Positions 1 to 44,114 of a stretch of DNA of 44,114 bases are shown one piece after another. The translations under genes and the position numbers were made by a program. The notes under the pieces were generated by a model that was not told the origin of the DNA, searched no databases, and was given only the letters and a program-made list of their open reading frames with translations. Every line of letters starts with the position of its first letter. The stretch's first letter is position 1. Source of the DNA: Microcaldota archaeon (GTDB taxonomy: Archaea; Micrarchaeota; Micrarchaeia; Micrarchaeales; CABMGC01); NCBI GenBank assembly GCA_021789155.1, contig JAJYJW010000006.1, forward strand, positions 1-44,114, read 5' to 3'.

Positions 1-1101
1 TCTGTTTGGTCCGAATGATTGCCTATCACCTTCTCTTTGAGGACGAGACTCGTTTCTGTTCTCGAAGTTCCTGTTTGAGCTTCTGAAATTATCTCTTTTC
101 TCGCTGTTGAATCGATTTGGCCTGAATGATTGCCTGTCGCCTTCTCTTTGAGGGCGAGACTCTTCCCTAGGGCGGAAATCCCTGCTTGGCCTTGAAAAAC
201 GGTTATCGCGGTTGAATTGCCCTCTATTATCCCTGTTCTTATCGCTAAATCTGTCGAATCGCCTGAACTGGTTGTCGTTCCTTCTGTTCTGCTGTACATT
301 AGGTTGCTCCTTATGTATGTGGGGCCTTTTCAACGCCTCGTCTATCTGTTCTTTCAGCTTATCTGCTATGAAGCGCTTTGTTATGTAATCTGCTTTAGCT
401 GCTATGGCTATCTTTGTAGCATATACCCTGGCTATTCTTCCTCTGTCTTCCTTGATTGCGGTTGCTATTCTCTGTAATTTGAAAAGAACGCCGTACTTTG
501 GAGACTTGCTCCCGTATTTCAAATGCTTGAACAATGCTCTCTCCGCTCCGAGAAGCTGGATCGTGCTTGCGGGCATCATCGACATCTTTTCCAATGAACC
601 TGCTTTAGCCAGAAGTTCTGCGGCTATCCTGTGGTCTATCAGATATGTAATATTTGGCATGAGTTTCTTTGCCACTTTTTCTACATATGCATCAAGGTTT
701 TTCTCCAGTTTTATTACTTCGAGCTCGCTTTGCGCGAGATTCTTTACCACTTCGTATTCTTCAGAGCTTGGATTCCTTCCTATGCTGTTCTTTACGATGT
801 TGAGTATCTCTTCTGCTTTCTCTCCCATTATCTCGTTGAGTCTTTCCGGATTGACACCAAGCTTATCTGCGCCGAATTCGACAACGAATGTCGCATATGT
901 TGCCGGATTTGCAAGCTTTAGTTCTGGGAAGTACATGCTATACCATTCTTCAAGCCTTTCGAATACGCTGTTTCTCACCTTTTCTATCTCGTTGAGAGAA
1001 CTCACCGCTTGTATCAAAGAGTGCTCCTCTCCGGAATAGGCTGCGCTGACTTCGCGTTTGGCAGTATCTAGCATCTTCCTTCTTTTTTCTGCAAAGTCCA
1101 T
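1..1101 (-). CDS. Nop5 (Nop56/Nop58 family C/D box sRNP core protein), 3' end truncated by window start; Arg/Asn-rich repetitive C-terminal tail
   Basis: Minus-strand frame starting ATG at 1101 is open to position 1: MDFAEKRRKMLDTAKREVSAAYSGEEHSLIQAV...; Nop-domain signature LLAKAGSLEKMSMMPASTIQLLGAERALFKHLKYGSKSPKYGVLF; tail ...ESRPQREGDRQSFRPNRF... repeated. Absent from ORF track because it runs off the window. Confidence 0.93.
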   Translation of the reverse strand, partial: MDFAEKRRKMLDTAKREVSAAYSGEEHSLIQAVSSLNEIEKVRNSVFERLEEWYSMYFPELKLANPATYATFVVEFGADKLGVNPERLNEIMGEKAEEILNIVKNSIGRNPSSEEYEVVKNLAQSELEVIKLEKNLDAYVEKVAKKLMPNITYLIDHRIAAELLAKAGSLEKMSMMPASTIQLLGAERALFKHLKYGSKSPKYGVLFKLQRIATAIKEDRGRIARVYATKIAIAAKADYITKRFIADKLKEQIDEALKRPHIHKEQPNVQQNRRNDNQFRRFDRFSDKNRDNRGQFNRDNRFSRPSRDFRPREESRPQREGDRQSFRPNRFNSEKRDNFRSSNRNFENRNESRPQREGDRQSFGPNR

Positions 1102-1211
1102 GTTAAAGCACGTAAACTAGTAAAAGATGCACTTTCCTCTATTTATACCTTGTTATGATGAGGAATATGGCAAAGCAACGTATAACGAAGCTGCTTTGCT
1201 TGCGCGATGCG

Positions 1212-1913
1212 TTACTTCCTCAAAACAGTTTCGCTTTGGGCCACGCTTGCATTTTTCGCTATGGTGCCAGTGCGCTGTATATCTTTTATCATTTCAACCA
1301 AGTATTGCAACGTTATGATCTCATTTTCCTTTCGTTCGTGCTCGCTTATTGTCATCCTAGACTCAAGTTCGTGTATTATTTTTCCCTGTAGCTTGCTCAA
1401 AGCATCGTGCAGAACAGAAAGGAGTTCAATCCCGTAGGTTTTCTTCGTGGATTCTTCTACAAAACCTCCATACACGTTTGAAGTTGTTTGCCTTTCTATG
1501 TAAACTTCGCCTCTCTTTGCTCCGAACGATGGAATACCCTCGAAATTGCCGGCTTTTCTTTGGGTAGATATTGCTATTTTGCTGAAATGCGAAGATAGTG
1601 GTGACCAACCATTTGTTATAGTCACTATAAGACCAGGTTGCCAATCAGAATCATGTGCATATGGTTCGCGTTCTATGGCAAAAGTAACGTATGAATCATG
1701 CTCGTTGCTTGACCTTACGCATTTAATGCGTACGCTGTCACCATTATCAAAAGTTCTTATGGCATTGCGCATCTCATTGGTTATGCGTAATGAAGACGTT
1801 TCGCATAAATGCAAAACATGATAGTTGGATGTCTTGCCCATTGCCCTGAGTTCTTCCTTATTTATGCTTGTTTTTGATTTTGTTTTACTTTCCATATTAC
1901 CACTTAACATCAA
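1212..1913 (-). CDS. Uncharacterised protein, paralog A of a three-gene tandem family
   Basis: 233-aa ORF; shares VTFAIE...DWQPGLIV...FSKIAI... and a C-terminal helical region with the next two ORFs; 4-bp overlap with the upstream gene. Confidence 0.75.
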   Translation of the reverse strand: MMLSGNMESKTKSKTSINKEELRAMGKTSNYHVLHLCETSSLRITNEMRNAIRTFDNGDSVRIKCVRSSNEHDSYVTFAIEREPYAHDSDWQPGLIVTITNGWSPLSSHFSKIAISTQRKAGNFEGIPSFGAKRGEVYIERQTTSNVYGGFVEESTKKTYGIELLSVLHDALSKLQGKIIHELESRMTISEHERKENEIITLQYLVEMIKDIQRTGTIAKNASVAQSETVLRK

Positions 1914-2593
1914 TTCCTCTTCTTGTCTTGCAAGTTTTTTGATGCTGCGATGCTTATGCTACGCACGAGCTTCTCCATGCTGTGAATAACTGATGCTTCT
2001 CTAACTACCCTTGCCAGATCTTCAGAACCTGCGCCCTTTCCGAATAATTCATCAAGTATCCGAGTCTTGAGCACATCCATCGCGTTGACGAGCATGGAAA
2101 TATGCTCATTGTCTGGAGCATGATCGTTTCTCGGGAAATTCTCGCAGTTGCTTCTTCCCATGCTGAAATGCGACAGGTCGCGCATTGGCCTGTTCAAGTA
2201 TGAATTTTCGAGCGCTTGTTCACCTACTTCGATTACGACTTTTATCTCGCTGAAATTGCAGCGCGCATTTACAGGTAGTGGATAGATAAATTGCTCTTCC
2301 AACGTTATCCTAATCTTAGGTTCCCATGCCACTTCCTCGAATTCACCTACGCGCTGCATCCTTTTCGCATCTATCGCGAACCTATGGTAAATCTTCTCGG
2401 TGCTTGGATTTACTGCTTTCTCATATAGAACGCGCATCTGGCTTCCGAACTCGAATATGGTAAGAAGATTCTTGTCTTGTATTTCAGCAGAATAGCCTAG
2501 AAGGTTCGTGCTATTCCCGAAAAACAGTTTAGTTGCAGTTGGGGATTTCCAGATAGCGTTTGAATGCTGCATGGCGACAGTCATGGTATTCAC
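1910..2593 (-). CDS. Uncharacterised protein, paralog B of a three-gene tandem family
   Basis: 227-aa ORF; MRVLYEK...HRFAID...VAWEPKIRITL...FSEIKVVI...LVNAMDVLKTRILDELF...VIHSMEKLVRSI. Confidence 0.75.
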   Translation of the reverse strand: MNTMTVAMQHSNAIWKSPTATKLFFGNSTNLLGYSAEIQDKNLLTIFEFGSQMRVLYEKAVNPSTEKIYHRFAIDAKRMQRVGEFEEVAWEPKIRITLEEQFIYPLPVNARCNFSEIKVVIEVGEQALENSYLNRPMRDLSHFSMGRSNCENFPRNDHAPDNEHISMLVNAMDVLKTRILDELFGKGAGSEDLARVVREASVIHSMEKLVRSISIAASKNLQDKKRN

Positions 2594-2605
2594 CGCAAAA
2601 TACTT

Positions 2606-3313
2606 TCAGCAGCTGAATGGAGCATCGATGTCCTCATTAGGCCTTTTGCTCTTGAGCTCTTCCCGCATGGCTTTTCTCTCCTCTTCCTCTTCCATTTCTA
2701 TTGCGCGATTAACGAACGATTCGACATTGTGCACTATCTCAAGATCGCTTATGATCTTGTCCTGTTCCTTTCGAGTATGCATGCGGTAAAGCCATTCTGT
2801 GAGCAGGTTATCCTTAAGCTCTTTCAAAGCGTTTGCAAGAACCACTATTGGTTTTTCGTTTGGCTTTGCCCACCTGTCAGAAACATCCTCGTCTCTGTTA
2901 ACAAAAATTGAATCTTTGTCCGCAGCGTAGCCGAATCCTTTCTTGTCGAATTTCTCTACCTCCTTCTGATTCGCGATAGTAATTTTTCTGAAGCGCTGCG
3001 CGCTGCCGCACATGTCAAAACGCGACTCTTCCATGCGCAAAGCCAGAACAATGCCAGGCAGCCATTTCACACCAGTATTATCCCCGTATGTCGATCCGCT
3101 CTGCTCTATCGCGAACAGCATGTCGTACATGTCATCGGATTTGCCCTCTTTCTTATACAAGATTCTCAGATTGCTAGTCTGACTGCCGAATATATATTCC
3201 AGAGTTGGAAGGTTGTTTACGAGCTTGTATGTTTTGCCAGTGAATATGGTCTCCGCTTTGTTTTCCGTCTCTTTGTATGCTTCCTTTACCACAACATTCC
3301 CGTTATTTGCCAT
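2606..3313 (-). CDS. Uncharacterised protein, paralog C of a three-gene tandem family
   Basis: 235-aa ORF; LRILYKK...DMLFAIE...VKWLPGIVLAL...FRKITIA...VLANALKELKDNLLTEWL...VHNVESFVNRAIE. Confidence 0.75.
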   Translation of the reverse strand: MANNGNVVVKEAYKETENKAETIFTGKTYKLVNNLPTLEYIFGSQTSNLRILYKKEGKSDDMYDMLFAIEQSGSTYGDNTGVKWLPGIVLALRMEESRFDMCGSAQRFRKITIANQKEVEKFDKKGFGYAADKDSIFVNRDEDVSDRWAKPNEKPIVVLANALKELKDNLLTEWLYRMHTRKEQDKIISDLEIVHNVESFVNRAIEMEEEEERKAMREELKSKRPNEDIDAPFSC

Positions 3314-3515
3314 GTAATCACTGGATACGAGTCTATTTGACAGTGTATTTAGGCTTAATTGTTGCGGGATTTCGCAAAAAGTCGTCCGGATAATCTATAA
3401 ATTTCGTGTTTTAGGATTTTATCTTGCTATACATATGCATTCTTAACTTGCAATTTCCGTGAATGTGCAAATCGGAAGCCTTTAAATTATTTAAGTATGC
3501 AACATTCTTGATAGG

Positions 3516-4751
3516 ATGGCTGATACTGACACGCCCAACGAAAGTTCTTTGATGACCACCACAGGCATCGACAGCCTCGTTGAGTATTTGAAAACGCATG
3601 GAGAAACCGACGAATCCGTACTCGCCACTCAACTGAAAGTGAGCGTGCAGGTGATTGAAGGTTGGGCAAGCGTATTGGAAAAGGCTAGCATAGCAAAGAT
3701 CGTGTACAAGCTCGGGAAAATGTACGTATCGCCAATGGCGCAGACAAGCCCCGAAGCGGCGACAATAGCAAGCGCACTCGACATAAGAAAGCAGCAAACA
3801 GAAAGCGAGCTCGTAGATCAGGGCAAACTTCTTGAAGAAGTTGACAAAAGGCTCAACGACCTCAATGAAACTTTCAAGAGCATAGACAAAGTATTCAAGA
3901 AAGATTCAGGAACGTTGAAGAAAGACCTTGACGAGCTTACGATCATAGAACGTGACATAGACAGGCACTTCAGCAGCTTGAGAAACAAGAAAGAGCACAT
4001 TGACAACATGGCGAAAAGCCTTGACAAGGAAATAGGCTCTTTGCAGGAAATGTCCCAGAAGATATACAGCTTCAACCTTGGAACAGAAGACGCAAACAAG
4101 CTCATAGACGACATAAAAAGAAAGATTAACGCGATAAGCTCAATAGCCAATGAAGTAGAAGGAAGTTTTGAAAGGGAAGTTAGTGAAAAGAGAAAACAGA
4201 TATCGCAGCTGAAAGCGAGCATAAACGAGGAAGTAAAAGTGCTGAACGATGCGTTGGACCAGCAGCACGTGCAAATTGACGAGGCAAAAAGGCTGGAAAG
4301 ACTTGCAAAGCTTAATGCAGACAACATAAAGATTTACATAACCAAGGAGAGGGCATTGCTGATTAACGACCTTGAAACTGCAAAGCTTCTTGTTGACAGG
4401 GAGTATCCCCTAGCTGAAGAGAGATTCAACAAACTCGAGAACACGATTAAAGAGGTAAGGAAGAGCTTCGGCGAGCTTGGATCATTCGATGAGCAGCTCA
4501 AGGGAATGAAGGAAAGGTTAAGGGAAATAATGAAGGAAAAACAGGAGCTTGCGAGCCAAATAATCATAATGAAAGCGCAGCTCAAGGCGATAAGCGACAT
4601 GCCTAAGAGCCAGATTGAAAAGAAAAAGCTAGAACTTAACGAGCTTGGCAAGGGCGTTGCAAAAGCGAGCAATCTCATATCAGAGCTCAGCACGAAAACC
4701 GCAGACGTAAAGAAAGACGCGCAGGCGCTTGCAGAAGGGAAGAAGAAGTGA
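3516..4751 (+). CDS. Coiled-coil protein with N-terminal winged-helix-like segment, first gene of type IV pilus assembly operon
   Basis: 411 aa; long heptad-rich Lys/Glu/Leu region; N-terminus GIDSLVEYLKTHGETDESVLATQLKVSVQVIEGWASVLEKASIAKIVYKLGKMYVSP looks wHTH-like; directly precedes the pilus ATPase. Confidence 0.8.
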   Translation: MADTDTPNESSLMTTTGIDSLVEYLKTHGETDESVLATQLKVSVQVIEGWASVLEKASIAKIVYKLGKMYVSPMAQTSPEAATIASALDIRKQQTESELVDQGKLLEEVDKRLNDLNETFKSIDKVFKKDSGTLKKDLDELTIIERDIDRHFSSLRNKKEHIDNMAKSLDKEIGSLQEMSQKIYSFNLGTEDANKLIDDIKRKINAISSIANEVEGSFEREVSEKRKQISQLKASINEEVKVLNDALDQQHVQIDEAKRLERLAKLNADNIKIYITKERALLINDLETAKLLVDREYPLAEERFNKLENTIKEVRKSFGELGSFDEQLKGMKERLREIMKEKQELASQIIIMKAQLKAISDMPKSQIEKKKLELNELGKGVAKASNLISELSTKTADVKKDAQALAEGKKK

Positions 4752-4760
4752 GGTTTGTAT

Positions 4761-6284
4761 ATGGCAGATGAACGAACAGTATCAATACTCGAATCATATG
4801 GTCTTAATGCTCATGGACTTGACATAAACGTGAGGATAATAGAAATACCCTCGGAATTCATACCCATATACGAAGTCACGATTCCAGGCTTGGGAAATGC
4901 GACGCGAGTGCTTTTGCTTTCGTTGAGGACCGAATTGCTTTCCCTAGTGCCAATAGACCCTACAAGAATAGAGGACAAAGAATACGTTGACGAATTGAAT
5001 ACAAGGTACGTTGAAGCATCAAACCTCATAATAGACAAATACTTGCCCGGCACGAAATCTGATGTCAAGAGGGTGCTCATTGCTTATATAATAAACATAA
5101 TGCTTGGGCTCGGCGATTTGGAAGCGCCGCTTGCGGATGACAGGCTTGAAGAAGTGGTAGTCAATACGAGCAAGGAACCAGTCTGGGTTTTCCACAGGAA
5201 ACACGGCTGGTGCAAAACGAACATATCGGTTCACGATGAAAGCACCATATACGAATCTACTGAAGAAATAGGGAGAAGAGTAGGCAGGCAGATAACGAAC
5301 CTCTCCCCTTTGATGGACGCTGAGCTTCCAGACGGCTCGAGAGTCAACGCTACGTTGTATCCAATATCGCAAAAAGGAAACACCATAACAATAAGAAAAT
5401 TCGCAAAGAACCCGTGGACGATGGTTGCTTTGGTTTCGAACAAGACAGTTTCAAGCGAAGTCGCAGGAATGATTTGGGCATGCATTCAAAACGAAATAAG
5501 CTTGCTCATATCCGGAGGTACTGCAAGCGGAAAGACAAGTTTCCTCAACGCAATGAGCGTGTTCATGCCTCCTAACAGAAGAATAATATCCGTAGAGGAA
5601 ACGAGAGAATTGACGCTGCCTAGCTTCCTTCACTGGGTGCCGATGCTGACAAGACAGCCAAACCCAGAAGGCAAGGGAGAAATCACGCTTTACAACCTCA
5701 TGATCAACGCATTGAGACAAAGACCAGACATCATGCTGGTTGGAGAAATCAGAACCCAAAAAGACGCCGAAACGCTGTTCGAGGCAATACACACGGGTCA
5801 CTCGGTGTATGGCACTGTGCACGCAGATAATGCTTCAGACACGATCATAAGAATGACGAACCCGCCTATAGGGATACCGAAAATACTTATAGACGCAATA
5901 GGCGGCTTGGTGAGCCTGTTCAGGCACAGAAGATTGGGAATGAGAAGGGTGCTCGAATTCGGAGAAGTGCTGAAAAGCGGAGACGTCAACGTAGTGTATA
6001 GGTGGAACATAAGGAACGATACCTTCATGCAGGTATCTGAGCTTTCCAGGCTTGCCGAAACCATTATGCTCTATGGGGGGTATACCAGAAAAGAGCTTCT
6101 ACAAGACATAAACGATAAGCAGGTAATAATAGAATGGATGAACAAGAACCAAGTGATAAACGTGGATGAAGTGGGAACCGTTGTGTCAGAATACTACAGA
6201 GACGCTGAAAAGGTCCTGAAAATGGCAAAAGCAGATGTCAAGTACAGCCGAGAGAAGTTCACCAACGGGGTTGCTAACCCATGA
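4761..6284 (+). CDS. Type IV pilus/archaellum secretion ATPase (FlaI/TadA/VirB11-like)
   Basis: Walker A ISGGTASGKTSFLNA, VEETRELTLP, DIMLVGEIRTQKDAETLFEAIHTGHSVYGTVHADNA. ATG at 4761 preferred over the TTG at 4755 because GAGGT lies at 4750-4754. Confidence 0.95.
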   Translation: MADERTVSILESYGLNAHGLDINVRIIEIPSEFIPIYEVTIPGLGNATRVLLLSLRTELLSLVPIDPTRIEDKEYVDELNTRYVEASNLIIDKYLPGTKSDVKRVLIAYIINIMLGLGDLEAPLADDRLEEVVVNTSKEPVWVFHRKHGWCKTNISVHDESTIYESTEEIGRRVGRQITNLSPLMDAELPDGSRVNATLYPISQKGNTITIRKFAKNPWTMVALVSNKTVSSEVAGMIWACIQNEISLLISGGTASGKTSFLNAMSVFMPPNRRIISVEETRELTLPSFLHWVPMLTRQPNPEGKGEITLYNLMINALRQRPDIMLVGEIRTQKDAETLFEAIHTGHSVYGTVHADNASDTIIRMTNPPIGIPKILIDAIGGLVSLFRHRRLGMRRVLEFGEVLKSGDVNVVYRWNIRNDTFMQVSELSRLAETIMLYGGYTRKELLQDINDKQVIIEWMNKNQVINVDEVGTVVSEYYRDAEKVLKMAKADVKYSREKFTNGVANP

Positions 6285-6892
6285 CCGATGTTATGCAGGG
6301 TACAACGGATTATGCCACCATTGCAACCTTGATAAGCGACGTGGAAAGCAGCAACGTTGCAGGCCAGATACCTAAAAGCATAACAATAGACACCGCCGCA
6401 GCGCTTTCTACGCAATTCGACAGCAAGCCTTACGATTATGATGCCGCATGCGCAAAGCTAGGTTATGTTGACGTTTCCAAAGTAGCTCCAGAAATGCCAA
6501 GCTCCCAATACGTCAAGCCGGGAATGCAAACGGGCAATATTGTTCAGGAGCAGGGCCAATATCAAAGCGAACAGATAAAGAGAGTGATAAGCAAGGTTAG
6601 CGAAGGGGTTGCGCCTCAGCAGCAGGTCATTACCCCCGTAAAGAGCAACATGCTCGTGCTTCCGGGCCTCTCTACACAAGAGCAGATAAACGAGCTTGAA
6701 CAGATTGGCGAAGGGCTTGACGAAGGCGCGTTCAATGAAGAGCAACTTCGCATAATCGGGCTCGAACTAGTTGGCTTGAACGAAAAGGTAAAATTCGAGC
6801 GCGTTCCAACTTCAGACAAATTCCAAAAAAGCTTATCTGACTTGAGAAACAAACTGCTCGAAAGCGACAGGAACAAGTTCTTCGGGCTGTAG
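6281..6892 (+). CDS. Hypothetical protein within pilus operon
   Basis: 203 aa, ATGA overlap with the ATPase gene. Confidence 0.7.
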   Translation: MTDVMQGTTDYATIATLISDVESSNVAGQIPKSITIDTAAALSTQFDSKPYDYDAACAKLGYVDVSKVAPEMPSSQYVKPGMQTGNIVQEQGQYQSEQIKRVISKVSEGVAPQQQVITPVKSNMLVLPGLSTQEQINELEQIGEGLDEGAFNEEQLRIIGLELVGLNEKVKFERVPTSDKFQKSLSDLRNKLLESDRNKFFGL

Positions 6893-6948
6893 TTATGACA
6901 CACTTTTAGTTGTTTATGTTTTATGTATATTGATATTGGGTTGCGTGG

Positions 6949-7947
6949 ATGGCTGAAGCTGATTCAATCGATACTGAAGAAAACAAGATAGTTGGATTCA
7001 CCAAGCCAAAGAAGTTCCTGTTTTTCAAGATGAAATCCAAGCCCATATACTCAGCGAGCGACAAGACGACAATACAAAAAGAATTGGCAAAGCAAAGCAA
7101 GGGTTTCGTTGGCGAGAAGAAATATACTCCATTGCAGCTTTTCATATTACAAACCATTGAAAGGCACAAGGATCTCGAAGTTTCGCTTAGAGAGCAGAAC
7201 ATAAAGAGCAGCCCATATGATTTCGTAAAGCGCATGCTTACAATATCTGCGATACTTGCGATTGTAATAACGCTTCTTTTGATATTGGCAACTACTGCAT
7301 TAGGAGTAACTCCCCTTCTACCAGTACTCGTGGGATTTGCTGTGTTCTTCGGAGCATTCAACAATCTGATAAACTACCCGGTCGCGAAGAGCAAGAACAT
7401 GGGGAAGGAAATAGAAAGGAACATAATGTTCGCGATTAGGGACATAATAATAGGCATGCGTTCCGGAATGCCATTGTTCAATGCGATAACCGCAGTCAGC
7501 ACTGGTTATGGTGCCGCGAGCAGGGAGTTCGCGAAAGTCGTAGAACTCGTGCAGCTGGGAATGTCGATAGAACAGGCAATAGACGACATCAGCGCGAAGA
7601 GCGAATCCAAGACGTTCAAGAGGATAATGCTGCAGGCATCAGTAAGCATCAAATCAGGAGCAGACATCGTGGGAGCATTCCAAAGCACTGTAGATGAAAT
7701 ATCGCAAGAAAGAATAATCGAATTGAGACGATACGGACAAACCCTAAATGCACTCGCCATGTTTTACATGCTTTTCGGAGTCATATTCCCAAGCATGGGC
7801 ATAGCTGTTGCTGCAATCCTTACCACTTTCATAAACATATTCACCATAGACGCGAACACCCTTACCTTCGGTCTTATAGGCATATTCTTCCTACAGATAA
7901 TATTCCTGAACGTGATGAGGTCATCTAGACCTGTATTCGCGGTGTAA
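6949..7947 (+). CDS. Type II secretion F-domain/TadC/FlaJ-like membrane protein 1
   Basis: 332 aa; TM segments plus cytoplasmic AIRDIIIGMRSGMPLFNAITAVSTGYGAASREFAKVVELVQLGMSIEQAIDDISAKSES. Confidence 0.88.
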   Translation: MAEADSIDTEENKIVGFTKPKKFLFFKMKSKPIYSASDKTTIQKELAKQSKGFVGEKKYTPLQLFILQTIERHKDLEVSLREQNIKSSPYDFVKRMLTISAILAIVITLLLILATTALGVTPLLPVLVGFAVFFGAFNNLINYPVAKSKNMGKEIERNIMFAIRDIIIGMRSGMPLFNAITAVSTGYGAASREFAKVVELVQLGMSIEQAIDDISAKSESKTFKRIMLQASVSIKSGADIVGAFQSTVDEISQERIIELRRYGQTLNALAMFYMLFGVIFPSMGIAVAAILTTFINIFTIDANTLTFGLIGIFFLQIIFLNVMRSSRPVFAV

Positions 7948-7949
7948 AA

Positions 7950-8945
7950 ATGGCAGGCATATCTTTCCAGAAACTGGTCTCAAGAGACCTTGCTGTGCTC
8001 ATATCGGACGAGCTTGATTTGGCAGGAGTTAAAGTTGGCTTGGAGAAGTTCTTCACCTACTACATACTTGGTGCAATGGGCTTGTTCGTAGGCATAACCG
8101 CATTTCTCGTAATAGCCATGCGGATATCGGTGGTATTTTCTGCAATAGTTGGAATCGGCGCTGCGGTGTTTTACCTATTCGCAATATACTTCTACCTTGA
8201 ATTGCTCATAGAACAGAGAAAAACTTTCATAGAAGGAATACTGCCGGATTTCCTGCAGATAGTCGCAGCAAACGTGAGAAGCGGAATAGCCCTCGACAAG
8301 GCGCTTGTATTCTCCGCAAGACCGGAATTCAAGTTCTTCAGCGACGACATAAAGACGGTAAGCAAGAGCCTTTATGCTGGAGAGACGCTGCAAAACACCC
8401 TAGTACTTCTGGGAAAAAGGTACAGATCAGGGGAGTTGCAGCACACCATAAGAATGATCAACGAAGCGATACAGTTTGGAGGTGGAATGACCGACCTACT
8501 AAACCAGATAGCGAAAGACCTTAGGAGTCAGCAGATAATCCAAAAGGAAATATCCGGACAGTTGTTCATGTACACCATATTCATAGCATTCGCCGCATTG
8601 ATAGGCGCACCTACGCTTTATGCACTTACAACCCAGATGATTACGGTAACGGACAGCGTATGGGCAGGCATATTGAAACAGAATCCTGGCGGGCTCCCAA
8701 CAGCTGGAATTTCCTTCCTTAAACCAAGTCCACCTAAGATAACTATAACACAATACCATGACTTCGCGCTTACCGCAATCATAATAATAACTGGATTCGC
8801 CGCGTTCATAGTTGCAAGCATAAGCACCGGGTCCCCGCTTAGAGGTCTGCGGTATCTGCCGATATTCATAATCGTGGGTTTAGTCGTATTTTCGATCGTG
8901 TCATCGATAATAGGGGGCATATTCGGAAGCATCAGCGGAGCTTAG
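7950..8945 (+). CDS. Type II secretion F-domain/TadC/FlaJ-like membrane protein 2
   Basis: 331 aa; LPDFLQIVAANVRSGIALDKALVFSARPEFKFFSDDIKTVSKSLYAGETLQNTLVLLGKRYRS; multiple TM. Confidence 0.88.
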   Translation: MAGISFQKLVSRDLAVLISDELDLAGVKVGLEKFFTYYILGAMGLFVGITAFLVIAMRISVVFSAIVGIGAAVFYLFAIYFYLELLIEQRKTFIEGILPDFLQIVAANVRSGIALDKALVFSARPEFKFFSDDIKTVSKSLYAGETLQNTLVLLGKRYRSGELQHTIRMINEAIQFGGGMTDLLNQIAKDLRSQQIIQKEISGQLFMYTIFIAFAALIGAPTLYALTTQMITVTDSVWAGILKQNPGGLPTAGISFLKPSPPKITITQYHDFALTAIIIITGFAAFIVASISTGSPLRGLRYLPIFIIVGLVVFSIVSSIIGGIFGSISGA

Positions 8946-8980
8946 GTAAACCAAAGTTACTGAAAAAAAGACTGATATTA

Positions 8981-9166
8981 ATGAGCTGGAAGCAAGTTGT
9001 GAGAAGTAGTTTGTGGTGGTGGATCCTTGCTGTGCTGTGGATGGTGTTCCTGTTGCACCCGCCCCTTCAAACTGAAACTGCGTTTGATGCGTGGGGAACA
9101 ATATTGACTCTGCTGCTGACGGTTGCAATCCTAGTATTGAAGTACCTTGCTGGGAAGGAAAAGTAA
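8981..9166 (+). CDS. Small two-TM membrane protein
   Basis: 61 aa, hydrophobic segments, follows pilus operon on same strand. Confidence 0.5.
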   Translation: MSWKQVVRSSLWWWILAVLWMVFLLHPPLQTETAFDAWGTILTLLLTVAILVLKYLAGKEK

Positions 9167-9207
9167 GATTCCAAAAAGAATACCTCTCTTCTATTGCAGA
9201 CATGCCA

Positions 9208-11862
9208 TTATCTAGTTATGCCAAAGCTTTGCCACTCGTCTGATGGCGCAGTAACGTAAGATGTGCTTGGTATCATCGATGCGTTGACTATTGGCTGATA
9301 ACTCACCGAACCTACTGCAGTTCCGTTGTATCCGTTGCCGCTGTAGTCGTTTGCATTTCCGTTGAGGGGCCACCAACCAGCCAAATCGCCTTGGGCGATG
9401 GGCATTGCAGATATTCCATTGGCATAAAGGGCTTGTATCTGTGGCTGCGAAAGCACTGTCTTGTATATTTGCACATTCGCAAGCTTGCCCGAGTAATATC
9501 TGCTATACGCATTCCAAGTTCCGAATAGCAAGGCTGGCGTATCGGTAATTGCTGGTGGTGCGGTCGCCGTTGCCTCCAATACCCCATTAAGATAAAGGTT
9601 CATCGCCCCGCTCGGACCAGCCTGCGTTGCTGTTATGAAATACCAAGTATTGAGCTTAAACAATGAAGCGGGCATGCAAGCAAATTGGTTGTTGCCGCTT
9701 TCCATGACGTAGAATGACACTCCGCACCCATAGATCAGAACTTCCACACCTATGCCTCCACCAGACTTCGAAACAATTTCCTGACCCGAAACCAGGTTAG
9801 GGAAGTATGCCCAGAAGGATATCGTTTCCATGTTGGCTGCAGGTATGAAACTGCCCATAGTCAGATACTGGGACACGCCCGGGAATTTGGCGGAGTTCAA
9901 TTGGTTGTTGTAGTTCTGCAAAGGCATGCTGCCCATGAATGCTTTTGGAAGTGCAGTCGATGAAAGCGAGCACAGATATGGAGAGGTGCATGACTGCACA
10001 CCAGGAACCGGTTTTAGCGACGAGGTTATTGGATTGTAAATGAACGAATCCCACACATAGTTGCCCGGAAGTACATATGTTACCGAAGTGGCAGCACCAT
10101 CGTATCCGTTACCGCTGTAGTCGTTTGCATTTCCGTTGAGGGGCCACCAACCTGCAAGAGTATTCGTGCTTATTGGATTTCCAGATATGCCCCGCCGGTA
10201 TAATTCTGCAACTTGAGAGGAATTGAGAGCGCTCTTGTATATTTGCGCTCCTGCCAAATGCCCATTGAAATATTCTCCGGGACCGGAATCGGAACCTAAA
10301 GTTATGACGTTTCCTGGATTGCTATATGTACCCGCAGTGGCTACGCTGCAGGATCGTGAACCATCATAGTAACCGAATAGCTTGTTCTGTGCGCTGCTGA
10401 AAACGAATGTCAACATGCTCCATTGATTGAGAGGAACTGTAGGACCAGTACAACCGTACCATGAACCTGAACTTGTATAAATCTCAACACCGAGCAGGCC
10501 ATCTCCTCCAGTATTGCCTCCGCTGCTCCTAAGTATAAACGCCGGCGCTACACTAGCTCCTTTATATTGCACAAATACATCTTCGTATCCCGCACTAGAT
10601 GTTGGGTATACCCACACCGTAGCGGTAAAATCAGTAAGTGCTATGTTGCCGCCTACGTTAATATAACTACCGGCGCCATTGAACGCCCCTACATTTGTAG
10701 GTGCTCTAAAGTTGAATATCCCCGTGTGTGAAGCTGAAGTGGAATAATTAGATGCCCTTCCTAGATAGGATTGGGTGTATAACGATTGGAAATACTTGCC
10801 CTGGTCTATTGCAGAGTAAAGATTATGGGGATCAAGCAGCGACAATGATGGACCATCAATCATTACGGTTTCGCCTGTTCTTATGCGCGCAACAACCCCC
10901 GAAGATGCAGCATATAAAAGGTATGGAACAGACGGCAGATAGCTAAGGCTGTTTACGGCATAGGTCACTAGCCCAGCGTAGCTGTTCGCGCATGTCGGCC
11001 CTGAACCGCCATTCGTAAATGCGGTCGCATCGCTAGTGACTATTATTATGTTGGCTGCGTACGCAGCTGGTATGTCGCTGCTAAGCGTTGTGCAGGTAGT
11101 TCCTGCTGGAACTACATACGCTATGCCAGAAATAACGTTTCCGACATCGCCTTGACTTGCGTTGGTGCTGCCTATGTTCGATGTGATGTTGCTCAGTCCG
11201 CTAAAGTAAATATTCCTTGCCTTGCTCTGCTGATAATACAGAAGATCTGGCATTCCTACGATGCTTATCGATACGTTTATGGGTTGAGTGAACAGGTAAT
11301 TTCCATTTCCGGAAATTATGTTGACTGTTTGCAAGTAAGAAACTCCTATAGACGTGGAATTTGGCTGGTATATTATTGGTTTGGTCTGGAATATGCTCAC
11401 CGAATTAACATCTATTCCCAGCGAGTTGTAGACATAAGATGAAATAATCGAATTGAAGGTAAGCAAAGACATGTTCTTCATTCTTTTGCTTATGAAGTTC
11501 GACGGAGCCGTTGCTGGAGTCAAGCCCTGTATTACTGCATTTGACATCATTCCAGAAAGAACTGCAGATGCGTTTCCTATCGTAGTCACACCGTTATTCT
11601 TCAACGAAACATTGTATTCCAACTGCGCAAGAGTCATTATTGCCCTTTTAAGCGATTCCCTTGCGAATGATGATGAACTTGCCTTTATCACCTGCTGATA
11701 GTTGACCGAATACGAAACCTGAGCAGAAAGCGATGAAATTCTTGAATATTGTATGTTCACAAAAAGAAACGATAGGACCTCTGCTAGCATGAGTGTAATA
11801 AGTATGACCACGAGCATCGTCATTAGAAGTCCTTTGCTGCTGAATTTGCCTATCTTTTCCAT
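9208..11862 (-). CDS. LamG/concanavalin A-like surface protein with N-terminal TM anchor (two LamG domains)
   Basis: 884 aa; N-terminal TM LLMTMLVVILITLMLAEVLSFLFV; duplicated LAGWWPLNGNANDYSGNGY and ...QIYKSALNSSQVAELYRRGIS / QIYKTVLSQPQIQALYANGIS. Confidence 0.85.
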   Translation of the reverse strand: MEKIGKFSSKGLLMTMLVVILITLMLAEVLSFLFVNIQYSRISSLSAQVSYSVNYQQVIKASSSSFARESLKRAIMTLAQLEYNVSLKNNGVTTIGNASAVLSGMMSNAVIQGLTPATAPSNFISKRMKNMSLLTFNSIISSYVYNSLGIDVNSVSIFQTKPIIYQPNSTSIGVSYLQTVNIISGNGNYLFTQPINVSISIVGMPDLLYYQQSKARNIYFSGLSNITSNIGSTNASQGDVGNVISGIAYVVPAGTTCTTLSSDIPAAYAANIIIVTSDATAFTNGGSGPTCANSYAGLVTYAVNSLSYLPSVPYLLYAASSGVVARIRTGETVMIDGPSLSLLDPHNLYSAIDQGKYFQSLYTQSYLGRASNYSTSASHTGIFNFRAPTNVGAFNGAGSYINVGGNIALTDFTATVWVYPTSSAGYEDVFVQYKGASVAPAFILRSSGGNTGGDGLLGVEIYTSSGSWYGCTGPTVPLNQWSMLTFVFSSAQNKLFGYYDGSRSCSVATAGTYSNPGNVITLGSDSGPGEYFNGHLAGAQIYKSALNSSQVAELYRRGISGNPISTNTLAGWWPLNGNANDYSGNGYDGAATSVTYVLPGNYVWDSFIYNPITSSLKPVPGVQSCTSPYLCSLSSTALPKAFMGSMPLQNYNNQLNSAKFPGVSQYLTMGSFIPAANMETISFWAYFPNLVSGQEIVSKSGGGIGVEVLIYGCGVSFYVMESGNNQFACMPASLFKLNTWYFITATQAGPSGAMNLYLNGVLEATATAPPAITDTPALLFGTWNAYSRYYSGKLANVQIYKTVLSQPQIQALYANGISAMPIAQGDLAGWWPLNGNANDYSGNGYNGTAVGSVSYQPIVNASMIPSTSYVTAPSDEWQSFGITR

Positions 11863-14057
11863 ACTACCACACTAACATTGTACAGTTTTGTCGTCGATGT
11901 AGAATAATTGAACACCGGGACAGGTGTCGCAGCAGTAGCAACTGATGACGCACCATAATACGAATATGGCTCAAACTGCGATTTTGAGAACGTGACTCTA
12001 ATCGGATAGCCGTTGTTCCTGCCTGCGAAGTAATCTGCGGCATTGTTTGCCAATGGAAGCCAAGCCGCGGTGTTGTTGCCTAGAGGCGGACCAGTTGCTC
12101 CTGCGAAATAGGTCTTCCCTATGAGCGTTTGATTAAGCGACGTATTGTAAATCTGAAGATTCGCCATGCTCCCGGTGAAATAATTTCCATTAAGAAATCT
12201 TCCCAGTTCCATATCCGTAGAAGATCGCGTAATGGATGTTGCCCCAGATACTTTGCTCTGCAACCTCCCATTTACGAATATGGAAAGATAGCCACCTGAA
12301 CCGCCAGTATAGCTGCATGCTACGTTTATCCAATTGCCAGGTATAACGTTGGCATATACAGTGTAACCTCCTTGCAGATAATTGTCTGTGCACACGACTT
12401 CGGGAGTCCCGGAAGCGCTTGTCTCCAGCATTGAGAAGCAACCTGCTGTAACGCAAGGCTGCGACACTATCCCGGTATAGCCTGACTGCCATGAGGAAGT
12501 GTTGAGCCACACTGAAACTGTGTATATGTTTGTAAGGGCGCTTGAAACATTGGCTGCTATGTCAATGTAACTCGAGTTCATGCTGTTGAAGTTTGCAAAA
12601 CCGAGAGATGGAGCAACGCTGTTGCCGTTCAGAACCAAAGTATAATTGTAGATTGGTGCGTACCTATTAATCAGCGCATCTGCGCACCCGCCCTGTTTAT
12701 TCGTATACAAGTTGACTGCGGAATAAAGTATCGATTGATACGGATTTATGTTGCATGCGCCGAATGCCATCACGTTTCCTCCAGCAGTTACGAACAACTT
12801 ACCGTACGCAAGAGTCATGTTCCCATTGACTCCAGGATATGGTATTTTTGTAGACCAGAGCACGTTGCCAGTAGACACATTCTGAGATAAAAGGTAATTC
12901 GTAGTTCCCGTAGTCCATAGAGAATACACGCTACCTGAAGACATTACGGGATTCGTCGTGATTGGCGCAGAGCCGAATACATTTGGAATTAGCTGATTCC
13001 AAGCGATTGACGCTGCCTTTGTAGCGGCAAAGATGTGCTGCGATGACTGGAAAATCAGCGTATTCCCGAATATTGTTTGGCCGCGTACTGCCTCTGGCAT
13101 GCTGTATGAATAGAAAGGCGTACCATCAATATACGTTGCTTCTAAGTAATTCGTTGTTGTTCCATATGCAACAGCGGCAGTAGGTCCGGATATTGAATTT
13201 GAATAGAACCCAGATATTGAATTTGCGCCGAAGCTGGTAGACGCATTTGTGAACACGGTGTTGCCAGTGTTCCAATAATCCCCTATATCATATAGGGAAT
13301 GCGCGGAAGTACTTCCCGCTACTAGCGAACCACCGACTACCGCAAGTGCAGTTATTGGCGATGAAAAAGTGGTACTCCACGCAAGCGTGCCGTTATTCGC
13401 ATAGTATGATGCCACAACATTCGTTCCTGTACCAGTAATAGCGCCGAAAAACAACTTGCCATTGTATTCTACCAACGGGGTAGTTATTGTACTGATTGCA
13501 GGATTGAAAGGAGCGTAATATATTTGGGAGCCTGTGAGTGGATCAACCGAATTGAGCCCTATAGAATTCGAAAATATGAGCATTCCAGAATATATGACCG
13601 AAGTTGATGCTACGATATTATACGTGTTTATATTCCATAGAAGCGATCCGCTGGATGCGTTCACCGCATACATCTTAGAGCCGGCACCGAAATAGATATT
13701 GCCATAATCTGCGACTATACCGCGTATTATGGCGCTTGGAGCAGAATAAATGAATTGCATCATAGGTGCCTTTGGACCATCTACGTTGCCTCCCTGATGC
13801 TCCGCGTTTTTCATGTATTGGTCCCATGTCTGTGCGGAAATGCTGGTATTCGACGCATAGTATATTGTGGATGGCGCGGGACCATTAAGTACGCTCGTAT
13901 TTGTCGTGAGCAAATACGCTAAAGTCTGCTGAGCTGCTTTCTGAGGCATTGAATACGCGGAGTTTGGATAAAATGTAATGTAGAACAAAAGGGACAGGCT
14001 CATTACTGCTATGAGAAGGGCGAATAGCGCATCGAGCGTGAATACTATGAGTTTCAT
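11850..14057 (-). CDS. Pilin-like N-terminus with PQQ-like beta-propeller and LamG domain
   Basis: 735 aa; MKLIVFTLDALFALLIAVMSLSLLFYI; IYFGAGSKMYAVNASSGSLLWNI (PQQ-type blades); LQIYNTSLNQTLIGKTYFAG...AAWLPLANNAADYFAG (LamG). Confidence 0.82.
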   Translation of the reverse strand: MKLIVFTLDALFALLIAVMSLSLLFYITFYPNSAYSMPQKAAQQTLAYLLTTNTSVLNGPAPSTIYYASNTSISAQTWDQYMKNAEHQGGNVDGPKAPMMQFIYSAPSAIIRGIVADYGNIYFGAGSKMYAVNASSGSLLWNINTYNIVASTSVIYSGMLIFSNSIGLNSVDPLTGSQIYYAPFNPAISTITTPLVEYNGKLFFGAITGTGTNVVASYYANNGTLAWSTTFSSPITALAVVGGSLVAGSTSAHSLYDIGDYWNTGNTVFTNASTSFGANSISGFYSNSISGPTAAVAYGTTTNYLEATYIDGTPFYSYSMPEAVRGQTIFGNTLIFQSSQHIFAATKAASIAWNQLIPNVFGSAPITTNPVMSSGSVYSLWTTGTTNYLLSQNVSTGNVLWSTKIPYPGVNGNMTLAYGKLFVTAGGNVMAFGACNINPYQSILYSAVNLYTNKQGGCADALINRYAPIYNYTLVLNGNSVAPSLGFANFNSMNSSYIDIAANVSSALTNIYTVSVWLNTSSWQSGYTGIVSQPCVTAGCFSMLETSASGTPEVVCTDNYLQGGYTVYANVIPGNWINVACSYTGGSGGYLSIFVNGRLQSKVSGATSITRSSTDMELGRFLNGNYFTGSMANLQIYNTSLNQTLIGKTYFAGATGPPLGNNTAAWLPLANNAADYFAGRNNGYPIRVTFSKSQFEPYSYYGASSVATAATPVPVFNYSTSTTKLYNVSVVVWKR

Positions 14058-14590
14058 CAGCTAACACCGAAAGAGGTATTCGTCCACACGTAAACGTACA
14101 TCGTTGCGGGAGCGTTCGCCAAATTCACTCTCGAGTTTGATACATATTGGGTCAATATACTGTCAAAAGGCTGCGGACGTCTGCCAATAGTAATGTTCAG
14201 GTTAGTATTCTTTATCACAACGTAGTAATCAAATCCAACGCCTAAAAGGGTTTTGCTATGGTAATAATCCGAATTTGCAAGCGACTCGAACGTCATTATT
14301 TTCTGCATGGAAAAGTTGCCGATGCCCCCTGTTGCAAGCCCTATAGAAACGTTGCCAAAGGACGATGCCGATGTTGAACTCCCCATATAATTCCAATTTG
14401 ATGGAACACCCGGACCCATTAATTGCGATGATAAGGAAGAAAGCTGTGCTTGCATGGATGACACTGACGCGCTTGCCGCAAGAGACAAACTTGTGTTTAT
14501 GTCATACCATACGAACGCAAGCAGAAACAATGCGAAAAGAAACACGACTACTGCGAATATCGCGTCTATTGAGATGAACTGAAGTTTCAT
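14057..14590 (-). CDS. Pilin-like protein
   Basis: 177 aa; MKLQFISIDAIFAVVVFLFALFLLAFVWY matches the N-terminal pattern of the 735-aa neighbour; one-base overlap. Confidence 0.75.
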   Translation of the reverse strand: MKLQFISIDAIFAVVVFLFALFLLAFVWYDINTSLSLAASASVSSMQAQLSSLSSQLMGPGVPSNWNYMGSSTSASSFGNVSIGLATGGIGNFSMQKIMTFESLANSDYYHSKTLLGVGFDYYVVIKNTNLNITIGRRPQPFDSILTQYVSNSRVNLANAPATMYVYVWTNTSFGVS

Positions 14591-17500
14591 GGATACCAGC
14601 TCAAGCTCACGTTAGCGTATGCTACTAACGGTATTCCGGTATCGTAAAGCTGCGTTATCTGCGTTGGAGTCAAATACGAATTGTAAAGCTGCAAATTCGA
14701 CATGCCTACGTTAGAATAGCCGCCTTCGCCAGAACCTATTACAAGATTTGCTGTAGTTACTCCAGCAAAGTTCGACCATGCATTGCCGCTTGGATACTGC
14801 ACCCCGTTCTTATAGTAATATGCCTTGCTATTACCGTGATCATATGTAAAACATGCAAACTTCCATTGATTAGTCTTTGGAGTTACACCATAGTAGCTTA
14901 CTATGTTTGAACCTAGTGAATTCCATACTGTGTATCCTTCGTTCGTCCCTGACTGATCGAGAGTATATTCCCAACCACTTCCGGAACTTGGCGCGGACAT
15001 GCCTTTCAGCAAAGGTCCGTAGTAAGACGAATCGGAAGAGAGCACTTTATACCAAGCACATAAGCTCATTGTACCGCTAGCTCCAGCTTCGGGACTCAGT
15101 CCCGCAGCGTTTCCGAATGAAACATAGCTGCCATCACCGTTGAACAGCAATCCGGTTCCATTCAAAGAATCTACTAGCAATGGAACGTACGCTTGCGAGT
15201 TGCTGTAGACCACATTAGTTGCTATAGATCCGAGTTTAGGGATTGAGCTGTGGTCTGCTATGCTGCCTGCAAGAGGCCACCAACCAACGATACTAGCGTT
15301 CTGAACAGGCGCGCCAGTTATCCCGCTCCTGTATATCTGCATTATCTGCGAATTGTTCAGTGATTTGTTGTATATCTGAACGTTGCTTATCATACCATTG
15401 AAATAGAATGGGACGCTTGAAGCAGCCATATACCTGCCGATTTGCAAAGCACCTGTATTAATGATGAAAGGCTTTGTAGAAACGGTGAGGTAATCTGGCA
15501 GTCCGTCGACGTACGCTATTATGTTTGCGGTATTGCCTATGCTGGTGAACCCTACCAAATGCCACTTGCCATCCGCAACGAACACGCCCGAATCTACATA
15601 GTCGCTTGCGAAGTCAAACCACAGATTGCCATTTGCAGAAACCTGGCTCGTATCTATAGATACACCTGTACCTGCAGAAGTCGTACCGTATGCTAGCACG
15701 CTCTGCCTTACGGTATTAGTAGTTTTTATCCATGCGAATATGCTCATTGCGCCCTCTCCCTGAGGCAGTGATGTTGCAGGTATATTTCCTACGAACGCAT
15801 TGCCTGCGAAATACGCCACGCTGACGTTACTCGGCGTAGTGGAAACTACGCCCTGATTTGAAATGGTGCTTTTGAGTGGTTCAAACGCTACTCCGGGATA
15901 TACCGTCGCATTGTAACCATACCCACTGTAATCCTTGGCGTCACCGTTCAATGGGAACCAGCCTATGAGGTTGAACGAGTTGTAAGGCGGGGAACTTATT
16001 CCCTCGCTGTATATCTGTTGCATTTGCGTTGCGCTCAATGCATAGTTGCTTGGATTGCTGTAAACCTGCACGTTTGCGATTTTCCCGACGAAATGGTAGT
16101 TGCTGAGATCGCCGTTGCCGTATCCCAGAGTAACTCCCGGATTAAGCGTAGCGTAAACAAAAGATGCGCATTTTTTCGATAGATGACCGTTCATGTAGAT
16201 GTAGATGTAAGACGCGTCTTGCGTGACCCCTACGTTTGTCCACGTGTTGAGAGGGGCAGCATCAGTTGACACGCAACTGTTCATGTTCCTTCCGTCTATG
16301 TCTATCATGCCGTTGGATTGGTAACCTATCTGGAATGATGATACCGAATTGCCCTCGTAAAATATGGGTGCGGAGTATTGCCAGCTTAATCCTGCGCCAT
16401 ACTTTACCGGGTATATCCATAGGTTAACCCCGAAACCTTCCTTGTTCGCTGCCGGAACAGCAGTAGATGTTATGATGCTGTTTGAAGATCCGGAGAAATT
16501 CGCTACGTAGCGCGGAGAGCCCCATGCAACCTGGTTCATCACTAGAGACGAATAGCCATTGCCGGTAACATCCGGAACGCTAGAACCCTGGTTCAAATCC
16601 ATTGGCCACCATGCGACAAGATTTGGCTGTGTTGAATGATTGCCGGTGAATACCGTTGCTGATACGGTAGCTTTGGCGTTAACACCGCTCTGCGTCAAGA
16701 ACGCTGAGGCTATCCCGTTTGAATTCGTAACATTTGATGTTGACGTCTTTACTGTATAGACCGTGCTAGCCAGCAGTCCTGCAGTTGTTGAAAAGCCCAC
16801 GAGCGCATTTGCCACCGCAGCACCCGTTGCATCGGTAACCTTTGCGAAAATCTGGGTTATTGGAGGAAACAACACCGAGTTTACTCCATTACCGTTGTTT
16901 CCGGATCCGCTGTAATCCTTGAGATTTCCGTTAAGGGGCCACCAACCAACCAATGAGTTCGTATTGAGGGGTGCACCTCCTATTCCTTCGTTGTAAAGTT
17001 GCAACACTTGGCTCTGTGATAGCGATGAATTATACATTTGCATATTCGCCATGTATCCATCAAACGTTCTTGCCGCAGAACCTCCGCTACCCTGAATTTG
17101 TCCAAGCCAGAGGTTTGTTACCCCTCCGTAATTGAGAGGTCCGGTGAGCGAGTTTGAAGATCCTTGCTTTCCATTAACGTATATTGTAGAAGTTGCGCCA
17201 TTCCACGTCCCGACCACAAATGCCCAGGTTCCGAGAACGTATGTTTTTGCTGCGTAACCCCAAGCTGCACCGTTGCCTGGTCTCCATTCTACCAAATTGT
17301 TTTCTATGGCGATGCTCCATCCGTTGACTCCACTAGTTCCCTGACCGCCAACCCACTGGGTTGCTTTCGTATCCGCAGTATTAATCCACACTGCAACAGT
17401 CAATGCGTTGGGAATTGCGAGCTTAGTTCCCAAATCTACATAATCGCTTACTCCGTTGAAATACGCGCCGTGCACGTTTTGGGTAGTCAATGCAACGGAT

Positions 17501-17976
17501 GCAGGATGGCTAGGCAATGTAGAGCAGGTATAATCAACACATATGTTGCCTTCTGAATTTTGAAGAGATATCATGCCCGTGCTTATAGGAATTTGGTAGT
17601 TGTTCCCAGAAAGATAAGAACTGCTAGAGACCACGTTCTGCACGTTGCTCGATGACGTAGCGTGTATTATCTGTGTGCCCTCAATACCGGTAACGGTCAC
17701 TATGCCGGATTTTGATATGCTTACGTTGAAAGGAACTGCGGTAAATGATGAATAGGGAAGGGTGAAATTATGAGTAAATCCATTACCTGCAAATTGTGCT
17801 GCGCTTAGTTGCGATGCGATATATTGCGCTATAGTCTGCAACTCAAGAAACAAGTTCTGATTTATGCTCGTAGAACGCTGGTTTGCAATCAATATGAAGA
17901 AAAACAGAAATATTACGAGAACCAAGGAGAACACTATGAGGAACTCCATGGATATTTGTGCTTTGCTCTGCATCAT
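14587..17976 (-). CDS. Giant pilin-like adhesin: class III signal peptide, four LamG domains and one Big_1/invasin-like Ig domain
   Basis: 1129 aa; KAQISMEFLIVFSLVLVIFLFFFIL (E+5-type class III signal); four LamG units ending in (Q)xYNxSLxxxQ...LY..GI; Ig segment QIFAKVTDATGAAVANALVGFSTTAGLL...NSNGIASAFLTQS. Confidence 0.88.
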   Translation of the reverse strand: MMQSKAQISMEFLIVFSLVLVIFLFFFILIANQRSTSINQNLFLELQTIAQYIASQLSAAQFAGNGFTHNFTLPYSSFTAVPFNVSISKSGIVTVTGIEGTQIIHATSSSNVQNVVSSSSYLSGNNYQIPISTGMISLQNSEGNICVDYTCSTLPSHPASVALTTQNVHGAYFNGVSDYVDLGTKLAIPNALTVAVWINTADTKATQWVGGQGTSGVNGWSIAIENNLVEWRPGNGAAWGYAAKTYVLGTWAFVVGTWNGATSTIYVNGKQGSSNSLTGPLNYGGVTNLWLGQIQGSGGSAARTFDGYMANMQMYNSSLSQSQVLQLYNEGIGGAPLNTNSLVGWWPLNGNLKDYSGSGNNGNGVNSVLFPPITQIFAKVTDATGAAVANALVGFSTTAGLLASTVYTVKTSTSNVTNSNGIASAFLTQSGVNAKATVSATVFTGNHSTQPNLVAWWPMDLNQGSSVPDVTGNGYSSLVMNQVAWGSPRYVANFSGSSNSIITSTAVPAANKEGFGVNLWIYPVKYGAGLSWQYSAPIFYEGNSVSSFQIGYQSNGMIDIDGRNMNSCVSTDAAPLNTWTNVGVTQDASYIYIYMNGHLSKKCASFVYATLNPGVTLGYGNGDLSNYHFVGKIANVQVYSNPSNYALSATQMQQIYSEGISSPPYNSFNLIGWFPLNGDAKDYSGYGYNATVYPGVAFEPLKSTISNQGVVSTTPSNVSVAYFAGNAFVGNIPATSLPQGEGAMSIFAWIKTTNTVRQSVLAYGTTSAGTGVSIDTSQVSANGNLWFDFASDYVDSGVFVADGKWHLVGFTSIGNTANIIAYVDGLPDYLTVSTKPFIINTGALQIGRYMAASSVPFYFNGMISNVQIYNKSLNNSQIMQIYRSGITGAPVQNASIVGWWPLAGSIADHSSIPKLGSIATNVVYSNSQAYVPLLVDSLNGTGLLFNGDGSYVSFGNAAGLSPEAGASGTMSLCAWYKVLSSDSSYYGPLLKGMSAPSSGSGWEYTLDQSGTNEGYTVWNSLGSNIVSYYGVTPKTNQWKFACFTYDHGNSKAYYYKNGVQYPSGNAWSNFAGVTTANLVIGSGEGGYSNVGMSNLQLYNSYLTPTQITQLYDTGIPLVAYANVSLSWYP

Positions 17977-17977
17977 A

Positions 17978-18454
17978 TCAACTTGCAGGAGTTATGTAGA
18001 CACACGGAAACGCTGAATTTGTTGGACATGTAGACGTTGCGCTGACATTTACTATGTAAGTACCTGCAGATACAATAGGAAGCAAACTACCGCTCACATT
18101 GACTGGGGAATAAGCGGTAACGTAACTCAATCCTGCTGGACTTCTTAGCACAAGCACTATCTCGTGACCTATGGTGCCTGAAGTAGTGCCCAGATATATG
18201 TATTGCACCCCTGGAGGCATGCTTACAAGAACAGCCTGCTTTGCGGGAGGACCTTGTTGACCAACTAAAGTGGCTGCTGCGGCTATTTTCTCCGCTACTT
18301 GCTGCGCTGCGAATGATGAAAGCGCAGCGTTAGCATTTGCCACTTGTATGAACGCGAATACCACTATCGGAAGCAGAATCGCAAGTCCGAACGACAGAGT
18401 AATGAGGAGCTCAAAGCTTGACTGGAGCCTGAATGTTCCCGATTTCGCATTCAT
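17978..18454 (-). CDS. Pilin-like protein
   Basis: 158 aa; RLQSSFELLITLSFGLAILLPIVVFAFIQVANA hydrophobic N-terminus; same operon. Confidence 0.75.
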   Translation of the reverse strand: MNAKSGTFRLQSSFELLITLSFGLAILLPIVVFAFIQVANANAALSSFAAQQVAEKIAAAATLVGQQGPPAKQAVLVSMPPGVQYIYLGTTSGTIGHEIVLVLRSPAGLSYVTAYSPVNVSGSLLPIVSAGTYIVNVSATSTCPTNSAFPCVYITPAS

Positions 18455-19590
18455 TACCTAACCATCTCTTCCTTCCTCTCAGTAAGAAGTATTTCCTTGC
18501 GCTCTTTCACGTCTTCATACAGCCTGTTGCACAGATCCTTCAGCGTTTCCATCAAGGAAAATCCAGACATCGCAGCTATAGCAGAATAGCCGTTCTTTAA
18601 CGTTACCTTTCCGCTAAGCTCGTAATTCCTTGCCTTGAATTTCTTCACGTGCACCGCTATCCTGTCTATTTGCAATGACCCGAACTTGTTTACGCGCTCT
18701 GCCAAATCCTCTAGCATGTCCACCATTTCTCCCTCGTATTCCTTCTGTCTTTCATCCAATCCAGAAAGCATCAGGTGGGAGCGCTGCGCTTTCCAGCTGC
18801 TCACCACAAGTTCGAACACATCCCTGACTGTTATTATTCCTGAGGGTTTGCCATCTCGCAGCACCAACAGCGAGGAAAGATTCTTTTCGACCAATGTCCT
18901 TATTGCGTCTTCAACTGATTTGTCCGCAGTTATCTGATGTATGTTTGTAACTGCGAGATCGATGACCTTGCTCTTTGTTGTAGGGTTTTCCTTTGAATCG
19001 TATAAATTCTGCGCTCTTGTATTGACCCTCGCGAAGTTGCTTATTATGTCGTTATACGACAATATGCCAATCGGCTTCTTTTCCTTGTCAAGCACGATTA
19101 TCTTGCTTACCTTGAATCTTTCCATTGTAGTTTTAGCCTGCGCCACGTTCGCCTGATCGGATATAGCTATAACTGGAGAGGACATGGCATCCCCGACTTT
19201 GTACTGCGAAAGCATGTGCAGAGAGAGTATTGCACGGAGCATTACATCCCTCTTGACTATGCCTGAAATAGAATCACCATCTGCATACGGTAGCGCTTTG
19301 ACTGAATACGAATAAAGAGCCTCAATCGCCTGCTCTACGGAAGAGCCTTTTGCTAACATAGGCACTCTTTTCGTGAATTTGCCTGCAGGGTACTTTGGGG
19401 AAACCTTCAGTGTACCCTTTGCCGCGATTCCCCTATCATCAAGCAATCCAAAATACTTGCCCCTTTTTGTTATCACCACGGCGCCGAACTCCTTGACTTG
19501 CGACAGTATCTCGCCTATTGGCGTTTTATAATCAAATGTGCCGGTCCTTGAAACGAATTCTTTAGGTAAAAGTTCAAAACTTCTGGCCAT
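18454..19590 (-). CDS. CBS-domain protein (tandem CBS pairs)
   Basis: 378 aa; VGDAMSSPVIAISDQANVAQAKTTMERFKVSKIIVLDKEKKPIGILSYNDII; ITADKSVEDAIRTLVEKNLSSLLVLRDGKPSGIITVRDVFELV. Confidence 0.9.
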   Translation of the reverse strand: MARSFELLPKEFVSRTGTFDYKTPIGEILSQVKEFGAVVITKRGKYFGLLDDRGIAAKGTLKVSPKYPAGKFTKRVPMLAKGSSVEQAIEALYSYSVKALPYADGDSISGIVKRDVMLRAILSLHMLSQYKVGDAMSSPVIAISDQANVAQAKTTMERFKVSKIIVLDKEKKPIGILSYNDIISNFARVNTRAQNLYDSKENPTTKSKVIDLAVTNIHQITADKSVEDAIRTLVEKNLSSLLVLRDGKPSGIITVRDVFELVVSSWKAQRSHLMLSGLDERQKEYEGEMVDMLEDLAERVNKFGSLQIDRIAVHVKKFKARNYELSGKVTLKNGYSAIAAMSGFSLMETLKDLCNRLYEDVKERKEILLTERKEEMVR

Positions 19591-19688
19591 ACAGATCCTC
19601 AGTCTATATGCTTATGCAAAGTTTATTAACCATAGCAATGCCACAATGTCGTTACTTAGCTATCCTTTTATAACTTAATAAACATATT

Positions 19689-20201
19689 CTAAGTGCTTTT
19701 TAGTTTGTGCCAGGATGGCAGATCGGCTATGCGTCCGCCTGCAGAGCGGAGAAGGGGGATTCGACTTCCCCTCCTGGCTATTTCGTCTATTCTTTTTACA
19801 GTAAGCCACGCAGCCATATTCCCGAATCCTTTCTTGTCTATCTCGAATGGGGTTATTTGTCTAACTTCTGAAATGAAAACCAGAATGCAGAATCTCTTGT
19901 TCTTGTATGAATCATAGGAACTTGCATATTCCCCTTCCTTCATACCCAAAAGCTTGCCGTACTTATGCAGAAGCAGGTCTACCTTTGCTGGATCAAGAGC
20001 TTCAAACTGGAGCACTTTGCTGACGTTTGCAACAACACCTACATGCTCTCCAGAATTCTTGAAATACACGATATCACCTTGAGATATCCTATCCCACGGT
20101 GCTTTTCGCGATATGTACCATCTTGACTCTATGCGTTTCTCCCCGGAAAGTATTCGCTCTAAAAGATGCCTTTTCTTGTCGAGTATTGCAATGTGCTGCA
20201 T
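19689..20201 (-). CDS. ASCH-domain protein; predicted C-terminus runs antisense through a tRNA gene
   Basis: 170 aa; LLERILSGEKRIESRWYISRKAPWDRISQGDIVYFKNSGEHVGVVANVSKV. Confidence 0.8.
   Translation of the reverse strand: MQHIAILDKKRHLLERILSGEKRIESRWYISRKAPWDRISQGDIVYFKNSGEHVGVVANVSKVLQFEALDPAKVDLLLHKYGKLLGMKEGEYASSYDSYKNKRFCILVFISEVRQITPFEIDKKGFGNMAAWLTVKRIDEIARRGSRIPLLRSAGGRIADLPSWHKLKST
19709..19779 (+). tRNA. tRNA-Cys (GCA)
   Basis: Acceptor GCCAGGA/TCCTGGC, anticodon arm TCCGC-CTGCAGA-GCGGA, T-arm GGGGA-TTCGACT-TCCCC, discriminator U73 typical of tRNA-Cys; no encoded CCA. Confidence 0.95.
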
Positions 20202-20284
20202 GATAACCCTCCATAAACAGCTGAATGCCGGTATTTAAGGAATCGCATTCAATTTATTAACCAGAGTAACATAACTGTTTTGCC

Positions 20285-20818
20285 ATGGAAAAAATTAAAA
20301 CCATAGTTTTGGGCGGAGGGTGCTTCTGGTGCACCGAAGCGGTATTCAAGAGGATAAAGGGAGTTGTAAAAACAACCCCGGGATACGCTGGGGGCAGCAC
20401 TGCTAATCCGACCTACGAAGAGGTATGTTCGCACGAGACCGGACATGCAGAAGTTCTCAAGGTAGAATATGATGACAGCGTAATGCCAATAGACGAGCTT
20501 CTTGAGATATTCTTCGCGATGCACGATCCAACGTCACTCAACAAACAAGGAAATGACGAGGGTAATCAGTACAGATCTATAATACTATGCAGTGACGATG
20601 AACAGATGCGAAGAGTTATGCATTTCATAGATGAACATAGAAAAGAGTACGAAAAGGAGATAGTAACCGAAGTTAAAATGCTCAATAAGTTCTACCCAGC
20701 GGAAGCTTACCATAATGATTATTTTGCCAGAAACCCAATTCAGCCATACTGCATCTTCGTGATAAGGCCGAAGATAAAGAAGATAATGGAGAAGTTCGAG
20801 AAATATATTGTTCGGTAA
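20285..20818 (+). CDS. msrA: Peptide methionine sulfoxide reductase MsrA
   Basis: VLGGGCFWCTEAVFKRIKGVVKTTPGYAGGSTANPTYEEVCSHETGHAEVLKVEYD. Confidence 0.96.
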   Translation: MEKIKTIVLGGGCFWCTEAVFKRIKGVVKTTPGYAGGSTANPTYEEVCSHETGHAEVLKVEYDDSVMPIDELLEIFFAMHDPTSLNKQGNDEGNQYRSIILCSDDEQMRRVMHFIDEHRKEYEKEIVTEVKMLNKFYPAEAYHNDYFARNPIQPYCIFVIRPKIKKIMEKFEKYIVR

Positions 20819-20822
20819 TGGT

Positions 20823-21368
20823 ATGACAAAGAGATTTTTCATAGTACATGGATGGGAAGGCAGCCCCGAGAAGAACTGGATGCCTTGGATAACTCGTCAG
20901 CTTGAGAGCAAGGGTTATGATACAGTGGCAATAGCGATGCCGAACCCTGACAACCCAAACATGCAGGAATGGGTCAAGTGTCTTACAGATGCAGTAGGAA
21001 CGCCGAACCCAGATACTTATATCATAGGGCACAGCCTTGGATGCATAACCATACTGCGATATTTGGAAACTTTGAAGGGCAATAATCGAATATGTGGGTT
21101 AGTGCTCGTCGCAGGATTTACCTCAAACCTTGGATATGAGGAACTTGAAAGTTTCTTCAAGGAAAGGATTGAATGGAACACCATAAGAGAAAACTGCAGA
21201 AAGTTCATTGCGATATACTCTGACAACGATCAATTCGTATCTACGCACTATGGTGCAATATTCAACGAGAATCTGAGTGCAAAGGAGGTGCTAGTCCACG
21301 GAAAAGGGCATTTTGATCAGGAGGTTATGCAAGAAGTGCTTGATGCTGCGCTTTCCATTTCGGAATAA
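20823..21368 (+). CDS. RBBP9/YdeN-like serine hydrolase (alpha/beta hydrolase)
   Basis: FFIVHGWEGSPEKNWMPWITRQLESKGYDTVAIAMPNPDNPNMQEW...IIGHSLGCITILRYLE; ATG 15 nt inside the ORF-track start. Confidence 0.88.
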   Translation: MTKRFFIVHGWEGSPEKNWMPWITRQLESKGYDTVAIAMPNPDNPNMQEWVKCLTDAVGTPNPDTYIIGHSLGCITILRYLETLKGNNRICGLVLVAGFTSNLGYEELESFFKERIEWNTIRENCRKFIAIYSDNDQFVSTHYGAIFNENLSAKEVLVHGKGHFDQEVMQEVLDAALSISE

Positions 21369-21800
21369 TCAAACATCAACCACTACGCTTATGCTCACCT
21401 TGCCTTTCTTTGATTCTACTTTCAACCCATGAGGAGTTACCGCTTTGATATCGAGAAGACCGTAGTTCCACGAGTCTTTCGCGTATGAAAGTTCGCAAGC
21501 GATCTTGAATTTGCTTTCTGAATTGAGAATTGATTTTATTTCGAGCGAAACTGGGGCGATGCTGCTTGCATCCGCTTCAGATATTATTCTCTGCAATAAG
21601 TGCCATACTAACTGCTCTTCGTCGTCTGCAGATTCGATTATTTCCATTTCGTACAGTTTCTCGCGTTCTTTTTTGATTTTTTTGAGATCCACCATTATGT
21701 TGAACATCGCTTCTGCCGCATTCTCCAACGCTTCGCTGAAATCTTTTCCGTATGCTACGTAAGCTGCTTCAGCAGTATGAGAAACGTATTTGTACTTCAT
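21369..21800 (-). CDS. Archease (RtcB tRNA ligase cofactor family)
   Basis: 143 aa; MKYKYVSHTAEAAYVAYGKDFSEALENAAEAMFNIMVDL...SADDEEQLVWHLLQRII. Confidence 0.92.
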   Translation of the reverse strand: MKYKYVSHTAEAAYVAYGKDFSEALENAAEAMFNIMVDLKKIKKEREKLYEMEIIESADDEEQLVWHLLQRIISEADASSIAPVSLEIKSILNSESKFKIACELSYAKDSWNYGLLDIKAVTPHGLKVESKKGKVSISVVVDV

Positions 21801-21813
21801 TCAACACAACCTT

Positions 21814-22048
21814 GTGGCGTACCGTAGCCTCCCTTCTGTTTTAGGTGGCATTAGACTAAGCGGCCTTGCGGCCTTGCATGCTCATAGCAGATCTGCCTGC
21901 ACGTTTCATCTGCACCCACACGCTCGTATTGTCATAGCTTATGCATGGTAGCAGTATCGTTTCTGTTCAGGCTTCGCACCTTAGGTGCTTGCTGCTCTGC
22001 ATGGGAAGAGCTTCCTCTGCGCTAGGCAGTGAACCACCCGTACGCCAC
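21814..22048 (-). ncRNA. rnpB: RNase P RNA
   Basis: P1 GUGGCGUAC/GUACGCCAC (perfect 9 bp); P2 GGUGG/CCACC; CR-I AGAGGAAGC; P4 AGC(U)CUUCC with GGGAGGCU after the conserved ACAGAA near the 3' end, including the bulged U; CR-II-like ACAGAAACGAUACUG; GGCC-GCAA-GGCC hairpin. Confidence 0.9.
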
Positions 22049-22112
22049 GTAATATGCTTGCATATTCAGATTAAAATGCTTTCTCATATACCTGATTTCA
22101 GCCCCTAATCCG

Positions 22113-22676
22113 TCATATCCTTCCAGTAGATTCACCTTTGGCTGATGCGCTTGCAGCCATGTGCGCAATCCTAAGAAGTACTACAGCATCCGTAACGAAT
22201 TTCGTCATGGTTTTGCTCGATTTCTTCATTGCACACAGGTAATAGCCGTTAACCTTGCTTATCTGCATGTTTTTCGTTGCAAATTCCAGCAATTCGTGCC
22301 TCTTTTGGGTTAGTAATTTCGCTTTCTTCAGTGCGTTCTCCAATTCGGAGAATCTCGGCTTTTTCCTTGTTATTGAAATGAAGTTTGAATTAGTGGTGTT
22401 CTGCAATTCATCCGTGTCTATGAGGTTCATTCCAGCAAGCGTATTCCCGTTTACTGCTATGACTTTCACTTGTTCGGCGAATCTGGATCTTAACAAAGAA
22501 CGAGATATGCAGTATGTGGAATCAGAACCGTCCACCGCAACATTGAATGAAAGCATGCCCTCGATTATACCCTGCCTTCCTATAACCCCGAATACTTTCG
22601 CGCTCTTGCTTGAATGGCTAAATGGAGAAGTGGCCAAAGCAAGAATCCTGGAACCTGGTTTTACCTGCAGGTTCAT
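22113..22676 (-). CDS. DUF99 family protein
   Basis: 187 aa; KVFGVIGRQGIIEGMLSFNVAVDGSDSTYCISRSLLRSRFAEQVKVIAVNGNTLAGMNLIDTDELQ...FISITRKKP matches the DUF99 pattern. Confidence 0.82.
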   Translation of the reverse strand: MNLQVKPGSRILALATSPFSHSSKSAKVFGVIGRQGIIEGMLSFNVAVDGSDSTYCISRSLLRSRFAEQVKVIAVNGNTLAGMNLIDTDELQNTTNSNFISITRKKPRFSELENALKKAKLLTQKRHELLEFATKNMQISKVNGYYLCAMKKSSKTMTKFVTDAVVLLRIAHMAASASAKGESTGRI

Positions 22677-22939
22677 TTCTTAGGTATCTGCGAAGACAAC
22701 TCCTTTATGTCCTCCAATGCCTGCTCTACTGCCTTTTCGACAAGAGGCTTTGGATTCTTCGATGCCTTTACAACTAACCTAGGATGCCCTATTTCAGGGT
22801 GCTCCTTTGCAACTGTAGCAAAAGTCACGTCTTTCATTAGCAAGAGCTTTGACTTTATCAACTCAGGAATGGCTCTGTCGGTATTCTCGAATTCTAGCGT
22901 AATGCTCTTTGCGTCTTCCTCTATTATGTTGAGCTTCAT
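22673..22939 (-). CDS. rpoL: DNA-directed RNA polymerase subunit L
   Basis: ITLEFENTDRAIPELIKSKLLLMKDVTFATVAKEHPEIGHPRLVVKAS. Confidence 0.9.
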   Translation of the reverse strand: MKLNIIEEDAKSITLEFENTDRAIPELIKSKLLLMKDVTFATVAKEHPEIGHPRLVVKASKNPKPLVEKAVEQALEDIKELSSQIPKK

Positions 22940-23018
22940 GAGAATCAGTTTTACCTATTAATTAACGACAAAGAGTAATATAAACCTTACGCAAACCTTC
23001 AATCTGGGCTATTTGGGC

Positions 23019-23261
23019 TCAGACCGATTGCACGCACTCGATTTCCTTGCGCTTTGTTTGTGCATTATCGCTGAAGCACTCGCACCTGCATATGAATTCC
23101 ATCTTAGACTCTACGCTCTTTGCGAGCTGTTCCATGTCGTGCTTGCAGCCGGGGCATGCCTGCATTTTGGCAGCATCCGAAAGCATTAGCTTTATATCGC
23201 GCAATACCATTTCCTTGTCATTCGAACTTACATCTACACCTTTATCCTGATGCATATGCAT
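23019..23261 (-). CDS. Small Cys-containing hypothetical protein
   Basis: 80 aa; CPGC ... CRCEC cysteine pairs. Confidence 0.5.
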   Translation of the reverse strand: MHMHQDKGVDVSSNDKEMVLRDIKLMLSDAAKMQACPGCKHDMEQLAKSVESKMEFICRCECFSDNAQTKRKEIECVQSV

Positions 23262-23335
23262 TTGTTCACCGAAGAGATGCGATTTTTCAGATACTTATAA
23301 ATGGGGAAAATTCCCAATTATGATGCATTGGATTG

Positions 23336-24415
23336 TTATTTTTGTAACCTATCGAGATCTGGCTTCCAATCTATAACTCTGTAATCCTCATTCGAATCTA
23401 CGCAGCGCAATGGAATATTCCCAACCAAAACCCTGTCTATCCTACCAAAGCTGATCAGCTTAAGGTGCTTGCCATATGCGCGCGTTATTTTTTCTACGCA
23501 TTCGCGCAGAGCATCTTCATTGTCATCTAGAGTGCATAGCAGGGAGACGTTTACGTTGCCCTCCAATGCAGAAACGAAGCTATACCTGTTAGATATTGGC
23601 ATATCGTCATCGGTTTTCAGTTCCTTCCTGACCTCGTGCACTGCATCGTCGAAGCCCTCTTTCGGTGCAAGGGTTATGAGCACGCTGAACATGGCAGAAC
23701 CTTCCGGAGGCATTGTTGTGAGAGTGAATCTGCGCACTATTTTCTTTGAAATGAGTTTATTTATGGAATATGCAACGGTATTGAAATGCAATCCAGTTTC
23801 CCTTGATATGCTCTGCATCGAAGCCCTGCTGTTTCCGACAAGACTACCAAGCACTTTCTTCAGAGTTGGCTCGAGCTCCATATGCTCTATGAGCTCCTTC
23901 CTCACTGGTATGAATCCCAGATGGGTAAAAACAATTTCTGAATTGACCAGTTTGCCGCCGAATTTGGACAGCATTATCGATATGGTATTTTCCCAGTAGG
24001 TAAAATCGCTTGTGGAAATTGACATTGCATAAACACATATGTAATTCCCTCCTTTTACCGAAAACGCAAGTTGAGGTATGTAAGATTTGGAGAGCAATGC
24101 GCTAACATATTCATAATCTACGGGTTGCTTGAACTCTATGACTACAAGATGGGCTGCTGGCATGTGATGTAACTCCGAATTCAGCTCTACGGAATAATTT
24201 ATTGACAGTGCATTTTCCAGCTTAAGGATCTTGCTTTTCACTGTTTTCCCTGACAAGCCCACGCTGCTTGCTATTTCGGTTACGCTGGTTCTGGAATTTT
24301 CAGATAGAATGCGCAATATCCTGCGCGTATCTACTGAATAGTAGTCGTTGAACGTGCTATGGAATGCTTCTTTCATTAACCCACATGCCTCATTTTCGTT
24401 CATTACCAAGCGCAA
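23336..24415 (-). CDS. Transcriptional regulator with two Lrp/AsnC-like winged helix domains
   Basis: 359 aa; DTRRILRILSENSRTSVTEIASSVGLSGKTVKSKILKLE and LKKVLGSLVGNSRASMQSISRETGLHFNTVAYSINKLISKKIVRRF. Confidence 0.82.
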   Translation of the reverse strand: MRLVMNENEACGLMKEAFHSTFNDYYSVDTRRILRILSENSRTSVTEIASSVGLSGKTVKSKILKLENALSINYSVELNSELHHMPAAHLVVIEFKQPVDYEYVSALLSKSYIPQLAFSVKGGNYICVYAMSISTSDFTYWENTISIMLSKFGGKLVNSEIVFTHLGFIPVRKELIEHMELEPTLKKVLGSLVGNSRASMQSISRETGLHFNTVAYSINKLISKKIVRRFTLTTMPPEGSAMFSVLITLAPKEGFDDAVHEVRKELKTDDDMPISNRYSFVSALEGNVNVSLLCTLDDNEDALRECVEKITRAYGKHLKLISFGRIDRVLVGNIPLRCVDSNEDYRVIDWKPDLDRLQK

Positions 24416-24506
24416 AATAGATTAATATATTCAATTTAGCGTGTGGGAAAGTATTAAAAATGCTCCATGAGAAAACTATTGTTCATACTCATCATTAGGT
24501 GAAACA

Positions 24507-24908
24507 TTGTCAGACGAGATAACATATGCTTCAATAAAAGACATCAAAGTAGGAAGATTCGTAATGATCGACGGCGTACCATGCAAAGTAGTAGACGTAG
24601 AAATATCCGCTCCTGGAAAGCACGGCTCTGCAAAAGCCAGAATTACTGGAGTTGGGTTGTTCAACGGACAGAAGAAGACGCTGCTCAAGCCGAGCCACGA
24701 TGAAGTAGAGGTTCCGGTGATAACCAAGACGAAGGCGCAGGTCGTTTCCATAGCTGGAAGCAGCATGCAGCTAATGGACTTGGAAAGCTATGCCATGTTC
24801 GACCTGCCGGTACAGGACGACTTAAAGGGCATAAAGGCAGGAGACGAAGTCGAAGTAATGGACTGCATGGGAAGCAAGGCAGTAAGCAGAATATTGGTAA
24901 GTGCGTAA
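24507..24908 (+). CDS. Translation initiation factor aIF5A
   Basis: TTG start; VGRFVMIDGVPCKVVDVEISAPGKHGSAKARITGVGLFNGQKKT with hypusination loop PGKHG. Confidence 0.95.
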   Translation: MSDEITYASIKDIKVGRFVMIDGVPCKVVDVEISAPGKHGSAKARITGVGLFNGQKKTLLKPSHDEVEVPVITKTKAQVVSIAGSSMQLMDLESYAMFDLPVQDDLKGIKAGDEVEVMDCMGSKAVSRILVSA

Positions 24909-24909
24909 A

Positions 24910-25221
24910 ATGGAGCTTAAAATAATATCAGACAAGACAAACAAGATGTTTGCGAGAAGAGAAGTTGGATTTGAGGCAGACTATTCTGGAAAGACCCTTA
25001 CAAAAGAGGAAGTAAAGGAAGCGGTTTGCAAAAAGCTAGGTCTTAATCCTTCGCTCAGCATAGTCATAAAAGTTGAACAAGTATTCGGAAGACAGCACTG
25101 CTCTGGATTGGTTCATTCTTATGAAAACGAGAATGACATGAAAGTAGAGCTGGCACACCTCACTAGCAGAGGAAAGGCAAAGGAAGAGAAGGGAGCAGCT
25201 CCTGCAGCTGAGAAGAAGTAG
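24910..25221 (+). CDS. rps24e: Ribosomal protein eS24
   Basis: [72 protein letters not shown]. Confidence 0.93.
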
Positions 25222-25229
25222 GTGCATTT

Positions 25230-25370
25230 ATGGCAAACAAAGAAGCTAAGGCAAAGAAAACCGAAGCGTACAAGCCTGGAAGATCGTGCCCTAAGTGCGG
25301 GTCAAGAATGGCAGAGCACAAGGACAGGTTTGCCTGCGGAAAATGCAAGTACACCGAATTCAAGAAGTAA
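25230..25370 (+). CDS. rps27ae: Ribosomal protein eS31 (S27ae), zinc ribbon
   Basis: Translated by eye: [46 protein letters not shown]; upstream AGGTG; not in ORF track (47 codons including stop). Confidence 0.93.
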
Positions 25371-25381
25371 CTAGTGGTCGA

Positions 25382-26056
25382 GTGAGTCAGAGCGCGAATG
25401 GATTGTTGCACAAGAAACTCGCGTACTCTGCAACTTACCTAATACTCCTTCTAATTCTCGGAATATTCGTTGCGTTCCAATTCAACTACATGAGCATAGA
25501 CAACGCTAACATAGCGTTGACCGCGCTGGTATCCCTGTTTCTTCTCTCATTTCCTTTCTCGTACATGCTGAAGAAGGGGATGAAACTCAGCGACATAATG
25601 GATTCGTTGGGACTCGCCAAAAAGCACTTCACCATTGGCAATGCGCTTCTAGGGATTTACCTTTTCATAATACTCCTGGTACTAGAGATAGGAGTAGGAG
25701 TCATATCGCAGATAACAAATACGCAGATAAACACCAACGTATCCGGATTGTTCGCATCCGCGCCCATATGGTTCTACCTGTTTCTCGCTATAGTTGGCCC
25801 TATTGATGAAGAAGTATTCTTCAGAGGATTCCTCGTGCCAAGGCTCGGAATACTTATAAGCGCTCTACTGTTCGGAATACTGCATGCGGGATACGACTCA
25901 AGCTTTGGAATTGAGATAATTGCCGCATTCATTTTCGGACTTCTCGCAGGATATGTGTTCAAGCGCACCAAATCCTTGTATCCTAGCATAATAGCACACG
26001 TACTCGTCAATTCGCTTACCTTGCTAACTACGTTTCTCATACTGGTGAGGATATGA
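25382..26056 (+). CDS. CPBP family intramembrane metalloprotease
   Basis: DEEVFFRGFLVPRLG...ALLFGILHAG...FGLLAGYVFKRTKSLYPSIIAHVLVNS. The ORF-track start (25295) lies inside eS31, so GTG at 25382 is preferred; start uncertain. Confidence 0.87.
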   Translation: MSQSANGLLHKKLAYSATYLILLLILGIFVAFQFNYMSIDNANIALTALVSLFLLSFPFSYMLKKGMKLSDIMDSLGLAKKHFTIGNALLGIYLFIILLVLEIGVGVISQITNTQINTNVSGLFASAPIWFYLFLAIVGPIDEEVFFRGFLVPRLGILISALLFGILHAGYDSSFGIEIIAAFIFGLLAGYVFKRTKSLYPSIIAHVLVNSLTLLTTFLILVRI

Positions 26057-26772
26057 AGATAAGGGTAGTGATAGTTTCCCCTAAGTACCAACAGAATCTG
26101 GGATACATAGCAAGGGTTTCGAAGAACTTCGGGATAGATAGGCTCAGGTTGGTTGTGCCCAGGACAAATGTAACAGGTGCAACCGCGATAAAATACTCTA
26201 AACACGCACGCGATCTTTTGGAAAACGCGCTTATCTACGATGATTTCGCTTCTAGCGTTGCGGATTGCAAACTGGTCATAGGAACTACTGGAATTTGGAG
26301 AAAGGCAAAGACGAGTTTTAGAAACATATTGCTTCCTGATGAATTGAGCGAGAGACTGAATAAACTCGCTTACAAGGATACCAACGTGGCGCTGGTGATA
26401 GGAAGAGACGACATAGGACTCACGAAAGAGGAATTGGAAGCGTGCAACCTGATAACGTATGTTCCTACGAATCCAAAGTATCCAATACTCAACATATCTC
26501 ATGCACTTGGCATACTTCTCTTCTCGTTAACCCAAAGCAATTTAGGAAACAGATACAAAGAATCGCTGAAAGAAGTTGCAAATCCTACGGAATTGAATGT
26601 GTTGTTCAAGATGCTAGACTCAAGCGTAGAAAACAATGAATACATAAGGAACAAGGTAATGGTAAAGAACATATTCCGCAGGGTTTTCTCGCTTTCGCAG
26701 CCAACGAAGAATGAAGTGCACGCACTTATGACCTTGTTCGGAAAGAACAAGCATGCCAAAAAGAAGAATTAA
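26053..26772 (+). CDS. trmJ: SpoU-family tRNA 2'-O-methyltransferase, TrmJ-like
   Basis: VVIVSPKYQQNLGYIARVSKNFGIDRLRLV...VALVIGRDDIGLTKEELEACNLITYVPTNPKYPILNISHALGILLFSL. Confidence 0.9.
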   Translation: MKIRVVIVSPKYQQNLGYIARVSKNFGIDRLRLVVPRTNVTGATAIKYSKHARDLLENALIYDDFASSVADCKLVIGTTGIWRKAKTSFRNILLPDELSERLNKLAYKDTNVALVIGRDDIGLTKEELEACNLITYVPTNPKYPILNISHALGILLFSLTQSNLGNRYKESLKEVANPTELNVLFKMLDSSVENNEYIRNKVMVKNIFRRVFSLSQPTKNEVHALMTLFGKNKHAKKKN

Positions 26773-26812
26773 CCCTGAAATGTTGAGGAATAGCTTGCGG
26801 AATAAGCGCAGT

Positions 26813-27190
26813 TTATTTCTGCGCCTTCTTCCTCTTTATTATCTTTACCTTTGCAGGAGTTATTAGAACTCTTGTCTCGTCAAGCTGTGCTATGTCGCCG
26901 TTTATTTTGGTAACATATGCCTTTATGCTTGCTATTATTGCCGCACGAGTGTTAGGCCTCTTGTTTACCTCTTCCAGATTCAGCAATATTATGTTCTTCT
27001 TCTCAAGCTCAGCCTCTATCAACTTGGTGTCTTCCTCGCTAACTATGGAAACTGGCTTGACATACATGTCTGCAGGTTCATTGAGGACGTCTACGTCTTC
27101 CATTTCTGCAGAGCCCATATAATCTTCAATGCTCATTTCCTTAGATGCGCCTATTGCTTGCCCTATTTTGTCAAATATTCCCATCTTCAC
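26813..27190 (-). CDS. sepF: SepF-like cell division protein
   Basis: 125 aa; YVKPVSIVSEEDTKLIEAELEKKNIILLNLEEVNKRPNTRAAIIASIKAYVTKINGDIAQLDETRVLITPAKVKI. Confidence 0.88.
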   Translation of the reverse strand: MKMGIFDKIGQAIGASKEMSIEDYMGSAEMEDVDVLNEPADMYVKPVSIVSEEDTKLIEAELEKKNIILLNLEEVNKRPNTRAAIIASIKAYVTKINGDIAQLDETRVLITPAKVKIIKRKKAQK

Positions 27191-27263
27191 AGCCTCTGAT
27201 TAGAATGGATATATAGTTAAAAGTTAAAATACCTTGCTATTGGAAAAGCAGACATGCATATAC

Positions 27264-29393
27264 TCATATTGCAGGCGATTCTGCTTGAGAAATTATCTTT
27301 AGAGCTATCTCTTTACCGAATAAATCGATGAGTTTCTGCTCCGCACCCTCATTCCTCAAATCAGCGACTTTCCTTATTCCATTGTTGAACATCGCTCTTG
27401 CACGAACCCTTCCTACTTGCTCCAATCTTATCAGATCCAAAAGCTCCTGCTTTATTCCGTATCGTACGCGTTGCCGCAGCTCTATCAATCGCAATGGACT
27501 GACGTGTATAAGCCTCGCCATCTCCGATGCAGCATAGAGCAGCCAATCCGCGTTGCTCACCTTAGAAAATACCGCCCCTGGAGTTGTCCCGTATTTCTTT
27601 ACTAGATCCCGTTCGGGTATTTCGCTAGCCCAATCGTAAAGAAGCATTGCCGTGCTGAACGCACGTTCAGGGTAATAGTATTCTATCGTATCATAGTCGT
27701 TTTCTTCCTTAATCTGCAAGAGCTCGCAATAATACGAGAACTTGTCAAGGGAGTCTTTCGTTTCCTTGACATATGGGCGCATCTCCTCGCTTTGCGCTAT
27801 CATGAACAAATTAGCTATATCGTCTCTCTCCTTCCTTTCCAATATGTTGCACATCAGCCTTGCGGACATCGGATCTATGTAGAGCTCGCTTACCCTTGCG
27901 CCTAGCTTTGTTGCAGCGAGCATGTTCCCTTTTCGCTCTATGAACTGCCATTCCTCCAGTTCGTCTATTATCCTGTTGACGTGGCTTCTTATCAATGGCA
28001 TGCTAGAATATTGGTAGCCGTAAAACGTCTCTGCAAAGAACGCAGTTATGCTAGCTTCCATGGTGAGAAAGTCTGTTGCTATGAAGCTGAGTATGTGGGT
28101 TCTGAGAACCGGAAGTATGCTGAGCTTTGAATCAACAGGCTCGAGCTTTCCCATCAAGTACTTCCTGCTCATCATGTCTCGATCATGCGCTGACCTAGCT
28201 ATCAAAAGCGCTATGCCATGCGAATCATACCCCGGTCTTCCTGCCCTTCCAAATAATTGGCTAACCTCGTTAACGCCAATTGGCTCCGATCCACCACCTG
28301 TAAATCTCGTTGTGTCTCGCACTAGAACCGTATTCGCGGGAAGGTTAACGCCTAAGCCGAGAGTGGTCGTTGCGCATATGAGCTTTATCATTCCAGATTT
28401 GAACGCATCCTCTATGATTTTTCTCTGCTCGTTCACTAACCCGCTATGATGAAACGCTGTACCCTTCGCTATGCAAGCCGCAAGCCTTTCGCACTGCATA
28501 GTAGGTTTACCCAAAACGTGCAAAATCTGATGCGAAAGTCCTTCAAGACCCAATTTCTCATTATCTGTTAGCCTGTCCTTAACTATCTCTGCAAGTCTTT
28601 CGGCGCCAGCTTCTGTGTTCCTCTTCGTAGCATAAAATGATAGCATTTGCTTGTTCCTAGACAAAACGTCTTCCAGTATTCTGTATTCAGAGAGTTTGCT
28701 CGTACCTTTGAGCTTGTCTTCTCCATCAATGTAGTAAACGGTATCCTCTAGAACAACTCCTTTGTCGAGTTTCACTGATCGATAATCGCTGGTGACCAAT
28801 TCCGCATCCAGCCAATCAGCTATCTCATTGGCATTGCCTATAGTTGCACTCAGTGCAACTATCTGCGCACTTGGACATATTCTCTTCAATCTTGATATCA
28901 ATACTTCGAGTGTTGGTCCTCTAGAGGAATCGCCGAGCATATGCACTTCATCTACAACTATGCAACCTATCCTGCTCAACCAATTAGCGCCATGTCTTAT
29001 CAAACTGTCGAATTTCTCCGTAGATGCAAATATCATATCGTACTTCTCAAGCCAGATATCAAGAGAATCAAGATCTCCTATTGATATTGCAACCTTAAGA
29101 TAAGGATATGCTGCCTTGAATTCTGCATATTTTTCAGAAGTTAGGGCGCGCATTGGAGCTATGTAAACCGATTTTTTACCTGTGCCTATGGTACAACGCG
29201 TCATTGCCATCTCTGCAATGAGGGTTTTGCCGCTTGCTGTGGGCGAAGCTACAACCATGTTCCTGCCTTTGAGCAGACCGCTTTGCACGGCTAGCTCTTG
29301 AGGCGGAGTCAATGTTTTTATGCCCCTTGTATCTATAGAATCTATTATTTCTCTGGGGAGCATTCCCTCTAAGTTGCTTATGCTGTAAGGCAT
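27264..29393 (-). CDS. hel308: Ski2-like helicase, Hel308
   Basis: 709 aa; VVASPTASGKTLIAEMAM, VVDEVHMLGDSSRGPTLEVLISRLK, ALSATIGNANEIADWL, AFHHSGLVNEQRKIIEDAF, LFGRAGRPGYD. Confidence 0.94.
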   Translation of the reverse strand: MPYSISNLEGMLPREIIDSIDTRGIKTLTPPQELAVQSGLLKGRNMVVASPTASGKTLIAEMAMTRCTIGTGKKSVYIAPMRALTSEKYAEFKAAYPYLKVAISIGDLDSLDIWLEKYDMIFASTEKFDSLIRHGANWLSRIGCIVVDEVHMLGDSSRGPTLEVLISRLKRICPSAQIVALSATIGNANEIADWLDAELVTSDYRSVKLDKGVVLEDTVYYIDGEDKLKGTSKLSEYRILEDVLSRNKQMLSFYATKRNTEAGAERLAEIVKDRLTDNEKLGLEGLSHQILHVLGKPTMQCERLAACIAKGTAFHHSGLVNEQRKIIEDAFKSGMIKLICATTTLGLGVNLPANTVLVRDTTRFTGGGSEPIGVNEVSQLFGRAGRPGYDSHGIALLIARSAHDRDMMSRKYLMGKLEPVDSKLSILPVLRTHILSFIATDFLTMEASITAFFAETFYGYQYSSMPLIRSHVNRIIDELEEWQFIERKGNMLAATKLGARVSELYIDPMSARLMCNILERKERDDIANLFMIAQSEEMRPYVKETKDSLDKFSYYCELLQIKEENDYDTIEYYYPERAFSTAMLLYDWASEIPERDLVKKYGTTPGAVFSKVSNADWLLYAASEMARLIHVSPLRLIELRQRVRYGIKQELLDLIRLEQVGRVRARAMFNNGIRKVADLRNEGAEQKLIDLFGKEIALKIISQAESPAI

Positions 29394-29483
29394 GCATTTC
29401 TATACGCATTTCAGATTGAAATAGCTATCATTAGCGTAGAGAAAGTTTCAGTAAGATATTTATAGCGAAGTGCTGATGTTTAA

Positions 29484-32400
29484 ATGGGTAATTGCATCAA
29501 AGTTGTGAATAAAAAGAGGCCAACAAATAAAGTCAAAGCGCAATCCGCGATTGAATATATGCTTTCGTACAGCTGGGCGATAATAGTAGTAGCGGTTGTC
29601 TTCGTGCTTTTGTACCTGTTCGTATTCGTTCCTGGAACTATCGCACCTAACACATGCACGTTCAGCAACGGTGCCAATTGCCAGGCGATAGTGTTTGGAT
29701 CAAATTCGCAGAATAGCGCTTTCGCGGTTCTTCTGTCTAACAACCAGCAATTCGCGATAATAAATCCTATACTGTACATTAACACGACGCAATATGGCGT
29801 TCTAACCGCAACATGCGCACCAAACCTGATTCTTCCAGGAGGTGCGATGATTTGCAGCAACACTATTTCAACAACGAGTTCGCCAGGGTCTTTGGTTTAT
29901 GGAAAAGTAATTTTGCAGGCGATTCCTTGTCCAAGTACAATCTATAACCAGTGCACCAGTGGCAACATACAGGACTATGCAGGTACTTTCTCAACACATT
30001 CGCAACCAATCCTCTCATCTACACCTATAAGCATAACACTTTCTACAACGAATACTACCCAATTGATAGGTGGAGGCTACGATCCTTTGATTGCAACTGT
30101 GAAGATGCTTGGCTATCCGGTAACAGGGGCTACCGTGGTATATTCTGCAGTTACGAATCCACAGTATGCGCAATTCTCCCCTAACGTAACTACGACCACA
30201 TCCAATGGAACAGCAGTTTCAGAGTTTTCGGGATTAGGGAACGCAGCAACAGGTACAGAAGTACAAGTAAAGGCGACTTATGCGGGGGTCGACTCTAATA
30301 TAGTAACGATTACTTTGCAAGCGCCTGTAGGGGTGACATTTACTCTTAACCCTGCGCAGATGTCTGGAGTAAGCGCAACAACCACGGTGCTCACCATTGA
30401 CAGCATGCCATATGTTTATAGCCAATTCACGAATGGGGAACTTACAGTTAACCTCGCACCTAACTCTCAGCACACATACTCTTTTTCCAGTGGGATAAGC
30501 GCAGGAACAGGAATACAATACGGGAATCCTTCATTTGACAATAACTGCGGAGTGTCTTCTGCAGCGGGGCAGCTCTCCGTTGGAACTGCAGGTTGCTCTA
30601 CCACAGTAAACTACAAACTGCAATACTATTTAACGATTACACAGAGCGGTGATGGAACATCATACACCCTATCACCATCGTCAGGATGGCAGGATGCGGG
30701 CAGTTTGATAACGATAAACGAACAGCTATCAGATTCGATAAACAATGTGGCGCTTGGATGGACCGGAACATCATCATATTCCTGCCCTAGCTTATACTGC
30801 TATACTGGAAGCGCGACAAGCAATACATTCACCATGAATTCGCCTACTACAGAACAGGCAAATATTAACGCAATATATTCATTAACGTTGAAAATTGCAA
30901 GCTCTACTACACCTACAATGGAAACTGGAGTCAACAGCAATACTATAGTAAGTCTAACAGGTGCTGGGATTCCTGCTTCGCTTACGTACTCACAATTTCC
31001 TTATACAGTAAGGGTAATTTCAGGCAACTCTATAAGTTATACATACCAAAGCGGTGTGCAGGCTTCTACGAATGACGGAATACGATATTTGTTTACTAGC
31101 ACAAAAACGGATAACAGTTGTGCGACTGGAAGCAGCGTCTCTGGAAGTATAACCGTAAGCGGGACATGCACTGAACTTACAGGTAACTACCAGCCGCAGG
31201 ATCAGATAAGTTTTGCGGCTTACAACTCGATAGATTTCAGCGTAGACACCGCAGTTTCTAACGTTATAACATTTGGGACGAATAGATACACTTGCACCAC
31301 TCCCGCGACCAGCTGCGTCGCAGTGACACAATGGCAGAACTACAATACTCCATTGGCATACAGCTATGTTGGAGGAGCATTAAGCACGACAGGAGGGGAA
31401 CGTTGGATATTTGCTAGCACGACAGGTACGTCTGGATGTAGCATAGCAAGCACAACTGCAAATGCGTCTACCGTTACTCCGACGTCACCATGCACCGTTA
31501 CTGCATATGAAACCAAGCAATTCCTTGTTTCGGTATCGTTTACAAATGTTACGAATCCGAAATACTTTACAAGTGCAGATCCGTCAATTCCCGATCCAAA
31601 CTTCTTCACCCTTTCTGGAATAAGCAATGGCGGAATCAATACTGAAGCGCTCTACCTGACCCCAGGATCTTATTCATATTCATTCAACCTTGACAACACT
31701 TTCTCTGGCTATTATGCGCTCTACAATACTGACCAAGGCTACGTGAACTATGGTCCTGGCGGCGCACCTAATGTACAGTATAAGTACAGGGCAAGCGATG
31801 GTGGTTGTGGATTTACAACAAGCCCTACCACAACTTCTGGGAGCATAACCGTAGGCTTAACACCATGCAGCGCAACTGTTGTATTTGTGTCTAAGTACTC
31901 CCTAGTCACTAGCAGCACTGACTCATGCACTATTAATCCTGCACAGGGGATTCTCTATTATGAATCTGTAGGTACATCAACTCCAATAGGAAGCACTGCT
32001 ATGAATACCTGTGGAGTAGATTCCTTCGGATATTGGAGCTGCACAGGCTCAGGATGTTTCTGGGGTAGTACTCCCACCACTTCGTGTCCAACATTGAGCG
32101 GTTATACCTATGAAGGCACATCTGGAGGCACATGTTACTATTGTGCTGATACGATTAGCAATTCTTGCGGTACTGGCATCACCTTAGGTTCTGGATCGAT
32201 AAACGGCTGCACTTATCCCGGGGCAGGTAGAAATTGTTTGTATGCGCTGACCACCTCGCCTTATTCGCAAAGCGGAACTACTACTTACTCTTCAGTGGCA
32301 AGCATAACCTCGTGGAGCCCAATAACACAGCAGGCACATTACACGAGTCCGCCGACAACATATACTGCATCATGCAGCACAGGTTCATACATACAAACCT

Positions 32401-32813
32401 GCTTACAATCTGGGCAGAGCTATGGCGGGCTTGAAGGCGAAGGATGCTGGACGCCAATGCAACCTCTAGCAGGAGCAAATGGAGGAAGCGTGACGGTTAC
32501 AAACGGAGGGTGCATGATGTATGGCATAGCCAGCGGATCCACTGGAGCGCCGTATGAATGGACAGACTGCTTCGTCGCAGGAAGCTGCGGTTATCAGTGG
32601 CTGCAACTTAAGGACACTGCCATGTATAACACGCAAAGCTGCACGGGCACATGGACATGCACCAATACAGGTTCAGCGGCACAGTGTGGAAGTTCCTACG
32701 ATACTTGCCTTTCAGGGAGCGCATCTGGAGCCAGCACATCGTGTGACACGTGCACGTCAGTAACCATGACCGTAAAAGACTGCCAGCTATCTTATACTGA
32801 CGGTTGTCCATAA
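29484..32813 (+). CDS. Giant pilin-like secreted protein: class III signal peptide, Ig-like and Cys-paired repeats, Cys-rich C-terminus
   Basis: 1109 aa; KAQSAIEYMLSYSWAIIVVAVVFVLLYLFVFVPG; Big_1-like GGGYDPLIATVKMLGYPVTGATVVYSA; Cys-pair repeats. Confidence 0.88.
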   Translation: MGNCIKVVNKKRPTNKVKAQSAIEYMLSYSWAIIVVAVVFVLLYLFVFVPGTIAPNTCTFSNGANCQAIVFGSNSQNSAFAVLLSNNQQFAIINPILYINTTQYGVLTATCAPNLILPGGAMICSNTISTTSSPGSLVYGKVILQAIPCPSTIYNQCTSGNIQDYAGTFSTHSQPILSSTPISITLSTTNTTQLIGGGYDPLIATVKMLGYPVTGATVVYSAVTNPQYAQFSPNVTTTTSNGTAVSEFSGLGNAATGTEVQVKATYAGVDSNIVTITLQAPVGVTFTLNPAQMSGVSATTTVLTIDSMPYVYSQFTNGELTVNLAPNSQHTYSFSSGISAGTGIQYGNPSFDNNCGVSSAAGQLSVGTAGCSTTVNYKLQYYLTITQSGDGTSYTLSPSSGWQDAGSLITINEQLSDSINNVALGWTGTSSYSCPSLYCYTGSATSNTFTMNSPTTEQANINAIYSLTLKIASSTTPTMETGVNSNTIVSLTGAGIPASLTYSQFPYTVRVISGNSISYTYQSGVQASTNDGIRYLFTSTKTDNSCATGSSVSGSITVSGTCTELTGNYQPQDQISFAAYNSIDFSVDTAVSNVITFGTNRYTCTTPATSCVAVTQWQNYNTPLAYSYVGGALSTTGGERWIFASTTGTSGCSIASTTANASTVTPTSPCTVTAYETKQFLVSVSFTNVTNPKYFTSADPSIPDPNFFTLSGISNGGINTEALYLTPGSYSYSFNLDNTFSGYYALYNTDQGYVNYGPGGAPNVQYKYRASDGGCGFTTSPTTTSGSITVGLTPCSATVVFVSKYSLVTSSTDSCTINPAQGILYYESVGTSTPIGSTAMNTCGVDSFGYWSCTGSGCFWGSTPTTSCPTLSGYTYEGTSGGTCYYCADTISNSCGTGITLGSGSINGCTYPGAGRNCLYALTTSPYSQSGTTTYSSVASITSWSPITQQAHYTSPPTTYTASCSTGSYIQTCLQSGQSYGGLEGEGCWTPMQPLAGANGGSVTVTNGGCMMYGIASGSTGAPYEWTDCFVAGSCGYQWLQLKDTAMYNTQSCTGTWTCTNTGSAAQCGSSYDTCLSGSASGASTSCDTCTSVTMTVKDCQLSYTDGCP

Positions 32814-32901
32814 GTCTATTTTGTAGCTGCGCATGGCAGCTACTCTATTTTTTCCATGCAAAACGCTTTTATTAGTTAATTGCAAGAAGGTAGTGATTCC
32901 T

Positions 32902-35418
32902 ATGGTATTCAACATGCATAAAACCGTCGGAAATATGGTTTACCCTACAAACTACATTTTAAGATTTGAACCTGACATGAAAACGTTCAAGACGCATTTC
33001 ACTGAGCAGATAAAATGCTTTGCTAAGAAGAGAACAAGGCTGGTTAAGCTCAATTCAAAGGAGATAAGCATAAGTTCCGCGAAAATAGTCCAAAATGGAA
33101 TTTCGCAGAATGCATCGATAAGGTATTCAAAGAAGGATGAAGAGGTACATTTTGCATTCAAAAAGCAAGTGAAAGGAGAATTCACGATTTCTATAGACGC
33201 AATATGCGAAAACAACGAACTCATGTATGGCTTTTACAGAAGCAGATATACGGACAAGAAAGGGAGGGAACAATACTTGCTCAGTTCGCAATTCGAGCCT
33301 GCAGATGCGAGAGCTGCTTTCGTGTGTTTCGACGAGCCGGAATTCAAAGCAACATACGACGTTAGCATGCTGGTAGATAAAGAGCTTGAGGCAATATCGA
33401 ATTCGGCGGTGAAAAGCACGTCTACGCAAGGAAAGAAGAAACTTGTTACTTTCTACACCTCTCCGAAGATGTCAAGCTATCTCCTCTACTTAGGGGTTGG
33501 TAAATTCGACAGAGTGGAAGGAAGAGCAGGAAAGATAAAGATAAGCGTGCTCACAATTCCTGGAAAGAAGGATTACGCGAAGCTTCCTCTCGAATACGCG
33601 AAGAAATTCGTTGCGTTTTATCAGAATTATTTCGGGATAGATTATCCGCTACCCAAACTTGATCTTCTCGCGATACCGGATTTTGCGGCAGGAGCGATGG
33701 AAAACTGGGGTGCAATCACGTTCAGAGAAGCGCGTCTGCTTGTCGATGAGAAAAGCAGCATAGGCACGAAGAAGGATGTTGCAACCGTAATAGCACACGA
33801 ACTTACTCATCAGTGGTTCGGCGACCTAGTAACGATGAAATGGTGGGACGATCTATGGTTGAACGAAAGCTTTGCGGAATTCATGAGCACAAAGGCAGTT
33901 CATTCCACGTATCCAAAATGGGACATGGATCTTCTCTATTACGAAGATACCATAGCAGGAGCATTCAACGCAGATTCGTTGAAGAGCACTCACCCTATAA
34001 ACGTCCCGATAAACAGGGCATCAGAAGTAAATTCGATATTCGATGCCATAAGCTATGACAAAGGGGGAAGCGTGCTTTTGATGCTTGAGGATTATGTTGG
34101 CAAGGACTCTTTCCAGAAGGGGTTGCACGAATACCTCAGCAAGAATGCCTACGGAAATGCGACAAAGGAAGACTTGTGGAATGCAATACACAATGCTGCG
34201 CAAGAAGACGGAAAGAAAGTTGAAGTTCCAAAGGTAATGAAAGCATGGGTAAACAAACCTGGCTACCCCATAGTCTACGTGAAGAAAGTAAGACACACCT
34301 ATATGCTTAACCAGAAAAGGTTCTCATTGCTCAAGGACATAGAAGGGACTTGGCCAATACCGATGCACTACAAGGCAACGTATTCCAATGGAGGCATGAC
34401 TGTAGAAAGCAAGCAGCATAACATCGCATTGCTAGATGAATGGATAAAGCTCAACTACGGGCAGAAGGGCTTGTATAGGGTAAGTTACGAGCAACAGCTG
34501 CTGAATAAGATCTTCGAAGTCATAGAGAATAAGGAACTTGGGGCAGTAGACGCATGGGGAATAAGCAACGACATGTTCGCATTCGTAAGATCAGGTCGCT
34601 CGAATCTTGACGCTTACCTGAAATTCGTCGACAAATGCGGCAACGTTGGATATCCGGCGAGCGCAAGCATATCCTCTGGACTCGGATGGCTGGCAAACAT
34701 GACCTATGGAACGCGAGCATATGAAAAGGTAAAGACAACAAGCATGAGGTTCCACAAACCAATACTAAAAAAACTGGGATGGAAGACGATAGAAGGTGAG
34801 AAGACCACCGACACTGAAATGCGAAGCCATGCAATAGCGGCGCTTGGAATTCTCGGCGATGATGAAACACTCGCGAAGATAAAGGAATTATTCTCGAAAT
34901 TCACAAAGGGTAATGCAATCGATGTGAACATACGCGGGGCAGTTTATGGAGTTTCAGCTTGGTATGGCAACCTGAATACTTTCAATCTTCTAGTAAACAG
35001 ATACAAGAAAGAACAGGTGCAAGATGAGAAAAGGAGGCTTCTCTTTGCAATAGCTGGGTTCTCCGACGAAAAATTACTCAGAAAGGCACTCGCATTCGCC
35101 TATTCCAAAGACGTGAGATTACAGGATTCGATATTCATACCTGGAACTGTTGGCGGAAATCCCATAGGCAAGAAGTTCATATGGGCATGGACAACGAAGA
35201 ATTGGAAGATGCTTACGAACAAGTATAGCGAGGGAACGCATATGCTAAACAGCATAGTCATGGCAAACTCTGCGCAGTGTGAATTGGAAAACGCGAGAAG
35301 CATAAAGAGGTTCTTTGCTAAGAAAGGAGCCATGAGAGACGACATAAAAAGAGGAGTTGCGCAGGCAATGGAAAGAATAGAGGCAAACGCGAAATTCTTC
35401 GATAGAAACTGCAAGTAA
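32902..35418 (+). CDS. M1 family zinc aminopeptidase (tricorn-interacting factor F2/F3-like)
   Basis: GAMENWGAITFRE and HELTHQWFGDLVTMKWWDDLWLNESFAEF; internal ATG at 32902 preferred. Confidence 0.95.
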   Translation: MVFNMHKTVGNMVYPTNYILRFEPDMKTFKTHFTEQIKCFAKKRTRLVKLNSKEISISSAKIVQNGISQNASIRYSKKDEEVHFAFKKQVKGEFTISIDAICENNELMYGFYRSRYTDKKGREQYLLSSQFEPADARAAFVCFDEPEFKATYDVSMLVDKELEAISNSAVKSTSTQGKKKLVTFYTSPKMSSYLLYLGVGKFDRVEGRAGKIKISVLTIPGKKDYAKLPLEYAKKFVAFYQNYFGIDYPLPKLDLLAIPDFAAGAMENWGAITFREARLLVDEKSSIGTKKDVATVIAHELTHQWFGDLVTMKWWDDLWLNESFAEFMSTKAVHSTYPKWDMDLLYYEDTIAGAFNADSLKSTHPINVPINRASEVNSIFDAISYDKGGSVLLMLEDYVGKDSFQKGLHEYLSKNAYGNATKEDLWNAIHNAAQEDGKKVEVPKVMKAWVNKPGYPIVYVKKVRHTYMLNQKRFSLLKDIEGTWPIPMHYKATYSNGGMTVESKQHNIALLDEWIKLNYGQKGLYRVSYEQQLLNKIFEVIENKELGAVDAWGISNDMFAFVRSGRSNLDAYLKFVDKCGNVGYPASASISSGLGWLANMTYGTRAYEKVKTTSMRFHKPILKKLGWKTIEGEKTTDTEMRSHAIAALGILGDDETLAKIKELFSKFTKGNAIDVNIRGAVYGVSAWYGNLNTFNLLVNRYKKEQVQDEKRRLLFAIAGFSDEKLLRKALAFAYSKDVRLQDSIFIPGTVGGNPIGKKFIWAWTTKNWKMLTNKYSEGTHMLNSIVMANSAQCELENARSIKRFFAKKGAMRDDIKRGVAQAMERIEANAKFFDRNCK

Positions 35419-35446
35419 GAAAATTTACTAAAAAGAAAAAGAGGTG

Positions 35447-35470
35447 TTTTGCGCCAAATTTGGCGCAAAA
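35447..35470. terminator. 24-bp perfect palindrome between convergent genes; candidate bidirectional terminator
   Basis: TTTTGCGCCAAATTTGGCGCAAAA followed by taaaaaa; lies between the M1 aminopeptidase (+) and S10 (-). Confidence 0.5.
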
Positions 35471-35484
35471 TAAAAAACTTAGGG

Positions 35485-35790
35485 TTAGCTAAGAGTCATT
35501 TCTATGTGCACTGAGTCAGGAACAGAGATGCGCATTATCTGACGCAAAGCCTGTTCGCTTCCCTCTATGTGCACTAGCCATTTGTGCATTGACATTTCCC
35601 AGTGGTCGAATGTGTGGCTTCCGTTCGAGCAAGGAGTCTTCCTTGTAGAAATCTTCATCTTGTGCGTAGGAAGAGGGATTGGTCCCTTCTTCTTCACGCC
35701 CAAGCTCTTTGCTATGTCGGTTATCTGCTTTGCAATACTAACCACTGCGTTTTTGTTGCTGCTTATGATTTTTATCTTAGCTACTGGCAT
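35485..35790 (-). CDS. rps10: Ribosomal protein uS10
   Basis: KIKIISSNKNAVVSIAKQITDIAKSLGVKKKGPIPLPTHKMKISTRKTPCSNGSHTFDHWEMSMHKWLVHI. Confidence 0.95.
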   Translation of the reverse strand: MPVAKIKIISSNKNAVVSIAKQITDIAKSLGVKKKGPIPLPTHKMKISTRKTPCSNGSHTFDHWEMSMHKWLVHIEGSEQALRQIMRISVPDSVHIEMTLS

Positions 35791-35800
35791 TGCAACACTC

Positions 35801-37069
35801 TTACATCTGCTTCTTCACTACGTCGAGTACTACTCCTGCTGCGACCGTCTTACCCATGTCCCTTATTGCGAATCTTCCTAATTGTGGGAAGTCGCTGTAC
35901 TTTTCTATTACTACTGGGCGTGAAGGCTTTATCTTCACTATTGCGACATCTCCGTTCTTCAGGAATTCTGCCTTTCCTGTTGATGCGCCGGTCTTAGGAT
36001 CCTTCTTGTCCTGTATCTCCACTATAGTTGCTGCTATCTGAGCAGTATGTATGTGGAATACTGGAGTGTATCCTGCAGCTATGGCAGTTGGGTGGTTTAT
36101 AACCACTATCTGTGCAGTGAATTCCTCTGCTACTGTTGGAGGGTTATTCGCCGGGCCAACTACGTCTCCTCTCTTTATGAGGTTCCTGTCTACTCCCTTT
36201 ACGTTGAATCCGATGTTGTCGCCAGGTTCTGCCTGCTGCAAAGCCTGCTTATGCATTTCGATGCTCTTTACGTCGGTCTTTACGTTGCCAGGCATGAACA
36301 CTATGTTGTCGCCAGGGTGCATTACTCCGGTTTCTACCTTTCCTACAGGTACGGTTCCGAATCCAGATATGCTGTATACGTCCTGTATCGGAAGTCTCAA
36401 TGGCTTGTCAGTCGGCTTAGGGAATATCTTGAAGTTGTTGAGTGCTTCGAGTAATGTTGGGCCTGTGTACCATGCCATCTTGTCCGACTTTGCAGCTACG
36501 TTGTCTCCAGCGAGTGCAGAATATGGAACGAACTGTATGGCGTTTACGTCATAACCTATTGATTTCAAGAATGTGGTTACGTTTGCCTTCATGTCTTCGT
36601 ACTTTACGCGATCATATCCTGCTGCGTCTATCTTGTTTATTCCGACTATTATCTGAGGAACTCCGAGGATCTTTGCAAGGAATGCGTGTTCCTTTGTCTG
36701 TTCCTGAACTCCATCTACGCATGAAACTACGAGCACTGCTCCGTCTGCTTGGCTTGCTCCGGTAATCATGTTCTTTACGAAGTCCTTGTGGCCAGGTGCG
36801 TCTATGACTGTGAAGTAGTACTTTTCAGTCTTGAATTCCTTGTGGTTTATGTCGATTGTAATGCCTCTTTCCTTTTCTTCCTTCAAGGTATCCATGACGA
36901 AAGCGAACTCAAATGTAGGCTTGTTGAACTTTGCCGCCTCTTCCTTGAGCTTCTTCATGTCCTGCTCGGAAACTGCCTTTGTCTCATAAAGCAATCTTCC
37001 TACAGTAGTTGACTTACCGTGGTCTACGTGTCCTATGAACACTATATTCATGTGTGGTTTTTCTGCCAT
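35801..37069 (-). CDS. tuf: Translation elongation factor 1-alpha
   Basis: NIVFIGHVDHGKSTTVGRLLYETKAVSEQDMKK...ERGITIDINHKEFKT...DAPGHKDFVKNMITGASQADGAVLVV. Confidence 0.97.
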   Translation of the reverse strand: MAEKPHMNIVFIGHVDHGKSTTVGRLLYETKAVSEQDMKKLKEEAAKFNKPTFEFAFVMDTLKEEKERGITIDINHKEFKTEKYYFTVIDAPGHKDFVKNMITGASQADGAVLVVSCVDGVQEQTKEHAFLAKILGVPQIIVGINKIDAAGYDRVKYEDMKANVTTFLKSIGYDVNAIQFVPYSALAGDNVAAKSDKMAWYTGPTLLEALNNFKIFPKPTDKPLRLPIQDVYSISGFGTVPVGKVETGVMHPGDNIVFMPGNVKTDVKSIEMHKQALQQAEPGDNIGFNVKGVDRNLIKRGDVVGPANNPPTVAEEFTAQIVVINHPTAIAAGYTPVFHIHTAQIAATIVEIQDKKDPKTGASTGKAEFLKNGDVAIVKIKPSRPVVIEKYSDFPQLGRFAIRDMGKTVAAGVVLDVVKKQM

Positions 37070-37200
37070 TCATTCACCATTCATTGATTGAACATCACGA
37101 ATTAGGATAAGCTATATCCGTTACCGTTGATATTACGATGAATATTTGGCACAGGTAATATTTAAAGCTTTCGCATGCTTTTCTCTCTATAAATATGCCA

Positions 37201-37686
37201 TCAGGAACGCTTGCTTAGCCTCATGCTGCATGTACTGAACATCGCGATGAACTTTGCCGCGCTCAGTATGTGCTTACCATTTATCCTCAGGCCGAAACTC
37301 TCTAGTATTATGCGTTCCTTAAGAGAAAGCTTGTTTATTTCTATGCCCTTTTCGGTTGAAAAGCCCCGCGAGTCGAAGATACCTCCGAAATAGTTCGAGG
37401 AGTATGAGTTGAAGTAGCGGAATATGTAGGTTTGCTTATCCCTTATGAGCGCAATTTGCCTCGCTATTTTCGAATGATAAAAATGCACGTCTATGATCGA
37501 GTCGTTTTTATCTATCATTATCTTATCGGGTTTTGCGCCGAGTTTTACGGCACATGAAACGAACCTTTCGGCTATAGCATCGTTGTTTGTCTTGAGGCAC
37601 ACTTCGCTCTTCTCCTTTCCTTGATAAGATACGCCTGCAAGGTAGCACATCTCATCGCTTAGCTCAGGTCGCATGATACCATTCAA
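37201..37686 (-). CDS. Degenerate LAGLIDADG-like protein
   Basis: 161 aa; YLAGVSYQGKEKSEVCLKTNNDAIAERFV and SSNYFGGIFDSRGFSTEKGIEI resemble paired LAGLIDADG motifs; no intein or intron host visible. Confidence 0.55.
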   Translation of the reverse strand: MNGIMRPELSDEMCYLAGVSYQGKEKSEVCLKTNNDAIAERFVSCAVKLGAKPDKIMIDKNDSIIDVHFYHSKIARQIALIRDKQTYIFRYFNSYSSNYFGGIFDSRGFSTEKGIEINKLSLKERIILESFGLRINGKHILSAAKFIAMFSTCSMRLSKRS

Positions 37687-37719
37687 TTTTTCAGTAATAA
37701 AAACCGATAGGTATGCGAA

Positions 37720-39408
37720 TTACATTCGCTTGATTTTGTTTTCAAGGTTCCGGTTGTCTCTTTTAGCATCCATTAAACTATGCGAATTGCTTGAATTGGT
37801 TCTATTTGCCGCTTTAATCTCTATGGCGTTGAGCAGCAATTCATAATCGTTGACGTTTCTGCCCAACGCAGTATCTCCTTTTTTAAGATACTGCAGGAAT
37901 TTGTGAAGGTGCAGCTCTTTATCGAACTCCAGTTCAGTTGGCATTCTATTATTATCATGCAGGAATTCAGTTACTGCATCTATTACCTGGTCTAACCCCA
38001 CTTGGGTGCACCACATATTCCTAAACCCGAGATTTGCCGCCTTGAGTAATTGATTATAAGTAGTTACGTTTTCTCCCAAATAAGATCTACCCTCTTGCAT
38101 AACTTGGAGGAAACCCGCCAACCCGTTCTCTCGCATTTCGCCTTGAGTTGGCACTCTGCCTTTTTCTAGCATAAGGTCGTTTATTGCTGAAAGTGCCTTA
38201 TCATATTCTTCTTTACTGGACCATATCCTAGCAGGATCGGATTCGAATCCTATCGCTTCTATGAATTGGGGATACGTAATTGCTGTTCCTCCAAGTACTG
38301 TTTCCTTGTTTGATAGTGCCTTGAGAAAATCTCCGAATCCCAGTTCTATGAATTTCGTTCTGGAAGGAATGCGCTTGTTATACGCAAAATATCTCAATAT
38401 TGCATCCTTTGCCCTTTCGTAGCCGCTTTCTTTTTCCCAATCTGTTAACTTGATGCCGTTGAACCCGAATCTTTCTATGAATTGCGAATACTTAGTAGTT
38501 TCAAATCCCAAAACTGTGCGGCCTTGCGCTAGCATGACTACGAAACCACCACATCCAGCTTCTCTGACATCTTTTATACGGGGAACTCTGGCATGATCCT
38601 TACTAAATTTCTCTACGAAAGCAAGCACCTCATACAACCCCTCTTCTGTTGTCCATTTGTTTGATTTTGCGTTTTCAAAGCCAATCGAACTTAGAAATTG
38701 AGAGTATGTTTTCACCGAATTGCCTAGATACGTGTTTCCCCTCCTTAAAGCATTCAAGAAAGATGCAGAACACAGGTTTTTCGCTTCGCCATAAGTGGGT
38801 AGTTTCTCATGTTCGTAATAAAATTTATTAATTGCAGAGACTGCGTCATCTAAACTTTTCTTTGAACCTGCATTGTTTGCGGGAATAGATATTCCGGTTG
38901 CAACCAAAAATTCCTTCAGATTTGCAATGCTATCCCCCAATATTGTCTGTTTATGAGACAATGCATTGAAGAATCCGCTAAGGTCAAGCTCATTAACCGC
39001 AACTGAACGGCTTGGCAGTTTCTTGTTTTCGACAATGAACTTTTTAATTTTCTCTGTCGCTTCATCGTAACCTTCCTGAGAATTCCACCATCCTTTAGGC
39101 CGCCTGGAACTTTCTGGCTGATTGACTTCTGGAACGTAATCAGTAAGCCCGGATTCGTCGAAGAATTCTTGAAGATTGGTTGCGTGATTTTCAGCAAATG
39201 AGACTCCTTTAGCCACTGCAAGCAAAAACGCGCTTAATCTCAATTTGGTAATCATTTCGTTATTAGTTGGCAACCTGTTGTTTTCCTTCTTGAATTCCTT
39301 TACTATTGACACTGCTTCTTCGAAGCCTTGCTTGGAATGCCACCATCTATATGGCCTTCTAGCCTTGGAGTTGTTTTGCGATTGCAGTTTGTCAATATCA
39401 GACGTCAT
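37720..39408 (-). CDS. Protein made of seven ~65-72-aa helical repeats; possible modular nucleic-acid-binding protein
   Basis: 562 aa; recurring [LIVM]P(T/S)...sxFlxaLxxgxtxLGxxvxtyxqFlxxiGf core seven times. Confidence 0.85.
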   Translation of the reverse strand: MTSDIDKLQSQNNSKARRPYRWWHSKQGFEEAVSIVKEFKKENNRLPTNNEMITKLRLSAFLLAVAKGVSFAENHATNLQEFFDESGLTDYVPEVNQPESSRRPKGWWNSQEGYDEATEKIKKFIVENKKLPSRSVAVNELDLSGFFNALSHKQTILGDSIANLKEFLVATGISIPANNAGSKKSLDDAVSAINKFYYEHEKLPTYGEAKNLCSASFLNALRRGNTYLGNSVKTYSQFLSSIGFENAKSNKWTTEEGLYEVLAFVEKFSKDHARVPRIKDVREAGCGGFVVMLAQGRTVLGFETTKYSQFIERFGFNGIKLTDWEKESGYERAKDAILRYFAYNKRIPSRTKFIELGFGDFLKALSNKETVLGGTAITYPQFIEAIGFESDPARIWSSKEEYDKALSAINDLMLEKGRVPTQGEMRENGLAGFLQVMQEGRSYLGENVTTYNQLLKAANLGFRNMWCTQVGLDQVIDAVTEFLHDNNRMPTELEFDKELHLHKFLQYLKKGDTALGRNVNDYELLLNAIEIKAANRTNSSNSHSLMDAKRDNRNLENKIKRM

Positions 39409-39488
39409 TGAATCAAATATTAGCTACATTGCAGAAAGTGATTTATTAAGAATACTTTTATTTCGTTGATAAAAAATAGTTTTCTTAG

Positions 39489-39499
39489 TAGTCTTGAGG
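39489..39499. repeat. 3' half of inverted repeat flanking 16S rRNA (processing stem)
   Basis: TAGTCTTGAGG, exact reverse complement of CCTCAAGACTA at 41083-41093. Confidence 0.75.
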
Positions 39500-39536
39500 T
39501 ATGAATATGCACCTTTTACGCACACATTAAAATATA

Positions 39537-41022
39537 TGAGGTGATCTATCCGCAGGTTCCCCTACGGATACCTTGTTATGCCTTACCCCCCCTCACGAAA
39601 CCATAGTTCGAAAGCGTAATTAGCGCTGCCTCACTAAAGCCCCACTTGGATGAGTTGGCAGGCGGTGTGTGCAAGGAGCTGGGACGTATTCACCGCTCGA
39701 TAGTGACAAGCGATTACTAGGGATTCCAGTTTCATGAGGGCGAGTTTCAGCCCTCAATCCAGACTTTGGTTGGATTTAGGGGATTGGCTTCACATTTCTG
39801 TGTTGCAGCCCATTGTTCCAACCTCTGTATGCCGCGTGTAGCCCTGGAGATTCGGGGCATACTGACGTATCGTTGCCCTCTCCTTCCTCCTACTTAAACG
39901 TAGGCGGTCCCGACAGAGTGCTCCGTATATCACTATACGGGTCGCAACTGTCAGCGAGGGTCTCGTTCGTTACAGGACTTAACCTGACAGTTCACACCAC
40001 GAACTGGCGATCGCCATGCACCACCTCTCGGCTCGTCAGGTAAGATCTTTAGTCTGACCTTCACACTGCCGTCGCTCCAGGTAATGTTTCGGACGTTTCA
40101 TTCAATTAAACCGTAGCATCCACCCCTGGTGTGCTCCCCCGCCAATTGCTTTAAGTTTCAACCTTGCGGCCGTACTCCCCAGGTGGCAGACTAAACAGTT
40201 ACCCTACGGTACTGCAAATACACGAAGTATTCGCAACACCAAAGTCTGCATCATTTACTGCTAGGGCTACTCGGGTATCTAATCCGATTCGTTCTCCTAG
40301 CCTTCGTCACTCACTGTCGGATCCGTTCTGGTCTGGCGCCTTCGCCACCGGTAGTCCTTATAGGATTACAGGATTTTACCCCTACCCCATAAGTACTCCA
40401 GACCTCGCCCGCTCCCTAGCCGAAAGGTATCTTATGCACGCATTGATGTTGAGCACCAATATTTCACATAAGACGGTTTCAGCCAGCTACTGACGCTTTA
40501 AACCCAATAATCGTGGAAACCACTTGTGCTGCCGGTATTACCGTGGCGGCTGCCACCGGTCTTGCCCAGCACTTATTCTCCAAGCTTGCTAAACTTGGCA
40601 AAAGATTTACATATGTAAACCACTCGGACTCCCCCCATCGTGCTTTCGCACAGTGTGGAGTTTTCGCGCCTGCTGCACGCCGTAGCGCTAGGGCCCTTGT
40701 CTCAGTGCCCTTCTCGGGGCTCATACTCCCATATCCCCTACAGGTCAAAGGTATGGTGGGCCATTACCCCGCCATCTGCCTGATCTGACGCAGTCTCATC
40801 GTAAAGCGGAAACGCTGCAATTTGCGTCCCTTTAAACTATGGTTCGTTCCAGAATCCTTAATCTATGGAGTATTAGTCACAGTTTCCCGTGGTTATCCTC
40901 CTCTTTACGGTAGATTGACTACGCGTTACTGAGCCGTACGCCGTCCTATGAAGCCATAGAACAGACTTGCATGGCTGTCGAAATCCGATAGCAGTTCCCT
41001 CCAGCAGCATCGACTGGAGTCG
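39537..41022 (-). rRNA. 16S ribosomal RNA
   Basis: Plus strand reads gatctatccgcaggttcccctacggataccttgttatgcc (3' end), ggcggtgtgtgcaagg, ccgtggcggctgccacc (530 loop); 5' end helix CUCCAGUCGAUGCUGCUGGAG then GGGAACUGCUAUCGGAUUUCGACAGCCAUGCAAGUC. Ends approximate. Confidence 0.97.
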
Positions 41023-41082
41023 ATCATGAATTGCCGCTGTATAAAATTCATTAAAAAGCAATTGTGCAATAATCACTTGTTT

Positions 41083-41093
41083 CCTCAAGACTA
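41083..41093. repeat. 5' half of inverted repeat flanking 16S rRNA (processing stem)
   Basis: CCTCAAGACTA, pairs with 39489-39499. Confidence 0.75.
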
Positions 41094-41177
41094 TATCCAA
41101 TCCCATAAGGAATTTTCACTAAGAAATGGAAGAATCTCTAGAACGAGATGTTCCGGAGATATATTAGTTGCATCATC

Positions 41178-41196
41178 TTTATAAAGCTTTATATCA
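41178..41196 (-). promoter_or_regulatory. Candidate TATA-box region for the 16S rRNA gene
   Basis: AT-rich near-palindrome ...ATATAAAGCTTTATAAAG... on the minus strand, ~85-95 nt upstream of the processing stem. Confidence 0.35.
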
Positions 41197-41352
41197 ACAT
41201 GCAGCATTGTAACGCATTAATTGCATTAATCGCAATTCTTATGCTGCTATTAACCTATGTTTTTGCAAAGTTTATCTTTATAGCAAGCGGTAATATGCTG
41301 CTTATATAATTTAACATCAATTTTGTACTCAACACGTTACTAGTGCGATTGC

Positions 41353-43143
41353 ATGGACGACAAATTCATTTCTTTCAAAGATCCTACAGAATACAGTTTC
41401 ATGAATAATGTGAAGCAAATTAAAAATGATATGGATTGTTATTTCTGCGATGTTGCAAGCACCACTGCCGCAAAACGCGAAAACTCCGAACGCGAACATG
41501 CGCTCAAGGACAAGGTTATAGATTTCTTCAACATGCAAGCTACGCAAATAATATCTAATGCTGATGGAAACTTAACAAAAGATCAGGTTGCAGCCATAGT
41601 AGATAAGATAGCACCGCTTGATCCTTTCGTTTCTGGGGAACTTCTTCTTACAATAGAAGAAACCGGAAACATTGATGATCTTACCAATGACAGATTCATC
41701 GAAGATCTAGGCAAACCAGACCCTTACGTTGCATCAGCCTTGCTTTATGAAATAAGATTAACGCGCAACATAATGATGCTAACGGATCCTAGACTTTTCA
41801 CTAGCAATTCCACGTGGTTCCTCAACACCATGGGCGTTGAAGCCGCATCTGAATTCATAAACACCGTTGGAATTACGGGTGCAATAGACACATTACTGAA
41901 ATGCATGAACAACAACGTACTCAGTTTGGTTGCGGGCAATGGCAAGCTAGCGAGCGAATATTTTTACGCTGCTGCACAGGACGGTTTCTATAATATAGTG
42001 TCTGATCCGCAGTTCATTGATAGCGTCAAAATGATGGGTAAACGCAACGCTAATAGCGCTTCTGAATATCTCTCTGCGTTATGGTGCACTGGCAACAAAC
42101 AACTTGCAAGTACAGAGACTCTTAACAAAGTGATAAATGGCAACATCAGCATTTGGGGAGAACTCGCAAGACAAAATAACTTGGCTAACCAAAAAGTCAT
42201 AATTGCAAAACCTGGGGATGATACGCACGATCGTGGAGTAAAACTCATGGTGCAAAGTCTGCTCAAACAAGGATATGATGTGCTATTTCTGAACAACGTT
42301 AAAAACGCTAAAGAGATACTCGATCTGGCAAAATCAGAAAGCGTGAAGGTAATAGGGTTCAGCATGCTAGATGATTCACACAAGAACTTTGCAGTTGACA
42401 CGTTAAGAATGGCGCAATCGCTAGGCAGGAACATAGCGATGTTTGGTGGAGGGATACTCTCTAAAGAGAGCGCTGCTGATGCGATAAATAAAGGAATCAA
42501 ATTATTCATGGAGGGCAATGCCATAAAAGATGTAATGCGCTTCATAAGAGAACATGCAAATTTGAAAACGGAAAAACCACTTGATTACAAAACCATAAGC
42601 ACCATTAACAAAAAACATCTTGTCCTTAGCCCGGAACAAACCATAAAACCAGTTACTCATTCTTTCAGTACCTCGTTTGCCAACACGATCATTAGCATGA
42701 AAACGGAAATCATGCGAATGACAAGTGTAAACGCATCGAATAAAGGAATGGTATTGGTTTCGTATGTGCTTGCAATAAATAGAAAGAAAGTTTTGACAAA
42801 CGACACCGCAATGATACGCAAGATCGGAGTAAATTTGAGCGTCAACAAAAAAGCGACAACAAAAGTAATACTTAACAGGATAGACGCCCTTTTTATCACA
42901 ATGATGAATTTGGAAAAAGGGGTCAGAAACACTAAACAAAACAAAATTAGATCGATACAAAAGGAAACTCAAAATAGAATATTAATTGCGATTAAGTCTA
43001 TTGGTGCTGGTTTATTTGCAGAATCTAAAAACTTGCCACATGAAGTAATTAGAAAAGGTTACCTAAAAAATGGCAGTAATACAAGAGCGATACTATTGAC
43101 TGCAGCAATATTTTGCGGAGTTGCATATTTAGTACTGAAATAG
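41353..43143 (+). CDS. Cobalamin-binding (B12)-domain protein with N-terminal helical repeats and C-terminal TM segment
   Basis: 596 aa; KVIIAKPGDDTHDRGVKLMVQSLLKQGYDVLFLNNVKNAKEILDLAKSESVKVIGFSMLDDSHKNF...NIAMFGGGILSKESAADAINKGIKLFMEGN (DxHxxG intact); C-terminal AILLTAAIFCGVAYLVL. Confidence 0.82.
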   Translation: MDDKFISFKDPTEYSFMNNVKQIKNDMDCYFCDVASTTAAKRENSEREHALKDKVIDFFNMQATQIISNADGNLTKDQVAAIVDKIAPLDPFVSGELLLTIEETGNIDDLTNDRFIEDLGKPDPYVASALLYEIRLTRNIMMLTDPRLFTSNSTWFLNTMGVEAASEFINTVGITGAIDTLLKCMNNNVLSLVAGNGKLASEYFYAAAQDGFYNIVSDPQFIDSVKMMGKRNANSASEYLSALWCTGNKQLASTETLNKVINGNISIWGELARQNNLANQKVIIAKPGDDTHDRGVKLMVQSLLKQGYDVLFLNNVKNAKEILDLAKSESVKVIGFSMLDDSHKNFAVDTLRMAQSLGRNIAMFGGGILSKESAADAINKGIKLFMEGNAIKDVMRFIREHANLKTEKPLDYKTISTINKKHLVLSPEQTIKPVTHSFSTSFANTIISMKTEIMRMTSVNASNKGMVLVSYVLAINRKKVLTNDTAMIRKIGVNLSVNKKATTKVILNRIDALFITMMNLEKGVRNTKQNKIRSIQKETQNRILIAIKSIGAGLFAESKNLPHEVIRKGYLKNGSNTRAILLTAAIFCGVAYLVLK

Positions 43144-43216
43144 CACCGGTTTACTACTGATCTTCTCAATTGCTACTTTGTTGCACCCAACATGGTTGGC
43201 ATAATGTGGGCTAATG

Positions 43217-43972
43217 CTACATAATATCCTCAATAGGTCTAAACTTCCCAAGACTTATTGGGAATACTGTAGTTTTTGAATTGTTATAAGTGAAACGATG
43301 CATTGTCCTCCCTTTCTTTGATGCTATGATCTTATATTTGTCGTCTACTATTTCAAGTGCAGCGCAATCGTCAATTGCAAATATTTGCTTGTACTTCTTG
43401 ACCATTTGCATAATCGCGTGCCTTCTCTTCTTTTCAGTGAAAAAGTGCGGGCTCAAAGTTAACGGAAGTATTCCCAACCCTTTTACGGATATGTAACCGC
43501 TGTTTTTATTTGTAGATTTCTGTCTTGAATCTGAAATTCCCGATTTGAACCAGCATATCGCACCTGCACTAACCCCACTCAACACTATGCCCTTCTTGTA
43601 CGCAGAGTACAGAAATCTATCCACCCCAAACTTACGCCATAAGATAAGCATTTTGAGAGTATTGCCCCCACCAACATAAATTATATCTGCAGACATTATC
43701 TTCTCTTTAATTTCATTCTTTTTTAGTTTTTCTTTCGTCAACATGAGTACATTGCATTTGCATCCTAATCGCTCACCGAAATGCGTCTTAATCACATCGA
43801 AATAGCTTTCGGAATCCCCGCTTGCAGTTGGAATAAACAAGAGATTTGGATGAGATCTACCTGAAAGTTTTATCATTTCCTTGTCTATAGCTGTTGTTTC
43901 TACTGGATAATTTCCACCATTTTTCCTTGGTCTTCCGATCTCTCCACCGCCAATAGCAACTATTTTTCCCAT
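43217..43972 (-). CDS. Peptidase S51-like (dipeptidase E / cyanophycinase superfamily)
   Basis: MGKIVAIGGGEIG...LLFIPTASGDSESYFDVI...ADIIYVGGGNTLKML...GIVLSGVSAGAICWFKSG. Confidence 0.88.
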   Translation of the reverse strand: MGKIVAIGGGEIGRPRKNGGNYPVETTAIDKEMIKLSGRSHPNLLFIPTASGDSESYFDVIKTHFGERLGCKCNVLMLTKEKLKKNEIKEKIMSADIIYVGGGNTLKMLILWRKFGVDRFLYSAYKKGIVLSGVSAGAICWFKSGISDSRQKSTNKNSGYISVKGLGILPLTLSPHFFTEKKRRHAIMQMVKKYKQIFAIDDCAALEIVDDKYKIIASKKGRTMHRFTYNNSKTTVFPISLGKFRPIEDIM

Positions 43973-44022
43973 ACTTAACAAAATGAATTCTGATTATTTA
44001 ATACTTCTCTATAAAAAGCAAG

Positions 44023-44097
44023 TGGGCCCAGTGAGATTTGAACTCACGACCTTCCGATTATCAGTCGGATGCTCCAACCATGCTAAGCTATGAGCCA
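44023..44097 (-). tRNA. tRNA-Ile (GAT)
   Basis: Anticodon arm TCCGA-CTGATAA-TCGGA, T-arm GTGAG-TTCAAAT-CTCAC, acceptor TGGCTCA/TGGGCCC, discriminator A; no encoded CCA. Confidence 0.92.
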
Positions 44098-44114
44098 ACG
44101 AAGTATACTTAACT

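Follow-up and report, generated by a model that had tools for sequence, protein, structure and literature searches.

A seven-unit repeat protein related to HNH_repeat and lacking a nuclease domain, encoded beside the 16S rRNA gene of a Micrarchaeales archaeon

Beside the 16S rRNA gene of a Micrarchaeales archaeon lies an intact gene for a 562-residue protein with seven tandem repeats that are related to HNH_repeat (PF18780), and with no nuclease domain. The gene is located in a 44,114-nt stretch of contig JAJYJW010000006.1, hereafter the window. Non-catalytic modular DNA binding is the most likely role of the protein, and we give this reading somewhat better than even chances, based on the family relation and on the domains to which related repeats are fused.

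The repeat array and its genomic setting

The intact reading frame is on the minus strand (Table 1); the plus strand of the same interval contains many stops. A sequence-only reading had described seven tandem units, and the cores that it quoted all occur in the translation. To avoid circularity, an HMM was trained solely on the repeats of other genomes, and this relatives-only HMM recovered all seven units (25.1–47.6 bits each, 270 bits in total), while the best single match in 200 shuffles of the window protein scored 5.7 bits. Its matches span residues 23–84, 108–154, 182–243, 252–315, 324–387, 396–459 and 466–527. The anchor-to-anchor spacing of the repeats is 85, 72, 72, 72, 72 and 70 residues. 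P25 and F39 are present in every repeat. The same reading had envisaged a constant framework with few variable positions, which overstates the degree of conservation, as pairwise identity among the seven repeats is 22–41% (mean 29%). Several repeats match a repeat from another genome as closely as, or more closely than, those of their own array, and judged from such comparisons the repeats are old. The protein is nearly charge-neutral (77 K+R, 73 D+E), a composition that gives no sign of a basic groove. In agreement with the earlier description, none of the domain matches over the 562 residues is a nuclease.

Table 1 Features of the window, with repeat boundaries in the 562-residue protein and scores of the unit HMM and the relatives-only HMM
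Feature	Residues	Position	Strand	Unit HMM (bits)	Relatives-only HMM (bits)	Remarks
RNase P RNA, archaeal		21814-22048	-			RF00373, 94 bits; complete
LAGLIDADG-like ORF, degenerate, 161 aa		37201-37686	-			next gene, separate from repeat protein; member of 16S-linked family
Repeat protein ORF, 562 aa, seven tandem repeats		37720-39408	-			ATG start; no nuclease or other recognised domain
Repeat 7	466-528	37825-38013	-	57.9	37.5	
Repeat 6	396-459	38032-38223	-	65.6	46.2	unit folded by AlphaFold2
Repeat 5	324-387	38248-38439	-	46.3	25.1	
Repeat 4	252-315	38464-38655	-	57.9	34.4	
Repeat 3	182-243	38680-38865	-	58.3	37.3	
Repeat 2	108-172	38893-39087	-	59.7	43.2	
Repeat 1	23-87	39148-39342	-	61	47.6	
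Stem flanking 16S, 3' half		39489-39499	-			perfect 11-bp pairing with 41083-41093
16S rRNA gene, upstream of repeat gene		39536-41020	-			RF01959, 1381 bits, model 1-1478

The 16S rRNA gene of the window is archaeal, intact and intron-free, and the repeat gene on the same strand has its ATG 127 nt past the 3' end of 16S. The gene had been placed directly downstream of 16S, which holds, and about 40 nt beyond one half of a processing stem. The perfect 11-bp stem fits the one proposed and probably is a processing stem, but the ATG is located about 80 nt past its 3' half. EF-1A is 0.65 kb from the repeat gene, and in the genome G077 it lies 1.6 kb from one repeat array, a proximity that may be due to chance in both. 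In two other genomes (G014 and G005) EF-1A comes directly after 16S; in the window, the two are set apart by the repeat gene and its LAGLIDADG-like neighbour. No defence family was detected by PADLOC.

Relation to known repeat families

PF18780 matches the window protein with 29.3 bits (cut-off 26, E 1.1e-6), a score that is the sum of weak repeats with no single strong one. The PF18780 model alone missed the gene in a six-frame search of the genome because single repeats score too low. When window-type repeats were aligned with canonical HNH_repeats by hhalign, the homology extended over the whole unit (53 columns, probability 94.6, score 36.8); none of 100 column shuffles scored above 15.8. 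The resemblance to HNH_repeat suspected at the outset is supported by both results, whereas the description of the scaffold as undescribed conflicts with the match above cut-off and with the existence of canonical long arrays with and without a nuclease. The two forms share tandem modules, a GR-x-PT turn and a C-terminal motif of the FG-x-[SY]-[WY]-N-x-x-L-x-x-AG type. They differ in unit length (about 70–72 residues in the window protein, about 52–65 in HNH_repeat), with residues added behind the second helix, ahead of the C-terminal motif, and the window protein further stands apart by its low score per repeat and the lack of an HNH domain. An attached nuclease is usual and not obligatory for this homing endonuclease associated repeat, and the DNA binding ascribed to HNH_repeat derives from its association with homing endonucleases.

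The pseudomurein-binding repeat PMBR (PF09373) scores slightly higher against the window protein (32 bits, cut-off 24.9). Its match is limited to residues 188–206, which comprise the first helix with its NGR-x-P turn, and reaches neither the second helix nor the C-terminal motif; the PMBR profile of PeiP from phage psiM2 aligns with the unit over 26 columns (score 24.0). Since PMBR covers only the first helix and turn while HNH_repeat aligns over the full unit, the window repeat is a divergent, longer-unit form of HNH_repeat, found here in Micrarchaeales.

The comparison with TALE/PPR-type modular binders was rejected at the sequence level: a unit of 72 residues compares with 33–36, the identity among repeats is as low as given above, and there is no two-residue code. 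Variability of window-type repeats, measured as entropy, is spread over many exposed positions, and the likeness comes down to tandem helical repeats, an analogy only.

Unit consensus and predicted fold

The unit consensus, built from 59 units of eight proteins, reads W-T-x-x-E-G-[LVF]-D-x-A-x-x-x-I-K-x-F-x-x-x-N-G-R-x-P-T in its N-terminal part and continues after P-T as x-x-E-A-x-x-E-L-G-L-G-G-F-[IL]-x-A-x-x-x-G-x-[LF]-x-x-x-G-[IV]-x-[ST]-Y-N-D-L-L-K-x-A-G. For repeat 6 with 29 aligned units, AlphaFold2 predicted a confident three-helix fold (mean pLDDT 92.8, pTM 0.76) with helices at 4–21, 27–43 and 56–62. A module would be a compact unit in which a long amphipathic helix leads through the 'GR-x-P-T' turn into another long helix, with the third, a short one, in the 'Y-x-x-F/L-L-x-x-x-G' segment. 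The model of four repeats is floppy and leaves the arrangement of the units undefined (pLDDT 70, pTM 0.34); the second helix is broken in two of the four units of this low-confidence model and continuous in the better single-unit model.

Fold searches with the single-unit and the four-repeat model returned no significant match in either case, the latter search being uninformative for so floppy a model. The only PDB fold match of the unit was the helical domain of DsrC/TusE (7syb, TM 0.61 by query length, E 3.4, not significant), and the DsrC/TusE profile scored 24.5 against the unit (shuffles at most 18.5). DsrC (2xsj_C) was also the low-confidence best template in published work that gives a fold model, and no function, for HNH_repeat (PMC8078820). 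Unlike DsrC/TusE, the window unit has no conserved cysteine arm and no sulfur-relay context, and the likeness is a weak lead only. Among PDB sequences, the unit profile found LexA (E 0.08) and sigma-28 (E 0.8) as its best matches, both weak; the part of the unit that LexA and sigma region 3 resemble is its first helix and turn.

Relatives in Micrarchaeota

Relatives of the array vary in length from about 2 to 17 units, and some are fused to other domains. At least one match to the unit profile occurs in 14 of the 302 genomes of the phylum. G077 ('Candidatus Micrarchaeaceae archaeon'), from the same order as the window, encodes one protein with 16 units in 1219 residues and another with at least 17 in 2128, and others have two to four units. 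Scans of named genomes brought up nothing closely related to the window protein; with the A5 profile, the Micrarchaeaceae genome G077 was the only one matched. Its 2128-residue protein (L040, contig C9), encoded near EF-1A, has, besides the HNH_repeat-type units, an HTH-like part at its N terminus and a SAM methyltransferase at its C terminus. A single unit stands ahead of tandem HTH_38 domains at locus L054 and ahead of a sigma-70 region 4 HTH (Sigma70_r4) at L058, and two units are fused to a possible ATPase in G006 (weak Pfam matches). Repeat arrays cross-match Pfam LexA_DNA_bind above cut-off, and seven related Micrarchaeota repeat proteins have a pI of 8.9–10.1.

The sequence-only reading had suggested a check of whether the gene always follows 16S. 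It does not: in all five other genomes in which both could be placed (G077, G072, G223, G076, G214), the repeat genes and 16S lie on separate contigs. A possibly contaminating contig (G124 C23, L056), from a genome placed in the same class, carries a sigma-70-like factor and an RRM protein of bacterial appearance, and the region 3-like stretch of this locus matches the unit profile weakly.

Canonical arrays in haloarchaea and Bacillus

With a related array as query, tblastn against plasmids reached haloarchaeal proteins annotated 'HNH endonuclease' and a hypothetical protein of Bacillus subtilis; tblastn of phage records found no relatives. These canonical arrays comprise seven repeats with HNH, fourteen without a nuclease match, five with HNH and six with HNH. 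The protein of Halomontanus rarus (WP_337653229.1) resembles the window protein in its seven tandem repeats and near-equal length (554 residues) and differs in its C-terminal HNH nuclease (35 bits), canonical HNH_repeats (426 bits) and acidity (pI 4.96). The Bacillus subtilis plasmid protein (WP_259608181.1) shares a long array without a nuclease match, whereas its fourteen HNH_repeats (733 bits) are canonical and far more uniform, its pI is 10.1 and its host belongs to a different domain. This strongly basic protein of 824 residues has an integrase nearby on its plasmid (NZ_CP103996.1, L066).

The LAGLIDADG-like family at 16S

The neighbouring LAGLIDADG-like ORF has family members in 81 of 99 relatives (homologues including L019–L038 and L071–L097). 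From a comparison of family positions with 16S positions, the ORF lies inside a 16S intron of about 480–510 nt in at least nine genomes, at one site (position 1051 of the window 16S, between the exon sequences GGTTAAGTCCGGTAA and CCGGTAACGAACG); example introns start and end with sequences complementary to each other. In about 20 genomes it is free, downstream of 16S on the same strand at distances from about 120 nt to 6 kb. Two 16S genes that look split, in G058 and G049, were dismissed, as they run out at contig ends. Archaeal rRNA group I introns with LAGLIDADG ORFs have been described, including one at Micrarchaeota SSU position 1498 (PMC6125680).

Some members of the family have weak Hom_end or LAGLIDADG_3 matches. 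The motifs of the window copy are YLAGVSYQG and YFGGIFDSRG; most aligned relatives have Y-[VIL]-AG-[MI]-FD-[AS]-x-G and a second motif without the catalytic acid. At the positions that we take, from established knowledge of the family, to be catalytic, the window copy has no acids. In a tree, it forms a long branch whose sister is the G014 copy encoded in an intron (95/95); the family shows about six changes between the intron and the free state. The ORF keeps company with 16S across the order, now intronic, now just behind the gene, a point separate from the repeats.

Discussion

The window protein is an array of seven divergent modules of the HNH_repeat type (PF18780), free of a nuclease, that would most likely bind a long stretch of DNA non-catalytically, as beads on short linkers. 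Such an array would equal the targeting part of HNH_repeat homing endonucleases minus the cutting domain and would act as a regulator, blocker or adaptor. We infer DNA binding, as well as any sequence specificity and the cellular role; the main circumstantial argument for DNA binding is the fusion of relatives to HTH, methyltransferase and possible ATPase domains. Nucleic-acid binding as such is plausible from the HTH fusions together with the likeness to HTH sequences. The LexA_DNA_bind cross-matches and the pI of the seven related Micrarchaeota proteins also speak for DNA binding. Counting against it are the near-neutral charge, the second helix, continuous in the single-unit model without a clear helix-turn-helix break, and the lack of a significant fold match. 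A stricter version, in which each 72-residue unit of a nuclease-free Micrarchaeota array would read a few base pairs, about 2 to 17 units would set the target and partners (HTH, methyltransferase, possibly ATPase) would be swapped, seems to us quite improbable.

The position of the gene, close behind 16S on the same strand and possibly on a shared transcript, would also suit an RNA-binding factor, for example one that acts on 16S pre-rRNA and is encoded beside its substrate gene. Such a factor is unlikely: where both could be placed, repeat genes are away from the 16S contig, the restriction of the unit to 14 genomes is a poor fit to a general rRNA factor, and the 16S-linked gene here is the LAGLIDADG-like neighbour rather than the repeat gene. 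Equally unlikely, in our estimate, is that the gene is what remains of a mobile HNH_repeat homing endonuclease after loss of the nuclease, and that it persists next to 16S as cargo, either decaying or selfish. The repeat gene has a patchy distribution, the canonical relatives sit on plasmids (those of haloarchaea have HNH domains, and the one of Bacillus has an integrase close by), and the degenerate ORF next door is related to a 16S intron ORF, all of which speaks for such a remnant; the reading frame is nevertheless intact over 562 residues, core residues are kept in all seven units, and arrays without a nuclease occur repeatedly, in several genomes as well as in Bacillus, so that loss of the nuclease need not equal decay. 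Binding to proteins or to the cell surface, be it as a PMBR relative or as a protein scaffold, is the least probable of these possibilities. It could account for the PMBR score slightly above that of HNH_repeat, but the PMBR alignment spans about half as many columns at a lower score, and the window protein matched neither a peptidase nor any other surface domain.

The window protein is of an ordinary kind, HNH_repeat, in an unusual form: a long unit, no nuclease, highly variable array length and a place in Micrarchaeales. The targeting module of homing endonucleases exists in Micrarchaeota as free-standing, nuclease-less arrays of widely varying lengths and, should each unit read DNA individually, would constitute a natural modular binder.
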